Assembly (NCBI RefSeq): GCF_014750655.1
Contig: NZ_JABBXD010000001.1
Location: 295,102 to 359,101, forward strand
Origin: Salinimonas profundi
GTDB taxonomy: Bacteria; Pseudomonadota; Gammaproteobacteria; Enterobacterales; Alteromonadaceae
Direction: 5' to 3'
DNA: 64,000 nucleotides
The notes below the pieces were generated by a model, which was not told the DNA's origin, did no database searches, and saw nothing but the letters and a program-made list of their open reading frames with translations. This document shows, piece after piece, positions 1 through 64,000 of this stretch. Numbering within the stretch: the first letter of the stretch is position 1; each line of letters begins with the position of its first letter. A program made the translations under genes and the position numbers.

Positions 1-1589
1 AGCGCGGAAAATATACCGGCGCCTGTCACCCGGCTATTATCAAACATCTTAAGCAGCTTGGCGTGACATCGGTGCAATTTATGCCCATGGCAGCCTTTAT
101 GCCAGAACCTTATATTACCGAAAAAGGCTTAACTAATTACTGGGGCTATAACCCGGTGAGTTTTTTCGCACCGGAACCTCGCTACGCAATATCTGATGCA
201 TTAGGTGAGTTGCAGTATATGGTGGATCGGTACCACGAGGCCGGGCTTGAGGTTATTGCCGATGTGGTTTTCAACCATACTGCAGAAGGGGGCAAGGGAG
301 GACCGGTACTCAGCTTTAAAGGATTTAGTCCTTATCATAGCTACCTGTTTGAACAGGCCCCGAATGGTGAGCTGGTGTATAGCAACCATTCAGGGTGCGG
401 AAATACGGTGAACACTGCGTCACCATCTATGATGCAACTTGTCATGGACGCAATGCGCTACTGGTTAGACATTATTGGCGTTGATGGTTTTCGGTTTGAT
501 TTAGCTGTGTCGCTGGGCCGAAGTCCGCAGGTATTTTCTGCTCATTCAGCCTTACTACAGGCCATGCGCCAGGATCCGGTTGTAAAAAACGCTGTTTTAA
601 TTGCTGAACCATGGGATATCGGACCTGACGGCTATCAGCTTGGACAGTTTGGCCATGAATGGCTGGAGGTCAACGATAAGTTCAGAGATACCGTGCGAGC
701 ATTCTGGCGGGGTGACGAGGGGACTGCACCCGACTTTGCCACAAGGCTGATGGGATCTGATGATGTGTTTACCCGTGGTATCAGGCCGATTTACACATCA
801 GTGAACAATATCACCTATCACGACGGCTTCTGTTTGCAGGATTTGGTGAGTTACGCCAAGCGACACAATCGCGCTAATGGCGAAGAAAACCGGGACGGGC
901 ACGGGCATAACTTGTCAGCCAATTATGGTATCGAAGGTGAGACAAAAGATGCTGATATCAATGCGACACGCGAGCAGCAAAAGCGTAACTTATTTGCCAC
1001 ACTGATACTCGGCCAGGGCACGCCACATGTGCTTGGTGGTGATGAGCTAAGCCGCACCCAGCAGGGCAACAATAATGCCTATTGTCAGGACAACGACATC
1101 AACTGGTACGACTGGAGTCTGAACAAGCGTAAGCAGGACTTTCTTGAGTTCTGCCAGTACATCATCGCGCTTCGGCAAAACAGTGACTTATTGTCACACC
1201 TGTTAATGGAAGGTGACGATTGGCAACAACAGGTCAATGTAAAACGAATTACCTGGTTTGTTCCTGATGGTTCGGAAAAAGAAATCGGCCACTGGCACGC
1301 ATCAGATAATCGCTCATTTGCATTAGAAATTGTGGGTAAAGCACCCGGGCGCGGGCATGCTGAGCATTGGTATATTTGTTTTAATGCAGATACAGATGCT
1401 GTTCAGTTTACATTGCCAGAAACAGCGCAGCATTCAGGCTGGCGGTTAAAACTTGATACACACTATTCGTCTGTTCGCGAACAGCCTGAGCTATGCGTGC
1501 AAAAAGTGTATCACGCAGCAGGTCGCACAATGGCGATTTTTCACATTGAGAAAAACGTCCCCAATGTTGATACCTTAACCACTGTTTAA
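1..1589 (+). CDS. glgX: Glycogen debranching enzyme GlgX (5'-truncated by window edge)
   Basis: Alpha-1,6-glucosidase of the GH13 isoamylase type that removes limit-dextrin branches during glycogen breakdown in the cytoplasm. The reading frame is open from base 3, so the N-terminal part (CBM48 region and start of the barrel) lies outside the window. Visible GH13 motifs in order: DVVFNHT (region I), GVDGFRFDLA with the nucleophile Asp (region II), LIAEPWDIG with the acid Glu (region III) and ITYHDGF with the third catalytic Asp (region IV). The C-terminal beta domain ends at a TAA at 1587-1589. No clear terminator follows. The gene probably ends a glg operon. Distinction from plant-type isoamylase or TreX is by overall resemblance only. 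Confidence 0.93.
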   Translation, partial: RGKYTGACHPAIIKHLKQLGVTSVQFMPMAAFMPEPYITEKGLTNYWGYNPVSFFAPEPRYAISDALGELQYMVDRYHEAGLEVIADVVFNHTAEGGKGGPVLSFKGFSPYHSYLFEQAPNGELVYSNHSGCGNTVNTASPSMMQLVMDAMRYWLDIIGVDGFRFDLAVSLGRSPQVFSAHSALLQAMRQDPVVKNAVLIAEPWDIGPDGYQLGQFGHEWLEVNDKFRDTVRAFWRGDEGTAPDFATRLMGSDDVFTRGIRPIYTSVNNITYHDGFCLQDLVSYAKRHNRANGEENRDGHGHNLSANYGIEGETKDADINATREQQKRNLFATLILGQGTPHVLGGDELSRTQQGNNNAYCQDNDINWYDWSLNKRKQDFLEFCQYIIALRQNSDLLSHLLMEGDDWQQQVNVKRITWFVPDGSEKEIGHWHASDNRSFALEIVGKAPGRGHAEHWYICFNADTDAVQFTLPETAQHSGWRLKLDTHYSSVREQPELCVQKVYHAAGRTMAIFHIEKNVPNVDTLTTV

Positions 1590-1738
1590 ACAATGCTCAT
1601 GTGAGAAAAAACACAGGCTGTACATAATCGAATACGATCCAATAAGCACTTTTTTTCGTTGAGAATCTTCCTTTAATAGTGTTGTGGCGCGCATCGGGTG
1701 ATATCATGCGCAGCCATCTGCAACATAGGGTGGAAACC

Positions 1739-3289
1739 ATGCAAAACGAAGATGGAAAGCAAGACGCACAACAAAAGTGTGATATCGGATTTATTGGTCT
1801 GGGCGTAATGGGCGCGAACCTGACGCTCAATCTGGCTGATAATGGTTATCGGGTCGCGTGCTTTGACCTGGATCAGACTAAAGTTGACGCTATCCTGGCT
1901 AAAGATAACGCTGAACGTGGTGATAAACCTGCACGCCTTGAAGGCTGTAATTCCTATACTGAGCTACTCAGCAAGCTCAAAGCTCCTCACCTTATCATTC
2001 TTTCAGTGCCTGCCGGCGATCCGGTTGATCATGTTTGTAACCACCTTATTGACGCAGGCATTAAAGCTGACGATATCGTGATTGATACCGGTAACAGTCT
2101 CTGGACAGACTCTGTTGAGCGCGAAGAACATTACAAAAGTAAGTTTATCTTCTTTACCACCGCCATATCCGGCGGTGAGGTAGGCGCGCGATTCGGTCCC
2201 TCGCTGATGCCATCTGGTAACCCTTACGCCTGGACCCGCATTGAGCCAGTCCTAAAAGCCATCGCAGCGAAAGTTGATCCGGAAACCGGCAAGCCGCTGG
2301 AAACATATACACCCGGCCAGCCTGTAACTGAAGGCGAGCCTTGCGCGACTTACATCGGTACCATGGGCGCCGGACACTATGTAAAGATGGTCCACAACGG
2401 TATTGAATATGCTGATATGCAGCTTATCTGCGAGACCTATCAGATAATGCGTACCGCACTTCACATGTCTGCTGCTGAAATTGCAGAAGTGTTTCGTCGC
2501 TGGAACGACGGAAAGCTTAACAGTTACCTGATGGAGATTAGCGCAGAAGTGCTTGAACAGGCGGACCCTGAAACCAAACAGCCTCTGGTTGATGTGATCC
2601 TTGATAAAGCCGGTCAGAAAGGCACCGGCCTGTGGACGGCGGTTAGTGCGTTGCAGGTGGGAAGCCCGGCGCAGACGATAACGTCAGCGGTTTTTGCCCG
2701 TAGCATTTCCGCGCTTAAAGAAGAGCGCGTGGCCGCCAGTGAAATTCTTAAAGGACCGCATGCACCAGCAATGTCTGATGAAGAAAAAATGGAAGCGGTT
2801 CATAAACTGGAGCAGGCGCTTTACTGCTCGAAGATTTGTGCTTATGCCCAGGGCTTTCAGCTTATGGCGACGGCGGCCAATGAACATGGCTGGGATCTGG
2901 ACTTTGGTGAAATAGCCAAAATCTGGCGGGCCGGCTGTATTATTCGCGCGGTGTTCCTGCAATCCATTGCTCAGGCGTATGAAAACAACGAAGGTCTCAA
3001 AAATCTGTTGCTGGATCCGTTTTTTGCTGACCAGATAACAGAAATGCAGTCGGACTGGCGTACATCTATTGCTGATGCCACGATGGCTGGCATACCCTGT
3101 CCGGCAATGATGTCAGCGTTAAGCTATTATGACTCTTACCGTTCAGCAGTATTGCCGGCTAACCTGCTGCAGGGCCAGCGGGACTACTTTGGCGCGCATA
3201 CTTTCCAACGCGTGGATAAACCTGCAGGTAAGAAGTTTCATCTTAATTGGAGCGATCCGGATCGTCCCCAGGTTGCTATTAAAAAATAA
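1739..3289 (+). CDS. gnd: 6-phosphogluconate dehydrogenase, decarboxylating
   Basis: Oxidises and decarboxylates 6-phosphogluconate to ribulose 5-phosphate with NADP in the oxidative pentose phosphate pathway. The 516-residue product has the Rossmann motif GLGVMG at residues 20-25, the substrate-binding SGGEVGARFGPSLMP segment, the conserved HNGIEYADMQ helix, and the C-terminal SYYDSYRSAVLPANLLQGQRD region with the partner-subunit substrate residues. The frame is open from a GTG at 1679, but ATG 1739 is preceded by AGGGTGG at a proper distance and gives a normal N-terminus, so I use it. It is somewhat longer than the 468-residue E. coli enzyme. It is followed 18 bases later by msrB, probably co-transcribed. 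Confidence 0.95.
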   Translation: MQNEDGKQDAQQKCDIGFIGLGVMGANLTLNLADNGYRVACFDLDQTKVDAILAKDNAERGDKPARLEGCNSYTELLSKLKAPHLIILSVPAGDPVDHVCNHLIDAGIKADDIVIDTGNSLWTDSVEREEHYKSKFIFFTTAISGGEVGARFGPSLMPSGNPYAWTRIEPVLKAIAAKVDPETGKPLETYTPGQPVTEGEPCATYIGTMGAGHYVKMVHNGIEYADMQLICETYQIMRTALHMSAAEIAEVFRRWNDGKLNSYLMEISAEVLEQADPETKQPLVDVILDKAGQKGTGLWTAVSALQVGSPAQTITSAVFARSISALKEERVAASEILKGPHAPAMSDEEKMEAVHKLEQALYCSKICAYAQGFQLMATAANEHGWDLDFGEIAKIWRAGCIIRAVFLQSIAQAYENNEGLKNLLLDPFFADQITEMQSDWRTSIADATMAGIPCPAMMSALSYYDSYRSAVLPANLLQGQRDYFGAHTFQRVDKPAGKKFHLNWSDPDRPQVAIKK

Positions 3290-3307
3290 GCAAAGTGAGG
3301 AGGCAGT

Positions 3308-3709
3308 ATGCGAAAAGCCAATCAGACTGAACTAACAGATGAAGAGTACAAAGTTATTCGTCAATCTGGTACCGAGCGGCCGTTTTCGGGTGTGTTACTT
3401 GATGAAACCCGCGATGGCGTGTACGTGTGCAAGTCGTGCGGTGCGCCTCTGTTTCCTTCAGACACGAAATTTGATGCCGGGTGTGGCTGGCCCTCGTTTT
3501 ATCAACAGGCTGAACAGGATAACGTGGGTTACCGTGATGACAGCTCTCACGGCATGTCACGTACAGAAATTTACTGTAAGCAATGTGATGCGCATTTGGG
3601 CCATGTTTTTCCAGATGGACCGCAGCCTACTGGTCAGCGATACTGCGTAAATTCAATATCCATGAATTTTAAAGCAGAGGGCGATGAGGATAATCCGGTA
3701 AGAGGATGA
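3308..3709 (+). CDS. msrB: Peptide methionine-(R)-S-oxide reductase MsrB
   Basis: Reduces methionine R-sulfoxide in oxidised proteins, using thioredoxin as reductant. The 133-residue protein has two CxxC pairs for structural zinc (Cys41/44 and Cys90/93), the CGWPSF substrate loop (59-64) and the catalytic Cys113 in [12 protein letters not shown] strong ribosome binding site, GAGGAGG, lies just before ATG 3308. It follows gnd closely and ends at a bidirectional terminator. In E. coli msrB (yeaA) sits beside gapA and yeaC; gap and yeaC homologues are also nearby here, which supports an old neighbourhood. Confidence 0.97.
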
Positions 3710-3734
3710 TGCCTTCACATCTGGTTATTATTTA

Positions 3735-3751
3735 AACTGGTCAGACCGATA
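3735..3751. promoter_or_regulatory. FadR-like operator sequence in a 3' region
   Basis: AACTGGTCAGACCGATA matches the enterobacterial FadR consensus (AACTGGTCNGACCNGTT) at all but two defined positions. It lies just after msrB and before a terminator between converging genes, not at a promoter, so its role is unclear and chance is possible. Confidence 0.35.
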
Positions 3752-3787
3752 AAAAAAGAGCGTACAAGATGTACGCTCTTTTTTTAT
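3751..3787. terminator. Bidirectional rho-independent terminator, msrB / DUF2989
   Basis: An A-run, stem AGAGCGTAC, loop AAGAT, stem GTACGCTCT and a run of Ts. It is symmetrical, so it can end both msrB (plus) and the converging lipoprotein gene (minus). Confidence 0.9.
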
Positions 3788-3835
3788 GGAATATTTGCTG
3801 AATATTCAATATGAAAACTGAAAATTTGTTACGGC

Positions 3836-4750
3836 TTACAGGTCATTAATGCCGGCCCGGTACGCATTAAATTTTCCCGCTTCCAAATCATCAATCACTT
3901 TTTCTGCCATCGTTTCTATCGCATCAATGTCTACATCTGAAGCGATAGCCATTTGTTGATAGGCAGGTAAATCAACCGGGGCGTCAAAATGATGTGCGAC
4001 ATTTGCCCACAGGTAGGCTGCAGCCAGATTATTCTGATCAATCGCCAACGTACTCAGGCTTAAAAAGACAGCACTTTCGACCATATTGTTCTCATCGACA
4101 CGCTCAAGCGCATCGTAAAGGGTGTGTCTGGCAGCCTCTTCATCGGTTTTTATCTGCAAACTTGCAAGTGCAACCAGTAACGCAGGATCGTTGTGCAATT
4201 CACCACTTTTCGCATACTGCATAAAGCGATCTCTTGCTTCAGCATCGCTGAACCTTGACCAGTGATAATACGCCAGATAGGGGTTATCCGCGTTTTGAGT
4301 TTTCCAGGCCAAACGTTTTAACTCACGTTCTGCCGTCAATAAACCTTTCATTCTGCCGGCTTCTTTTTCCCGGTGCTTGATGTGACGAATTCCCGCCGCT
4401 TTGGCGATACACACCTTATACGCTTCCCACTTGAGCAGCATTTCATAGCGCTGCTTATCAGTAGCTTCACTTTGGTGATTGAACCGGTGCCGGATGATTT
4501 CAGCTTTTTCTGATCGACACCAGGCATCAGGATTGAGATCGTCACACATCGCCGGTGAATCCTCGCAGATTTGAGCGATACTTTTCTCACCCCAGTTATC
4601 ACAGCCGCTCAGAGACAGAGCAATGCTGCAAATCAGAATTGACGAAAACTTACCAAAAGAACAGAGGCGGGGAAGGGAAAATGACTGTTTATTGTAATTT
4701 ATCAACAATTTGGTGTTCCTTACTACCTTATCTAGAATACCAGCGTTCAT
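3836..4750 (-). CDS. DUF2989-type lipoprotein of unknown function
   Basis: A lipoprotein of about 260-300 residues. A hydrophobic segment ends in the lipobox LSGC, giving Cys50 in the longest frame. The mature part starts with a Cys-rich segment (ICEDSPAMCDDLNPDAWCRSEK), which I associate from memory with the DUF2989 family of Alteromonadales and Vibrionales. The rest is helical with repeat-like stretches (DPALLVALASLQ, AVFLSLSTLAI) that could be TPR/Sel1-like. ATG 4750 would put about 30 residues before the signal peptide, so an internal TTG after AAGGAAC (near codons 15-16) is a credible alternative start. It converges on msrB and diverges from gap. No function is known to me. Confidence 0.7.
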   Translation of the reverse strand: MNAGILDKVVRNTKLLINYNKQSFSLPRLCSFGKFSSILICSIALSLSGCDNWGEKSIAQICEDSPAMCDDLNPDAWCRSEKAEIIRHRFNHQSEATDKQRYEMLLKWEAYKVCIAKAAGIRHIKHREKEAGRMKGLLTAERELKRLAWKTQNADNPYLAYYHWSRFSDAEARDRFMQYAKSGELHNDPALLVALASLQIKTDEEAARHTLYDALERVDENNMVESAVFLSLSTLAIDQNNLAAAYLWANVAHHFDAPVDLPAYQQMAIASDVDIDAIETMAEKVIDDLEAGKFNAYRAGINDL

Positions 4751-4838
4751 AACCGAGCGACTTACTCACCTAGTGTACCCTAAATAACAGTTCGGTATGT
4801 TCACTTTCTAAACTATTTTAGTCGATGAAGGCAAAGGC

Positions 4839-6284
4839 ATGAATCAACAGTTCGAACAGGAATTACAAAGTAGCTGGCAGGAACGTCAGGAGTATGCAGA
4901 AAAAATGCTACCGATTATAGGTAGCCTCTACCGCAAATTCGCCGTAGAGATTTCTGTATATGGTCGTCCACTTCTTAATGCCAGCGCTATTGATGTGATT
5001 AAGGCGCACCGGATGGTGCGGTTACATGAAGGCATTAAGCTGCGTCTTCGGGAAAGCTGGCCTATTCTGGAAGCGCTTAATAAGATGACGCTGGCACCTG
5101 CACAAATTGATATTGGTAAGCTTGCTTTTGACTTCCACTATGGTTCGGCTGTTGATGAGACTGATCTGGACGCCTATCTGCGCCAGCAGTTACAAAGTGT
5201 TGTCGATAAAGAGGACAATCAGAAGCCTCGCGACGTGGTTTTATATGGTTTCGGCCGTATTGGTCGACTGATGGCTCGCCTGTTGATTGAACGACAGGGC
5301 ATGAACAACAAATTGCGCCTACGCGCTATTGTTGTGCGTGGCGGCCGTGAGGGAGATCTTGAAAAGCGCGCCAGTCTGCTGCGCCGCGATTCAGTGCATG
5401 GCCCCTTCAATGGCAGTATCACGGTCGACGAAGAACGCCAGGCAATAAAAGCCAATGGTGCGTTCATTCAGGTTATTTACGCCAATAGCCCTGACGAGGT
5501 TGATTACACGCAATATGGTATTGAAGATGCCATTGTGGTTGATAACACAGGGATCTGGCGGGATCGCGATGGCCTGGGTCTGCACCTGAAGGCAAAAGGC
5601 ACCGAAAAGGTCATTCTGACGGCGCCAGGTAAGGGTGATATTAAAAATATCGTCCACGGTGTTAACAGCGACAGTGTCACTGCGGATGATAAAATTCTGT
5701 CTGCTGCCAGCTGTACAACAAACGCCATCACACCGGTGTTAAAAGCGCTGGATGAAGAATATGGCATAACAGGTGGACACGTTGAAACCGTACATTCGTA
5801 CACCAATGACCAGAACCTTATTGATAACTACCACAAAGCTGAACGTCGTGGACGCAGTGCACCATTGAATATGGTGATCACGGAGACTGGCGCGGCTAAA
5901 GCCGTGGCTAAAGCGTACCCGAAACTAGAAGGTAAGCTTACAGGTAACGCTATACGTGTACCGACACCCAATGTTTCTTTGGCTATTCTGAACTTGAATC
6001 TGGAAAAGCAAACGGACAAACTGCAACTGAATGAGTTTTTGCGTGATACGGCATTATTCTCACCGCTGCAACATCAGATTGACTTTACTGCCAGTAAGGA
6101 AATTGTTTCCAGTGACCTGGTCGGCTCACGTGCCGCCTCAGTGGTAGATTCACAGGCTACAATTGTGGCGGATAATCGAGTTACGCTGTACGTGTGGTAT
6201 GACAACGAGTTTGGTTACAGTTGTCAGGTAATGCGGGTGGTTCGCGATATGGCAAATCTTGCTTTCCCTACGCTTCCTGCTTGA
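4839..6284 (+). CDS. gap: Glyceraldehyde-3-phosphate dehydrogenase, long N-terminally extended form
   Basis: Converts glyceraldehyde 3-phosphate to 1,3-bisphosphoglycerate in glycolysis or gluconeogenesis. The standard GAPDH fold starts only at about residue 130: GFGRIG at 137-142 is the NAD-binding turn and ASCTTNA carries the catalytic Cys292. The C-terminal WYDNEFGYS motif is intact. The first 130 residues are a helical extension found in a class of about 480-residue GAPDHs in marine gammaproteobacteria; its function is unknown to me. A ribosome binding site (GAAGGCAAAGG) precedes ATG 4839. It is a single-gene unit ending at a terminator. Whether this is the main glycolytic enzyme cannot be told from the window. 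Confidence 0.92.
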   Translation: MNQQFEQELQSSWQERQEYAEKMLPIIGSLYRKFAVEISVYGRPLLNASAIDVIKAHRMVRLHEGIKLRLRESWPILEALNKMTLAPAQIDIGKLAFDFHYGSAVDETDLDAYLRQQLQSVVDKEDNQKPRDVVLYGFGRIGRLMARLLIERQGMNNKLRLRAIVVRGGREGDLEKRASLLRRDSVHGPFNGSITVDEERQAIKANGAFIQVIYANSPDEVDYTQYGIEDAIVVDNTGIWRDRDGLGLHLKAKGTEKVILTAPGKGDIKNIVHGVNSDSVTADDKILSAASCTTNAITPVLKALDEEYGITGGHVETVHSYTNDQNLIDNYHKAERRGRSAPLNMVITETGAAKAVAKAYPKLEGKLTGNAIRVPTPNVSLAILNLNLEKQTDKLQLNEFLRDTALFSPLQHQIDFTASKEIVSSDLVGSRAASVVDSQATIVADNRVTLYVWYDNEFGYSCQVMRVVRDMANLAFPTLPA

Positions 6285-6297
6285 TCGTCAGAAGAAT

Positions 6298-6336
6298 AAA
6301 AAGCCGACATTGTGGATTCAATGTCGGTTTTTTTGT
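6298..6336 (+). terminator. Rho-independent terminator of gap
   Basis: Stem CCGACATTG (6304-6312), six-base loop, stem CAATGTCGG (6319-6327), then seven Ts. Confidence 0.9.
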
Positions 6337-6394
6337 ACCTTGATGGAAATAACACGTAGTAAACAACGTGTTAAACATTTCAAGGGAATAAAGA

Positions 6395-6994
6395 ATGAAC
6401 AGAAATAAATCCCTGCCATGGTACAGACGCTCGCTGGTGCGCTGGATTCGCGACATCGCGATTATTGTTGCGGTTATCTACGGAATCAGCCAGTGGCAAA
6501 TGCGCGGGATGCTATCCACTGATGGGGATGTTGCCCCTTCAGTGACGTTTGTCAAAACGTTGAACGGCGAACCCTACACAATCTCTGCCCGGGCAGGGAA
6601 GCGTACCCTCATCTACTTTTTCGCTCCCTGGTGTGAGATTTGTAAAATGAGCATCAGTAATACCGATGTGGTGGATAAATCACGTTATCAGGTTTTCAGA
6701 ATTGCACTGGACTATGACAGCGTTGCGGATGTAAAACGCTTTATCGAAGAAGCTGACGTGACGGGTCCTGTTTATCTGGGTAATGCGCAACTGAAGTCCA
6801 ATTTTCAGGTCCAGGGCTACCCCTCCTACTATTTGTTAGATGAGCAGTTTAACGTGGTCGACCGGGCACTGGGATACTCTTCGGCCGCTGGATTACGGGT
6901 TCGTACCTGGCTGTCTTCGCCGGGGCCGGATGTACCTGGTGCTAAAAAATCGAAACCGGCAAAAAACGTTCCACAGGTTGAGGCCGGTGACTAA
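6395..6994 (+). CDS. Membrane-anchored thioredoxin-like disulfide oxidoreductase
   Basis: A 199-residue protein with basic N-terminus, one membrane segment (about 17-33) and a periplasmic thioredoxin/TlpA-like domain. The redox motif is FAPWCEICK with Cys80 and Cys83; the cis-proline loop is probably the GYPSYY segment. The C-terminus is a Lys/Pro-rich tail. It probably reduces or oxidises thiols of envelope proteins; the partner is not evident. AAGGGA lies ten bases before ATG 6395. It stands alone between gap and the carboxypeptidase. The CEIC dipeptide is unusual compared with CGPC or CAPC, so the redox direction cannot be inferred. Confidence 0.82.
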   Translation: MNRNKSLPWYRRSLVRWIRDIAIIVAVIYGISQWQMRGMLSTDGDVAPSVTFVKTLNGEPYTISARAGKRTLIYFFAPWCEICKMSISNTDVVDKSRYQVFRIALDYDSVADVKRFIEEADVTGPVYLGNAQLKSNFQVQGYPSYYLLDEQFNVVDRALGYSSAAGLRVRTWLSSPGPDVPGAKKSKPAKNVPQVEAGD

Positions 6995-7145
6995 CGTGGT
7001 GATTCGGTATACAGGTGTCACTTTCTTTGAACACTTTTGCTTTCAATGCGCCTGTTATCAGTGAAGTAATACGGTTTAAACATGGTATTAACCAAACACA
7101 GTATGCTAAATTACCGCGCAAACGCATCTGAGGAACATCGACGAT

Positions 7146-8273
7146 ATGCATATTTCCAGTCAGTTTGACAGTGGTAACATTCGCGTAATTAACGCAGATT
7201 CACCAGAAAATATTACCCTGGCAATAAATAACGATAATCAATCTGATTTTTACCAATGGTTTCACTTCAGACTTTTTAGTGAAACCTTCGTAGCCCACAA
7301 AATCACCATTACTGAACTTGCCAAATCGGCGTATCCGGATGGCTGGAAAGATTATAACGTGCTGGCATCGTATGACCGTCAGACATGGTTCCGCGTAGAC
7401 AGTGAATTCGACGGTGACAACCTGTCTTTTGAGATAACCCTTGAACAGCCATCTATTTATTTTGCCTACTTTGTACCGTACAGCTATGAGCGTCACCTTG
7501 ATTTGGTAGGCGATGCGCAGATGTTTTTAGATTGCGAGCATCGATTGTTAGGTCAGACGCTAGACGGACGCGATCTCTCACTGTTGGTTATTGGTGATGA
7601 AGCCGAGCATAAAAAGAAAGTATGGATCACGGCGCGTCAGCATCCCGGCGAGTCAATGGCCGAGTGGTGTGCAGAAGGGTTAATCTACCGTTTGCTGGAT
7701 GAAGAAGACGGTCTGTCGAGACAACTTCTGGAGCAGGCCACCTTCTATATCATTCCAAACATGAACCCGGACGGTTCTGCCCGAGGCCACCTGCGCACCA
7801 ACGCGGTGGGTACAAACCTTAACCGGGAATGGGCCGAGCCAACAGAAGAAAAGAGCCCTGAAGTTCTCTACACCCTCCAGGCAATGGACACCATTGGCGT
7901 TGATATGTATCTGGACCTGCACGGTGATGAGGCTCTACCGTATAATTTTGTCGCCGGCAGCGAAGGCATTCCATCTTACGATGATCGCCTGAAAAAGCTG
8001 GAAGACAACTTCAAACAGGCATTGCTGACAGTGACACCGGAGTTTCAGGATGAGCACGGCTACCCTAAAGATAAGCCGGGCGAAGCCAATCTGACTGTGG
8101 CATCTAATGCGGTAGGCGAACGATTCCATTGTCTGGCCTACACGTTTGAAATGCCATTTAAAGATAATGACAACTTACCTGACCCGGTATTCGGCTGGTC
8201 GGCGCAGCGCTGTCAGCAACTTGGCGAAGATATTTTGGTGGCAATCAGAGCGGTTGTGCCGGATTTGCGCTAA
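7146..8273 (+). CDS. M14-family cytosolic-type zinc carboxypeptidase
   Basis: A 375-residue protein without signal peptide. Residues 1-125 form the beta-rich N-terminal domain typical of cytosolic carboxypeptidases (CCP/AGBL type), and the rest is the M14 catalytic domain. Zinc ligands are His166 and Glu169 in RQHPGESMAEW and His259 in DLHGDE. NLNREW (225-229) binds the substrate carboxylate and Glu335 in TFEMPF is the general base. Eukaryotic relatives trim glutamate side chains from tubulin; the bacterial substrate is unknown. It stands alone, with a GAGGAAC ribosome binding site before ATG 7146. An AGCS transporter gene follows 59 bases later and may be co-transcribed. Confidence 0.88.
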   Translation: MHISSQFDSGNIRVINADSPENITLAINNDNQSDFYQWFHFRLFSETFVAHKITITELAKSAYPDGWKDYNVLASYDRQTWFRVDSEFDGDNLSFEITLEQPSIYFAYFVPYSYERHLDLVGDAQMFLDCEHRLLGQTLDGRDLSLLVIGDEAEHKKKVWITARQHPGESMAEWCAEGLIYRLLDEEDGLSRQLLEQATFYIIPNMNPDGSARGHLRTNAVGTNLNREWAEPTEEKSPEVLYTLQAMDTIGVDMYLDLHGDEALPYNFVAGSEGIPSYDDRLKKLEDNFKQALLTVTPEFQDEHGYPKDKPGEANLTVASNAVGERFHCLAYTFEMPFKDNDNLPDPVFGWSAQRCQQLGEDILVAIRAVVPDLR

Positions 8274-8332
8274 CGCAAAAAATAATAAAACACACAAAAA
8301 AATAAAATAACAAATATATAGGGGAACCTGTT

Positions 8333-9994
8333 TTGGAAGGGTTGTATAATTTTCTAACGTCGTTAGACGGCGTGCTGGGAGGCTCGCCGTGGTTTCCGTT
8401 CGTCTTACTTGGCGTCGGTCTGTTCTTTACCATTTACCTGAAGTTTCCTCAGGTCCGATACTTCAAGCATGCCTGGAAAGTCGTCTTTGGTAAGTTCGAT
8501 AAAGGCAATGAACCGGGCGATACTACGCACTTTCGTGCCTTGACCACAGCGCTTTCCGGTACTGTCGGTACGGGTAATATCAGTGGTGTGGCGTTTGCAC
8601 TTTATCTTGGTGGTCCGGCAGCGCTGTTCTGGATGTGGGCAACCGCGTTTTTTGGTATGACAACAAAATTTGTTGAAGTTACCCTGTCGCACAAATACCG
8701 GGTACAGACCGAAGACGGCACTATGGCCGGCGGTCCCATGTATTACATGGACAGACGTCTGAATATGAAATGGCTGGCTATCGCGTTTGCGGTAGCAACA
8801 GTAATCTCTTCTTTTGGTACGGGTAACCTGCCGCAAAGTAACGGTATCGCACAAAGCATCGAAGCGACCTTCGGGTTTGATCCCGCTATTGTTGGTAGCG
8901 TGCTGGGTATTCTGCTGGCGTTGGTTATTCTGGGCGGTATACAAAGAATCGCAGCCTTTACAGCGCGTGTCGTGCCGCTAATGGCCGTCATTTACATGAT
9001 AGGTGCTTTGGCGGTTATTTTTGCAAACCTGGAAAATATCGGTCCTTCATTCGTTGCGATTGTCAGTGATGCCTTCAGTGGTTCAGCAGCAGCGGGTGGA
9101 TTTTTGGGAGCCTCGCTAGCTTACGCGTTTAATAAAGGGGTGAATCGCGGATTATTCTCCAACGAAGCTGGTCAGGGCTCTGCGCCGATAGCGCACGCCG
9201 CTGCAAAGACCAAAGAGCCAGCATCAGAAGGCATGGTGTCATTGTTGGAGCCTTTTATAGATACCATCATGATTTGTACGATCACAGGCTTGGTCATACT
9301 GTCTTCCGGTGTCTGGAAAGAAAAGCATGAGAACAACTTCGATCGTTCAGACATGTACTTTGTGCAGGGAACGTACGATGACCAATCAGCCGAAGATGTT
9401 GGTAAGCTTTATAACTTCCTGAATGAAATCAAAGACCACGATATCCAGCCCTACAGCGGTGATATTCGCATCGTCAACGGCACAGCGGTTTCAGATGGCT
9501 TTACCCTCATCAACGCGCGTTCAGTTGCCGAGGATGTGAAGTACTCTGTCAGTGGCGAAGATCCCTTCACCGGCACTCTGAAAATCGTAGATGGTAAGCC
9601 GGTTAAGGATAATCTGGAGGTATCCGGTAAATCATTGGTGCATTCAGCGGCACTGACGACAATTGCCTTTACCCGTGGCTACTTTGGTCATTGGGGACAG
9701 TACATTGTCTCAGTAGGCCTCATGTTGTTTGCATTCTCCACTGCGATAGCGTGGTCATACTATGGCGACAGGGCAATGACTTACCTGGCTGGACCGCGTT
9801 CTGTCATGCCGTACCGGGTCATTTATGTGGCCGGTTTTATCTGGGCAGCATTTTCAGATACCACGTTGGTCTGGGCACTATCAGCTGTCGCAATTGTAAT
9901 TATGACTCTGCCTAACCTGTTTGGTATATTAATGCTAAGTAAGGAAATGAAGCAGACAGTAAATGATTACTGGGCAAAATTTCACAGTAAATAA
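8333..9994 (+). CDS. AGCS-family sodium:amino acid (alanine/glycine) symporter with ~100-residue insertion
   Basis: Sodium-coupled amino acid carrier of the inner membrane, with the AGCS signatures [12 protein letters not shown] (76-87) and [19 protein letters not shown] (271-289) and about ten membrane segments. A mostly hydrophilic stretch of about 100 residues (about 330-433), rich in Asp, Gly and Val, lies between the membrane segment ending SSGVW and the next one; ordinary members of about 450 residues lack it. The start is TTG 8333, behind AGGGGAACC; no ATG fits. The preceding 60 bases are almost pure A/T plus C. Alanine/glycine specificity is family inference only. Confidence 0.85.
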
Positions 9995-10008
9995 CTAGCC
10001 TGCTAAAA

Positions 10009-10064
10009 TGCGTGTCCGCGTGGATAGGGATGTTAATTCCATTTTACGTTGACACGTTTTTTTT
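10009..10064 (+). terminator. Possible terminator after the AGCS symporter
   Basis: CGTGTC (10011-10016) can pair with GACACG (10051-10056), which is followed by eight Ts. The loop is long (about 34 bases), so the call is weak. Confidence 0.3.
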
Positions 10065-10126
10065 ATCTGGTGTATTTGGACCAGACACACGCCTGCTTTC
10101 CCATAATTTGTAACCGTGGAGTTTTC

Positions 10127-10456
10127 ATGGCACTAATCGATTGCCCATCCTGTAGTAAGAAAATCTCTGACAAAGCTGACAGTTGCCCTCACTGTGGTTT
10201 CGGACTGGCTGATGCCTCGTCAGAAGATATTTTGCGTAAACAGCAACTGAAAAAATTTCAGAAGCTACAAAGCATTCAGAATCAATCAATGTTTGCCATG
10301 CTGCTATTTGTAGCCGGTTTCGGCTTTATGTACTGGGGTGGCGCTGCAAAGGGTGATTTACAGTATAATCTAGCGGTGCTTTCCGTCGTAGTCGGATTTA
10401 TCTGGTACATCGTCAACCGTGTTCGTATTTTAATTATCAAACGATTCTCCTCATGA
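10127..10456 (+). CDS. Small zinc-ribbon membrane protein
   Basis: A 109-residue protein starting with a zinc ribbon, Cys6-x2-Cys9 and Cys20-x2-Cys23 in CPSCSKKISDKADSCPHCGF. A charged linker and two predicted membrane segments (about 51-68 and 76-98) with a basic C-terminus follow. The frame is open upstream to 10049, but ATG 10127 follows GTGGAG and puts the zinc ribbon at the N-terminus, as is usual for such proteins. It overlaps the next gene by four bases (ATGA), so it opens the yeaC-DUF349 operon. Function unknown. Confidence 0.78.
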   Translation: MALIDCPSCSKKISDKADSCPHCGFGLADASSEDILRKQQLKKFQKLQSIQNQSMFAMLLFVAGFGFMYWGGAAKGDLQYNLAVLSVVVGFIWYIVNRVRILIIKRFSS

Positions 10457-10737
10457 ATATAGAAGCACTTCTTGATGCCATGACACCTGAGGTGTATGAG
10501 CGTCTGCGCCAGGCCGTCGAAACCGGAAAATGGCCGGATGGTACCCCCCTGACTGCTGAGCAGCGTGAAAGTACTATGCAAGCTGTTATGTTGTATCAAT
10601 CCAAAATTGAGCGTTCAACAGAACATATGACCGTCAATGAACAAGGTGAAATTGTTCATAAAAGTAAGCGGGATTTTCAGCAGTCACTCAAGCAGTCCGA
10701 TCAGGAAATAGCGCGGTTTAAGCAAAATGATATTTAA
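10453..10737 (+). CDS. yeaC: DUF1315 (YeaC-like) protein
   Basis: A 94-residue soluble protein. The opening (TPEVYERLRQAVETGKWPDG, then LTAEQRE) and the later HMTVNEQGEIVHKSK segment match what I remember of E. coli YeaC, which is next to msrB in E. coli. No catalytic motif is visible. It overlaps the zinc-ribbon gene by 4 bases and the DUF349 gene by 11 bases, so the three are translationally coupled. Function unknown. Confidence 0.85.
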   Translation: MNIEALLDAMTPEVYERLRQAVETGKWPDGTPLTAEQRESTMQAVMLYQSKIERSTEHMTVNEQGEIVHKSKRDFQQSLKQSDQEIARFKQNDI

Positions 10738-13522
10738 ACGTTTATTTACGCCTTCCCACCAAAGCGCCGAGCCCGAAACACGGCTGGCCGCGGTTGATAA
10801 GCTCTCTCCCGACAAGTCTCAGGATAAAGCAATTCTGCATGAACTTGCTTTCAATGATGCTGACGCTGATGTCACGCTGGCCGCGCTGCGTAAACTGGAT
10901 AAGTTTGCGCTGTGGCAGAAAACGGCACAACTGTCACGCTCTGAGAAGGTAAAGCGTATAGCCCGACAAGAGGTCGAAAAGGCTGTGCTGGCAGAGCAGG
11001 GAAGAGCGCTTGATACCCAGCAACGTATTGATTATCTCAAAGAATCTGCAGACAGTGATTTGATCCGCCGTGCGCTAGTGAAACCAGTTGAAGGGCTGGA
11101 CGATAGCACAATATTACAACTGGTCGCTAAAGTCGGACAGGACAACTTTACCCTTCAGTATTATCAGACTCAGGCGTCTGAGCACGTTCGCAAAGCGTTA
11201 ATTCAGGCAGCTTCGGATGCACAGTTAGACAAGTTTTCGCGCAAAGAGTCCAGTGACTCACTGATTCGCATCATTGATGAGCAAAAACAGATGCGAGAAG
11301 CGCTAAAGCGCAAGCCTGAGGCAGTGCGTCAGGCGTTAACGCTCTTATTTTCGAAACTCAACGCGTTATCAGATAAGGCGGATTATGCGGAAATTAAGCG
11401 TCGTCTGTTATTGCTTAATGACGAATATCATCAGTTAAGCAATGAATTCAGTTGGCTGGATGATGCGTCACGTGCACTAGCCAGTGACAAGTTTAAAACG
11501 CTGAGTGCGCGTGTAGATGCGCATCTTGAAAAGCTTCGTCCTGCATGGGAAGAAGCGCAGCAGTCTGAACAATATCAAGCCTTGCTGGCAGACGCGCACA
11601 CAGCTTCAAACGCTGCTGAGAATGCAGTTATGGCATTATATGGCCCTGATCGTACGTCGGTGGCAATGGCGTCCGTTGAGCAAGCTAACTCCTGTTTAGA
11701 GGCGCTGGAAAGTGCAATCAGGCAATTGCCACAGCATACAGGTCAGTCACACGAGCGCACGTCACTGAATGAAAATCATGAGCGTCTTAGTCACCTTATC
11801 GCGGTCTTTCCTGCGCAGCAGCATCTTGCTCAGCAATTTGAAGCATTTTTGCAATCTGCCGATGAATTGCCGGTTGTGTCACAGCAATCACTGAACACAC
11901 TTGAGGAAGAGTACAAGGCATACACGCTGAAAATAGCGCAGATGCCGGATGCCTGGTCATCTGCATGGCGTGATATCAGAAAGCGTCATAAGCAAGCAAT
12001 TAAGTCGGCAAAAGCAGCGGACGATGAAAAAATAAAATCGGTCAGACGTTTAGTAAGCATCGTGGGTAGTTTAATCAGCGAGGGCCGGTATAAAGCAGCG
12101 CTGTCACGCTATGCAAACCTTAAGGCGCAATTTGACGCACTCAGTGAAAGTGAACAAAATCGCCTGCGTCGCCGGTTTGACGATATTCAATCACAAGTCG
12201 AACGCCTGGAAGGCTGGCAGACTTATCTGGCAGCGCCTCGTAAGCCCGAACTGCTGGCGCAGGCTAATATGCTGGCCAGTCAGCCCCCCGATAGCATTAA
12301 ACAGCGTGCAAAGCAGATTAAAATACTGCGTGAACAGTGGCAAAGCTTAACGCAACCCGGTGACAACAGTGAAGAAGCAAAGCAATTCGATACTGCGTTG
12401 GAGCTGGCTTTTGCGCCTTGCAGAGCCCATTATGCAGAACAGGAAGAAGCACGGGAAAGCGCCAGACAGGACCGGTTACGTCTGATTGAAGAAGTAAAAG
12501 AGCTTGGAGAGTCACAGGATGATGTAGCGGCGACCGCCAAACGTTATGAGCAGCTTAAGCAGGCGTGGCGTAATGCCGGCCAGGTTGAAAAGTCAGTCTA
12601 TGAGCAGCTTAGGTTGCGTTGGGAAGATGCATCGTCCAGTGTTAATAAGCGAGTATTGCAATGGCATCAACAAAACCGCGAGCAGAAGCAGGCGTTAATC
12701 AATGCAGCGAATGCGCTGTTGGATATGTCAGAACGACAGGAGGCCGCAGCCCAGGCCCAGCACCTTCAAAAAGAGTGGAAGCAGATAGGCCATGCCGGTC
12801 CTAAATATGAAAATAAGTTGTGGCGGGCATTCAAGCAGGCTAACGACACATTGTTTAACGCGGTTAAATCTCAGCAGGCTGACCAGAAAGAAAAGCAGCG
12901 CGCAGAAGCGCAGCAATATCTTGATAAGGTTGATACGTTATTGTCACAGGTAACTGAAACCGAACCAGCAGAAGCGAAACGTCTACTTAGCGAAATTAAA
13001 GCTGATGCGAGCCCGTTTCGTAAATCCGTCCCCAGGCTGGATAAAAAGCTGAAACATGCTGAGGCTGTTTTGCGTGATGCCAGAGATACTGAGCAAAGCA
13101 GGAACAAAAAAGCACAGTATCGTGCGTTGATTAAGGGATTGGACGCGTGGAAGGATTTCACTTTACCAGCGTCAACGCAGATGTCGGATGAGATCTGGCA
13201 GGCAATGAATAAGCAACATCAGGCAGTGATGCTCAAACCCATAACCGTGGATAATGACCGTGAATGGTTTACTACCCAACTGGAATTGCTTGCTGATTGC
13301 CCCAGCCCTGAATCAGCCCTCGCGCAGCGGCAGGATATTCAACTGGCAATGATGATGGATAAGTTAGAAAGTGGCGAATCATATTCAATTGAAGACACGC
13401 TACTTAAGTGGATTTCATGTGGTCCGGTGACTGATAACGACGCTGCGTTGTATTCGCGTTTCTGTGAAGTTGTTGAGCACCGATTGATTAATTCAAAACC
13501 AGATAAGGGCATTGAGCAGTGA
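10727..13522 (+). CDS. Large DUF349 repeat protein
   Basis: A 931-residue, highly charged, mostly alpha-helical cytoplasmic protein. The N-terminal 150 residues look HEAT-like (LHELAFNDADADVTLAALRKL). The rest contains several DUF349-type repeats built around an aromatic plus W-x(n)-W pattern, such as LREQWQSL, YEQLKQAWRNAG and QKEWKQIGHAG. There is no signal peptide or membrane segment. Relatives occur beside YeaC-type genes in other gammaproteobacteria. It overlaps the downstream 72-residue gene by four bases. Family assignment is from memory; function is unknown. Confidence 0.8.
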   Translation: MIFKRLFTPSHQSAEPETRLAAVDKLSPDKSQDKAILHELAFNDADADVTLAALRKLDKFALWQKTAQLSRSEKVKRIARQEVEKAVLAEQGRALDTQQRIDYLKESADSDLIRRALVKPVEGLDDSTILQLVAKVGQDNFTLQYYQTQASEHVRKALIQAASDAQLDKFSRKESSDSLIRIIDEQKQMREALKRKPEAVRQALTLLFSKLNALSDKADYAEIKRRLLLLNDEYHQLSNEFSWLDDASRALASDKFKTLSARVDAHLEKLRPAWEEAQQSEQYQALLADAHTASNAAENAVMALYGPDRTSVAMASVEQANSCLEALESAIRQLPQHTGQSHERTSLNENHERLSHLIAVFPAQQHLAQQFEAFLQSADELPVVSQQSLNTLEEEYKAYTLKIAQMPDAWSSAWRDIRKRHKQAIKSAKAADDEKIKSVRRLVSIVGSLISEGRYKAALSRYANLKAQFDALSESEQNRLRRRFDDIQSQVERLEGWQTYLAAPRKPELLAQANMLASQPPDSIKQRAKQIKILREQWQSLTQPGDNSEEAKQFDTALELAFAPCRAHYAEQEEARESARQDRLRLIEEVKELGESQDDVAATAKRYEQLKQAWRNAGQVEKSVYEQLRLRWEDASSSVNKRVLQWHQQNREQKQALINAANALLDMSERQEAAAQAQHLQKEWKQIGHAGPKYENKLWRAFKQANDTLFNAVKSQQADQKEKQRAEAQQYLDKVDTLLSQVTETEPAEAKRLLSEIKADASPFRKSVPRLDKKLKHAEAVLRDARDTEQSRNKKAQYRALIKGLDAWKDFTLPASTQMSDEIWQAMNKQHQAVMLKPITVDNDREWFTTQLELLADCPSPESALAQRQDIQLAMMMDKLESGESYSIEDTLLKWISCGPVTDNDAALYSRFCEVVEHRLINSKPDKGIEQ

Positions 13523-13737
13523 AAGTTCAGATTGAATACGAGTTTCAGACTGAGCAGTATGCGTATCGTTTCTTAAATACGGCCATGCATATGGAGGCCG
13601 AAGCACTGAAAGTAAAACTTGGGCGTACAGATCACCACGTGTCAGTGGCTTACCAGTATGCAGATCATGCCTTTGACTCTACCGCAGCAGATCTGGACGA
13701 TCTGGCCCGAGAATTAGGCGGAGAAGAGGTCAGATAA
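13519..13737 (+). CDS. Small conserved-type protein, unrecognised (72 aa)
   Basis: A 72-residue acidic protein coupled to the DUF349 gene by an ATGA-type overlap, which is the main reason to accept it. It begins MKVQIEYEF and ends with an acidic helix (LDDLARELGGEEVR); His and Tyr are frequent in the middle. No motif, signal peptide or membrane segment is seen. Function unknown. Confidence 0.7.
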   Translation: MKVQIEYEFQTEQYAYRFLNTAMHMEAEALKVKLGRTDHHVSVAYQYADHAFDSTAADLDDLARELGGEEVR

Positions 13738-13798
13738 TAGCCAGCGCATACGCGTTTTGCTTTTCAGACCTCAACAGAATCACAGTCTCGGATAAGCG

Positions 13799-14152
13799 AT
13801 GACAAAAACGATAAAAAAGCGGGAAAAAGCCATTGTCAGTGCGTTGACACTGGCTTGTGAAACTGCCAAATCATGGGATATCGGCTTTTTATGGCTGACG
13901 CATACGGTGCGTCACGATAATTTTCCGGATAGTTTGTTAATCACCTGTGTTTTCAGTCTGGATGCTGAGCTTGTGGCAGTCAAGAAGCAGGGCAACGACA
14001 AGAAGCTTCGTCAGGTCATTCGCGAACAACTGGAAAAGGCCGGCTTTAAAATCAAAAATAGTCAGCATCATGTCCGACTGGATAGTGAAGAAAGCTGTTT
14101 ACGAGACGATGCTGGCAGCTGGAAAAACCGCCTGAAAAAATCCCGTGATTAA
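13799..14152 (+). CDS. Conserved hypothetical protein (117 aa)
   Basis: A 117-residue basic protein, 61 bases after the 72-residue gene. Features are the segment GFLWLTHTVRHDNFPDSL, a middle with CVFSLDAELVAVKK, a helical part (KKLRQVIREQLEKAG) and a closing VRLDSEESC segment. It resembles proteins that pseudomonad genomes sometimes label 'Fis family regulator'; I see no Fis helix-turn-helix, so that label looks wrong. It is probably the last gene of the zinc-ribbon/yeaC/DUF349 operon. Function unknown. Confidence 0.72.
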   Translation: MTKTIKKREKAIVSALTLACETAKSWDIGFLWLTHTVRHDNFPDSLLITCVFSLDAELVAVKKQGNDKKLRQVIREQLEKAGFKIKNSQHHVRLDSEESCLRDDAGSWKNRLKKSRD

Positions 14153-14153
14153 A

Positions 14154-14170
14154 GATGTCGTTTCGACATC
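14154..14170 (+). other. Short perfect hairpin after the operon
   Basis: GATGTCG-TTT-CGACATC directly after the stop codon of the 117-residue gene. No T-run follows, so it may protect the mRNA 3' end or be a weak terminator. Confidence 0.4.
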
Positions 14171-14315
14171 GTGAACATAAATAAAAGGCGAGGGTTTGTG
14201 AAAGACTGTTTAAGCGCAATAGCTGCATCCCGTCACTGCTTCGTTTTTAATAACGTTTCATCCACTGGCACTTTGTATTACTTCAGGTATCGTTAACTGT
14301 GACTGGAAGGTATTT

Positions 14316-14358
14316 GAAAAAAAGTGAGATAGTGATGTTTTTATCGACACTACCTCAT
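14316..14358 (-). terminator. Rho-independent terminator of the PLD-like gene
   Basis: Read on the minus strand: TGAGGTAGTG, 13-base loop, CACTATCTCA (one G-T pair), then C and seven Ts. It lies 17 bases past the PLD stop codon. Confidence 0.75.
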
Positions 14359-14374
14359 CTTTTAATTCTGAAAG

Positions 14375-15835
14375 CTATAGTGCTTGCCAGACAGGCATGT
14401 AGTTGAAGAGATCAGTCATTGCCGCATTTCCGACATAAGGTACGGCTTCCAGTTCGTCCATGTCTGCAATTGGTCTGGCACTGATAATATTTTCTGCGGC
14501 CCGTTTATTCAGTGCCGCATCAACGTCCAATTGCTGCATGCTGGCATTGTTGACAATATCCAGCACTGTGGCAACTTCCTCACCGGTAAATGACACCTCT
14601 TCCCATGTACCGCCCTGGTAAGTGGTTCCGGTACAATTTTGTTCACTTCCGGCCAGGCAGAACGCCATATCGAAGTGGCCTTTAAACTCCGCGGCAGTCT
14701 GTGCGTCATGAATAATCAGTATAGTTTCATCGTTGGTGAACGAAGCTGCCCCGGATGCATTGTGTGAGCCGGTTAACACTTTGTCATCAACCCGAATGTA
14801 TTTATGATGCCACTTATCACCACCCTGTAAGTGGGAAGCTACACGCATATCAGCGGGAGTGGCCCAGGGGTTATTAGTTGCGCCGGTGAAACTGTCAACT
14901 TCTTCAGTGCCGTCATCTTTAAGAATCACATTACCCAACATATCCTGAAACTCACTGTAATACCGATAGAAAAAGCTACTATCACCAATTCCTCTGACAA
15001 TGGCCCCATTATTATTCGGCATTTCAGCGGCATCTGCGATGTCCTGCGCCGAGATAACAAATTGTGCAATATCAATCTCTGTAAGTCCGGCACTCACAAA
15101 GTTGACGGTGGTATCTATACCCGATCCCTGATAATTACTGGCTGACTGAGGCGTAAACTGAACATCAATGCGGATATTGTCATTGGTGGTATACACGGTT
15201 GTTAAAGCATGGTCAGGTTTGCTTAAACCGAACAACGAATTGCTTAAGCCTCCGGGACCATCTCCCCACATCATGTCCATTTGAACGGTAACTTCGGTAG
15301 CCAGCTCAATACTGTCTATCACCAGGATATGGTTGTCATTACCGTCAGAGACTAAATTGCCCTGGGCATCTAAGTCGCCGTGAATACCTGACTGAGTGAA
15401 ATTAGTACTGCCGGCCAGTACATATCTGTTGTCCACCACGATAAGCTTATTATGTTGCAGGCCCGAACCGGCCGAGTTGTCAGCAGTATCATTAATAAAG
15501 GGCACGCCTCCCGCTGACAAGATGCTGTAGGCTTCTTCATTCTCTGTGCCAGTATTATCGTTATCGGTGATAAGCCTGACAGACACGCCACGTTTTTGCG
15601 CCTCGACAATAGCGTTTGCGACGCCCGGTAAATCCAGATCATAAACGGCAATATCCAGTGTTTGCTGGGACCGGTTAATTAAATCGATAATTTTTGATTC
15701 AAGGTTCGCCTGAACCGCTGGAGGGTTCACCTGAGCGTTAAAATATACCTGAATATCATCTGCGCAGACAGCAGGGGCGAATAACACGCCAAAAGTACAG
15801 GTGATGAGGGTTTTTTTTAAAGTTATAGTGCGCAT
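14375..15835 (-). CDS. Secreted phospholipase D-like protein with C-terminal helix-hairpin-helix
   Basis: A 486-residue exported protein: signal peptide 1-25, then two PLD catalytic motifs, H128-x-K130-x4-D135 in LQHNKLIVVDN and H343-x-K345-x4-D350 in HHKYIRVDD, each followed by a Gly-Ser pair and Asn. These pair to form one active site acting on phosphodiesters (phospholipid or nucleic acid). Residues 420-475 (LDIVNNASMQQLDVDAAL through IADMDELEAVPYVGNAAM) look like a ComEA-type helix-hairpin-helix, a DNA-binding fold. An extracellular nuclease is therefore as likely as a lipase. It is a single gene with its own terminator and a strong dyad in its leader. Confidence 0.83.
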   Translation of the reverse strand: MRTITLKKTLITCTFGVLFAPAVCADDIQVYFNAQVNPPAVQANLESKIIDLINRSQQTLDIAVYDLDLPGVANAIVEAQKRGVSVRLITDNDNTGTENEEAYSILSAGGVPFINDTADNSAGSGLQHNKLIVVDNRYVLAGSTNFTQSGIHGDLDAQGNLVSDGNDNHILVIDSIELATEVTVQMDMMWGDGPGGLSNSLFGLSKPDHALTTVYTTNDNIRIDVQFTPQSASNYQGSGIDTTVNFVSAGLTEIDIAQFVISAQDIADAAEMPNNNGAIVRGIGDSSFFYRYYSEFQDMLGNVILKDDGTEEVDSFTGATNNPWATPADMRVASHLQGGDKWHHKYIRVDDKVLTGSHNASGAASFTNDETILIIHDAQTAAEFKGHFDMAFCLAGSEQNCTGTTYQGGTWEEVSFTGEEVATVLDIVNNASMQQLDVDAALNKRAAENIISARPIADMDELEAVPYVGNAAMTDLFNYMPVWQAL

Positions 15836-15858
15836 AGAAAGCCTATTATTTTGGTTGG

Positions 15859-15883
15859 CCGTTAACGCTGGCGGCGTTAACGG
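15859..15883. promoter_or_regulatory. Perfect dyad upstream of the PLD-like gene
   Basis: CCGTTAACGC, 5-base spacer TGGCG, GCGTTAACGG, lying 24-48 bases before the minus-strand ATG. It could be an operator or a hairpin in the mRNA leader. No matching regulator is recognised. Confidence 0.5.
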
Positions 15884-16227
15884 TGTGGCCAGCGTATAGC
15901 GGAAAATAGCAGGTTACATATGCTAAACCTTATTTGTTACACCTTTAAGACGACGCTTCACACTGTTGTATCATTTTGGGTACCTAAACCATATTGTCCA
16001 CGTCGTTCAGCCTGCAAAGGTTGACGTTGTCACATCATTATGAGAATAAATCTAGCGTAAATTCAGTGGGTTAATGATGAGCACCCGTGGTGGTTGGTAA
16101 AATACGCGTTAAGAACGAACATAAGATTCGCATGCCCACAGATGTTAAGCGAGGCACTTATTTGTATGTTACAGGGGCGGTGAGCGGGTAGGGGAAACTA
16201 CCGTCTGGCGTTGCCTTTTTCATGAAA
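15884..16227. other. Intergenic region without recognised features
   Basis: With the dyad, this is the gap of about 430 bases between the PLD-like gene and the small secreted repeat protein, both on the minus strand. I see no ORF with a ribosome binding site, no RNA gene and no long repeat. It should hold the PLD promoter. Confidence 0.5.
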
Positions 16228-16254
16228 AGCAGCCACACCCGCACATGTGGCTGC
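16223..16254 (-). terminator. Terminator of the small repeat protein gene
   Basis: Minus strand: GCAGCCACA, 8-base loop, TGTGGCTGC, then TTTTC. The nine-base perfect stem begins about 10 bases after the stop codon. Confidence 0.65.
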
Positions 16255-16262
16255 ACAGTATC

Positions 16263-16601
16263 TTAGCGTTTAAAGGGGGGACGACCGGTACGCACCTGCT
16301 GCTGCACCTCTTCAAGCTGGGCAATATCATAAACCGGCAGCTTTTCTACCTGGCGGCGATAAGGGGGTTTTCCACGCATCTCTACCGTGCGTACTTCCAC
16401 GTACTCTGTGGGCTCCCCGTTCTGGGAAATTGCTTCAAGTTTAGCAACGTCCTCTACCGACACCGCTAGTGTCGTTCTCTTAAACGGTGGTTTGCCAGAG
16501 AAATCGGCGACCTGGATGTTTACAGTTTCATTAGCCTGTGCGACCGACCAGCCACTGATAAAAGCAAGTGGGACGAGTGCAATTTTTGTCAGCTTTTTCA
16601 T
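16263..16601 (-). CDS. Small secreted protein with G[KR]PP[FY][KR]R repeats, unrecognised
   Basis: A 112-residue protein with signal peptide (cleavage likely after AQA at 21-23). The mature 89 residues hold a motif three times: GKPPFKR (36-42), GKPPYRR (77-83) and GRPPFKR (106-112, the exact C-terminus). The first two begin a longer repeat ending in DVAKLEA and DIAQLEE. There is no Cys and no catalytic motif. It is monocistronic with its own terminator. Regularly placed basic sites following PP could be protease-processing or ligand-binding sites; that is speculation. I do not recognise the family. Confidence 0.75.
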   Translation of the reverse strand: MKKLTKIALVPLAFISGWSVAQANETVNIQVADFSGKPPFKRTTLAVSVEDVAKLEAISQNGEPTEYVEVRTVEMRGKPPYRRQVEKLPVYDIAQLEEVQQQVRTGRPPFKR

Positions 16602-16877
16602 CGCGTTAACCTCATGTAATTGATGATGTAATTATAAACGGCATCAATATTGGTTGTAATAAACACTGGTGATACATAAAAGCTATCAGTGTTCGTTGTG
16701 CTCTCTGCTACCGTTCTTTTCTGATGCCCCAATTCAGGGCTTTAACAAAACCTAATGCGCCGTTATTGTGCAGGTGAGTTTGCCCAATATCTTAAAACAG
16801 ACGCTATTTCAGCGTGTTAACTAATGGTGCTTTTCTTGCGATGTTTGCTGATAATCTTTTTCATCTGGCAAATTATC

Positions 16878-17354
16878 ATGTTCACACGCCCGCTTTCTAA
16901 GAAGGTTTACGCATTACTTCTGATAGTCATTTCATTGTCGTTTGCAGTCCGTGCTGAACAACAGGGTGTCACATTGACTAAACATGGTGCAGGAACACTG
17001 TATGTTCAGGCAACATTGGATGATTTTTTAAGTACATCTTTTTTAGTGGATACAGGTTCAGGCCTTGTCACTTTGAATAAAAAGACGTTTTCTGAGTTGG
17101 CGAAAAAAGGCAATGTCACATCATCAGGGTATATTGCTGCGCGCATGGCAAATGGTCAGATTCAAAAGTTGCAGCGATTCAGTGTGGGCTCGATAAATAT
17201 TGGCGGCAATTGTGACCTTGGACCGGTAGAGATTGCAGTTATTCCTCAGGGAGCGAACATTCTCGGCATCAATGCATTATTAAAAGCGGCGCCGTTCACT
17301 ATCAGTGAAAGTGCGTTGACGCTAAGCGGATGCTTAGTTAAGGAGTCAGTTTAA
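16878..17354 (+). CDS. Exported retropepsin-like aspartic protease domain protein
   Basis: A single aspartic-protease domain of the retroviral/TIGR02281 kind: FLVDTGSGLVTL has the catalytic Asp58-Thr-Gly, and ILGINALL resembles the second hydrophobic-Gly flap motif. One domain means it should act as a dimer. ATG 16878 gives a clean signal peptide with cleavage after AVRA and a 158-residue product; the frame is open from ATG 16824, which would add 18 hydrophobic residues. Neither start has a good ribosome binding site. Two Cys (in GGNCDLG and LSGC) could pair in the periplasm. It could be a protease or an inactive fold. Confidence 0.72.
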   Translation: MFTRPLSKKVYALLLIVISLSFAVRAEQQGVTLTKHGAGTLYVQATLDDFLSTSFLVDTGSGLVTLNKKTFSELAKKGNVTSSGYIAARMANGQIQKLQRFSVGSINIGGNCDLGPVEIAVIPQGANILGINALLKAAPFTISESALTLSGCLVKESV

Positions 17355-17608
17355 AACGTCGCAAAATGCGTATTATCCACGGTTAATCTGTCAGCGCCTG
17401 AACAATCAAAAGGAGGATGCGTTTTTTGTTCGCATTAGTTTATTCCATGCGCCATATATAACACTATCGTAGTCTCATCGTAAGCCGGCCACAGTTCCCT
17501 CATTCAAAAACGTATAAAAGTTCAGACGGTCTTAAAAATTTGATCAAAAACTTCCTGCCGCCGTGCATGTACACTCAGGTATGTCACTGGAACGACCTGG
17601 TTATACTT

Positions 17609-20600
17609 ATGTCTGTCAATGTTCGGCTATCCATGCCTGCTTTTTTGTTTTGTGTATTTTGTCTACTGGCACCTTCACACGCCTGGGCGGTGGCAGCTCA
17701 GGTGCAAGCTATGCCTGCGACTGTGTTTGCCATCGGGTTCTGGAGTCTGGTGAGTGTGACAGTGCTTTTTATCATATTATTTATCGCCAAGATTATTGCT
17801 AATAAACGGTTAAAGCGCGTCAACCACACAAGTCAGGCTGAAATAAATACGCTGATTTCGCGCAGTGATAATTTGCCAACAGGCATTATTTATCTGGATG
17901 AGTCGCAATTAATTTCGGGAGTAAATCGCACTGCCGCTGCTGTTTTAGGACAAAAGCCAGACTTACTGGCAGGCAAGGCGATAACCGATGTGTTGCCAGA
18001 GAGTATTCGTGCATCGCTAAACGCCGCGTTAGCGTCTGATTGGGAGCAGATACTGGTCTGTAGACTTCCCGCACGCGACCGCTATTTTCGTATCCGCGTG
18101 ATCCCCAATATGCCAGATACCACGGACTGTAATGGTCAACTGGTGATTGAAGATGTGGATCAGTACGAGTACAAGCTTAGCAATGCTGCAGCGATGCAGG
18201 CTCATCAGTATGCGTTGTGGAATCAACCAAGACTGGGGCTGCTGCAATTACGTCCTGCCACCGGCGATTTAATTGTAAACGACAGCCTGGCTGCATGGTT
18301 ACAGCAGTCACCGCAAGAGATAGAAAGCATCGAATCTTTATTTTCGGATAAGAGTAAGAACGCTGTCGTACAGCTGTTGTCGCGAGCCGCAGAAGGCCAC
18401 AGTGATAGCATTGACGTTGATATAATAACCGCAGATAAGTCTGTACCGGTTACACTGCATGTCAGTGCCGTCGACTATACGCTGGAAGATGACCCCCTTA
18501 TTCATCTAACTTTTATCAATCGTCAGGCAGAGTGCGAATTTGCAAAACAGGCCGCAGCGCACAAACGTCATTTCCAGTCATTAAGTGCGATGGTGCCTCA
18601 TGGTGTTTATCTGCTGGATAACGAACTGACTATTGAGCATTACAACCGTGAGTTTACCAAGACATTTGATATTGAGTCAGGTGTTGTCAAAGGCCAGAAA
18701 ATTACTGAACTTACCGGGTTAAGTGACACAATTAAAAAGCTGCACAGCACCCTGCAGGGCACGATGCTGAAACAGGAAGTTGTCACTGTGCAAAGCCCGC
18801 AAAATGAAACCCGGACACTGAAGCTGTTTTTGCAACCGGTCAGTGAAAATAATCAGCGTACCGCTGTATTAGTTGTGGCGCAGGATATGACAGCGCAGAT
18901 AGCGCTTGAAGATGAACGTAATCATGCCAGACAGCGCTTATTAAGTTTCATGGACCAGGCGCCCATGGGTATTGTGATGTTTGATGAGCATGACATTATC
19001 AGAGAAAGCAATCATACCACCTCCAGACAGCTGGGTCTGTCAGGCGATGAACTGCGCGGTAAATCGTTTTACGATTTGTTTTCCCATACTGAGGATGCTG
19101 GAAAAGCCGCCAAAAAGCTCAAGCGTCATGACCGTTTTGTAGAACTCCCTGCGCGCCTTAATGGCGCATTGAAACCGGTTTGCGCGACGCTGCACGCCAG
19201 CAAAATCAGTGAGATCCCCCAGGAGTTTGTCTGCTGGATAGGTGGCAGAGAGGAGCAGGAATTTCTTAACACCCGGTTTGAAAAGCTGATTAAATACGCC
19301 AGTGTCCCGGTGGGTATACTCTCAGATGACGGGTTTTCTCATCTGAATTCCGCCGCGTGTGCTTTCTTCGGGTTGGATGACGAAGACGAGTTGCTGGGTA
19401 AAAGCCCTGATTTCAGGCCGCTTAATGTCAGTGATGCCGATAGCACGTTGATTGCAGAGAAACTGGAGCAGGCCAAATCACAAGGGCAGGTACTAACGTT
19501 CAACTGGCAGCATGTACACAATGGCGAAGAATTACCCTGTGAAGTCACACTCATCCCGATCCATCGCGACGGTGAGCTTCAATCCGTTATCTGTATCTGG
19601 GTCGATTTGCGTGCCATTGAGCAATCAAATGCAGCCCGAATGGAAGCTATACGTTTAAGAGAAGCGGCACAGCGTGAAGTGGAAAAGAAAGAACAAATGC
19701 TGGCGACCAGTGAAGATAAGCTGTTGCGTCAGTCTGCCACGCTGGCAGAGACCGAGCAGTCACTGGCTTCTACTGCAAAGCGTCTGAACAGGGCTGAAGA
19801 GGACCTTTCTGAAAAACTTGAAACCATTTCAGATCTTCAGCAAGCACACAAAGACATCAGTGAGCACCTTGCCAGTCTGCAAAATGACTACGCCAGTAAC
19901 CGCGCTCTACTGGCTGAAAGTCAGCAAATCAATACCGAGCTAGAGGAGCAGCTAAGTCGTTCCAGTGCAAAGGTCGGAAGTCTGGAACAGCAGCGCAGTC
20001 AGATAGCTGACGCACTGCAATACAGCGAGAAAAAATATCGTCAGGCGCAGGCACAACTTGATGAAAGCCGGAAAGAAACCGACCGCCTTAAGGATGAACA
20101 ACAAGCGCAACAACGCGAAGTGCAGCAGTATGTTGAGCAGATTGACTCCCTGAAATCTTCTATACAAGAGAAAGATCATGAACTGACTGCAGTAGGCAGT
20201 AAGATTCAAACATTACAGTCTCAGTTAGTCAGCTCAGGCCAGACATCAGAAAAACTGCGTGAGCAGCTGTTAAATCAACGCAAGGCCAGTGAAGAAGCAG
20301 AAAAGCAACGTCGACAGATCGAACTGGCTTGTCAGGCGGCCGAGGCAGAGCTAGCCGCAAAAGCCAGAAATATCGACCATCTACAGCATGAAATGGACAT
20401 GCTCGAAAAAATGTCGCAGCAGGAAAAAGGGGACATGGAAGCCTATGCCCGTCAGCTTCAGCAGGAACTGGAGCAGAAACAGTCCCAACTAAGCCAGACC
20501 GAATCTGCGCTGGTGGATATTCGCGCGCAGGCCGAAGCGGATCGGGAGGAAAAAGCCAGACAACAGGATACATTGGCTCGTCTGCAACTTGAGATGCAAG

Positions 20601-22552
20601 AAGCAGAGGCTCAGGCGCGCATACGTCAGGAAGAGATGGCAAAACTGAACCAGACCCGTGAAGAAGAGCAGGCCCGCCTGCAGGAAGCATTAGATGCCAA
20701 ACACGCCTTACTGACCGACACTGCGCAAAGTCTGGAAGAAGCCAAGAAACAAAATGAAGCTGCGGCGCAGGAAAAAGCACGACAGCAGGAGATTGTCAGT
20801 AAGTTGCAGGAAGATATGCAGCAGACGCGAGCGGAAGCGGAAAGCAATCAACAGAAACTGGCAGAGCTTAATGCTGAGCGGATGGAAGAGCACGCAAGGC
20901 TACAGGAAGATTTGAAAGCTAAGCAGCAACAGCTTCAGGAAGCAAAAGCCACGCTGCAGGATAATCAGCAGCGTACTGAGTCCGATAAAGCCGAACGGGT
21001 GAAGCAACAAGCTGTTTTTGAAAAATTAAAATCAGAGCTTTCATCCATGGAGTCTCGTTCTGCGGAGCAGCAGGCCGCCATTGAGCAGACTGAGAAAGAT
21101 CGTCAGCATGAGCAGGAAGAGATGGAAAAAGCGCTTGCTGCCCGTCAGGCCCAGTTAGACGAAACTAAAGCGGAGCTGCTGGCGCGCCAAAAACAAATGG
21201 ATGAGGAGAAACATGCACGTGAGGCCCAGCATTCACTGCTGGAGCAGCTGCAACGTGAGATGGCAGAGATGCAGGCGCAGGCACAGGAACAAAAAGAGGT
21301 AATGGCGTCCAGCGAAAAAGCGCGTCAGGAAGAACAGGCGCGTCTCACCCGGGAGTTACAAACTAAGCAGGAGCAGCTTAGCGCGGCACAAAGCGAACTT
21401 GAAGCCCGACAACAGCAAATGGAAGATGAAAAGCTGGCCCGAGAAGAGCAACAGGCGATGTTGGAGCAGCTTAAAGCAGAACTTGAGGATGTTGCCCAGC
21501 GCGCGTCTAAGCAACAGGAAATGATGAGTGGCAGCGACGAGCAGTGGCGCAAGCATCATGAGGAAATCGAGGCACAAAAAAAACAGCTTCAGCAGGCACT
21601 GAGTCAGGCTGAGAACCAGAATAGCGCGATGCAGTCACAACTCGAGCAGAGTCGCGAAGCACTGACGCAGGCTAACTCAAAGGTCTCAAAAACTCAGAGT
21701 GAAGAGCAAAAACTGCAGGCAGAACTGGACGCAGCCAGAGACAAAGCGAACGCCCTGAATGAGAAGCTTCGCCAACAGGAAGCCCAGGAAGCGGAACTGA
21801 AATCGCAGGTAGAGCAACAGCAATCAGCCCTTGGGGAGCGCGAGCAGAGTATCAACGAGTTAAAATCCAGCCAGCAGGCATTGACGGAAAAGCTCGCCGC
21901 GGTAGAAAAAGAATATGCACAAACCAAAGCGTCATTGAAGCAACAGGACTCTAGTCAGAGCGAACTGAGTGATTCATTACGACAGCTGGAAGAAGAGTTA
22001 AATCAAAGCAAAGCCCAGCTTACCGGTAAAGAAGAAGCCCTTGAGAAAGCGCAGGCCAGGTTAAAGGAGAGTGAAAGCAAACTGGCCGAACAGGAAAAAG
22101 CGCTCATAGATGCGCAAAAAGCAGAGTTACAATCTGCTCAGGATAATACCGGTAACGACGCACCTGCGACGCGGGAGGTGCCCGACTTTGCTAAAGAGCC
22201 GGTTCCTGACGATCCGCACGTGTGGTTCGATTTACTGCCATATCTGCAACAAAACGAGCAAGTAGGCTCATTGGCGCAATCGCTGACGTCCTTAATGGAC
22301 ACCATGAGTGACGCGGTTAAGGATATTGATGAGGCAGTAGCAGAAGATAGGCATGGCAAAATACTTCTGACCAGCAGAAACCTGGTGAAGCTGTTACGGA
22401 CTATTCATTCCGAGCCGCTAAATGATATGGCAGAAAGATTTGAAACAGACCTTGAATACAATAATGTCGATAACATTTCAATATTCTGGCCCATCGCGCG
22501 TCAGAACCTGATGAAAACCCAGCGGGTAATCTACTCACACCTGTATCAGTAA
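17609..22552 (+). CDS. Giant membrane protein: five PAS-like domains, long coiled coil, degenerate Hpt-like end
   Basis: About 1,647 residues. Signal-like segment 1-28 and a membrane helix about 36-63 precede roughly five PAS-like domains (residues about 80-660), for example FMDQAPMGIVMFDEHDI and LIKYASVPVGILSDDG. An uninterrupted Gln/Glu/Lys/Ala coiled coil follows (about 668-1510), then a 110-residue C-terminal domain. That domain aligns with a histidine phosphotransfer helix (SRNLVKLLRTIHSEPLNDMA), but the position of the phospho-His is Arg. No kinase, GGDEF, EAL or methyl-accepting module is visible. The frame is open from TTG 17540; ATG 17609 is preferred for the signal segment, though it has no strong ribosome binding site. 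It could be a sensory scaffold or cell-structure protein. Confidence 0.75.
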   Translation: MSVNVRLSMPAFLFCVFCLLAPSHAWAVAAQVQAMPATVFAIGFWSLVSVTVLFIILFIAKIIANKRLKRVNHTSQAEINTLISRSDNLPTGIIYLDESQLISGVNRTAAAVLGQKPDLLAGKAITDVLPESIRASLNAALASDWEQILVCRLPARDRYFRIRVIPNMPDTTDCNGQLVIEDVDQYEYKLSNAAAMQAHQYALWNQPRLGLLQLRPATGDLIVNDSLAAWLQQSPQEIESIESLFSDKSKNAVVQLLSRAAEGHSDSIDVDIITADKSVPVTLHVSAVDYTLEDDPLIHLTFINRQAECEFAKQAAAHKRHFQSLSAMVPHGVYLLDNELTIEHYNREFTKTFDIESGVVKGQKITELTGLSDTIKKLHSTLQGTMLKQEVVTVQSPQNETRTLKLFLQPVSENNQRTAVLVVAQDMTAQIALEDERNHARQRLLSFMDQAPMGIVMFDEHDIIRESNHTTSRQLGLSGDELRGKSFYDLFSHTEDAGKAAKKLKRHDRFVELPARLNGALKPVCATLHASKISEIPQEFVCWIGGREEQEFLNTRFEKLIKYASVPVGILSDDGFSHLNSAACAFFGLDDEDELLGKSPDFRPLNVSDADSTLIAEKLEQAKSQGQVLTFNWQHVHNGEELPCEVTLIPIHRDGELQSVICIWVDLRAIEQSNAARMEAIRLREAAQREVEKKEQMLATSEDKLLRQSATLAETEQSLASTAKRLNRAEEDLSEKLETISDLQQAHKDISEHLASLQNDYASNRALLAESQQINTELEEQLSRSSAKVGSLEQQRSQIADALQYSEKKYRQAQAQLDESRKETDRLKDEQQAQQREVQQYVEQIDSLKSSIQEKDHELTAVGSKIQTLQSQLVSSGQTSEKLREQLLNQRKASEEAEKQRRQIELACQAAEAELAAKARNIDHLQHEMDMLEKMSQQEKGDMEAYARQLQQELEQKQSQLSQTESALVDIRAQAEADREEKARQQDTLARLQLEMQEAEAQARIRQEEMAKLNQTREEEQARLQEALDAKHALLTDTAQSLEEAKKQNEAAAQEKARQQEIVSKLQEDMQQTRAEAESNQQKLAELNAERMEEHARLQEDLKAKQQQLQEAKATLQDNQQRTESDKAERVKQQAVFEKLKSELSSMESRSAEQQAAIEQTEKDRQHEQEEMEKALAARQAQLDETKAELLARQKQMDEEKHAREAQHSLLEQLQREMAEMQAQAQEQKEVMASSEKARQEEQARLTRELQTKQEQLSAAQSELEARQQQMEDEKLAREEQQAMLEQLKAELEDVAQRASKQQEMMSGSDEQWRKHHEEIEAQKKQLQQALSQAENQNSAMQSQLEQSREALTQANSKVSKTQSEEQKLQAELDAARDKANALNEKLRQQEAQEAELKSQVEQQQSALGEREQSINELKSSQQALTEKLAAVEKEYAQTKASLKQQDSSQSELSDSLRQLEEELNQSKAQLTGKEEALEKAQARLKESESKLAEQEKALIDAQKAELQSAQDNTGNDAPATREVPDFAKEPVPDDPHVWFDLLPYLQQNEQVGSLAQSLTSLMDTMSDAVKDIDEAVAEDRHGKILLTSRNLVKLLRTIHSEPLNDMAERFETDLEYNNVDNISIFWPIARQNLMKTQRVIYSHLYQ

Positions 22553-22565
22553 ATACTTTTCAGGA

Positions 22566-22596
22566 AGTGTGCATGCCAGGCGATGGTATGCACACT
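22566..22596 (+). terminator. Strong hairpin after the PAS/coiled-coil gene
   Basis: AGTGTGCATGCC, 7-base loop, GGTATGCACACT (one G-T pair). It has no T-run, so it is a possible but atypical terminator between converging genes. Confidence 0.4.
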
Positions 22597-22721
22597 CAGT
22601 GCTTATTCTATAGATTGCTATCGGGATCGGTGCAACCGGTTAATTAGTAATGTATTACACGCTTACCATCAGGGATAAGGCAAGCGGGACGTTCAGCGAG
22701 ACAAATAGTAAACTTACAGGA

Positions 22722-23561
22722 TCAATAAGAAACAGTCAGTTCGTACCCGGCGTACTTACGCATATTAATCACTCTGTTGCCATCCAGCAGCCAGTATTGG
22801 CCCTTAATTCCCTGCAGCGTTCCGGAAAAGGATGGCGTTTTGTCCAGGTTGATCGATTTGATCTTATCCGGATATGCCGTCACCGGATAATCGATGTCCA
22901 CGGCAGATGAGTCCGTTTCAGAAATTGCCTGTAAGCCCTTTTCCTCGCGTAGCTTATCAAGCTCTGGCTGAAGTTCCGCCAGCAGGCGCTGCTTTTCTGC
23001 TTCAAGATCCTGTTTATCCGGCGCGCCTTTGAGCATGGTTCGCCAATTTGTCTTATCCGCTATATGCGCTTTGAACAGGGTTTCTACCTGTCCGCTGGTC
23101 AGGCGGTCAGGCACTCGCAGCATAACCAGTGCCTGACTGGCGCCCTGATCCATCCAGCGGCTAGAGATACTGTCTTTCACATGTCGGGTAATACCTACCT
23201 TTAAGTTGCCGGTATTTGCCAGATAGACAAAATGATCACTCATACAGTGCGCTTCCCCCCATTCTGGCTCACGGCAGGTTCCTTCGTGATAGTGACACTT
23301 CTCTGGTTTGATAATACAGCTGTCACATTGCGCCAGTGTAATCAGGCAGCGGTAACAATAACCCTGATTAAAGCTCTTTTTAGTTTTACTGCCACAGTGA
23401 ACACAATGAATCAGCCCGGAGTGACTGACCTCCACCTCACTACCAATCAGTGCGTTCATCTCCACAAGCTGGTCACCCACCGGCAGAGAATATTGTACGG
23501 TGTTATCATCTGGCGTGGCGCTGACGCGCATCTTTGCGATATTTCCGGTTAACGAAGGCAT
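22722..23561 (-). CDS. DUF2797 zinc-binding protein
   Basis: A 279-residue cytoplasmic protein. The first 100 residues carry many Cys/His in pairs (HCVHCG, GYCYRC, QCDSC, CHYHEGTC), probably binding more than one zinc. After these, DHFVYLANTGNLKVGITR resembles the start of a GIY-YIG-like core. A charged helix and a C-terminal beta part (GIKGQYWLLD) complete the typical DUF2797 plan, as I remember it. ATG 23561 is one base from the ansA stop codon, so the two are coupled. Function unknown; a nucleic-acid-related role is a guess. Confidence 0.8.
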   Translation of the reverse strand: MPSLTGNIAKMRVSATPDDNTVQYSLPVGDQLVEMNALIGSEVEVSHSGLIHCVHCGSKTKKSFNQGYCYRCLITLAQCDSCIIKPEKCHYHEGTCREPEWGEAHCMSDHFVYLANTGNLKVGITRHVKDSISSRWMDQGASQALVMLRVPDRLTSGQVETLFKAHIADKTNWRTMLKGAPDKQDLEAEKQRLLAELQPELDKLREEKGLQAISETDSSAVDIDYPVTAYPDKIKSINLDKTPSFSGTLQGIKGQYWLLDGNRVINMRKYAGYELTVSY

Positions 23562-23562
23562 A

Positions 23563-24570
23563 TTACTGACTTAATTCTCCACGTAGGTTTTCAGATAGCA
23601 TCTTTGTGAGCTGTTCAAAGGGTAACGACTTGGATAACAGATAGTGAAGCTTAGCAAGCGCGGCTTCTGGTGTCATGTCACTGCCCGGTAAGACACCGGC
23701 TTCAGCCAGACCATGACCGGTAGCATAGCCACCCATATTTACCCTGCCGCGCATACACTGAGTACAATTGAGAACCGGGATTTGCTTGTCACGGGCATGT
23801 CGAAGCTGCTCCAGCAACGCCGGGTGCTGGGGCGCGTTCCCCACACCGTAGCTCAATAAAATCAGTGCATTGACAGGCTGCTGCAATGTGTTTTTGATGA
23901 CTTCATGAGAGATCCCAGGGTATAAGCTTACCAGGCCTATCGGTTGTGCCACGACCTGACTGACAACAAGTTTAGAGGGTGGGGCGGTCGCCAGAGTGCC
24001 GGCATTCAGCCGGATATTGATCCCCGCTTCAAGCAGAGGAGGGAAGTTAGGCGAATCAAAGGCATTAAAGCCATCGGCGTCGACTTTTCTGCTGCGATTA
24101 CCCCGCAACAGGCGGTTGTTAAAGAACAACCCGACTTCAGCAATCGGATAATTTGCCGCAATGAACAGCGCATTAAGTAAGTTAACCTGACCGTCGGAGC
24201 GCAGCTCTGCCAGCGGTATCTGAGAACCGGTGACGATAACCGGTTTTCCCAAATCTTCAAGCATAAAACTCAACGCGGATGCGGTGTACGCCATGGTGTC
24301 GGTACCATGCAAAATGATAAAGCCATCATAATCGTCGTAATTATGTGCGATGTCATCGGCGATACGTTGCCAGTCGGAAGGATTCATATCTGACGAATCG
24401 ATCAGGTTATCGTACTCGTGCAGGGTAAAACGGGGCATCTCTTCGCGATGAAACTCCGGCATTTTCTTCAGTGTTTCGCCAAGAAAGCCTGCCGCCGGCA
24501 CGTATCCCTGAGACGATGGTTTCATACCAATCGTGCCGCCCGTATAGGCAATATAAATATGTTTTTTCAT
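23563..24570 (-). CDS. ansA: Type I (cytoplasmic) L-asparaginase
   Basis: Hydrolyses asparagine to aspartate and ammonia in the cytoplasm. With ATG 24570 the product is 335 residues, close to E. coli AnsA (338). The N-terminal catalytic motif AYTGGTIGM holds the nucleophile Thr, and LHGTDTMAYTASALSFML holds the second Thr-Asp pair; no signal peptide is present, which separates it from type II. The frame is open to 24633, but AGGGTGAAC just before ATG 24570 supports the shorter form. It is co-transcribed with the downstream DUF2797 gene. Confidence 0.95.
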   Translation of the reverse strand: MKKHIYIAYTGGTIGMKPSSQGYVPAAGFLGETLKKMPEFHREEMPRFTLHEYDNLIDSSDMNPSDWQRIADDIAHNYDDYDGFIILHGTDTMAYTASALSFMLEDLGKPVIVTGSQIPLAELRSDGQVNLLNALFIAANYPIAEVGLFFNNRLLRGNRSRKVDADGFNAFDSPNFPPLLEAGINIRLNAGTLATAPPSKLVVSQVVAQPIGLVSLYPGISHEVIKNTLQQPVNALILLSYGVGNAPQHPALLEQLRHARDKQIPVLNCTQCMRGRVNMGGYATGHGLAEAGVLPGSDMTPEAALAKLHYLLSKSLPFEQLTKMLSENLRGELSQ

Positions 24571-24672
24571 GTTCACCCTGGATGGAATAACAGCCATGAA
24601 TGCGACGCAGTGAAACCGTTGCGCTAATGGCACGTTATGGCACTAGTCAATGATAGTTAATGAAATTTTTGT

Positions 24673-24700
24673 TTGCGCCTGTGCTTATGGGAGGCATAAT
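24673..24700 (+). promoter_or_regulatory. Possible promoter of the borosin-like operon
   Basis: TTGCGC (24673-24678), 16-base spacer, CATAAT (24695-24700), about 40 bases before the methyltransferase ATG. Call by consensus only. Confidence 0.35.
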
Positions 24701-24739
24701 AACACTCATTGGATAAAGAGGTAAAAGGATGCACCTTTA

Positions 24740-25522
24740 ATGGGCAGTTTGGTTTGTGTAGGACCGGGTATGATTGTTGGTGCGCATTTATCAGCACGGT
24801 GCCGCAGCCATATCGTCAATGCCGATATCATTTTTAGCAGTTGCCATCCACTGATGGAGGACTGGCTTAAAACCCTCAATAATAACTATCATTCATTGCA
24901 GCCGCTTTACGGCGAAAATAAAAACCGCCGGATTACCTATCAACAAATGGTTACGCGAATGATCTCAGCGGTGCGAGAGGGCAAGCGCGTTGTAGGCGTA
25001 TTCTACGGCCACCCCGGCGTGTTCGCCCAAGTGCCTCACCAGGCGATTGCACAGGCTCGTGAAGAAGGTTTTACCGCTTCGATGGAGCCCGGAATATCTG
25101 CCGAGGATTGCCTTTACGCAGACCTGGGAATCGATCCCGGTGCCTATGGTTGCCAGCATATGGAAACCACGCAGTTTATGATTTATCAGCGGGTGCTGGA
25201 CACCTGCGGTTATGTCATTTTGTGGCAAGTGGCGCTGGCGGGCGATATCAGCCTGTCCAAACGAATGAGCAGCAGCGCTGAAAGAAAAGTATTAGTTAAA
25301 CTACTGATGAATTTTTACCCATCAGATCATTCTGTTACATTGTATGAATGCCCGACGCTGATTACTGACACTTTTCGGGCTGAAACCATACCACTGGAAA
25401 AATTGACAGAGGCTAAACTGTCACAGGTGACGACGCTGGTGATCCCTCCGGCCAACCGACTAAAAAAGAATGAAGTCGTAAGCGCTGAATTAGCCGCTAT
25501 TTCTGAGTACACCGGAGACTAA
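24740..25522 (+). CDS. Borosin-type peptide backbone N-methyltransferase (OphMA/SonM-like, split form)
   Basis: A 260-residue SAM-dependent enzyme of the tetrapyrrole-methylase fold with the specific signature of borosin alpha-N-methyltransferases. SAM-site turn CVGPG (6-10); the catalytic stretch KNRRITYQQM (61-70), in which Arg63 and Tyr67 align with the OphMA active-site Arg72/Tyr76 and Tyr57 with Tyr66; FYGHPGVF (88-95); and the block MEPGISAEDCLYADLGIDP (115-133). These are nearly identical to fungal omphalotin synthase OphMA and to Shewanella SonM as I remember them. Unlike OphMA it carries no precursor at its C-terminus, so it is the split bacterial form. It would methylate backbone amides of a separate precursor; the 72-residue gene two bases downstream is the obvious candidate. 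Confidence 0.87.
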   Translation: MGSLVCVGPGMIVGAHLSARCRSHIVNADIIFSSCHPLMEDWLKTLNNNYHSLQPLYGENKNRRITYQQMVTRMISAVREGKRVVGVFYGHPGVFAQVPHQAIAQAREEGFTASMEPGISAEDCLYADLGIDPGAYGCQHMETTQFMIYQRVLDTCGYVILWQVALAGDISLSKRMSSSAERKVLVKLLMNFYPSDHSVTLYECPTLITDTFRAETIPLEKLTEAKLSQVTTLVIPPANRLKKNEVVSAELAAISEYTGD

Positions 25523-25524
25523 AT

Positions 25525-25743
25525 ATGAACGCAGCAGAGCTTTGTGCAATGTTGGGCGAAAACACTGAAATGGACATCGCCAACTTAAGCAAATCACAAC
25601 AAGCAGCCATCGAACAATGGAAAGCCCAGGCAGAGATAATGAATGCCTCTCTGTCTGTCGCAGAGCCTACCGACCCGTCAGACCCCGTGCCGGATCCGGT
25701 TCCGGAACCTGATGACTACCCAAAGGATCCTGAGTTTTTCTGA
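25525..25743 (+). CDS. Candidate split-borosin precursor peptide (72 aa, Pro/acid tail)
   Basis: A 72-residue protein starting two bases after the methyltransferase stop, with GGAG as ribosome binding site. Residues 1-45 are helical (AELCAMLGENTEM, then ANLSKSQQAAIEQWKAQAEI) and faintly resemble the borosin-binding domain of SonA, which has an LGQDAQLMED segment and a GLTDEQINAV segment, but it is shorter. Residues 47-72 are nine Pro and nine acidic residues with a DPVPDPVPEP run, ending EFF. It sits exactly where a split-borosin precursor should be. The tail is unlike known hydrophobic cores, and Pro nitrogens cannot be methylated, so it may instead be an accessory or binding protein. Confidence 0.65.
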   Translation: MNAAELCAMLGENTEMDIANLSKSQQAAIEQWKAQAEIMNASLSVAEPTDPSDPVPDPVPEPDDYPKDPEFF

Positions 25744-25748
25744 CGTTC

Positions 25749-27476
25749 ATGCGTATCTTCCTGCTCCTCATTTTCTTAAGCACAGTGATACCCGCTTTTG
25801 CTGATACCAACGCGATGTTAGAAGAGGCTGACTCGCTAAGGCTGGCTGATCCTAAAAAAGCAAAACAGATATTGGATGATCTTGACCGAGAGTCATTGGG
25901 CATCGAAGAACAATACACCTATGACTATATCACTATCTATATCAGCACATTTATGGAGCAGAACTTAGGAAAGACCATCAAACGCTATGAAGCGTTTATT
26001 AAGCGGATACCGGATAGCCCGGCAAAAGTGCGGGCGATGACATCTTTGTTGGGATTGTCAGCATATAAAGGTCACTGGCCCAGGAGCTTTGCGCTGGTGT
26101 CCGAGTTGACGTCGCTGATGAATCGTATCGACGCGCATGAAGTGGAGCCGGATGCTTATAATGGCCTGGTGCTATTTTACAATGAAGTCGAGCAGCCAGA
26201 CATGGCAATCTCTTACGCGCAAAAAATCTTCAGTCATCCCGCTGCGACATCTTATCATCAATGTATAGCGCTAACCGAGCAGGCGTTTAACCTCGCTATC
26301 TCAGAGCCAGCTAAAATATCGGATGACGATTTTTATGATGCCATTGAGCTTTGTGGCGCGGTCCCTTTGCCTTACTACGTCGCGGTTAATTATAACAATT
26401 TGCTTGATTTTCTGATTGATAAACAAGCTTACACCGAAGCATCCTTAATTGTAAGCGAAGCGACTAAACATGTCGAAGCCATCGACTTTAAATATCTGAC
26501 CGCCAGTTTACTTCTCATTAAAGCGAAATTAAAGGTTGCCGCTTCTGAACCCGAACAAGCCAAACAGTACGCCTTGCAGGTCCTTGAGGCTGATGCAGAT
26601 AAAGAATACCGGGAGTCATTGATTTCCGCCTATTCAATTTTGGCCAACATTGCCGCTGAACAACAGCAATATGAGCAGGCTTATGAATATGAAAAAAAGC
26701 ATCGCGAACTGTCAGTTTCCTTATACAATCAAAAAGTAACAAAATCCCTGGCGATCCAGGAAGCGCGGTTTGATTTACAGGCAAAAGAAAGTCAGATCGA
26801 CCTACTGGATAAAAAAAATCAGTTGCTTTCTACAGAATCGAAGCTGGTTAAGGAACAAATCAGCAGCATGCTGTTGGTGATTGGCCTGGCATTGCTGGTG
26901 GTAGTTATGTTGCTGTTCTGGTCTTATCGCGCCCGGAAAACCCAAAAGCGGCTTCACTATCTGGCCAGCACCGACCATCTCACTGGCATCAATAACCGTG
27001 GATACTTTAGTGAGAAGAGCAAAGCGATTCTTACTAACGCTGAAAAATCGGAATCCTCTGTGTCGCTTATATTTATCGATCTTGACCATTTCAAGACGAT
27101 TAACGACGCTTATGGCCATAAAGTAGGTGACTGGGTATTAGTGAAAGTGGTTGAGTCCCTCAAAGCACTCACAGCAGCAAAAGGTATGCAAATAGGCAGA
27201 GTAGGCGGCGAGGAATTTGGCATCATCTTGCCTGATACTGACAGCATTGCAGCAAAAGATTTTGCTGAGCAGTGCAGAGAAACTATTCAGAAAATTGACA
27301 CCTTTGATACAGGCTCACATTTCCAGGTTACCGCCAGTTTTGGTATCGCTGATACGGGTGAGGCCGGCTATAATTTGGATAACCTTTTTTCAGCGGCGGA
27401 TTTAGCGCTGTATCAGTCGAAAAAGTACGGGCGAAATCGGGTGTGTTGTTACCAAAGCGATAAAATCGATTTATAG
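25749..27476 (+). CDS. Periplasmic TPR sensor diguanylate cyclase (GGDEF)
   Basis: A 575-residue inner-membrane protein. Signal peptide 1-18; a periplasmic region of TPR-like helical repeats (about 20-345, for example YEQAYEYEKKHRELS); a coiled linker; one membrane helix (371-393); and a cytoplasmic GGDEF domain with GGEEF at 486-490, an active-type signature that makes cyclic di-GMP from two GTP. No RxxD inhibitory site is seen before GGEEF. It starts five bases after the 72-residue gene with no clear ribosome binding site of its own, so translation is probably coupled to the borosin-like genes. TPR input suggests sensing of a peptide or protein. Confidence 0.9.
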   Translation: MRIFLLLIFLSTVIPAFADTNAMLEEADSLRLADPKKAKQILDDLDRESLGIEEQYTYDYITIYISTFMEQNLGKTIKRYEAFIKRIPDSPAKVRAMTSLLGLSAYKGHWPRSFALVSELTSLMNRIDAHEVEPDAYNGLVLFYNEVEQPDMAISYAQKIFSHPAATSYHQCIALTEQAFNLAISEPAKISDDDFYDAIELCGAVPLPYYVAVNYNNLLDFLIDKQAYTEASLIVSEATKHVEAIDFKYLTASLLLIKAKLKVAASEPEQAKQYALQVLEADADKEYRESLISAYSILANIAAEQQQYEQAYEYEKKHRELSVSLYNQKVTKSLAIQEARFDLQAKESQIDLLDKKNQLLSTESKLVKEQISSMLLVIGLALLVVVMLLFWSYRARKTQKRLHYLASTDHLTGINNRGYFSEKSKAILTNAEKSESSVSLIFIDLDHFKTINDAYGHKVGDWVLVKVVESLKALTAAKGMQIGRVGGEEFGIILPDTDSIAAKDFAEQCRETIQKIDTFDTGSHFQVTASFGIADTGEAGYNLDNLFSAADLALYQSKKYGRNRVCCYQSDKIDL

Positions 27477-27770
27477 CTCAGTGTAGTGCAACAAGTAAAT
27501 GCCGTGTTTATTAGCATACCACCAGCCTGGCTTAAGTGCAGTAAACGGGGCGCTTCATTTCTAATCCCATCGATACGCGTCGGACTACGTACAAGAATAC
27601 TCAGTCTGCTATCAATTTATTTAATACTACCAGTGTGCAGGCAAATGTATCTACTGGCGAGTATCGGAATGCCGCAGTGATAGGCGTAGAGGATGAAAGG
27701 TGAGGGGAGCGAAGCGTATCCTGCATGAACATCGGCGGGCGTTACAAAATGATATGTAATCGTTTGTATT
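27477..27770. other. Intergenic region without recognised features
   Basis: About 295 bases between the diguanylate cyclase stop and the shared terminator. No credible ORF, repeat or RNA gene is seen. Confidence 0.5.
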
Positions 27771-27797
27771 AAAAAAGCCACCCGAAGGTGGCTTTTT
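27771..27797. terminator. Bidirectional terminator, cyclase operon / fadE
   Basis: An A-run, GCCACC, loop CGAA, GGTGGC and a T-run. It directly follows fadE on the minus strand. Confidence 0.9.
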
Positions 27798-27804
27798 AGT
27801 TATT

Positions 27805-30255
27805 TCAGGCAGCTGATTTGCCTTTTTGTTTTTTAGCCGACGCGGCGATCAGCTCCTCATGGTCGAAGTCATCGACATTGATGGTACGCAGTCGACCGGC
27901 TTCTGTTTCGCGCATTAACGCGGCTTCATCGTCATTGATGATGCCATCGCTGAGCGCTTCATCAGCAAGTTTGTCCAGACGGGTGAACGGAAGCTTTTGG
28001 CCTTTTTCCTTACAAATGCGCTCAAAGACCGGCTCGCATTTGAGCACATTGTCCAGCGTCTGCTCCAAATCGCCAAACAGACTACCTTCCTCGCGCGATA
28101 GGTATTGACCGTCGCCAAGGCGAGCTCGTGCTGCAGAAGGCTGTTGCAGTATGTTAGCTATCTTATGCTCCAGACGATCAGACGGTTTCTCGCAACGACG
28201 ACCAAACGGAATGATGATGGCTTTCATTGCCAGAGCAACAGGTCGCGACGGGAAGTTATCCAAAAAATCGATGATGGCTGTTTCAATATCAAACAATGTT
28301 GTCTGAAGCGCCCAGTGCATCATTGGTGCATCTTCCTGCAAGCGACCTTCCTCATCGTAGCGTTTAAGCGTTGCGCTCGCCAGGTAAATACCTGAAAGCA
28401 CATCACCTAGTCTGGCTGATAAACGCTCTTTACGTTTCAAATCACCGCCCAGTACACCCATAGACACGTCTGTCATAAAGGCCAGGTTAGCACTATAGCC
28501 TTTCAGTAACTTGTAATACCGCGCAGTGTCGTCTGAAAATGGTGCAGAGCTGAAATAGTTGCTGGTAAATGCGAACCACAAACTGCGTACCTTATTCGAT
28601 AACGCAAAGCCGATGTGACCAAATACCGCCTTATCAAAATCATCAAGCTGCTCCTGACGATCTTCTTTGGCTGCCGCTTCTATTTCTTTCAACACATAAG
28701 GGTGGCAACGCATCGCACCCTGTCCAAAGATCATCATATTGCGCGTCAGGATGTTCGCTCCTTCCACCGTGATGGAAATCGGCGCACCTTCATATGCGCG
28801 GCCCAGGTAATTATTTGGCCCAAGCATGATGCCTTTACCGCCATGCACATCCATCGCATCGTTAATTACCTGACGCATTTTTTCGGTCAGATGATATTTA
28901 CAGATGGCTGATACGACAGAGGGCTTCTCGCCCAGGTCAACGCCCACGGTAGAAAAGCGGGTAACCGCATCCATCAGATAAGCATTACCGCCAATTCTGG
29001 CCAGCATTTCTTCAACACCTTCCATTTTACCTACCGGTAAACGGAACTGACGGCGAATACGGGCATAGGCGCCGGTCGCAAGGGCACAGGTTTTGGCACC
29101 GCCTGCAGCCGTGGAGGGCAGGGTAATACAGCGGCCAACAGACAAACATTCCACCAGCATACGCCAACCCTGGCCAGCCATTTTTTGCCCGCCAATGATG
29201 TAATCCAGTGGAACAAAGATATCTTCACCACGGATAGGACCATTCTGAAATGGTGTGTTAAGAGGGAAGTGGCGACGGCCAATATCCAGGCCTTTTGTGT
29301 CACGGGGGATCAGTGCGCAGGTAATACCCAGGTCGGCGTTATCACCCAGTAAACCATCAGGATCCTGTAACTTAAATGCAAGGCCAATAACGGTGGCTAC
29401 AGGCGCAAGAGTGATATAACGCTTATCAAAGGTCAAACGCATACCAAGAATTTCTTCGCCTTTCCATTCACCTTTGCATACTACACCAACATCAGGAATG
29501 GCCCCGGCATCAGAGCCCGCTTCAGGTCCGGTTAGGGCAAAACATGGAATTTCTTCGCCACTGGCCAGACGCGGCAAGTAATAGTCCTGCTGCTCTTTAG
29601 TACCATAGTGGCCCAGCAGTTCACCAGGACCTAACGAATTGGGCACGCCGACAGTACTGGAAAGTACCGCACTGGTACCCGCAAGCTTTTGTAACACGCG
29701 CGATTGCGCATACGCTGAAAATTCCAGACCACCGTATTTTTTCTTGATGATCATGGCAAAGAATTTATGCTTTTTCAGGAATTCCCAGATTTCAGGCGGC
29801 ATATCGGCCAGTTTATGGTTTATTTCCCACTCATCCACCATGCCGCAGACTTCCTCAACAGGACCGTCAAGAAACGCTTGTTCCTCGGGTGTTAAGCGGC
29901 CCTTGGGAATACCGTGAAGCTTATCCCAGTCAGGCTTGCCGCTAAAGATATCACCGTCCCACCACACTGTACCGGCATCAATAGCTTCTTGCTCAGTGCG
30001 AGACATCTCTGGCATGACTTTCTTATAAAATGCCAGTAACTTCTTCGTAATATGTGTTTTTCTGATGTCAGAAACACCTAGCGGAATAGCCAGCGCTAAA
30101 AATACCAGCCAGCCGAGCCAGCCAATATCACCAAACAGGGTACCGATAATCATGACACCCGCAGTAAGCGCGATGGTGTTGACCAACCCCAAACGTTTAT
30201 AGCTGGCCACGCATAGGGTCAGCAATACAATTAAAAACCAGACGAACTCTGCCAT
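27805..30255 (-). CDS. fadE: Acyl-CoA dehydrogenase FadE
   Basis: FAD enzyme that oxidises acyl-CoA to trans-2-enoyl-CoA, the first step of fatty-acid beta-oxidation. The 816 residues match E. coli FadE (814), including its two N-terminal membrane helices (about 5-18 and 28-58). The dehydrogenase core shows [18 protein letters not shown], the flavin/substrate-binding segment, and [22 protein letters not shown] near the end of the core, then the long C-terminal DUF1974-type extension. ATG 30255 follows AGGAGTG. It is a single gene with a FadR-like operator upstream and its own terminator. Confidence 0.97.
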
Positions 30256-30323
30256 TTTTACACTCCTGATAAATGTGGCGTTACTCCAGTCAGATTAGTA
30301 CGGGAAAAGTATTACCCGGAGAT

Positions 30324-30340
30324 TTGAGGTCTGACCAGCT
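30324..30340 (-). promoter_or_regulatory. FadR-like operator upstream of fadE
   Basis: On the minus strand AGCTGGTCAGACCTCAA, with the core TGGTCAGACC as in the FadR consensus. It lies about 70-85 bases before the fadE ATG, where a repressor relieved by long-chain acyl-CoA would act. A -10-like TATAGC lies 8 bases upstream of it. Confidence 0.65.
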
Positions 30341-30373
30341 TTCATAAAGCTATAATCTCAGTGGTAAAAGATC

Positions 30374-30399
30374 AAGAAAAAAGCGCCTGAAAGGCGCTT
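30374..30399 (-). terminator. Terminator of the purM-purN-DUF3108 operon
   Basis: Minus strand: AGCGCC, loop TTTCA, GGCGCT, then a T-run. It lies 35 bases past the DUF3108 stop codon. Confidence 0.85.
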
Positions 30400-30433
30400 A
30401 GGATAGGGTAAACAACAGATTACAGATCACGAA

Positions 30434-31189
30434 TTACAATCGCCTGAACGCACTGAGCCTGAGGTCACCCTGCTCATCGCCATCTTTAAATTGCTGTAAT
30501 CTTACCAGTTGATAATCCAGTGATGGCGCATACCAGGCAAATGTCTCGCGTGTTTTAGTATCTCTGACCAGCTTCACCTTGATGGTTTGCAGTTTGCCAT
30601 AGGGCAGGGACAGGGTTTCTTCGCCAAGAATGTTAATGCCGTAGTTTCTTTTCTGGCCGCGGTAATTGATAAAGTCATAGGCAAGATTATCATTCCCCGC
30701 TGCCAGTTGCCGCCCCAAATCAATGCGGTAAAGCTGATTATCCAACTCATCATTCCATTCAAGATTTTCCTCATTTTGCACCACAACAACAGGCTTCGGA
30801 TTTTTCTTGAAGGTTATTTTAATTGAATCATCAGGGCCGGTTCCGGTGCGTGTATAGTTATACTGTGAGGGTATAAGTTCGTGGTCACTGATAAAAAAGA
30901 TAGAGTGCTCAAACCGTTCATCGGAAAGAAAGAATTTTGAGACTTTGGATGAATACGTTAATGAAAACTGTTTATCCGCTAACGGCTCAAGTTTCATTTT
31001 AGCGGTACCGACATCATCGCCCCATTTAAATGCAATATAGATTGCTTCAAAGGGCACAAGATCGGGCAGGGCAGCAGAGTCATTCTCTTGCTGTTGTGCA
31101 GAAAAAGACAGAGGCGATGCAATAAACAGCATCGCCGCAGACAACTTAATCGCTCGCGTAACCGGTTTCCGGAAGAATCTCATCATCAA
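30434..31189 (-). CDS. DUF3108 exported protein
   Basis: A 251-residue protein with signal peptide (1-31, ending LSFSAQ) and a beta-rich body with the pattern I associate with DUF3108: VPFEAIYIAFKWGDDVGTA near the start, YSSKVSKFFLSDERFEHS, and the closing WYAPSLDYQLVRL. It overlaps the 3' end of purN by about 40 bases; three ATGs in a row (31189, 31186, 31183) make the exact start uncertain. Co-transcription with purMN is probable, but no functional link is evident. Likely periplasmic or outer-membrane associated. Confidence 0.83.
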   Translation of the reverse strand: MMMRFFRKPVTRAIKLSAAMLFIASPLSFSAQQQENDSAALPDLVPFEAIYIAFKWGDDVGTAKMKLEPLADKQFSLTYSSKVSKFFLSDERFEHSIFFISDHELIPSQYNYTRTGTGPDDSIKITFKKNPKPVVVVQNEENLEWNDELDNQLYRIDLGRQLAAGNDNLAYDFINYRGQKRNYGINILGEETLSLPYGKLQTIKVKLVRDTKTRETFAWYAPSLDYQLVRLQQFKDGDEQGDLRLSAFRRL

Positions 31190-31793
31190 ATACCGCCTTA
31201 TTTTCCTTCATTGCTAAACGACCTTCGCAAAACCATTTAACCACAAGGGGATAAATTCGCAATTCCTGTTCGCTTACACGTTCAGCCAGATCCTCAACTG
31301 TATCCTCTTCAAATACCGGAACGCGGCTTTGAACGATCACCGGCCCGCCGTCAAGTTCGGGGGTAACATAATGTACACTTACGCCATGCTCAGCGTCCTT
31401 ATTCTCGATAGCCCGCTGATGGGTATGCAGTCCCCGGTACTTGGGTAAAAGTGAAGGATGAATATTTAGCAGCTTTCCAGAAAAACGCGCCACAAACTCT
31501 GGCGTCAGGATACGCATGAATCCAGCCAGCACGATACAATCAGCGTCATATTGAGCGATCAAGTCGCCCAGGGCGAGGTCGTACGCTTCCCGGGACTCAA
31601 ATTGTTTGTGACTCAGACAGTGCGTTGTAATATCGGCGTTACGTGCACGTTCAAGCCCGAATGCATCTGCATTATTAGCAATTACCGCAGAAATAGTGCC
31701 ATTAATTCTGCCGGCATCGCAGGCGTCCATCAGCGCCTGCAAATTCGAGCCATTACCGGAAATCAGCACACAGATATTTTTTTTACCTGTCAT
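31146..31793 (-). CDS. purN: Phosphoribosylglycinamide formyltransferase PurN
   Basis: Transfers a formyl group from 10-formyl-THF to GAR, the third step of purine synthesis. The 215-residue product has the phosphate-binding SGNGSNLQAL at the N-terminus, the catalytic segment NIHPSLLPKYRGLHTH with Asn-x-His, and HYVTPELDGGPVI with the catalytic Asp. ATG 31793 and GTG 31796 are both possible starts. It follows the purM stop codon almost directly, as in E. coli. Confidence 0.96.
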   Translation of the reverse strand: MTGKKNICVLISGNGSNLQALMDACDAGRINGTISAVIANNADAFGLERARNADITTHCLSHKQFESREAYDLALGDLIAQYDADCIVLAGFMRILTPEFVARFSGKLLNIHPSLLPKYRGLHTHQRAIENKDAEHGVSVHYVTPELDGGPVIVQSRVPVFEEDTVEDLAERVSEQELRIYPLVVKWFCEGRLAMKENKAVFDDEILPETGYASD

Positions 31794-31796
31794 CAC

Positions 31797-32837
31797 TTAA
31801 ATAATCTCGACCTGATTTTCGTCATTATTGCGATCTTCAATGTGCCCCAGTAACCAGGCATTTTCCCCGGCATCCTTAAGCAGCGACAGCGAGGCTTCGA
31901 CATCCTTTTCGTCAACGACCAACACCATGCCTACACCGCAATTAAATGTGCGGTACATTTCGTGGTCGGTGATATTACCGTTTTGCTGTAGCCAATTAAA
32001 AATCTCAGGCCACTGCCAGCTGTTTTCTTCCACAACTACCTTCGTGGTATCGGGCAGAACGCGGGGGATATTTTCCCAAAAACCACCGCCGGTAATATGC
32101 GAAATCGCCCGCACCTTAACATTTTCCAGCAGCGCCAGTACCGATTTTACATAAATTCGGGTTGGCTCAAGCAGATGCGATTTAAGCGTGCCGTCACCCA
32201 GCGCATCGTCAAGATTTGCACCACTGACTTCCAATACTTTGCGGATCAGTGAATAACCGTTTGAGTGGGGGCCAGAGGAGCCGAGCGCGATGAGTTTTTG
32301 TCCGGCGGCAACCTGACTGCCGTCAATCACATTGTCAGCTTCTACCACCCCCACACAGAACCCAGCAATGTCGTAATCACCATCATGATACATACCGGGC
32401 ATTTCGGCCGTCTCACCGCCTATCAGTGCACAACCAGACAATTCACATCCTTCACCGATTCCGGTAACTACCGAGGCAGCGGTATCTACATCAAGCTTAC
32501 CGGTGGCGTAGTAATCAAGGAAAAAAAGTGGTTCAGCACCCTGTACAATTAAGTCGTTAACACACATTGCGACCAGATCTATACCTACTCCCTGGTGGGC
32601 ATTAGCGTCCATCGCCAGCCGCAGCTTTGTTCCCACGCCATCAGTACCTGACACCAACAAAGGCTTTTTGTACTTAGAAGGAATTTCACACAGCGCTCCA
32701 AAGCCGCCCAGGCCACCTTTTACTTCCGGACGGTGAGTCCGTTTTGTGACGGATTTGATTCGATCGACCAACTGGTTTCCGGCATCAATATCCACGCCGG
32801 CGTCTTTATAGCTAAGAGAGGTTTTTTTGTCGCTCAC
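31797..32837 (-). CDS. purM: Phosphoribosylformylglycinamidine cyclo-ligase (AIR synthetase) PurM
   Basis: Closes the imidazole ring of FGAM with ATP, step five of purine synthesis. Start GTG 32837 behind CAGGGCT gives 346 residues (E. coli 345) beginning [20 protein letters not shown]; the longer open frame from 32903 is unlikely. Family segments: [45 protein letters not shown] and [16 protein letters not shown]. It forms an operon with purN and DUF3108. No clear PurR box is seen. Confidence 0.96.
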
Positions 32838-33032
32838 GGTTATAGCCCTGATGCAAAAGGATGGAAAAACGCGGATTCTACCAGTAAGTGACTTTAAGTC
32901 CAATCAAGTCCTGTCAAACCAGCGACATCGATTAAAAATAGTGGTGAAAAAAATGCCCAGATGGACCACAATGTGTGCCTGTTTGCGAAATGCCATAACA
33001 ACGAAGGCGAAACGGAGTACCGGATCCTGTTG

Positions 33033-34436
33033 ATGTTTACTCGTAAAAATAATGATTTAAAGGCTGCACATACGCTAGCAAAATTCTGTACTTTCATTGT
33101 CCCCCTTGTATTTGCCGTGGGGAGTATCGGGACAGCGACGGCCAGTACCGTTATAAAAACTAACGCTGCGAAGGTCCCGGTGGCAGATCAGTCTGCTCAG
33201 TCGCGCCGCACTGCGTTGCGCCAGGCTATGGAGCAGGTGTTGGTGAAAATGAGCGGGACTGACGCAGTATTAGCTCATCCTGCGATACAAACTGCGCTGC
33301 AGTCCCCCGCACGGTATCTTAGCGCTTACCAGTTTGATTATGAGGATGGTCGCCAATATTACGCGGGTGAGTTTTCTCGTAAAGTGCTGGTCGATTTGCT
33401 CAGAGACGCCTCATTACCTGTTTGGGGACAACGCCGCCCGGACACGCTGATTTGGCTGGCCAATCAGGAAGACCGTGATAAATGGATATTGCGAGAGGGG
33501 CAGCCCGGTGAACTGACCGCTGTTATCCGCACAGCCTCTGAACGATACGGTGTGCCTGTTACGCTTCCTTTGATGGACTTAACAGACAACAGTGCTATTT
33601 CAGTTTATGACGTATGGGGACAGTTTGGCAGTGTCCTCAACCAGGCTTCCGAACGTTATCGTCCGGAGTTTATCATCGGTGCCAGGCTGCACCGTAGGCC
33701 TGAAGAGGCTACGCCGGAATTTCTCAGCACCGAAGAGAAGCTGGAACAAGCGCTTTCGGACAGTAACCTCGCCTTTGCTTACAGCGCTGAAGAAAACACA
33801 ACACAGGAAGAGGAGAATACGTCGCGTTTTTCTTCATCTTCAACCCTTCCCGTGCAGGACGCGACGCCAGGTAACAGGCTAATTGAAGATAGCAAGACCG
33901 CTGGAGGAGAGTTAGCTCAGCAGGAGATAACCGCAGACAATGGGGTTGAAGACGCGGATCCCGCTGTAGATACTGCCGGCGAACCTACAATGCCAGCACG
34001 TGCCGGAAGCGGTGAATATGCGCTGGAATGGACGCTACTGGAGGGGGCTGATACACAGTTTGGCGTCGTTCGGGCGAGCACCGCTGAAGGCGCGCTATCA
34101 GAATTCATGCATGTGTACAGTCAATACCTGGGGCAACGCTTTGCGGTTTCTGTAGATGCAGATGCCAATACCACGGGTGAGATTGTGTCTATTTCAGTTG
34201 CAAATCTGGATGGTCTGGAAAAATATGTGCACGCGCAACGCTTTTTAAATGACATGAGTATTGTTAAACAGGCGATGCTGTCCCAACAGAACGGGTCGGT
34301 GGCTACTTTTGAAGTGAAGCTGGTGGGCACAGTGTCCGATTTTGTTAATGCACTGTCGCTGGATTCACAGCTTCAGCCCGTGCGGGACACATTCGGCAGG
34401 CCGCTTGAAGGACATAATTTCTATTGGAACGAATAG
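33033..34436 (+). CDS. DUF2066 exported protein
   Basis: A 467-residue protein with an N-terminal signal segment (FIVPLVFAVGSIGTATAS) and a conserved opening domain (QSRRTALRQAMEQVLVKMSG, then SAYQFDYEDGRQYYAGEFSR) that I recognise as DUF2066. The middle (about 245-330) is low-complexity and rich in Glu, Ser and Thr; a second folded part follows (EYALEWTLLEGADTQFGVV). The frame is open from 32961, but ATG 33033 fits the signal peptide. It overlaps hda by 13 bases, an arrangement I remember beside purM/hda in related genera. Function unknown. Confidence 0.8.
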   Translation: MFTRKNNDLKAAHTLAKFCTFIVPLVFAVGSIGTATASTVIKTNAAKVPVADQSAQSRRTALRQAMEQVLVKMSGTDAVLAHPAIQTALQSPARYLSAYQFDYEDGRQYYAGEFSRKVLVDLLRDASLPVWGQRRPDTLIWLANQEDRDKWILREGQPGELTAVIRTASERYGVPVTLPLMDLTDNSAISVYDVWGQFGSVLNQASERYRPEFIIGARLHRRPEEATPEFLSTEEKLEQALSDSNLAFAYSAEENTTQEEENTSRFSSSSTLPVQDATPGNRLIEDSKTAGGELAQQEITADNGVEDADPAVDTAGEPTMPARAGSGEYALEWTLLEGADTQFGVVRASTAEGALSEFMHVYSQYLGQRFAVSVDADANTTGEIVSISVANLDGLEKYVHAQRFLNDMSIVKQAMLSQQNGSVATFEVKLVGTVSDFVNALSLDSQLQPVRDTFGRPLEGHNFYWNE

Positions 34437-35176
34437 CAAAACAGCTGTCGCTACCGGTTTCACTACCGGCGGATGAAACATTTGAAAGTTTTGTTGCTGC
34501 CCAGAACCAACAGCTTGTTGCGCTGCTGACAATGATCAGTCGGGAAACACCTGACTGGTCAGCTACCCGCTCTTTACAATTTCTTACTTCTCAACCTTTA
34601 CCCCTGATAAACATTGTAGGGGGTGAAGGACAGGGTAAAAGCCACTTACTGTTCGCGCTTGCCCATCGACTAAGTGCCCGAGGTGTGAGTCACATCTACC
34701 TGAACTGCCGTCAGCTCAGTGCTCTTGAGTCTCAGGTGCTGGAGGGATTAGAAAACCTGAGTGTCATTGCCCTGGATAATATGGAATCAATCAGCCAAAA
34801 CGCAAATTGGGAAGAGGCCATATTTGATTTGTTAAACCGGGTTACCGAAAAAAGAAAGACAATTGTGATTTGCAGCAGCCGGCAACTGCCTGCCAATACA
34901 GGTTTTCGGTTACCCGATCTGGAGTCGAGACTTCAGTGGGGGACAACATTCACGCTGCAGCGCCTCGATGATGAAGCGCGTAAGCAGGCGGTCAGGTATC
35001 GGGCAGAGCAAAAAGGGCTGATGTTCTCTGACGCTGCACTGAGCTTTGTGCTCAATCACTATGACAGAAACCTGAAGAGCCTGATGCATCTGCTTGAGCG
35101 TCTGGATGCACGCTCGTTACAGGAACAGCGTAAAATCTCTATCTCTATGATTAAGCGTGAGTTAAATCTGGATTAG
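34424..35176 (+). CDS. hda: DnaA regulatory inactivator Hda
   Basis: AAA+ protein that, with the DNA-loaded sliding clamp, triggers hydrolysis of DnaA-bound ATP and prevents re-initiation of replication. Residues 7-12, QLSLPV, are the clamp-binding motif; GGEGQGKS (66-73) is the Walker A loop; LSVIALDNME is a Walker B-like strand. 250 residues, as for the family. The start is TTG 34424, inside the DUF2066 3' end, with GAAGGA about ten bases upstream, so expression is probably coupled and kept low. It converges on the metalloprotease lipoprotein with a four-base overlap of ends. Confidence 0.94.
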   Translation: MERIAKQLSLPVSLPADETFESFVAAQNQQLVALLTMISRETPDWSATRSLQFLTSQPLPLINIVGGEGQGKSHLLFALAHRLSARGVSHIYLNCRQLSALESQVLEGLENLSVIALDNMESISQNANWEEAIFDLLNRVTEKRKTIVICSSRQLPANTGFRLPDLESRLQWGTTFTLQRLDDEARKQAVRYRAEQKGLMFSDAALSFVLNHYDRNLKSLMHLLERLDARSLQEQRKISISMIKRELNLD

Positions 35177-37080
35177 TTTTTCTCGTCTGGTAACGGAAGC
35201 CAGCGCTCAAAAGCTGGCTCTCCAGTTACGCGTAACCCTTTAAGTGTCTGGTTTTTAACATGTTCTTTGCTGGTAGATACTGCCACCGTATCACGCCAGC
35301 TGGCTAACGCCGGCAGCATCACAGGGGCAGACATTTGTGTTTGTATCTGGCCTGCATTAATGGCGGGAAGGACCTGGTCGACAACAAAAGCAGCACGGGG
35401 CTGAATAAACGGTTCATTGACGCGGTTGCGTTGTGCCCAGGTGATGAGCAGTTCACCATTTTTAATGGTTTCTTCGGTAAAGATACCCACATCAGCCTCT
35501 GCATTCATACGATACAGCATCATAAAGCGCTCGAATAAGGTCGCGAAATCTTCCCGGTAGGTATAAAAACCATACATGGATACAGCGTTGTCCTGCTCAA
35601 ACCAGGTTGCAATATCCTGCGCCGTGTAGTCTCGCTGTGTCTGGGTACTTTGTGCGCCGCCATAACTGACCTGGGCCAGTGCCAACAAGCGATCTGATAT
35701 GAGCGGGTAGTCACGGGCCAGGGTATCTGAAATCATCGCATGATTGTTAGCATAACGAAGCGGAGAATCACTCCCACGCAACGTCGCCCAGCGAGTTGCA
35801 GGAAACACATCATTAGCATGGGCCAGCTCATGATAAAGCAGCCAGGTCAAAGAGGCTTCAAGCTGTTGCTCACTGCGTGTGGCCCGGTTCGCGCGGGACA
35901 AACCAGGTTGCGGGTAATAATACTCGCCGTCTTTTACATATCGCCAGCTGGTACGATACGCCAGTTCATCATCGAACCCGCTGCGATAGTCAGGCTCAGT
36001 ATTGAGTGTGTCCCTTTGAGCGGACGTTAACCATATATTGCTGGCATCCAGGTATATGGCACCGGTAGCACTCCAGTAAAACGAAGGGCGAATATCGTAA
36101 CTGATCACCACTGCCGTGGTGGCGCGCAACAGGTTAATGATATCCGGTCCGGCTTGGGATGAATTGAGAAATTGTTCGAATGCTTCGCCCATCCAGTCAT
36201 GAGAAACCAGAACTCTGTCCATAATATCTGAGGTGGAGGGCGTATCTGTTTGCTGGCCTAATAGCGGCAGTCTGGCAAATTCACATGATCGGGCAATGGT
36301 GGCGGTATAAATACACTCTTCCAACGCCTGCTTCCACGGACTTTGGGGATTATAGGCGTGAATAAGTGATGTGGGATAAAGATCGCTGCCCGGGAAAAAG
36401 GCATCGCTATCCACCGGCGTATCATTAACCACTACCCACACCGTATCGATACCAGAAGTGCCATCGTCATAGCTAACCTCGGCATCAAATGCCAGTAACG
36501 TATCCCGGGTTACTGCAGGGGCCTGAAAAAATACATCATTATGAATAGAGTGGCCCTGACTGTATTTAAGATCAACCTCGGGTCCGGAGGTTTGCTGCCA
36601 GGTGATACTGTCGACGGTTTTATCTGGCAAGGTATCGACACGTAATGATACTTTACCCAATTCAACTGCCTCATGGGTTAACCGAGCCACAGCTGAGGGT
36701 GCAGGCCCTTGCGAGACGGCTATTTCGCCACTGGTCGATAGCGCCTTGCCCTGTGCGCTTAACGCATCAAGCTGCCAGGTGATAACACCGGCATCTTGTG
36801 CGGTGAACCCGATTGCCTGACTGTGTGGAGCAAGCGGTTGGTCGGCGCCTGAAATCGTCCAGGTAACCTGTGCTAACGCGCTGCCATCACTGGCAATGGC
36901 AGCAAGCCCCACGCTGTCGCCAGCATCAACCACACGGTCACCGGTCACAGTCAGGGTAACAGGTGTTGTCGTCGGCGAGCCTGAGCCCTTGTTCTCACCG
37001 GATGGCGTGTCGCCACCGCCGCCGCATGCGCTGAGAAAAAATGCTGTTGTAAGAATTGACCATCTCATCTGACTGCTCAC
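35173..37080 (-). CDS. Lipoprotein with Ig-like repeats and HExxH metalloprotease-like motif
   Basis: A 635-residue lipoprotein: lipobox LSAC with Cys19, then a Gly/Ser/Thr-rich linker, two beta-sandwich (Ig/PKD-like) stretches (about 40-125 and 128-220), and a C-terminal globular domain. That domain contains LLYHELAHANDVF with His417-Glu418-x2-His421, a gluzincin-style zinc site; a third ligand is not obvious. It is probably exposed at the outer membrane. It is one base from the DUF2069 stop codon and is thus the last gene of the arsC-wrbA-DUF2069 operon. I do not recognise the family; catalytic activity is an inference from the motif. Confidence 0.72.
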   Translation of the reverse strand: MSSQMRWSILTTAFFLSACGGGGDTPSGENKGSGSPTTTPVTLTVTGDRVVDAGDSVGLAAIASDGSALAQVTWTISGADQPLAPHSQAIGFTAQDAGVITWQLDALSAQGKALSTSGEIAVSQGPAPSAVARLTHEAVELGKVSLRVDTLPDKTVDSITWQQTSGPEVDLKYSQGHSIHNDVFFQAPAVTRDTLLAFDAEVSYDDGTSGIDTVWVVVNDTPVDSDAFFPGSDLYPTSLIHAYNPQSPWKQALEECIYTATIARSCEFARLPLLGQQTDTPSTSDIMDRVLVSHDWMGEAFEQFLNSSQAGPDIINLLRATTAVVISYDIRPSFYWSATGAIYLDASNIWLTSAQRDTLNTEPDYRSGFDDELAYRTSWRYVKDGEYYYPQPGLSRANRATRSEQQLEASLTWLLYHELAHANDVFPATRWATLRGSDSPLRYANNHAMISDTLARDYPLISDRLLALAQVSYGGAQSTQTQRDYTAQDIATWFEQDNAVSMYGFYTYREDFATLFERFMMLYRMNAEADVGIFTEETIKNGELLITWAQRNRVNEPFIQPRAAFVVDQVLPAINAGQIQTQMSAPVMLPALASWRDTVAVSTSKEHVKNQTLKGLRVTGEPAFERWLPLPDEKN

Positions 37081-37081
37081 T

Positions 37082-37501
37082 TTACTGCTTCTCGAACCGG
37101 GATTTTTCTTTTTTCATTTCCTGTTTGAGCTTAGGCAGAGACAGACCCAGTTCTCTGCCTCTGAATCGGGCAAACATACTGCATCCGATAAACATAACGC
37201 TGCTCAGAGCAATTTCGACACAGGCAAACCATCGCTCTGAGGGAACGGCGTACGCTACGGTAATACCGTGAATAATATAGAACAAGGTGATGAAGTTTGC
37301 CCACGCATGCGTATAGGGCTTACCCTTGAAAATGCCATGCATAGGTAATAACAACGGCACTACGTACAGCAAAAAAATAAATAACGCAGAATACGGCTGC
37401 GTATCGGTAAGCGCGGTGTGCCAGAGTATTACCCATACCAGCAGTAGCAAATAGCTGACCAGCGCAATATTGCGGTACAGACGCGTCGTGGCGTGCATCA
37501 T
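37082..37501 (-). CDS. DUF2069 membrane protein
   Basis: A 139-residue inner-membrane protein with four hydrophobic helices and a basic Lys/Arg-rich C-terminus. The segment LLLPMHGIFKGKPYTHAWANF is cut by the second loop and is what I recall as characteristic of DUF2069. It overlaps wrbA by four bases. In many gammaproteobacteria such a gene follows wrbA. Function unknown. Confidence 0.85.
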   Translation of the reverse strand: MMHATTRLYRNIALVSYLLLLVWVILWHTALTDTQPYSALFIFLLYVVPLLLPMHGIFKGKPYTHAWANFITLFYIIHGITVAYAVPSERWFACVEIALSSVMFIGCSMFARFRGRELGLSLPKLKQEMKKEKSRFEKQ

Positions 37502-38091
37502 TTAGCGTTTTCCAGCTTAAGCGTCAGTGCTGCCAAACGTTCACCCTGGGCTATTGCCAGTTGTTTTTCATGTTCACTGAGACCGTTATTAGCCAGGCCA
37601 CTAACGTGGCTGACGCCGTAAGGGGTACCGCCTGTCTGCGTGTCATGCAATGCTGATTCGCTGTAAGGAACGCCACAAAATACCATACCGTGATGGATAA
37701 GCGGGATCGCCATTGTTAACAGCGTTGTTTCCTGGCCGCCATGCATACTGGCGCTTGAGGTAAATACTGAGCAGGGTTTATCGATTAAAACGCCTTTAAG
37801 CCATTCTTCACTGGTACTATCAAGAAAATGCTTCAGTGGCGCAGCCATATTACCAAAACGGGTAGGGCTTCCCATTGCCAGTGCCGCACATTCATTCAGG
37901 TCAGCTTTTGAAACATAAGGCGGACCATCATCTGGCACATGCTGCACCTCAGCTGATTGATAGTCTCTTAAGGGGGGCACGGTACGGATCCTGGCCTGGC
38001 AAGCTGTTTTTTCAATGCCTTTGGCAATCTGTCGGGCTAGCGCCTCGGTGGTACCATGGCGACTATAATAGAGCACCAGAATGTCAGTCAT
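37498..38091 (-). CDS. wrbA: NAD(P)H:quinone oxidoreductase, WrbA family
   Basis: FMN-dependent two-electron quinone reductase that limits redox cycling. 197 residues; YYSRHGTTEALARQIA binds the FMN phosphate, GSPTRFGNMAAPLK and SSASMHGGQETTLL flank the flavin, and PYG near residue 160 is a usual WrbA feature. The ATG shares a base with the arsC stop codon. The four-gene minus-strand unit arsC-wrbA-DUF2069-lipoprotein is very tightly packed. Confidence 0.92.
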   Translation of the reverse strand: MTDILVLYYSRHGTTEALARQIAKGIEKTACQARIRTVPPLRDYQSAEVQHVPDDGPPYVSKADLNECAALAMGSPTRFGNMAAPLKHFLDSTSEEWLKGVLIDKPCSVFTSSASMHGGQETTLLTMAIPLIHHGMVFCGVPYSESALHDTQTGGTPYGVSHVSGLANNGLSEHEKQLAIAQGERLAALTLKLENAK

Positions 38092-38450
38092 TATACAATG
38101 TCCAGTACAGATTCAGGCGGTCTGCCGATTCTTGCCTGGCTTGCGGTGAAGACAACAGGACGTTCAATCAGTTTGGGATATTGCACCATGGCGGCCAGCC
38201 CCTGTTCTTTACTCACTTCGCCTTTTATGAGGCCGGCTTCTTTAAATTCTGGCTCCTTGACGCGCATCATCTGTTCGATGTCATCAACGGGCAACTTGTC
38301 AAATAAGTCAGACAACGACTGTTTATCTAACGGGGTCTTCAGATACTCAATAACGTCAGGAGTAATTCCTCTGTCCTGAAGTAATTGCAGGGTTTGTCTG
38401 CTTTTGGAGCAGCGAGGGTTGTGCAGGATACTTATTTCAGACATATACAT
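38091..38450 (-). CDS. arsC: ArsC/YfgD-family thioredoxin-fold reductase
   Basis: Glutaredoxin-linked reductase of about 117 residues. NPRCSKSRQTLQLL holds the single catalytic Cys, and GRPPESVLDI is the conserved C-terminal Arg loop. In E. coli the homologue yfgD sits beside hda and bepA, as here, and a true arsenate role is not established for that subgroup. ATG 38444, the third codon of the longest frame, has GGAA upstream and may be the real start. First gene of the four-gene operon; divergent from a TlpA gene. Confidence 0.9.
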   Translation of the reverse strand: MYMSEISILHNPRCSKSRQTLQLLQDRGITPDVIEYLKTPLDKQSLSDLFDKLPVDDIEQMMRVKEPEFKEAGLIKGEVSKEQGLAAMVQYPKLIERPVVFTASQARIGRPPESVLDIV

Positions 38451-38528
38451 TCCGTATTGTTTTTGTACAGCGATAGAGGCAAGCTATGTGCAAGCAATAC
38501 ACAGTCACTGATTTTGAAAAGTAAGTAT

Positions 38529-39050
38529 ATGACTATGCAAGGCAAAAAGAAAAACTTCAAGTTCACCGGAATAGGCAAAAAGTTACTTTTCTTTACAGTG
38601 GGACTGATTGCCCTGACGGGCGGCGTTCTCATGAGTAGTAAACCTGAGCCGGATTTTACCACGTTATCCGGAAATGACGTTAAATGGCAGGCTTTAAATG
38701 GGCAATGGGTGGTACTAAATTACTTTGCGCCCTGGTGTGCGCCCTGTCTAAAGGAAATGCCTCAACTGAATCAGTTTGCCCGTGCATTACCGCCAAACAC
38801 CAGGTTATTTGTCATCAACTACGATCCGGCAGACAGTCATAAAACCGCTTTGCTTAAACAACAATACAATATTGAAGCAGAGATGATTGTCTCGCTTCCG
38901 GCACCGCGCATGCCCATGCCGCCGCCGCCTGCCTTACCCGCTACATATATCATTAACCCGCAGGGTCAGGTAGCAAAACAACTTCGGGGCGAGGTGAGTG
39001 AAGATGCGCTGCGCCAGGCACTGGCACAGCTTAAATCACAAGCGCTTTAG
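38529..39050 (+). CDS. TlpA-like membrane-anchored thioredoxin
   Basis: A 173-residue protein: basic N-terminus, one membrane helix (about 19-35), and a periplasmic thioredoxin domain with NYFAPWCAPCLKEMPQL (Cys70, Cys73) as in TlpA/ResA/DsbE. A Pro/Met-rich insert (PAPRMPMPPPPALPATYI) precedes the cis-proline strand. It probably reduces disulfides in the envelope. The frame is open to 38385, inside the divergent arsC, so ATG 38529 (or 38535) is chosen. Its 3' end overlaps the converging bepA end by 15 bases. Confidence 0.85.
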   Translation: MTMQGKKKNFKFTGIGKKLLFFTVGLIALTGGVLMSSKPEPDFTTLSGNDVKWQALNGQWVVLNYFAPWCAPCLKEMPQLNQFARALPPNTRLFVINYDPADSHKTALLKQQYNIEAEMIVSLPAPRMPMPPPPALPATYIINPQGQVAKQLRGEVSEDALRQALAQLKSQAL

Positions 39051-40499
39051 CCGTTCCTCATCGTCACGAAGCTGTTGGATACGCGCGCGGATTTTTTGTT
39101 TTTCCAAATGACTGTCGCCAGTGTAATTATAGGCAAACTGCAGCTCATCGATGGCTCGCTGGTATGCGCCGTTGAGGGCGTATATCTCCGCTTTACTCTG
39201 ATGCATATCCTTACGATCACGGGCGCGTTTATAAGCTTCGGTAAGAAGCTGATAGGCCACCTCGTAATCTTCTTTAACCATCAGGAAGTCTTTTAGAATC
39301 AGAATAGCCTGCTGATACTGGCCGCTCTCAATTAACGCATTTGCCTGGTTAAGCGCGAGCACCTGATTGCGAGGCGTCCGACTCAGATGAGGCGCCAGTC
39401 GCTGGATCGCCTCCTCATATTTTTCTTCAGCCAGAGAAATATCGGTGGCCGCATCCAGATAAAACAAATTTTCGTGATGCTTTTCAAGCAACGATTCTAT
39501 GATAGGCCGAGCCAATTGCGGTTTATTGTTTCGCAGGTACGCCAGCGCCAGTCCATACTGCGCGGCTTCAGCCATCGGAAAATCTTTTTTCTCAACAGCC
39601 GCCTGAAAATATTCCAGACTGAACTTCTCATCAAAGGTATAGCGCGCCATTACCCGTGCACGGGCAAGATGAAATGCCAGATTTTTGGGCAGATTGACGC
39701 GCTCATAATTAGCGGCCCGTGCGCGGGCATCCGCGATCCTTGATTCAGTCAGCGGGTGCGATAAAAGCCGCGCAGGGGGCCGGGAAACTAAGCGATACTG
39801 TTCATTCAGTGTTGAGAAAAAGCCTGCCGCAGCGTTAGGATCAAAACCTGCGCGGGCTAACATGGTAATACCGATCCGGTCGGCTTCTTCTTCGTTTGAA
39901 CGGGTATAGTCAATCGCCATTTGTGCCGATGCGGCCTGTGAGCTTGCCAGCGCAGCCATACCTGCTTCAGGGCTGGCAAGTGCCAGTAACAGGCCACCCA
40001 CCATAGATGCCAGCGCTAGTGGCGCGGACCGCTGCTGTGCCTGCATTTTTCTGGCGAGGTGACGTTGCGTTACGTGGGCGACTTCGTGCGCAAGCACGGA
40101 TGCCAGCTCACTTTCAGTCTTGGCATTGTGAATAAGGCCGGAGTGCACCCCGATGTGCCCGCCGAAAAAGGCAAAAGCATTGATTGCACCGTTGTTAACC
40201 CAGAAAAAACGGAAGGGGAACTTGGCATTATCTGCATGAATCACCAGGCGGTTGCCCAGATCCTGAAGATATTCGTCCAGCACCGGATCCATGATGAGCG
40301 GAGCCTGACCACGGATTTGGCGCATCATGACATCGCCGAGAATCTCTTCTTTATCCAATGACAGGGCATTAGACGCGACAACGCCAATTTCCGGTAAAGC
40401 ATTTTTGTTTTTATAGCTTGCATCCTGCGCCACCACAGACAGACTGCACGTTAATAATAACAAGCCTGCCGTAATGCTTTTTTTCACTAATGATCTCAT
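39036..40499 (-). CDS. bepA: Periplasmic M48 metalloprotease/chaperone BepA
   Basis: Quality-control protease for LptD and the BAM complex. 487 residues: signal peptide (1-24), M48 domain with the zinc motif VLAHEVAHVTQRHL (His138, Glu139, His142) and SNEEEADRIG bearing the third ligand Glu, then a C-terminal TPR domain (from about residue 265) that contacts BAM. The length equals E. coli BepA (487). It is divergent from perM, as the neighbouring genes are in E. coli. Confidence 0.96.
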   Translation of the reverse strand: MRSLVKKSITAGLLLLTCSLSVVAQDASYKNKNALPEIGVVASNALSLDKEEILGDVMMRQIRGQAPLIMDPVLDEYLQDLGNRLVIHADNAKFPFRFFWVNNGAINAFAFFGGHIGVHSGLIHNAKTESELASVLAHEVAHVTQRHLARKMQAQQRSAPLALASMVGGLLLALASPEAGMAALASSQAASAQMAIDYTRSNEEEADRIGITMLARAGFDPNAAAGFFSTLNEQYRLVSRPPARLLSHPLTESRIADARARAANYERVNLPKNLAFHLARARVMARYTFDEKFSLEYFQAAVEKKDFPMAEAAQYGLALAYLRNNKPQLARPIIESLLEKHHENLFYLDAATDISLAEEKYEEAIQRLAPHLSRTPRNQVLALNQANALIESGQYQQAILILKDFLMVKEDYEVAYQLLTEAYKRARDRKDMHQSKAEIYALNGAYQRAIDELQFAYNYTGDSHLEKQKIRARIQQLRDDEERLKRL

Positions 40500-40759
40500 T
40501 ACGCCCTTTACAGTGAGTACCGCCTAAGTGATTATCAGCTTAGAGCAGTGATATATCCATAGAGTTTCATTTTTCTTGCGTTTTATCATTTTGCCGCAGC
40601 ATTACCCGATTTGCCACCGCAAACCCACACGACATCAAATTAATTGACACTAAACAGTTGTCGGTCCTGAATTTTCTGCCACCGCTATATTGCCAGTTGC
40701 TCTGATTTACGGCATAACCTATGATGCGTGCTTTAGTCGTTCATACCCGAGTTTTTTAC

Positions 40760-41836
40760 ATGAGTTTGATAAGCGTCTTCGGACGTTGGTACCGCCGTAA
40801 ATTTTCTGATCCGGATGCAGCCATGCTGCTGATTCTGATAATCCTGACCACCGCAGCCTTATTGCTGTGGGGCGAGCTTATCATGCCTGTGTTGATAGCT
40901 GCAGTTATCGCTTATTTGCTCGACTGGCCGGTCAGTCGGATGGTCAGATTCGGGTTGGGGCGAACCATATCCTGCGTACTGGTGCTTATGGGATTTGTCA
41001 TTATCAGCATCCTACTGCTGGTGGGGCTGATGCCGGTAATTTCACGGCAAAGCATCAATCTCATTCAGGAAACCCCGCTGATCTGGCAAAAAGCGCAGGA
41101 CTGGATTCTCACCTTGCCCGAAAAATACCCTGATTATGTGCAGGTTTATCAGATTCATCAGATGATGGAAGGGTTGAACGATAAGCTGGTAGAGGTGGGT
41201 GAACAACTTATCTCCGCGTCAGTCAGCTCATTGGGCGATGTGGCTGCATTGTTGGTGTATCTGATCCTCGTCCCGCTAATGGTGTTTTTTATGCTCAAGG
41301 ACAAGATGTTTTTTGTCCATAGTATCTCCTCTGTACTTCCCCGTGAAAGGCGTCTGATTACGCAGGTCGGTCAGGAAATGAACACACAGATAGCCAACTA
41401 CATTCGCGGCAAAGTTATTGAAATTGTTATCGTCGGCGCTGTGTCCTGTATTACCTTTGTGCTGATGGACTTGCGTTATGCCATGTTACTGGGCGTGCTG
41501 GTGGGGCTTTCGGTGCTGATACCATATATCGGCGCAGCCGTGGTAACCATTCCGGTTGCCGTGGTCGCCATGTTTCAGTGGGGGATTACGCCTGACTTCT
41601 GGTATCTGATGATCGCCTACAGCATTATTCAGGCGCTTGATGGAAACTTACTGGTGCCGTTATTGTTTTCTGAAGCGGTCAGCCTGCACCCACTCTACAT
41701 TATTGTCGCAGTGCTCTTTTTCGGTGGGCTATGGGGCTTCTGGGGCGTGTTTTTTGCCATTCCGCTGGCGACACTCGTCAAAGCCTTAATTACTGCGTGG
41801 AGCAGCAATCCTCCGGCGCAACATCATCCTGCCTGA
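40760..41836 (+). CDS. perM: PerM, AI-2E-family transporter/permease
   Basis: A 358-residue inner-membrane protein with about seven to eight helices of the AI-2E exporter family; E. coli PerM is 353 residues. The N-terminus MSLISVFGRWYRRKFSDPDA matches the start of E. coli PerM in form, so ATG 40760 is preferred over ATG 40721. Other signatures are LIPYIGAAVVTIPV and the end GGLWGFWGVFFAIPLATLVKA. The substrate is not established. It is separated from divergent bepA by 260 bases. Confidence 0.92.
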   Translation: MSLISVFGRWYRRKFSDPDAAMLLILIILTTAALLLWGELIMPVLIAAVIAYLLDWPVSRMVRFGLGRTISCVLVLMGFVIISILLLVGLMPVISRQSINLIQETPLIWQKAQDWILTLPEKYPDYVQVYQIHQMMEGLNDKLVEVGEQLISASVSSLGDVAALLVYLILVPLMVFFMLKDKMFFVHSISSVLPRERRLITQVGQEMNTQIANYIRGKVIEIVIVGAVSCITFVLMDLRYAMLLGVLVGLSVLIPYIGAAVVTIPVAVVAMFQWGITPDFWYLMIAYSIIQALDGNLLVPLLFSEAVSLHPLYIIVAVLFFGGLWGFWGVFFAIPLATLVKALITAWSSNPPAQHHPA

Positions 41837-41843
41837 CCTGTTT

Positions 41844-41877
41844 GCTTAATGACTCATCCTTGGGAGGGTCATTAAGC
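41844..41877 (+). terminator. Hairpin after perM
   Basis: GCTTAATGAC, 14-base loop, GTCATTAAGC; perfect ten-base arms starting seven bases after the perM stop. There is no T-run, so termination is uncertain. Confidence 0.45.
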
Positions 41878-41929
41878 AACATGCCAACTCGTCTTCTCAG
41901 TAAATCTATCTTTATGTTTCGTCAGTATA

Positions 41930-41950
41930 AACCTTGATTTAATCAAGGTT
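41930..41950. promoter_or_regulatory. Perfect palindrome before the molybdenum hydroxylase operon
   Basis: Arms AACCTTGATT and AATCAAGGTT around one central T, 47 bases before the GTG of the operon. It could be an operator for a dimeric regulator. As RNA it could also form a small hairpin followed by ATTCCCTTTTT, i.e. a second terminator of perM. Confidence 0.5.
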
Positions 41951-41997
41951 ATTCCCTTTTTCTGATGTATTGGGGCATGCCAGATAAGGAGAATTCC

Positions 41998-42462
41998 GTG
42001 ATCGCATTTACGCTCAATAACCAGACCATTCAGTTTGATGGCGACCCCAAAACCCCATTGTTATGGGTAATCAGAGACCGCGCCGGACTTACCGGTACAA
42101 AATATGGCTGCGGAATCTCGCAATGTGGTGCGTGTACCGTGCATGTTAACGGCATGACCAAACGAAGCTGTGTCACACCCGTATCAACGATTGCAGATCA
42201 GCGTGTCACAACCATCGAGGGCGTTGATGGTAAAGAAGCTAACGCAATTCACACCGCCTGGATAGAGACAGACGTCCCGCAATGTGGCTACTGCCAGTCC
42301 GGTCAGGTCATGTCTGCGGTTGCATTGCTTAAGCAAAAGCCAAATCCCACAGATGAAGATATTGATGGCGCGATGGCGGGGAATATATGCCGTTGTGCCA
42401 CCTATCAGCGTATTCGTCAGGCTATTCATACTGCGGCACAGCAGATGGAGGAAAGCGAATGA
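41998..42462 (+). CDS. iorA: (2Fe-2S) subunit of an isoquinoline 1-oxidoreductase-type molybdenum hydroxylase
   Basis: Electron-transfer subunit with two [2Fe-2S] clusters. Start GTG 41998 has a perfect AAGGAG six bases before it; 154 residues. Plant-ferredoxin-type cluster: Cys38, Cys43, Cys46 (CGISQCGAC) and Cys58. Second helical cluster: Cys96, Cys99 (CGYC) and Cys131, Cys133 (CRC). It passes electrons from the molybdenum site in the next subunit. It overlaps that gene by four bases. The name follows the closest well-known enzyme; the substrate is not known. Confidence 0.88.
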   Translation: MIAFTLNNQTIQFDGDPKTPLLWVIRDRAGLTGTKYGCGISQCGACTVHVNGMTKRSCVTPVSTIADQRVTTIEGVDGKEANAIHTAWIETDVPQCGYCQSGQVMSAVALLKQKPNPTDEDIDGAMAGNICRCATYQRIRQAIHTAAQQMEESE

Positions 42463-44609
42463 ATTCGGTCGAAAATCAATCCAGAAGGCATTTTCTGGCT
42501 GGCAGCAGCCTGGTTATCGGGTTTGCGCTGGCTCCCAAAGCGATGGCATTAAGCGGCAAAACCTCGCTGGCCCAGGGGGCTAAGACTGATCAGAAACAAT
42601 TGAATGCTTTTGTGATCGTGTCACCGGATAACACTGTTACCGTTTTATCAAAACACCTGGAGATGGGACAGGGGCCGTATACCGGGCTGACCCAGCTGGT
42701 GGCTGAAGAACTGGATGCCGATTGGTCTCAGATGCGCGCCACGGCGTCGCCTGCAGATGATACAATTTACGCCAACAATGTCTTTGGTATGCAAGGTACG
42801 GGTGGTTCTACGGCTATTGCCAATTCGTACGAGCAGTTTCGTCGCGCCGGTGCCACTGCAAAGGCGATGTTAGTTGCTGCTGCCGCTGCGCGGTGGCAGG
42901 TGCCCACCAATAGTCTGAAAGTCGTTGGTGGTATTGTCAGTGATCCTGCCTCCAATCGTCAGGCAACTTATGGTGAGTTAGCAGAAGATGCGGCGATGCT
43001 CACGCCGCCGACAGATGTCAAACTTAAGGATCCCGCTGACTTTACTATCATTGGCGCGAAAAAAACGCGCCTGGATACGCCGGACAAAACCGATGGAAAA
43101 GCGCTTTTTACCCTCGACCATTATCCTGACAATGTATTGGTGGCCGTGGTCGCACGGGCACCCTACTTCAACGCCAGCGTAAAACGGGTGGATGATAAAA
43201 AGGCCAGAAAAATTAAGGGCGTTGTGGATATTAAGCCCGTTTCCCAGGGTGTAGCTGTATTTGCAGAAGATACGTGGAGTGCTTTGCAGGCAAAAGCGAC
43301 GTTGGATATTGAGTGGGACACCAGTAACGCAGAGCAGCGCTCTTCTGATGAAATCATTGCAGATTACCGTGAGCAGATGAAAAAAACGGGTTTTGAGGCT
43401 ACTAAACGTGGCGATGTCGCCGGATTAGCTGCCCGGGATGATCTGGAGGTTATCGAGGCTGAATTTATATTTCCTTATCTTGCTCACGCGCCGATGGAAA
43501 CCCTTGATGCTGTGCTGCAAAAAAATGAAGATGGCAGTATTACCTGCTTTAATGGTGCCCAGTTTCCCGGTCAGGACAAACAGGCAATCTCCGAAATTAC
43601 AGGTGTTCCTGCTGAAAATGTTCACATGGAAATACAGCTGGCCGGTGGCAGTTTTGGTCGCCGGGCACAGTTCGGTTCGCCCTATATGAGAGAGGCGGCA
43701 GAAGTATTTAAAGCGTCGGGGATGCAGCGACCGGTCAAGCACCTGCATACCCGTGAAGACGACATTCAAGGGGGCTTTTATCGCCCGTTGTTCATTCATA
43801 AAATCAAAGGGTATCTCGATAGTAATGGGGAAATCGTCGGGTGGGATCAGGTGATCGCCGGCCAGCCGTTGATGAAAAAGGATGAACTGGATGAGACCAG
43901 TGTGGAAGGCGCATCAGACCTGCCATACAAAATCGAAAACCTGAATGTTTTTTCTCATAACACGACCGCCAAAGTGCCTGTACTGTGGTGGCGCTCGGTT
44001 GGTCATACCCATACCGGCTTTGTGGTAGAAGCCTTTTTGGATGAGTTGTTACAAAAAGCGGGTAAAGATCCCATTGACGGACGACTAGCACTGCTGCCAA
44101 AAGAAAGTCGCGAGGCGGGTGTATTGAAGGCTGTTGCGAAACTGATAAAAGATAAGCCGCTTGCACAGGGACGACAACGTGGTATCGCTGTGCATAAAAG
44201 CTTTAGTACCTATGTTGCCGAGGTGGCAGATGTGTCTGTGGGTGAGGATGGTTGCCCGCGTGTACACAATGTCTATGTCGCAGTAGATTGTGGCGTTGCG
44301 GTCAATCCGGACACAATCCGGGCACAAATGGAGGGCGGCGTAGGATTTGGCCTGGGCGCGATACTGTTTGACGAAATTGAACTGGACGAGGGCGGCAAAG
44401 TAAGACAATCGAATTTCCATGATTACAGAAGCCTTCGGATTAATGAAATGCCGCACGTGGAAGTTGATGTAGTGATGTCCGGTGAATCGCCGACCGGTGT
44501 AGGAGAGCCTGGTGTGCCACCAATTGGACCTGCTGTGGCCAATGCATGGCGCAGGCTGACAGGCAAGCCCGTCAGACGTCTTCCAATCAACCGTTATGAA
44601 AAAGCCTGA
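42459..44609 (+). CDS. iorB: Molybdopterin subunit of an isoquinoline 1-oxidoreductase-type (xanthine dehydrogenase family) enzyme
   Basis: Catalytic subunit, 716 residues, that binds the molybdenum cofactor and hydroxylates an N-heterocycle or aldehyde. It begins with a Tat-type signal, SRRHFLAGS, before a hydrophobic stretch, so the holoenzyme is probably exported folded to the periplasm; the partner subunit would travel with it. Cofactor and active-site segments: LEMGQGPYTGLTQLVAEEL, QLAGGSFGRRAQFG, and near the end GVGEPGVPPIGPAVANA with the catalytic Glu. ATG 42459 follows GGAGG. The longer open frame from 42387 only overlaps iorA. Confidence 0.9.
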   Translation: MNSVENQSRRHFLAGSSLVIGFALAPKAMALSGKTSLAQGAKTDQKQLNAFVIVSPDNTVTVLSKHLEMGQGPYTGLTQLVAEELDADWSQMRATASPADDTIYANNVFGMQGTGGSTAIANSYEQFRRAGATAKAMLVAAAAARWQVPTNSLKVVGGIVSDPASNRQATYGELAEDAAMLTPPTDVKLKDPADFTIIGAKKTRLDTPDKTDGKALFTLDHYPDNVLVAVVARAPYFNASVKRVDDKKARKIKGVVDIKPVSQGVAVFAEDTWSALQAKATLDIEWDTSNAEQRSSDEIIADYREQMKKTGFEATKRGDVAGLAARDDLEVIEAEFIFPYLAHAPMETLDAVLQKNEDGSITCFNGAQFPGQDKQAISEITGVPAENVHMEIQLAGGSFGRRAQFGSPYMREAAEVFKASGMQRPVKHLHTREDDIQGGFYRPLFIHKIKGYLDSNGEIVGWDQVIAGQPLMKKDELDETSVEGASDLPYKIENLNVFSHNTTAKVPVLWWRSVGHTHTGFVVEAFLDELLQKAGKDPIDGRLALLPKESREAGVLKAVAKLIKDKPLAQGRQRGIAVHKSFSTYVAEVADVSVGEDGCPRVHNVYVAVDCGVAVNPDTIRAQMEGGVGFGLGAILFDEIELDEGGKVRQSNFHDYRSLRINEMPHVEVDVVMSGESPTGVGEPGVPPIGPAVANAWRRLTGKPVRRLPINRYEKA

Positions 44610-44619
44610 GGGGATTAGC

Positions 44620-45270
44620 ATGAAAACACTACAATGGTTAACCGTTGCGGGCATCCTGTCACTGCCTCTTATTGCTTACTCCGGGCAGGATTCGTCATCA
44701 GAATCAGCGGCGGGCACACCAGCCGAATCTTTGCGTTCAGCACAAGATTTTGCGGATATTAATAACGAAGAGAAGCGCTCTGCCGCAATGTTTGAAGAAC
44801 TGGGCAAAGTGATACAACATCCCAGATGCATGAACTGTCATCCGGCTGGCAACCAGCCGCTTCAGGGGATGGACATGACGGTGCATGAACCGCCGGTTGA
44901 GCGCGGACCGGCCAACTTCGGTACACCGGGCATGGAATGTAACACATGCCATCAAAGTGAAAATGTGACATTAGCGGCCCAGGCGAAGGATATTAAGTCG
45001 GTGCCCGGCAATCCCAAGTGGCATCTGGCGCCCATTGAGATGGCGTGGGTCGGTAAATCGCTGACGCAAATATGTGAGCAAATTAAAGATAAAGAAAGAA
45101 ACGGCAACAAAACGATGGAAGAAATGATTCACCACATGGCAAAGGACGATTTAGTCGGTTGGGGTTGGAAACCGGGCGAAGGACGCGAACCTGCGCCGGG
45201 TACGCAGAAGTCCTTCGGTGAGCTATTTGAGGCCTGGGTGCATAGCGGGGCACATTGTCCTTCCGCGTAA
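44620..45270 (+). CDS. Dihaem c-type cytochrome partner of the molybdenum hydroxylase
   Basis: A 216-residue exported protein with signal peptide (1-20) and two haem c sites, CMNCH (70-74) and CNTCH (107-111). It starts ten bases after iorB with GAGGGG before ATG 44620. Such cytochromes accompany periplasmic isoquinoline 1-oxidoreductase-type enzymes, so it probably takes electrons from the [2Fe-2S] subunit to the respiratory chain. The segment KWHLAPIEMAWVGKSL is typical of these partner proteins as I remember them. Confidence 0.85.
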   Translation: MKTLQWLTVAGILSLPLIAYSGQDSSSESAAGTPAESLRSAQDFADINNEEKRSAAMFEELGKVIQHPRCMNCHPAGNQPLQGMDMTVHEPPVERGPANFGTPGMECNTCHQSENVTLAAQAKDIKSVPGNPKWHLAPIEMAWVGKSLTQICEQIKDKERNGNKTMEEMIHHMAKDDLVGWGWKPGEGREPAPGTQKSFGELFEAWVHSGAHCPSA

Positions 45271-45289
45271 ACAACGACTGATAACCATC

Positions 45290-45320
45290 AGGCGCCCTGA
45301 AACTTTCAGGGCGCCTTTTT
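45290..45320. terminator. Strong terminator, molybdenum hydroxylase operon / bcp
   Basis: GGCGCCCTGA, loop AACT, TCAGGGCGCC, then six Ts on the plus strand. It lies between converging genes; on the minus strand it is three bases past bcp but has a poor T-run. Confidence 0.9.
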
Positions 45321-45322
45321 TA

Positions 45323-45787
45323 CTATTGGTTTAGATAGTCCAACACCACATCATGATGTTCTTTGGTCTTAAATTTATCAAACACATGTTCAATGTTGCC
45401 TTTCTCATCAATCATGAAGCTGGTGCGATGAATGCCATCATACTCTTTGCCCATAAATTTCTTCGGACCCCATACACCAAACGCTTCAGCTACCGCATGA
45501 TCTTCATCCGATAGTAACGTAAAGTTCAGGTTTTCCTTTTCGATGAACTTAGGCAGCCGCTTTACCGGATCAGGGCTGATACCCAGAACCACAACATTGT
45601 GTTTGTCCAAAGCGTCCTTAGAATCACGCAGGCACTGCGCCTGAGTTGTGCAGCCAGGAGTCATCGCTTTAGGGTAAAAATAAACTAATACTTTTTTTCC
45701 CTCAAAAGACGACAGTGAAACAGCGTCATCGTTTTGATCCTGAAGGGTGAATTGTGGTGCTTTATCACCAGCCTGTAGCATTTTCAT
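45323..45787 (-). CDS. bcp: Thioredoxin-dependent peroxiredoxin Bcp
   Basis: Reduces hydrogen and organic peroxides; 154 residues. TPGCTTQAQCLRD carries the peroxidatic Cys46. The second Cys is at 52, whereas E. coli Bcp has its resolving Cys five residues after the first; here the spacing is six, so it may not act as the resolving Cys. ATG 45787 (or 45781) lies within the end of gcvR; the gcvR-bcp pair is as in E. coli. Confidence 0.95.
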   Translation of the reverse strand: MKMLQAGDKAPQFTLQDQNDDAVSLSSFEGKKVLVYFYPKAMTPGCTTQAQCLRDSKDALDKHNVVVLGISPDPVKRLPKFIEKENLNFTLLSDEDHAVAEAFGVWGPKKFMGKEYDGIHRTSFMIDEKGNIEHVFDKFKTKEHHDVVLDYLNQ

Positions 45788-46325
45788 AAGACTCCTTATT
45801 TGATTTATCGACCACTTTTCCGGTTAAGGATAAAGAGTCAAATAAGGCCATTACATCAGATTGCAACTGTGCAAAGTCAATTTCTGTCGAGGCATTAACC
45901 ACAAACTTACATCGCATCGTTTGCTGACCGCTGTCAGGATCTGTACTAACCCGTTGCCTGAACGCACTAATGGAAAGGTGACGATCAGCGAAAAAGCCTG
46001 TTACTGCTTTTATCTGTCCTTCTGCATCAGCACCGGTAAATTCAACATCGAAAAGGTGCTCCAGATTTTGTTTTTCATGATGACTGGTGCGCTTCATCAT
46101 TGACAGAAGATCCAGTCGCTGACAAAGAGGAGGTAAAAGACATTCGGTTTTCGTGATGGCGGTATGATTGCCCTCAAGAATCATTGTAAGTGAAAACTCT
46201 TTTCCATAGATGGCCTGACGGCTATCCAGGATATTGCATCGGGTTTCACTCACCAGCGATGAAATCTCGCTGAGAATGCCGCTGCGGTCAGTACCTAAAA
46301 TGGTGACGATAAGTTGCTGCTTCAT
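45765..46325 (-). CDS. gcvR: Glycine cleavage system transcriptional repressor GcvR
   Basis: ACT-domain protein that binds GcvA and blocks activation of the gcv operon when glycine is low. 186 residues with two ACT domains: VTILGTDRSGILSEISSLV opens the first, and a second begins near residue 92 (FDVEFTGADAEGQIKAV). It has no DNA-binding domain, as expected. It overlaps bcp by about 20 bases and is divergent from dapA, matching the E. coli neighbourhood. Confidence 0.93.
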   Translation of the reverse strand: MKQQLIVTILGTDRSGILSEISSLVSETRCNILDSRQAIYGKEFSLTMILEGNHTAITKTECLLPPLCQRLDLLSMMKRTSHHEKQNLEHLFDVEFTGADAEGQIKAVTGFFADRHLSISAFRQRVSTDPDSGQQTMRCKFVVNASTEIDFAQLQSDVMALFDSLSLTGKVVDKSNKESYENATGW

Positions 46326-46485
46326 AGACAGTGTATCTGAATTTTTTATGCATCGATGTTAGCACAGAGGTTTTTTATGTTACCAGTACAAGCCGGCAGG
46401 TAAATAGTCTAAATAAACCCGGCTATATGCTTGTTTTTAGCAGGGTGAATAATTAACATGTGCGCTCACCAAACGCGGAGACACT

Positions 46486-47370
46486 ATGTTTAAAGGCAGT
46501 TATGTTGCACTAATTACGCCGATGCATGATAACGGCGACGTTGACTATCCGGCGCTTGAACGTCTGATCAATTTTCATATTGAGCAGGGGACGCATGGTA
46601 TTGTTGCGGTAGGCACGACCGGTGAGTCGCCTACGCTGCCTTTCGATGAGCACGTTGAGGTTGTACGCCAGACGGTGAAAATGGTCGATAAAAAAATTCC
46701 GGTCATGGCCGGCGCGGGCGCCAATTCCACTGCCGAGGCAATCTTTTTAAGTCAGCAAATGGCCGGTGTTGGTGTTGATGGCTTTCTCAGTGTCGTTCCC
46801 TATTACAATAAACCTCAACAAGCGGGAATGGTTGCGCATTTCAATGCCATAGCTGATGCCACGGATATACCGGTTGTGCTGTACAACGTGCCGGGACGTA
46901 CGGTCGCCGACATGCAACCTGAAACGGTAGCTGAACTTGCTAAACATAAAAATATCGTTGGGATTAAAGATGCCACCGGCGATATGGAGCGGCTAAAAGA
47001 CATGCAGGCGCTGGTTGACAGTGATTTTGTCTTTTTAAGTGGCGATGATGCAACCAGCTGTGAGTTTTTATGTCAGGGCGGACATGGTGTTATCTCTGTC
47101 ACGGCCAATGTCGTGCCAAATGCAATTGCAAAAATGTGCGAAGCGGCATTAAATGACGATCAATTACGTTGCCGCGAAATCGACAAACCTATTAATGCGC
47201 TTCACACGGCGTTGTTCATTGAGCCTAATCCGGTTCTGCCAAAATGGGCACTGTATAAAATGGGTATGATCAACAGCCCTAATTTACGCTTGCCGATGGT
47301 TTTACCGGAACTTGCCAGTCAAAAACATATCGAAGAACTATTAAAACAACACGCCCTGTTAAAAGGTTAA
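46486..47370 (+). CDS. dapA: 4-hydroxy-tetrahydrodipicolinate synthase DapA
   Basis: Condenses pyruvate with aspartate semialdehyde, the first step of the lysine/diaminopimelate branch. 294 residues. Schiff-base Lys161 in VGIKDATGD, Tyr133 in LYNVPGRT, and the GTTGESPT loop (43-50) are all in the standard E. coli positions. ATG 46486 follows GCGGAGAC. It is followed 12 bases later by bamC, the same pair as in E. coli. No lysine riboswitch fits the short upstream region. Confidence 0.97.
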   Translation: MFKGSYVALITPMHDNGDVDYPALERLINFHIEQGTHGIVAVGTTGESPTLPFDEHVEVVRQTVKMVDKKIPVMAGAGANSTAEAIFLSQQMAGVGVDGFLSVVPYYNKPQQAGMVAHFNAIADATDIPVVLYNVPGRTVADMQPETVAELAKHKNIVGIKDATGDMERLKDMQALVDSDFVFLSGDDATSCEFLCQGGHGVISVTANVVPNAIAKMCEAALNDDQLRCREIDKPINALHTALFIEPNPVLPKWALYKMGMINSPNLRLPMVLPELASQKHIEELLKQHALLKG

Positions 47371-47382
47371 GAAGGAATATCA

Positions 47383-48495
47383 ATGAGTAAATCCCTGGCT
47401 TTGGTAAGTGGTCTTGTTGTGCTGTCCCTTGCCGGATGTTCAAGCCAACTGGAAAAGAGTACTGCAACCGGTAGTTATAAGTATCTTAAAGCGCAACAGC
47501 ACCCTAAGATGCAGGTGCCTGAGGAATTGAATCAGCCTGAGTTTTCAGATGAGTATGCTTTGCCTACGTTGGGGAATGGTGCTGATAAAGGCCTGGTTGG
47601 TCGTGATTTACGGATAATCTCTCCAGCGCTGGTTCATCCGCTGGTAACCGGCTCTCATGTTCAGGAGGGAAGCGAAGGCGCGGTGGTGACATTCGATCAG
47701 GTCGATGATCGTCAACCACTGAATCAGGCAATATGGAATGCAGTGAAAAGCTTTCTGGATAAACAAAATGTGGGCATCAGCCAGTTTAATGAAGCCCAGA
47801 ATGTTCTGATTACGGAGTGGTTTGTTCTGTCTGAAGAAGTCGAAGACGAAGACAGCCCCTGGTATGCGTGGTCATCAGATATCGATGCTGAGAAAAAGCG
47901 TCGGTTCAAATTTATTCTGGATGTCAAACCCCATGGCCGCACCGCCTCACTTCGTACCGAGCTGGTGGAATTTGAGCAGCAACGTGGTGATAACACCGTA
48001 AGAGATATCAATGATTTTGCGCGCCATCGTGAAGAAGTCGATATCCTTAATGAAGTCATTTCGCATTACGAATACCAGATTCAATTGGACAACAGCCGCC
48101 GGATTGCAGAGATTCGTCAGGGACTGCAAACGGAAATGAGCTTTAACAAGGACGGCGAACCGGCCATTCTTGTCAAAGGACAGTATGATGTTGTCTGGCC
48201 TCGCATGTTGCTGGTTCTGCGCAAACTTGGCTTTGATGTAAAAGATTTGGATAAATCTACCGGCTTGCTTTTCGTCACCTTTAACGGCGATGACGATGGA
48301 TGGTGGAACAATTTATTTTCTGGCGACAGCGAGCTGCTTGATGAAGGTGATTATCGATTGCAGCTAGCGCGTAGCGGTGAGAATACTGTCGTGACATTCA
48401 TGAATGATGAGAGTCAGCCATTTACCGCTAAAGAAGTGACTGATTTGTATGACCCCTTTTCTGAGGTTATGACCCAAGATAACCTGGACATTTAA
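47383..48495 (+). CDS. bamC: Outer-membrane assembly lipoprotein BamC
   Basis: Lipoprotein subunit of the BAM complex. 370 residues; lipobox SLAGC ends the signal peptide (Cys19). An unstructured N-terminal segment that contacts BamD (about 20-95, with [17 protein letters not shown]) and two helix-grip domains follow, the second containing [19 protein letters not shown]. It is co-transcribed with dapA and probably with purC, 13 bases downstream. Confidence 0.93.
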
Positions 48496-48508
48496 GACTG
48501 AGACTAAG

Positions 48509-49222
48509 ATGGAAAAGCGCGAAGAACTTTATCGTGGTAAAGCCAAAACCGTATATCTGACTGACGACGCTGATAAGTTGATTCTGCATTTCAGAAACGA
48601 CACATCGGCCTTTGACGGGCAGAAAATTGAACAACTGGAACGCAAGGGTGAGGTAAATAACAAGTTTAATCATTTTATTATGAGCAAACTTGAAGATGCC
48701 GGTATTGCTACGCAGGTTGAAGCATTGCTGTCTGACAACGACTCTTTGGTTAAAAAGCTCGACATGATCCCTGTTGAGTGTGTTGTCAGAAATGTCGCGG
48801 CAGGTTCGTTAGTGAAACGCCTGGGCGTGGAAGAGGGCACATTACTGGATCCACCGGTATTTGAATTCTTCCTTAAAAATGACGCGCTTCACGACCCAAT
48901 GGTCAATGATTACCATATAATTTCGTTTGGCTGGGCGTCGGAAGATCAGATTGTCCAAATGAAAAGCCTGACCTTCCGTGTCAACGAAGTTTTAAAATCT
49001 CTGTTCGACGAGGCAGGGATGATGTTAGTTGACTATAAACTTGAGTTTGGCGTTGATGGCGAGGGTAACATCGTGTTGGGTGACGAATTTACGCCTGACG
49101 GCTGCCGCCTGTGGGATAAGGAAACCCGGAATAAAATGGATAAGGACCGTTTTCGTCAGGGGCTTGGCTCTGTAGTTGAAACGTATATAGAAGTTGCTGA
49201 GCGTCTGGGTCTTAAACTGTAG
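48509..49222 (+). CDS. purC: SAICAR synthetase PurC
   Basis: Joins aspartate to CAIR with ATP in purine synthesis. 237 residues, the same as E. coli. Family segments: [32 protein letters not shown], and [19 protein letters not shown], a metal/ATP-binding strand. Last gene of the dapA-bamC-purC unit and followed by a terminator. Confidence 0.97.
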
Positions 49223-49241
49223 CCTTGATGTGATTACACCG

Positions 49242-49270
49242 AAAAGGGGAACTGTCGTTCCCCTTTTTTA
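49242..49270 (+). terminator. Rho-independent terminator after purC
   Basis: AAGGGGAAC, loop TGTC, GTTCCCCTT, then Ts. Confidence 0.88.
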
Positions 49271-49284
49271 ATGAGGAATTTGCA

Positions 49285-50136
49285 GTGCATCTTACCCTGG
49301 ATATTCGAGTCGCCTTGCTGACCACTATTGCAATGCTGGCGTTTGCTGCGAATTCATTACTTTGTCGTATGGCATTGGTATCTACCGGTATTTCTCCCGC
49401 CGCCTTTACCGCCATCAGGCTGGTCAGTGGTGCTGCTTTTTTATTTTTGTTGGTGGCGCTCACCCGTCAAAGACGAGACGTACAAGGGTCCTGGATTGGC
49501 GCTATCTGTTTGTTTATCTATGCTACCGGGTTTTCGTTTGCCTATGTCTCGATGAACACCGGCACCGGCGCGCTTTTACTTTTCGGTGCTGTCCAGATCA
49601 CCATGCTTTTACAGGCGATAAGAAAGGGTGAGACCTTCTCGGTGCTGCAATGGCTGGGCTTTTTTATGGCAGTAGCGGGTCTTTTTATTCTCTTTTTGCC
49701 CGGTGCCACAGTCCCACCTGTTATCCCCGCGTTATTGATGGTAAGTGCAGGTATTGCCTGGGGCGTTTACTCGCTCATCGGAAAATCGGCGAACCGGCCT
49801 TTACTGATGACGGCGGGCAACTTTGTCAGATGCGTACCGCTTATTGCGTTACTTATTCCTTTTGGTATGTCTGAAACATTGCCTGTTGGTGGGATTGTTC
49901 TGGCAATACTTTCAGGGGCCGTGGCGTCAGGGGCGGGTTACGCGATCTGGTATACCGCGTTGCCTTCGCTAAGCGCGTCGCTCGCTGCCACTGTTCAGCT
50001 AAGTGTGCCTGTTATTGCGATGATAATGGGGTGGCTGGTACTGGATGAATTACTGACCGTGCAGATGCTGCTCGCTGCAACGGTTACGCTCAGTGGTATA
50101 GGCTTGGTAATTTACTTTCGCAGTAACGCGAATTAA
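49285..50136 (+). CDS. EamA-family (DMT) transporter
   Basis: A 283-residue inner-membrane protein with ten predicted helices as two EamA repeats (about 10-130 and 145-280), of the drug/metabolite transporter superfamily. GTG 49285 is preceded by TGAGGAA. The second repeat has the typical AIWYTALPSLSASLAATVQL segment. The substrate is not predictable. It converges on the yfaE gene with only 11 bases between stops. Confidence 0.87.
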   Translation: MHLTLDIRVALLTTIAMLAFAANSLLCRMALVSTGISPAAFTAIRLVSGAAFLFLLVALTRQRRDVQGSWIGAICLFIYATGFSFAYVSMNTGTGALLLFGAVQITMLLQAIRKGETFSVLQWLGFFMAVAGLFILFLPGATVPPVIPALLMVSAGIAWGVYSLIGKSANRPLLMTAGNFVRCVPLIALLIPFGMSETLPVGGIVLAILSGAVASGAGYAIWYTALPSLSASLAATVQLSVPVIAMIMGWLVLDELLTVQMLLAATVTLSGIGLVIYFRSNAN

Positions 50137-50147
50137 GCCAATAAAGG

Positions 50148-50420
50148 CTATCGGGGTATATCAATTTTTAGCGCAGAAGTAGGGATACAGCAACAAGGAA
50201 GTATTTCATCGTCGTCAATGTATGCCAGGGGATCAGTCGTGTAACTTACCTTTCCGCACAGTAACTTGGTTCTGCATGCGCCACAAAATCCTTCCCGACA
50301 GTGAAAATGCACATCGATATTGTGTGCTTCTATTGTCTCTAATAAGGTTTTGTCTGTAGACGCTGAGACGGGCCCCACATCGACAATATCGATGTGGAAC
50401 CGTTCATCAGAGTTGGACAT
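50148..50420 (-). CDS. yfaE: YfaE-like [2Fe-2S] ferredoxin for ribonucleotide reductase maintenance
   Basis: A 90-residue ferredoxin with CREGFCGACRTKL (Cys41, Cys46, Cys49) and a further Cys in the run 76-78 completing a plant-type cluster. In E. coli YfaE re-reduces the diferric centre of NrdB so that the tyrosyl radical can be rebuilt. It lies eight bases after nrdB, as in E. coli. Three consecutive Cys at the fourth-ligand position make the exact ligand ambiguous. Confidence 0.92.
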   Translation of the reverse strand: MSNSDERFHIDIVDVGPVSASTDKTLLETIEAHNIDVHFHCREGFCGACRTKLLCGKVSYTTDPLAYIDDDEILPCCCIPTSALKIDIPR

Positions 50421-50428
50421 GAAAGTGT

Positions 50429-51559
50429 TTAAAGCTCGAAGTCGGCAAAATCATCTTCGCTGACACTGGAGTCAATCTGACCGACCAGGTAAGAGCTGAT
50501 TTCAGATTCCTGCGGGGCAACCTGAACATTGTCGGAATTCAGGTAATTGTTCATCCATGGTAGCGGGTTGCTTTTCACGTCAAATGGGGTATCCAGTCCG
50601 ATTGCCGCCATACGCTGATTAGCAATGTATTCTACATACTCACACAGAATTTGCTTGTTCAGACCAATCATCGAACCATCTTTAAACAGATAGTCAGCCC
50701 ATTCTTTTTCCTGGGCAACGGCACACATGAAGATCTCTCGCGCCTGGTCTTTGCATTCCTCTGCAATTTCAGCCATTTCAGGATCGTCCTTACCTTTAGC
50801 CCAGATATTCAGAATATGCTGGGTCGATGTAAGGTGAAGGTTTTCGTCACGGGCAATCAGACGAATAATTTTAGAGTTACCTTCCATCAGCTTTCGTTCT
50901 GCAAAAGCAAAGGTGCAGGCAAAGGACACGTAGAATCTGATCGCTTCAAGCGCATTCACAGAGTTCATGCACAGATACAGCTTCTTTTTCAGCTCACGCT
51001 GATTAATGACATGGGTTTCACCATCAACCGTATGCGTTCCTTCGCCCTGTGTTTGCCAAAGCTGAGTGGCAAATATCAAGTCGTCGTAATAACGGGAAAT
51101 GTCAGAGGCACGACGCTTTATCTCGTCATTAACCACGATATCATCGAAGATATCACTGGGATCAGAGAAAAGATTTCGCAGAATATGCGTGTACGAGCGA
51201 GAATGAATCGTCTCAAAAAATGACCAGGTTTCTACCCATGTCTCTAGCTCAGGCAAAGAGATAATAGGTAGAAAGGCAATATTCGGGCTACGGCCCTGAA
51301 CGGAGTCCAGCAGCGTCTGATACTTCAGATTTGAAATAAAAATATGCTTTTCCGGATCGGTCAGTTTTTGAAAATCGACACGGTCACGGCTGACATCCAC
51401 TTCCTCAGGACGCCAGAAAAAACTAATTTGCTTTTCTATCAGCTTTTCAAAAATAGAATGTTTTTGCTGATCATACCGTGCCACATTAACCGGATTCCCG
51501 AAGAACATTGGCTCAGAAAGCGAGTTAACGCTTTGTTGGTTGAAAGTGGTGTATTTCAT
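50429..51559 (-). CDS. nrdB: Ribonucleotide reductase class Ia small subunit NrdB
   Basis: Carries the diiron-tyrosyl radical cofactor. 376 residues, the E. coli length. Iron-ligand regions include [16 protein letters not shown] and [17 protein letters not shown]. The C-terminus EDDFADFEL is the tail that docks onto NrdA. ATG 51559 is 56 bases past the nrdA stop codon; operon nrdA-nrdB-yfaE. Confidence 0.97.
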
Positions 51560-51615
51560 AAGTCCCGTTTTACCTAATTCTGTAGTGATACATCAGTCCC
51601 GGCCGATGGAGCGTG

Positions 51616-53937
51616 CTATATTTTGCACGCACCACCTGCACAATCATCATCCTCAACCATTACAGCTTCCTGTGCCTGAGGCTTCTGTTGTTGCGCTTTG
51701 GCTTCAACAGAGCTGGCATCAGAAGCGCCATCACGGGTGTTGTGATAATAAAGGGTCTTAACGCCCAGTTTGTACGCGGTAAGCAAATCTTTTAACAGCA
51801 ATTTCATCGGAACTTTGCCGCTATCATATTTGCCCGGGTCATAATTAGTATTGGCCGAAATCGTTTGGTCAATAAACTTCTGCATAATACCAACCAGTTG
51901 CAGATAACCATCATTCGAAGGAATATCCCACAACAGCTCATATTTATCTTTGAGTGTTTCGTATTCAGGCACAACCTGCTTCAGAATGCCGTCTTTACTT
52001 GATTTAATGCTGATATGTCCGCGCGGTGGCTCAATACCATTGGTTGCATTTGAAATCTGAGACGATGTCTCAGACGGCATAAGTGCAGACAACGTTGAAT
52101 TGCGCAGGCCATGCGTTTTAATATCTTCGCGCAATCCATCCCAGTCCATATGCAAAGGCTCATTACATACCGAATCCAGATCCTTTTTGTAAGAATCAAT
52201 CGGCATGATGCCCTGTGCATAAGTGGTCTCATTGAACTTAGGACAGGCCCCTTTTTCCTTCGCCAGATTGTTGGACGCTTTAAGCAGGTGGTACTGCATG
52301 GCTTCAAAGGTGCGATGAACCAGGCCGTTTGCGCTGTGGTCAGAGTATTTAACGCCATTTTTCGCCAGGAAGTAGGCAAAGTTGATAACACCAACACCCA
52401 ATGTACGACGGTTCATCGTCGCGTTATAAGCAGCGGGTACCGGATAATCCTGGTAATCCAGCAGGCTGTCCAGTGCACGAACTGCCAGGTCTGAAAGCTC
52501 TTCAAACTCATCAACCGATTTTATTGCACCTAAGTTAAATGCAGAGAGGGTACACAATGCAATTTCGCCTTCTTCATCGTTAACGTGCTGAAGCGGCTTG
52601 GTTGGCAGTGCAATTTCAAGGCAAAGATTGCTCTGGCGCACTGGGGCAACTTTAGGATCGAACGGGCTGTGAGTATTACAGTGATCAACATTCTGCAGAT
52701 AGATACGGCCGGTAGAGGCACGCTCCTGCATAAACAAGCTGAACAGCTCCATCGCTTTGATCTGCTTCTTACGGATAGAAGGATCATTTTCGTACTGCAC
52801 ATACAATGCTTCGAATTTTTCTTGATCGGCGAAAAACGCATCATAAAGACCCGGCACATCAGACGGGCTGAATAGTGTGATGTAGCCATCCTTCATCATT
52901 CTTTGGTACATCAGCTTGTTGAACTGTACGCCGTAATCAAGATGTCTGACCCGGTTTTCCTCAACACCACGGTTATTTTTAAGTACCAGCAGTGACTCAA
53001 CTTCCATATGCCATAGCGGGTAAAACAGCGTAGCGGCACCGCCACGTACGCCGCCTTGTGAGCAGCTTTTTACCGCGGTCTGGAAGTACTTATAAAACGG
53101 AATACAGCCGGTATGGAACGCTTCACCGCCACGAATGGGGCTACCTAAAGCACGAATACGGCCCGCGTTTACGCCAATACCCGCACGCTGACTAACATAC
53201 TTAACAATCGCAGAGGCTGTGGCATTGATGGAATCCAGGCTGTCGCCGGTTTCAATTAATACACAAGAGCTGAACTGACGGGTTGGGGTGCGTACACCAG
53301 ACATGATAGGGGTAGGCAGAGAAAGTTTAAATGTCGACGCTGCATTATAAAAACGACGAACATAATCCAGTCGCGTGTCTTTTGGGTAATTAGCAAACAG
53401 ACAGGCTGCAACAAGCATATAAAGAAACTGGGCGCTTTCGTAAATATCGCCGGTTACGCGATTTTGTACCAGATACTTGCCTTCCAATTGTTTAACAGCG
53501 GCGTAGCTGAAATTCATATCACGCCAATGGTCAATGAACGTGTCCATCTGCGCAAATTCTTCAGGCGTATAATCTTCAAGCAGGTGTGTATCGTATTTGC
53601 CAGTATCCACCATTTTAGCTACGTGCTGGTATAACGCTGGCGGTTCAAACTGCCCATACGCTTTTTTGCGCAGGTGAAATATTGCCAGACGTGCAGCAAG
53701 ATACTGGTAATCGGGCGCATCAGTAGAGATGAGGTCTGCAGCTGACTTGATCAGCGTTTCGTGAATTTCGCTGGTTTTAATACCATCGTAAAACTGAATT
53801 TGCGCTTTTATTTCTACCTGCGAGACCGATACGTTATCAAGTCCTTCTGCCGCCCAGGTGATGACTTTATGAATTTTTTCTAAATCAATGGGCTCTTGTT
53901 CACCGTTACGTTTGGTGACGAGTAAATCGTTATTCAT
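51616..53937 (-). CDS. nrdA: Ribonucleotide reductase class Ia large subunit NrdA
   Basis: Catalytic subunit reducing ribonucleoside diphosphates to deoxy forms. 773 residues: N-terminal ATP-cone (LLVTKRNGEQEPIDLEKIHK), ten-stranded barrel with FSSCVLIETGDSLDSI (active-site Cys), RQSNLCLEIALPT with the second active-site region, and the mobile C-terminal redox pair in CAGGACKI. ATG 53937 has only a weak ribosome binding site. Expression is probably controlled by NrdR boxes about 400 bases upstream and through a long leader. Confidence 0.97.
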   Translation of the reverse strand: MNNDLLVTKRNGEQEPIDLEKIHKVITWAAEGLDNVSVSQVEIKAQIQFYDGIKTSEIHETLIKSAADLISTDAPDYQYLAARLAIFHLRKKAYGQFEPPALYQHVAKMVDTGKYDTHLLEDYTPEEFAQMDTFIDHWRDMNFSYAAVKQLEGKYLVQNRVTGDIYESAQFLYMLVAACLFANYPKDTRLDYVRRFYNAASTFKLSLPTPIMSGVRTPTRQFSSCVLIETGDSLDSINATASAIVKYVSQRAGIGVNAGRIRALGSPIRGGEAFHTGCIPFYKYFQTAVKSCSQGGVRGGAATLFYPLWHMEVESLLVLKNNRGVEENRVRHLDYGVQFNKLMYQRMMKDGYITLFSPSDVPGLYDAFFADQEKFEALYVQYENDPSIRKKQIKAMELFSLFMQERASTGRIYLQNVDHCNTHSPFDPKVAPVRQSNLCLEIALPTKPLQHVNDEEGEIALCTLSAFNLGAIKSVDEFEELSDLAVRALDSLLDYQDYPVPAAYNATMNRRTLGVGVINFAYFLAKNGVKYSDHSANGLVHRTFEAMQYHLLKASNNLAKEKGACPKFNETTYAQGIMPIDSYKKDLDSVCNEPLHMDWDGLREDIKTHGLRNSTLSALMPSETSSQISNATNGIEPPRGHISIKSSKDGILKQVVPEYETLKDKYELLWDIPSNDGYLQLVGIMQKFIDQTISANTNYDPGKYDSGKVPMKLLLKDLLTAYKLGVKTLYYHNTRDGASDASSVEAKAQQQKPQAQEAVMVEDDDCAGGACKI

Positions 53938-53974
53938 TTGTACTGGCCGTTGTGTCTGTTAGCGCTTTGTGCGT

Positions 53975-54105
53975 GGGCAAAGCCCGTGAGTTTGAGATTT
54001 TTATTATTCACGCATGTGAATAAACAAATGGTCACACTTGCTATTCACTATCATCCATCTTTTTCCTGCTACCACATATCCCTGTTCGCCCTGGACAAAG
54101 CCCAG
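53975..54105 (-). ncRNA. Candidate structured leader of nrdA (weak)
   Basis: In the presumed nrdA leader (minus strand) the stem-loop sequence GGGCTTTG[CT]CC occurs twice (53975-53985 and 54091-54105). Between them is a perfect hairpin, TTATTCAC, 4-base loop, GTGAATAA (54004-54023). They could be a regulatory RNA element or DNA operators; no known RNA family is recognised. Confidence 0.3.
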
Positions 54106-54210
54106 TGACGCTGATAGCCAAGAGAATGAGAATAAGCACAAGATAGTGAGGTTTAAGCCTTAATGCAACCCAATATCTGGTGCTTAAAACAGCGATCAAA
54201 CCGATAACAT

Positions 54211-54238
54211 TTTTAGGTTAGTGATGACTAACCTAAAA
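54211..54238. repeat. 28-base perfect palindrome in the nrdA upstream region
   Basis: TTTTAGGTTAGT, 4-base centre GATG, ACTAACCTAAAA. The T-first, A-last order on both strands is wrong for an intrinsic terminator, so an operator or an RNA hairpin is more likely. Confidence 0.6.
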
Positions 54239-54256
54239 GGATTTTACAAGCGTAAT

Positions 54257-54265
54257 TTATCCAGA
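54257..54265 (+). promoter_or_regulatory. Possible DnaA box
   Basis: TTATCCAGA, one mismatch from TTATCCACA. DnaA boxes control nrdAB in E. coli; a single near-match can occur by chance. Confidence 0.25.
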
Positions 54266-54326
54266 ATGCAAGCAATTTTGAACGAAAGATCCGTAACATA
54301 AATTTATTATTCTATTTTTGCTTTAT

Positions 54327-54354
54327 ATTATAATTTTACGACATATAGTGCTAA
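54327..54354 (-). promoter_or_regulatory. Putative nrdA promoter
   Basis: On the minus strand TTAGCA (54349-54354), 16-base spacer, TATAAT (54327-54332). An NrdR-like box fills the spacer. Transcription would start near 54320, giving a leader of about 380 bases. A nearer promoter is not excluded. Confidence 0.5.
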
Positions 54355-54414
54355 AAATTGCACAACCTACTACATGTAGTGTTTTATGCAAGTTGCGTAT
54401 GCAACATGTAGTTG
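54336..54414 (-). promoter_or_regulatory. Three phased NrdR-like boxes
   Basis: Palindromic 16-base sites centred at 54343.5 (GCACTATATGTCGTAA on the minus strand), 54374.5 (plus strand CTACTACATGTAGTGT) and 54406.5 (ATGCAACATGTAGTTG). Spacings are 31 and 32 bases, three helical turns, the spacing known for paired NrdR boxes. The third lies inside the end of ubiG. Confidence 0.65.
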
Positions 54415-55085
54415 ACGTCAATATTCTTATCGGACAGATAAAAACGTTGCGTGAGCGGGTTCATGTGCAAACCTGTAGCATGGCGCGTGGTCAGGTTACT
54501 TTGGTCCGTCATTGTCATCAGCTCTGAAGGCCGGATGAAACGGTTGTACTGATGGGTCCCTTTAGGTACCAACCCAAGAATATATTCAGCGCCCAAAATG
54601 CCCATCAGATAGGCTTTAGGATTGCGGTTAAGTGTTGAGAAGAAAACATGGCCACCAGGTTTTACCAAAGTAGCGCAAGCCTGTACGACGGAGGCCGGCT
54701 CAGGAACATGCTCAAGCATTTCCATACAGGTAACCACATCAAATTCGCCTGGGTGCTGACTGGCGAGGGCCTCAGCGGTAATACATTGATAGTCCACCGA
54801 GACGCCAGACTCCAGACCGTGTAAACGTGCGACCTCAAGGGATGCCTCTGCCATATCGATGCCGGTAACACTGGCGCCCATCCTGGCCATTGATTCGGCC
54901 AGAATACCGCCACCACAGCCAACATCGACCACCTTTTTATCGTAAAGACCGTCAGTATGTTGAGCGATAAAGTCTACTCGCAGAGGATTAATCATATGCA
55001 GAGGTTTGAACTCACCTTCTGTATCCCACCAACGAGAAGCGAGTTCGCCAAATTTTGAAATTTCCTGTTCATCAACATTAGACAT
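54384..55085 (-). CDS. ubiG: Ubiquinone biosynthesis O-methyltransferase UbiG
   Basis: SAM-dependent enzyme performing both O-methylations in ubiquinone synthesis. Start ATG 55085 behind AAAGGACT gives 233 residues beginning [20 protein letters not shown], the conserved UbiG opening; the frame is open to 55121. SAM site [19 protein letters not shown]; later [18 protein letters not shown]. It is divergent from gyrA, as in E. coli. Its last codons overlap NrdR-like boxes of the downstream nrd operon. Confidence 0.96.
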
Positions 55086-55370
55086 GGTGCAGTCCTTTCG
55101 GCAAATAAGTTGGCATAACATAGCGTAAATGACCGGTAATTGGCATCGTTAAGTGCAGTCGGCCGACCTGTGTGGATGAAAAATAGCCGCTTAACATCAG
55201 GCTTGTCTTTTGAGATGATTAACCGCTACATTATTTGTCCCGGCGGTGGTACACTCGAGGATTGTTCTACCGCCCCAATAATAAGAATGTGCGCGTTCAG
55301 CCTGTTGCTGTTTCTGGGGCTTATTGAAAATAAGCGCACACTAAACCTAAGTTAAGGGAAAAAGCAGTTT

Positions 55371-58055
55371 ATGTCTGATAACGCTAAAGAAATTCTCCCC
55401 GTCAATATAGAGGAGGAACTGAAAACCTCCTATCTCGACTATGCGATGAGCGTTATTGTTGGCCGTGCACTTCCGGATGTGCGTGACGGCCTGAAGCCGG
55501 TTCATCGTCGCGTATTGTTTGCGATGAACGAGCTGAAAAACGATTTCAACAAACCATATAAAAAGTCAGCCCGTGTAGTTGGTGATGTAATCGGTAAATA
55601 CCATCCTCATGGTGACTCCGCGGTATACGACACAATCGTTCGTATGGCGCAGTCATTCTCACTACGTTATATGCTGGTTGACGGGCAGGGTAACTTCGGT
55701 TCAGTCGATGGTGACTCAGCAGCTGCTATGCGTTACACCGAAGTACGCATGGCCAAAATAGCGCACGAATTGCTGGCTGATCTGGATAAAGAAACCGTCG
55801 ACTTTGTGCCTAACTACGATGGTACCGAACAAATACCGGAAGTATTGCCGACCAAAGTCCCTAATCTTCTGGTTAACGGCTCATCAGGTATTGCGGTAGG
55901 GATGGCGACAAATATCCCGCCTCACAACCTGACTGAAGTTATTAATGGCTGCGTGGCATTGATTGAAGATCCGGATATTTCCATCGACGATTTGATGCAG
56001 CACATCCCGGGGCCGGATTTTCCTACCGCGGCGCAAATCAGCGGTCGTAAAGGTATTGAAGATGCGTACCGTACTGGTCGCGGCAAGATTTATTTGCGTG
56101 CTAGAGCGGAAATTGAAACCGAAGACAACGGTAAAGAAACCATCGTTGTTAATGAAATTCCCTATCAGGTCAATAAAGCCCGCCTTATTGAGAAAATTGC
56201 CGAGCTGGTAAAAGAAAAGCGTATTGAGGGGATTTCTGCACTGCGCGATGAGTCAGACAAAGACGGCATGCGCATTGTTATTGAAGTTAAGCGTAACGAG
56301 TCCGCTGAAGTTCTGCTTAATCACCTGTACGCCAATACGCAGTTACAGACTGTTTTTGGCATAAACATGGTGGCGCTGGATAATAACCAGCCAAAAGTAT
56401 TCAACTTAAAAGAAGTGCTTGAATGCTTTGTGTTGCATCGCCGTGAGGTAGTGACTCGCCGTACTGTCTATGAACTGCGTAAAGCCCGTGACCGCGCTCA
56501 TATCCTTGAAGGCCTGGCAATCGCGCTGGCCAACATCGATCCGATTATTGAGCTGATTAAAGCGTCGCCAAGTCCGGCTGAAGCTAAACAGGCATTGGTT
56601 GCACAGGGCTGGAACCTGGGGGATGTTGCTGAAATGCTGGATCGTGCCGGTGATGATGCCGCACGTCCCGACTGGTTATTGCCGGAATTCGGTATTCGGG
56701 ATGGCAAGTACTTCCTGACCGAGCAACAGGCCCAGGCCATTCTTGATTTACGTCTGCATAAGCTGACCGGCCTGGAGCATGAAAAAATTCTGGGCGAATA
56801 TAAAGAACTGCTGGAGCAGATCGCAGAGTTACTTTATATCCTTCGTTCTCCTGAACGTTTGATGGAAGTTATTCGTGAAGAACTGGAAAAAATCCGCGAA
56901 GAATTTGGCGATGAACGTCGTACTGAAATTACCGCAGCCAGCCATGATATTGATATAGAAGATCTGATCGAACAAGAAGATGTGGTGGTAACCCTGTCGC
57001 GCGAAGGCTATGTCAAGTATCAGAAGTTGTCTGATTACGAAGCCCAGCGCCGTGGTGGTAAAGGTAAATCAGCAACCAAGATGAAAGACGAGGATATCAT
57101 CGAGCGCTTGCTGGTCGCTAACACCCATGACCACATTCTGTGTTTCTCCACTCGCGGCCGTCTGTATTGGCTTAAAGTGTATCAGTTGCCGTTTGCCAGC
57201 CGTAACGCCCGTGGTCGTCCCATCGTGAACATTCTGCCACTAGAGGCCGATGAACGAATCACCGCCATCTTGCCTATCAAAGAGTTTGAAGAGGGTAAGT
57301 ATGTATTGATGGCCACTGCTAACGGTACCGTGAAAAAGACAGATTTGAGCCTTTATTCACGTCCTCGTTCAAGCGGTATTATTGCGGTTAATCTGAATGA
57401 AGGTGATGAGCTGATTGGCGTTGCGATTACCCACGGCGACGACGATATCATGCTGTTCAGTGATGAGGGTAAAGTTGTGCGTTTCAACGAGAAACTGCGC
57501 GACTCAGAAACCGGCGAAGTGAAACGTGATCCTGAAACCGGTGATGAACTGCTGGCGCTGCGCCCGATGGGCAGAACAGCCACAGGGGTTCGTGGTATTA
57601 AACTTCAGGAAGGCCAGCGTGTGGTGTCACTGATTGTCCCTCGGGGCGAGGGTGCTGTACTGACCGCTACGGAGAACGGCTTCGGTAAACGTACCCCTCT
57701 GGCAGACTACCCTGCTAAGAGCCGGGCGACCCAAGGCGTGGTGTCGATCAAAGTTTCCGAGCGTAACGGTAAGGTTGTAGGCGCTGTTCAGGTCGATGAT
57801 TCTGATGAGATTATGCTTATCAGTAATCAGGGGACACTGGTGCGCACGCGTGTTGGTGAAGTATCTGTGGTTGGTCGTAATACGCAGGGCGTAAGGCTGA
57901 TTCGCACAGCACAGGACGAGTTTGTCGTAGGTCTGCAGCGAATTGAAGAAGTCGAAGATAAAGTTGTGCTGGATGAAAATGGTGAGGTCGTGGCAGTAGA
58001 GACTGCTGAAGATGCGCCATTATCAGGCAACGATGAGAAGCCAGCACAGGAGTAG
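55371..58055 (+). CDS. gyrA: DNA gyrase subunit A
   Basis: Breaks and rejoins DNA in type II topoisomerase action, introducing negative supercoils with GyrB. 894 residues. Catalytic Arg121-Tyr122 in [11 protein letters not shown]. The quinolone-resistance region [10 protein letters not shown] has Ser83 and Asp87, the susceptible-type residues. The C-terminal beta-pinwheel has the GyrA box [10 protein letters not shown] near residue 563. A Glu/Asp-rich tail ends the protein. TAAGGGA precedes ATG 55371. The 285 bases to ubiG hold its promoter; I see no other element there. Confidence 0.98.
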
Positions 58056-58098
58056 GTGCGTTATTCTGCCAGTCAGGATAATGTATTGATCTTTTAGT

Positions 58099-58130
58099 TA
58101 ACAAGCGGCTTCGTGCCGCTTGTTTTGTTT
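58099..58130 (+). terminator. Terminator after gyrA
   Basis: ACAAGCGGC, loop TTCGT, GCCGCTTGT, then TTTGTTT. It lies between gyrA and serC. Confidence 0.8.
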
Positions 58131-58147
58131 ATAGGTATGAATAATTA

Positions 58148-59233
58148 ATGAATCGGGTTTTTAATTTCAGTGCCGGTCCGGCAATGCTTCCGCCTTCGGT
58201 CATGTTGCGCGCGCAAGACGAACTGATTAACTGGCGTGACGGAGGAACATCTGTCATGGAAATCAGTCATCGTGGAAAAGACTTTGTTGAGATGGCTGAA
58301 AAGTCAGAACAGGATTTACGCGATTTGATGGCCATTCCCGATGATTATAAAGTCTTATTCATGCAGGGTGGCGGTCGCGGACAATTCGCCGCAGTGCCCC
58401 TTAATATATCTTCCTCAGCGGATACATCACTGCATATGGTGACAGGCTCCTGGTCAAAAGGGGCCGTTGACGAAGCCAACAAGTTCAACAAGGCCGTGGT
58501 GATTGGTGAAACCACGCAAAAGGACGGTAAAGCGTATGTTGCCCAGCCTGAACCATCAGACATTGACCAGCGCGCTGCCTATTTGCATTTTTGCCCTAAC
58601 GAAACTGTCGACGGTATAGCATTTGACTGGTTGCCAGAGGCGGGAAGCGTGCCGCTGGTTGCTGATATGTCTTCGACAATTTTGTCACAGCCCATCGATG
58701 TAAGCCGCTATGGAATTATCTATGCCGGTGCACAGAAGAATATTGGTCCGTCGGGCCTGGCAGTGGTGATCGTTCATGAGTCTTTACTTGGCAAGGCACA
58801 AAGTGTCACCCCATCTTTTATGGATTACACCCAGACTGCAGATAATAATTCAATGTATAACACGCCGCCGACATTTTCCTGGTATCTGGCCGGGCTGGTT
58901 TTTGAATGGCTTAAAGAGGAAGGCGGGGTCGAGGATATTGCAAAACGCAATAATCACAAAGCGCAGCTGTTATACGGTGCCATTGACCAGTCAGACTTTT
59001 ACCGCTCGCAAGTGCATGCGTCTTGCCGCTCTAAAATGAACGTTCCTTTTCAGCTGGCTGATCCTTCACTGGATGATAAGTTTCTGGCGATGGCTGATGA
59101 AGCTGGGCTGAAAGCGTTAAAAGGCCACCGCTTTGTCGGCGGCATGCGCGCGAGCATATACAATGCGATGCCGCTTGAAGGTGTACAGGCGCTGGTCGAC
59201 TTTATGTCTGAATTTGAACGTAAACACGGATAA
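58148..59233 (+). CDS. serC: Phosphoserine aminotransferase SerC
   Basis: PLP enzyme of serine and pyridoxal phosphate synthesis. 361 residues. [11 protein letters not shown] at the N-terminus, phosphate-site [13 protein letters not shown], and the Schiff-base Lys197 in [12 protein letters not shown] are intact. It is followed four bases later by aroA, the classical serC-aroA operon. Confidence 0.97.
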
Positions 59234-59237
59234 TCAT

Positions 59238-60527
59238 ATGGAACAACTTACTCTGGATCCAATTGCAAAGGTCAGTGGCGAGGTAAATGTTCCGGGCTCT
59301 AAAAGCCTGTCCAACCGGGCGCTTCTGCTTGCCGCGCTAAGCGAAGGCACCACGACTGTTACCAATCTTCTGGATAGTGATGATATTCGTCACATGCTCT
59401 CTGCACTGAAAGAATTAGGTGTGACCTTTACGCTTAGCGACGATAAGACGGTGTGTGAGGTGCAGGGCCTGGCCGGCGGTTTTTCAAAAACAGGGCATTT
59501 ATCACTCTTTCTGGGTAACGCCGGAACAGCCATGCGTCCGCTTTGTGCGGCGCTGGCTGCCAGCGATGTGCAGGTAGAATTAACCGGCGAACCGAGAATG
59601 GAGGAGCGCCCGATCAAAGATCTGGTCGATAGCCTTCGTCAGGCCGGGGCAAATATCACCTATCTTAAAACAGAAGGATACCCACCACTATCCATTGAAG
59701 GCAAGTTGCTTCAGGGCGGCACCATTGATGTTGACGGCAGTGTGTCCAGTCAGTTTTTAACGGCGTTGTTAATGGCCGCGCCGTTGTTTGGAGACGCCAC
59801 CAGAATACGCATAAAGGGCCAACTGGTTTCCAAACCGTATATTGATATCACGTTAGACACCATGGCTAAATTTGGCGTGATAGTTGAAAACCATGATTAT
59901 GCTGAATTTTATATTTCAGCGGGTCAGCGGTATCGATCACCGGGTAAATTCATGGTTGAAGGTGATGCATCGTCCGCTTCTTATTTTTTAGCCGCCGGTG
60001 CTATAAAAGGCGGTACAGTTAAAGTGACAGGCGTGGGTAAAGATAGCGTTCAGGGGGACATTCGCTTTGCCGAAGTACTTGAAAAGATGGGCGCAAATGT
60101 CACCTGGCATGAGCAATACATTGAAGTAACCGGCGCGCCGCTGCAAAGCGTTGATATGGATTTGAATCATATACCCGATGCCGCCATGACGATTGCTACG
60201 ACAGCGCTGTTTGCCAGTGGCACAACCTGTATCCGCAATATTTATAACTGGCGGGTGAAAGAAACTGACCGCTTACATGCCATGGCGACTGAACTTAAGA
60301 AAGTTGGCGCCGTCGTTGAGGAAGGTGAGGATTACATATGTATCACTCCACCAGAATCACTTAAGCATGCGCAAATTGATACCTACAATGACCACCGTGT
60401 AGCGATGTGTTTTTCACTGGTCGCGCTAAGTGATACACCGGTTACTATCAATGATCCGGGTTGTACCGCGAAAACATTTCCTGACTATTTTGAAAGATTT
60501 AAGCGGTTGTACAGTAATATCGGCTAG
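59238..60527 (+). CDS. aroA: EPSP synthase AroA
   Basis: Transfers enolpyruvate from PEP to shikimate 3-phosphate in aromatic amino acid synthesis. ATG 59238 gives 429 residues (E. coli 427); the open frame from 59133 only overlaps serC. Substrate motifs: [37 protein letters not shown], and near the end [16 protein letters not shown] with the conserved Asp-His-Arg. The [11 protein letters not shown] loop is of class I type. Confidence 0.97.
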
Positions 60528-60555
60528 AATATAAACAGACCGTAGGTATCTGTTT

Positions 60556-60583
60556 AATGGCAGGTGCATGTTCATCTGCCATT
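60556..60583 (+). other. Hairpin between aroA and cmk
   Basis: AATGGCAG, 12-base loop, CTGCCATT; a smaller AAACAGA/TCTGTTT pair lies just before it. There is no T-run; it may be a weak terminator or processing site. Confidence 0.35.
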
Positions 60584-60652
60584 GCTAAAGCCGACTAACC
60601 GCGTATAATTGCCGCCGATTTTTAACCTTTTATTAATATAACTGGAGCAGGT

Positions 60653-61333
60653 ATGCATCCGATTCCCGTAGTCACGGTTGACGGCCCGGGCGGGGCAGGT
60701 AAAGGGACGCTTAGTAGTTTGCTTGCTGAGAAACTTGGTTGGCACTTTCTTGATAGCGGCGCCATATACCGCGTATTAGCCGTAGCCACCTTACATCATG
60801 ATTTACCGGATGATGACGAAGAGTCTATCGTCCCGTTAGCCACCGGCCTGGATGTCAGTTTTGAAACTGATAAAGAGTCTACCCGCATTATTCTGGAAGG
60901 TGAGGATGTTACTGATGACATCCGCACTGAGCAGATTGGTGCAGTGGCCTCAAAAGTCGCCGCGCTGCCGCGCGTTCGCGAAGCGTTACTTCGTCGCCAG
61001 CGAGCTTTTCAGGATGATCCTGGGTTGGTCGCGGACGGACGAGACATGGGGACAGTAGTTTTTCCTGACGCACCGGTTAAAATTTTTCTTACCGCCAGCG
61101 CACAGGCAAGGGCGCAGAGACGTTACGACCAGTTGAAAGAAAAGGGTGCAGATGTTAATATTGCGCGCCTTTTGAGCGATATTGAGGCTCGTGATAAGCG
61201 TGACACACAACGTTCTGTTGCGCCACTGGTGCCTGCTCAAGATGCAATTGTAATAGATTCGACGGATCTGGATATTGACCAGGTCTTTGAAAAAGCGATG
61301 GAAGTTATCTCCTCCCGCCTTAAAACCGTGTGA
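60653..61333 (+). CDS. cmk: Cytidylate kinase Cmk
   Basis: Phosphorylates CMP and dCMP with ATP. 226 residues (E. coli 227). P-loop [10 protein letters not shown] (10-19); the [13 protein letters not shown] segment binds the acceptor nucleotide. GGAGCAGG lies just before ATG 60653. It stands upstream of rpsA, as in most gammaproteobacteria. Confidence 0.97.
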
Positions 61334-61445
61334 GTGCATAGCCCCCAGAGCAGCTAGTCGCAATATGGATGTAGTGACAAATTTTAATAACCCCACATTA
61401 GCCGGAATGTAGTGTGGATTTAACTATTTAATTATTATTGACCTT

Positions 61446-63116
61446 ATGACTGAAAATTTTGCACAACTTTTTGAAGAAAGCCTACAGGAACTAGAGACTC
61501 GTCCAGGTTCTATCGTTAAAGGTACTGTTGTTTCTATCGATAAAGACATCGTACTGGTAGATGCAGGCTTAAAATCAGAAAGTGCTATCCCAGCAGACCA
61601 ATTTAAAAACGCTGAAGGCGAGTTAGAAATCGAAATCGGCGATTCTGTTGATGTTGCACTTGATGCGGTTGAAGACGGTTTCGGTGAAACTATCCTTTCT
61701 CGTGAAAAAGCCAAACGCCATGAAGCGTGGGTTGAGCTTGAAAAAGCGTATGAAGAGAAAGAAACCATCACAGGTGTTATCAACGGTAAAGTTAAAGGCG
61801 GTTTCACTGTTGAAGTTAACAGTGTTCGCGCGTTCCTGCCAGGCTCTCTGGTAGACGTTCGTCCGGTACGTGATACTACTCACCTTGAAGGTAAAGAGCT
61901 TGAGTTTAAAGTTATCAAGCTTGATGCGAAGCGTAACAACGTTGTTGTTTCTCGCCGTGCTGTTATCGAAGCTGAAAACAGTGCTGAGCGTGAGTCTCTG
62001 CTGGCTAACCTTGAAGAAGGTCATGAAATCAAAGGTATCGTTAAGAACCTTACAGACTACGGTGCATTCGTAGATCTGGGTGGTGTTGACGGCCTGCTGC
62101 ATATCACTGATATGGCTTGGAAGCGTGTTAAGCACCCAAGTGAAATCGTGAATGTTGGTGACGAAATCAACGTTAAAGTCCTGAAGTTCGACAAAGAGAA
62201 GCAGCGCGTTTCTCTGGGTATGAAGCAGATGGGCAACGATCCTTGGCAGGATATTTCTCAGCGTTACCCAGAAGGCACTAAGATCTCTGGTCAGGTTACT
62301 AATCTGACTGACTACGGTTGTTTCGTTGAGATCGAAGACGGTGTTGAAGGTCTGGTTCACGTTTCAGAAATGGATTGGACAAACAAAAACATTCACCCTT
62401 CTAAGGTTGTTAACCTGGGTGACACTGTTGAAGTTATGGTTCTTGAAATTGATGAAGAACGTCGTCGTATTTCTCTGGGTCTTAAGCAGTGTATTGCTAA
62501 CCCTTGGGAAGAGTTCGCTAAGTCACACGAAAAAGGTGACAAAGTTACTGGTAAGATCAAGTCAATCACTGACTTCGGTATCTTCATCGGTCTTGAAGGC
62601 GGCATCGATGGTCTGGTTCACTTATCTGACATCAGCTGGAATAAATCTGGCGAAGATGCGGTTCGTGACTACAAGAAGGGCGATGAAATCTCTGCAGTAG
62701 TCCTTCAGGTCGATCCTGAGCGTGAGCGTATCTCTCTGGGCGTTAAGCAGATTGAGGAAGACCCGTTCAACCAGTATCTGGCAACCAACAAGAAAGGCAC
62801 TATCGTAAACGGTACCGTGACTGCTGTTGACGCGAAAGGCGTTACAGTTAATCTTGCTGAAGAAGTAGACGGTTATATCCGTGTTGCTGATTTAGCACGT
62901 GACCGTGTAGAAGATGCATCTGAAGTTGTTAATGTTGGTGAGTCTATCGAAGCGAAGTTCATGGGCGTTGATCGCAAAAACCGTACAGTAAATCTGTCTG
63001 TTAAAGCGAAAGATCAGGCTGATGAAAAAGAAGCTATCGAAAAAGTTAACCAGCAAGACGATGGTGGTTTCGGAAGCGCAATGGCAGAAGCATTTAAAGC
63101 TGCTAAAGGCGAATAA
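61446..63116 (+). CDS. rpsA: 30S ribosomal protein S1
   Basis: RNA-binding protein that brings mRNA to the ribosome. 556 residues (E. coli 557) with six S1 domains; the central ones show the strong repeat [17 protein letters not shown] / GLVHxSDxxW. Codon use is visibly biased to ribosomal-type codons. The upstream 112 bases end in an AT-rich leader with little Shine-Dalgarno sequence, consistent with S1 autoregulation known in E. coli; the link here is inference. Confidence 0.98.
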
Positions 63117-63201
63117 TGCAATAAAGGTGCGCCAGATTAGTTAATCTGGCGTATATTGATTGAAAGTAGCTGTTTAAACATTTAATGACAAAGAGGTTTT
63201 T

Positions 63202-63489
63202 ATGACCAAGTCGGAACTGATTGAGCGGCTCGCGGATCAATATCGTCACCTTCCTGCCAAAGATTTAGAGCTGGCGATCAAAGAAATCCTCGAGCAGATG
63301 GCGCAAACGCTGCAAAAAGGCGAGCGTATAGAAATTCGTGGATTTGGGAGCTTTTCTTTACATTATCGGGCACCAAGAACAGGCCGCAATCCCAAAACGG
63401 GAGAAACCGTCGAGCTAGACGGTAAATACGTGCCTCACTTCAAGCCTGGTAAAGAGTTGCGGGAACGTGTTGACGCCTCAATTGCTTAA
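63202..63489 (+). CDS. ihfB: Integration host factor beta subunit
   Basis: DNA-bending protein, partner of IhfA. 95 residues. [13 protein letters not shown] at the N-terminus, the [15 protein letters not shown] core and the DNA-arm [15 protein letters not shown] with the intercalating Pro are typical; the C-terminus [13 protein letters not shown] matches the family. AAAGAGG precedes ATG 63202. It follows rpsA by 85 bases, as in E. coli. Confidence 0.97.
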
Positions 63490-63501
63490 ATAACCGAACT
63501 T

Positions 63502-63534
63502 AAAAAAGCCGCAATTACGATTGCGGCTTTTTTG
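63502..63534 (+). terminator. Terminator after ihfB
   Basis: An A-run, GCCGCAAT, loop TACG, ATTGCGGC, then a T-run. Confidence 0.92.
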
Positions 63535-63646
63535 TATCTGAAAGATACCAGTTGATTAGACTAATGGTCAGTCGTATATCTGTTGACCACTCTAATGAAA
63601 GGGTTATATATTTAGTAGGCTACGACCAAAATATTAGTATTGCGTC

Positions 63647-64000
63647 ATGCCTGGTGAAGAAGAAAAAATTATAAAGCAATATCAGGCTCTCATTCGGGCC
63701 TTGATACCTTACGAACAAGATAACCGATTGCTGGAAGGACTTAACCGTTTCTCTATGCGGATTCCCAGCAGCGTCAGAAAAGTTATTCGTGACGAGGTCG
63801 TCAGGCTGTCTTCCCTAACCGATGCCCCGGCAGATAATTCTGCTTTTGCACAGTTTCCCGTTATTAAATTCAAGCATTTTGGTGTAGATATGCGTCTGGA
63901 TAAAGTGGGCGCGCATATATTAAAAACCGAGTCGACGCTCTATCAGAATCGCTACACAGTCGGTGTTTTTGAATCGATTACCAATTCCGACTTTTATCAG
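63647..64000 (+). CDS. Unrecognised protein, 3'-truncated by window edge (possibly PilZ-type)
   Basis: An open frame of 118 codons from ATG 63647 to the window end without a stop. The product begins MPGEEEKIIKQYQALIRALI and contains SMRIPSSVRKVIRDEVVRL and TVGVFESITN. No Shine-Dalgarno is clear. It vaguely resembles the N-terminus of large PilZ-domain proteins of vibrios and relatives, but the PilZ motif would lie beyond the window, so this is not shown. Confidence 0.6.
   Translation, partial: MPGEEEKIIKQYQALIRALIPYEQDNRLLEGLNRFSMRIPSSVRKVIRDEVVRLSSLTDAPADNSAFAQFPVIKFKHFGVDMRLDKVGAHILKTESTLYQNRYTVGVFESITNSDFYQ

What the first reader, a model, noticed from the sequence alone, without database searches (positions are those of the whole stretch)
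24740..25743. Split-borosin (backbone N-methylated RiPP) locus
The methyltransferase carries the complete borosin signature: KNRRxTYxQM with the catalytic Arg/Tyr positions of OphMA, FYGHPGVF and MEPGISAEDCLYADLGIDP. It is free-standing, like SonM of Shewanella. A 72-residue gene follows after two bases with its own ribosome binding site, where a precursor would be. The enzyme class methylates peptide backbone amides, which is rare in biology. The candidate precursor does not look like known ones, so this may be a new borosin subtype.
Basis: partly seen in the sequence, partly recalled or inferred. Interest (0 to 1): 0.9.

Follow-up and report, generated by a model that had tools for sequence, protein, structure and literature searches.

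The report
Methylated-peptide plus sensor gene cassette
A marine bacterium carries a three-gene cassette: an enzyme of a class that methylates the backbone of peptides, a small acidic protein that is probably its substrate, and a membrane sensor that makes a second messenger; relatives keep the trio together, which suggests that these rare methylated peptides have to do with signalling.

Summary
Four SonM active-site residues mutated in print are present. The 72-residue ORF after it is a real, selected gene (dN/dS 0.17); in 11 of 11 genomes where it is detectable alone it lies directly behind such an enzyme.

Of 156 enzyme places examined, 152 have a related sensor just downstream, 3 just upstream, 1 is a contig end. 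Outputs are swapped (GGDEF or histidine kinase) while the input stays homologous.

The precursor is a shortened relative of SonA: leader 42-45 residues against a median of 59 elsewhere, a trait of Alteromonadaceae. SonA homology shows only through intermediate profiles.

Methylation, mature product and peptide sensing are inferred, not shown. A GGDEF domain is named in a published borosin figure legend, so the association is partly known.

The parts
24740..25522 (+). borosin-type peptide backbone alpha-N-methyltransferase (SonM-like), 260 aa
   Evidence: PF00590 E 4.5e-16; SonM 7ltc E 2.5e-70, OphMA 2.9e-37, CbiF 0.0063; Y57, R63, Y67, Y89 invariant in an alignment of 25 homologs
25514..25517 (+). 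likely ribosome binding site (GGAG) of the precursor gene
   Evidence: read from the sequence
25525..25743 (+). candidate precursor, 72 aa
   Evidence: conserved adjacency; dN/dS 0.165 vs G004
25525..25650 (+). precursor leader (aa 1-42): two predicted helices (3-12, 23-38), probably a shortened relative of the SonA borosin-binding domain
   Evidence: AlphaFold2 mean pLDDT 74; profile link through long-leader precursors
25651..25668 (+). predicted core LSVAEP (aa 43-48); L43 and V45 proposed as N-methylation sites by analogy with SonA L63/I65
   Evidence: alignment A2; SonA sites from PMC8429565; inference
25669..25740 (+). acidic, proline-rich C-terminal tail (aa 49-72)
   Evidence: 1 nonsynonymous against 9 synonymous changes vs G004, dN/dS 0.018, on 16 synonymous sites
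25749..27476 (+). membrane sensor: signal-like segment, predicted periplasmic TPR-like solenoid, transmembrane helix, GGDEF (GGEEF) diguanylate cyclase, 575 aa
   Evidence: PF00990 E 3.6e-41; AlphaFold2 mean pLDDT 93; related gene at 155 of 156 enzyme places
25806..26669 (+). predicted periplasmic TPR-like domain of the sensor (aa 20-307), with the Cys pair C172/C202
   Evidence: helical hairpins in the model; homologous to inputs with TPR_12 over cut-off such as L116; in the window protein itself TPR_12 reaches only E 0.1. Cys pair in 98 of 99 GGDEF-type sensors
26859..26915 (+). transmembrane helix (aa 371-389)
   Evidence: highest 19-residue hydropathy, 2.95
26964..27440 (+). GGDEF domain, aa 406-564; motif GGEEF at 486-490; no RxxD at the usual inhibitory-site position (recalled)

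Best explanation
The locus is a three-gene split-borosin signalling cassette. (1) The SonM-like enzyme binds the short helical leader of the 72-aa precursor and N-methylates backbone amides in the hydrophobic core just behind it, most likely L43 and V45 of ...NASLSVAEPTDP... (2) A general protease, not encoded here, releases a methylated, protease-resistant peptide. (3) That peptide, or the modified precursor, is read by the co-encoded sensor, whose predicted periplasmic TPR-like solenoid is coupled through one membrane helix to a diguanylate cyclase, so that peptide state sets c-di-GMP level. Shown here: enzyme class, reality and conservation of the precursor, conservation of the sensor, homology of the input domain under swapped outputs. 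Inferred: methylation and its sites, cleavage, topology, how the peptide reaches the periplasm, and that it is the ligand. My odds: enzyme is a peptide N-methyltransferase acting on this precursor 0.9; sites L43/V45 0.5; sensor responds to the product 0.5.
For: Enzyme: SonM E 2.5e-70, OphMA 2.9e-37, precorrin-4 enzyme 0.0063; in a quick tree of 146 rows SonM and 143 relatives stand apart from the same genome's CysG and RsmI at SH-aLRT 99, though those two outgroup branches are very long. Precursor: 11 of 11 detectable homologs directly behind the enzyme; a pattern script found a leader + acidic-tail ORF at 100 of 123 distinct loci. Sensor: a tblastn match (E <= 1e-8 to any of five sensors) downstream on the same strand within 2.5 kb at 152 of 156 places, upstream at 3; chance is about 1.2% per place (my arithmetic from 40 GGDEF matches in 4,070,309 bases). 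From the sensor side, 34 matches at E <= 2.1e-10 in 60 genomes, 29 in enzyme cassettes, four of these being second sensors (my count). Of 113 distinct loci with a called sensor 100 have GGDEF, 13 not; six of the 13 were scanned and all are histidine kinases; inputs of both kinds align over 361 columns, probability 99.95. Precursor-to-sensor gap: median 13 nt, 68 of 93 within 30 nt (58 of 93 counted from the first ATG); enzyme-to-precursor: median 63 nt, 27 of 93. In L106 precursor and sensor are duplicated together behind one enzyme. In L036 and L115, where the enzyme lies behind the sensor, a SonA-like small ORF still stands directly before the sensor or overlapping its open frame. In two orphan-sensor loci the enzyme is absent and what looks like a precursor's C-terminal end precedes the sensor.
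Against: No methylation or ligand data. The precursor shows no signal peptide by eye, whereas the input domain is predicted periplasmic, and no exporter or protease is conserved in the cassette. Five of the 34 sensors stand without an enzyme in the 7 kb fetched (G025, G011, G028, G035, G023), as do two kinase-type ones (G007, G018), so the sensor does not strictly need it. Enzyme distances track the input domain no better than the GGDEF domain (Spearman 0.63 vs 0.65; clade A 0.69 vs 0.79). The Cys pair is not conserved in the 13 kinase-type entries. No precursor was identified in L037 and L153. The input-domain comparison had no control TPR family, and TPR matches among the fold hits were not seen: the 50 rows shown cover the GGDEF domain or PleD-type proteins.
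Confidence: 0.55

Rival explanations
1. Ordinary RiPP natural product: the methylated peptide is a secreted metabolite (for competition or metal handling), and the sensor only regulates its production or the lifestyle in which it is made.
For: Fungal borosins are bioactive metabolites (PMC8429565, introduction); sensors persist without the enzyme in some genomes.
Against: No exporter, protease or immunity gene is conserved in the cassette (by eye); the sensor is tied more tightly to the precursor gene than the enzyme is and is duplicated with it in L106.
Confidence: 0.25
2. The modified 72-aa protein is not cleaved: it works as a cytoplasmic small protein that docks on the sensor's cytoplasmic part, methylation stiffening its core.
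For: No protease in the cassette; no signal peptide on the precursor by eye; the acidic tail is under the strongest constraint between G000 and G004 (dN/dS 0.018 vs 0.297 for aa 1-48).
Against: The tail diverges freely across the wider family; the tail comparison rests on one species pair and 16 synonymous sites.
Confidence: 0.2
3. The enzyme is a borosin methyltransferase, but its substrate is another peptide and the 72-aa ORF is a regulatory small protein of the sensor.
For: Direct similarity of the ORF to SonA is absent; its gene is generally closer to the sensor than to the enzyme.
Against: Long-leader homologs in the same gene position match the SonA leader (E 9e-8; 6e-5 with the SonA-like row left out) and the window family matches those (score 41.9 vs at most 23.1 in 60 column shuffles).
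Confidence: 0.07
4. A tetrapyrrole (uroporphyrinogen/precorrin) methylase beside an unrelated small ORF.
For: Shares the TP_methylase fold family (PF00590); the NCBIfam matches are YabN and cobalamin/siroheme enzymes, all far below their cut-offs.
Against: SonM and OphMA outscore the precorrin enzymes by over 100 bits; four SonM active-site residues conserved; the genome's own CysG lies elsewhere and outside the clade.
Confidence: 0.01

Closest known systems
Type IV split borosin SonM-SonA of Shewanella oneidensis (SO1478/SO1479; PDB 7LTC and others)
   Same: Free-standing alpha-N-methyltransferase with the same four mutated active-site residues; separate short precursor gene adjacent; hydrophobic core behind a helical leader. 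A 92%-identical SonM relative (L249) also has a sensor match downstream.
   Different: Enzyme 48% identical; precursor leader about 42 aa with two predicted helices against a five-helix domain of 53; core followed by an acidic PD-rich tail; no direct sequence match to SonA.
Fused fungal borosins (OphMA, dbOphMA)
   Same: Same enzyme family, E 6e-36 to 6e-40.
   Different: Fungal enzyme and core are one polypeptide (PMC8429565); here they are separate genes.
Borosin types V-X and Class 4 ('no BBD identified') as summarised in PMC11395268
   Same: That paper's Figure 1 legend lists a class with separate enzyme and core and no BBD, and explains the label GGDEF.
   Different: Could not be compared: the defining papers (Imani 2022, Cho 2022) are not held and the figure itself was not seen.
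Diguanylate cyclases and histidine kinases with TPR-like input domains
   Same: GGDEF domain resembles solved cyclases (3ign, WspR, DgcB); HisKA/HATPase in six relatives and receiver domains in three of them.
   Different: Here the input domain is linked to a peptide-methylating enzyme and its precursor.

Membership tests
Borosin alpha-N-methyltransferase | closer to OphMA/SonM than to any tetrapyrrole methylase | tested here: met
   SonM 2.5e-70, OphMA 2.9e-37, CbiF 0.0063; CysG and RsmI apart at SH-aLRT 99 (quick tree, long outgroup branches)
Borosin alpha-N-methyltransferase | active-site residues SonM Y58, R67, Y71, Y93 | tested here: met
   window Y57, R63, Y67, Y89; invariant in 25 aligned homologs; roles from PMC8429565
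Split borosin (type IV) | enzyme and precursor encoded by separate adjacent genes | tested here: met
   11 of 11; script picks at 100 of 123 distinct loci (L148's pick is wrong and some start codons are doubtful). Of the 23 misses most show a small ORF that my pattern rejected, L036 and L115 have one before the sensor, L037 and L153 none found
Split borosin (type IV) | precursor carries a borosin-binding domain like SonA 1-53 | tested here: inconclusive
   no direct match; indirect match through long-leader relatives; model shows two helices instead of five
Split borosin (type IV) | backbone N-methylation of the precursor core | not testable with these tools
   needs mass spectrometry
Borosin types V-X | type-specific architectures of Imani 2022 and Cho 2022 | not tested
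   papers not held
Uroporphyrinogen/precorrin methylases | passes the curated cut-off of an equivalog model | tested here: not met
   cobM_cbiF 18 bits vs 259.65; cobA_cysG_Cterm 12.7 vs 185; YabN 52.2 vs 525
Diguanylate cyclase (third gene) | GGDEF domain with intact GG[DE]EF motif | tested here: met
   PF00990 3.6e-41, GGEEF at aa 486-490
TPR domain (third gene) | TPR model over its cut-off | tested here: inconclusive
   window protein TPR_12 E 0.1, 13.3 bits vs 30.1; kinase-type relative L116 TPR_12 51.4 bits, over the cut-off; inputs align over 361 columns; model shows helical hairpins

The most novel reading that the evidence does not exclude
Across Alteromonadaceae, Shewanella, Colwellia, Rheinheimera and Lysobacterales relatives, backbone N-methylated ribosomal peptides are not toxins but ligands of a dedicated family of periplasmic TPR-type receptors. 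The backbone methyl groups would make the peptide protease-proof and able to cross the membrane, so a cytoplasmically made peptide could reach a periplasmic receptor without an exporter. Receptors with interchangeable outputs (diguanylate cyclase, histidine kinase, hybrid kinase) would turn this one peptide chemistry into a modular signalling system.
Probability: 0.35. Interest if true: 0.88.

Novelty: new variant of a known kind. Interest (0 to 1): 0.62.

Why it matters
The paper that described split borosins states that none of the pathways was yet tied to a final natural product (PMC8429565, Discussion passage). The near-constant third gene gives a concrete, testable role: peptide-controlled c-di-GMP or phosphorelay signalling. 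The short-leader precursors also suggest how little of the leader domain the enzyme may need, which matters for engineering N-methylated peptides.

Tried and rejected
Tetrapyrrole methylase: rejected. Direct search of the precursor in Pfam, NCBIfam and PDB: nothing significant. Fold search with the precursor model: two matches, E 5.9 and 9.9, meaningless (pLDDT 74). The second structural library was not available. Promoter and terminator scan: no site on the cassette strand, and both counts within one standard deviation of shuffles. Special coevolution of enzyme with the input domain: not seen. Single origin of the short leader: the quick tree groups 42 rows at 99, but the careful tree of 66 rows needs 2 changes, with one origin not ruled out. 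I considered a fused enzyme-acetyltransferase in L107; the open frame is continuous and has both domains, but the enzyme's C-terminus there differs from its sister L103, so a frameshift joining two overlapping genes is as likely.

Limits: loci and 7/31 overlap (same genomes under different names); 123 of 136 enzyme entries were distinct, while the 156 places are not deduplicated and come from 155 loci taken because they have an enzyme. A tblastn hit can rest on the output domain alone. In one search, 116 of 394 genomes matched, but by my hand count 21 of these reach only E 1e-6 to 1e-3 and are probably ordinary tetrapyrrole methylases. Leader lengths: core position was found by three different patterns for the groups; group A had 24 picks of 26 loci and group B 14 of 14, all with a core; the other loci were limited to picks of 75 aa or more (52 of 56 with a core, median 59); without that limit it is 53 of 58, median 59, range 42-95, L148 and duplicates left out, L136 and L152 in neither group. 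The gap figures chose the sensor start nearest the precursor, which favours short gaps; I use instead, where no such choice was made.

Full report
What is there. On the + strand three genes follow one another: 24740-25522 (260 aa), 25525-25743 (72 aa, two bases on, GGAG at 25514-25517) and 25749-27476 (575 aa, five bases on). Upstream and opposite are an asparaginase (PF00710) and a DUF2797 gene.

The enzyme. Pfam sees only the broad TP_methylase fold (E 4.5e-16). The PDB search orders its relatives clearly: SonM 2.5e-70 (240 bits), dbOphM 5.8e-40, OphMA 2.9e-37, then a drop to precorrin-4 methylase at 0.0063. Curated tetrapyrrole models stay far below their cut-offs. The residues whose mutation slowed SonM in PMC8429565 (Y58, R67, Y71, Y93) are Y57, R63, Y67 and Y89 here and are invariant in an alignment of 25 homologs chosen for diversity. 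In a quick tree of 146 rows the genome's own CysG and RsmI stand apart at SH-aLRT 99, on very long branches (these two names are mine from their sequences, family PF00590).

The small protein. Against the ortholog in G004 it has dN/dS 0.165, and the other two frames hold 3 to 7 stops. Searched alone it is found at E <= 1e-3 in 11 of 60 genomes, each time directly behind an enzyme match. Twenty orthologs share the pattern: short leader, then a hydrophobic stretch and E/D/K-P, then an acidic proline-rich tail. Placing the core by its first proline, L43 and V45 correspond to SonA L63 and I65, the sites shown methylated (PMC8429565); this is inference.

Is the leader a borosin-binding domain? Direct tests fail: no PDB match, profile against SonA E about 900, and the model has two helices, 3-12 and 23-38 (pLDDT 74), against five in SonA 1-53 (PMC8429565). 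But other lineages (Rheinheimera, Colwellia, Shewanella, Lysobacter and others) mostly have 80-105 aa precursors in the same place. A profile of 32 of these hits SonA 1-53 (8.9e-8 to 9.3e-8; 6e-5 when the SonA-like row is left out), and the window family aligns to it over 66 columns (rebuilt score 41.9 against at most 23.1 in 60 column shuffles). Leader length is 42-45 in the window's group (24 picks), 37-44 in the genome's second group (14 picks) and median 59, range 42-95, in 53 of 58 others. I conclude that this is a cut-down leader that arose within Alteromonadaceae, once or twice.

The third gene. The 575-aa protein has a hydrophobic N-terminus, a helical-repeat domain to about residue 307, one strong membrane helix (371-389) and a GGDEF domain. 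That the repeat domain is TPR-like rests on the model (pLDDT 93) and on homology to inputs such as L116 that pass the TPR_12 cut-off; in the window protein itself TPR_12 is at E 0.1. That it is periplasmic rests on hydropathy. The 50 fold hits shown match the GGDEF part or PleD-type proteins. It has GGEEF at 486-490; where the family consensus has RxxD the window has AKGM, so product inhibition may be missing (inference). C172 and C202 are present in 98 of 99 GGDEF-type sensors; no Cys column reaches 60% in the 13 kinase-type entries.

How general is the trio? In 155 loci taken for having the enzyme, 156 enzyme places were tested: 152 have a sensor match downstream on the same strand within 2.5 kb, 3 just upstream, and 1 (L136) ends at the contig edge inside what looks like the same gene. 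The set is redundant (123 of 136 earlier entries distinct). Chance would be about 1.2% per place. From the other side, the sensor's input domain alone gave 34 matches at E <= 2.1e-10 in 60 genomes, a threshold I set afterwards; 29 lie in enzyme cassettes, four of them second sensors, and 5 do not (counted). The output varies: of 113 distinct loci with a called sensor 100 carry GGDEF and 13 do not (one sensor is counted twice there because two enzymes share it). Of these 13 I scanned six by Pfam, finding HisKA and HATPase in all six and receiver domains in three. The inputs of both kinds align end to end (361 columns). SonM's close relative L249 (92% identical) has the sensor match too.

Which genes are most tightly bound? 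Precursor to sensor: median gap 13 nt, 68 of 93 within 30 nt, or 58 of 93 from the first ATG. Enzyme to precursor: median 63 nt, 27 of 93; in 27 of 113 loci an ORF of 150-215 aa lies between, a GNAT acetyltransferase in the two I scanned. In L106 one enzyme is followed, after a GNAT-like ORF, by precursor-sensor-precursor-sensor, and in L108 the first sensor seems to have decayed to a GGDEF piece. In L036 and L115 the enzyme lies behind the sensor, yet a SonA-like small ORF stands before the sensor or overlaps its open frame. In G025 and G018, which have no enzyme match anywhere, what looks like the C-terminal end of a precursor precedes the sensor. So precursor and sensor tend to travel together, and enzyme plus leader seem to be lost together.

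Mechanism. I read this as a peptide-sensor cassette: the enzyme stiffens and protects a short hydrophobic core, and the peptide acts through the sensor on c-di-GMP, in relatives on a phosphorelay. The weak links are the missing protease and exporter, the precursor's lack of a signal peptide, sensors that persist alone, and the absence of preferential coevolution of enzyme and input domain.

What is known. Split borosins, their adjacency to short precursors and their spread in bacteria are in print (PMC8429565, parts 1-3 of 10 and passages; PMC11285071, passages; PMC11395268, part 1 of 5 and passages). The label GGDEF is explained in the Figure 1 legend of PMC11395268, so some association is known. 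In the held library 'borosin' with 'GGDEF' gave 1 paper, and with 'Alteromonas' or 'tetratricopeptide' gave 0; 'diguanylate cyclase' with 'RiPP', 'precursor peptide' and 'methyltransferase' gave 0. The two defining papers of types V-X are not held, so I make no claim that the trio or the short leader is unpublished.

Verdict. The finding is real and mostly rightly read: a new variant of split borosin. The larger interest lies in the conserved sensor, which turns an orphan peptide chemistry into a testable signalling hypothesis.

Noticed in passing
G000:C2:180329-183602 (L031, 1476-4815): The same genome holds a second cassette: enzyme (51% identical), GNAT acetyltransferase, a 66-70 aa precursor with core WCLMVPEKDD, and its own GGDEF sensor.
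   Followed up: yes
L031, L033, L103, L139, L145, L150, L175 and others: An ORF of 150-215 aa, Acetyltransf_3 in the two scanned, lies between enzyme and precursor in 27 of 113 distinct loci; it may acetylate the precursor.
   Followed up: partly
L107:5472-6779: Enzyme and acetyltransferase lie in one 436-aa open frame; fusion or frameshift.
   Followed up: partly
L106 (G015:C15), L108 (G079:C17): Precursor and sensor duplicated as a pair behind one enzyme in L106; in L108 the first sensor seems to have decayed to a 145-aa GGDEF piece.
   Followed up: yes
L095, L097, L199: Two different precursor-like genes in a row before the sensor; one in L095/L097 ends right after its core (TLSINAPMG) with no acidic tail.
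   Followed up: no
window:24740-27476 vs L079: Synonymous divergence differs sharply along the cassette between G000 and G004: enzyme 0.15, precursor 0.67, sensor 0.77 with its GGDEF part saturated; a recombination breakpoint near the enzyme's end is possible.
   Followed up: no
L094, L096, L098-L100, L093, L091, L101, L140, L181, L182: A second long ORF, with the GGDEF motif or Pfam match in most of them, follows the first sensor; no second precursor was called between them.
   Followed up: no
G148, G163, G239, G259, G277, G287, G392: Enzyme copies with in-frame stops in seven genomes of one family (f7), suggesting decay of one of several copies.
   Followed up: no
G048:C1:2612145-2613720 (L040): Two tandem enzyme genes share one precursor-like ORF and one histidine kinase with TPR repeats.
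   Followed up: no
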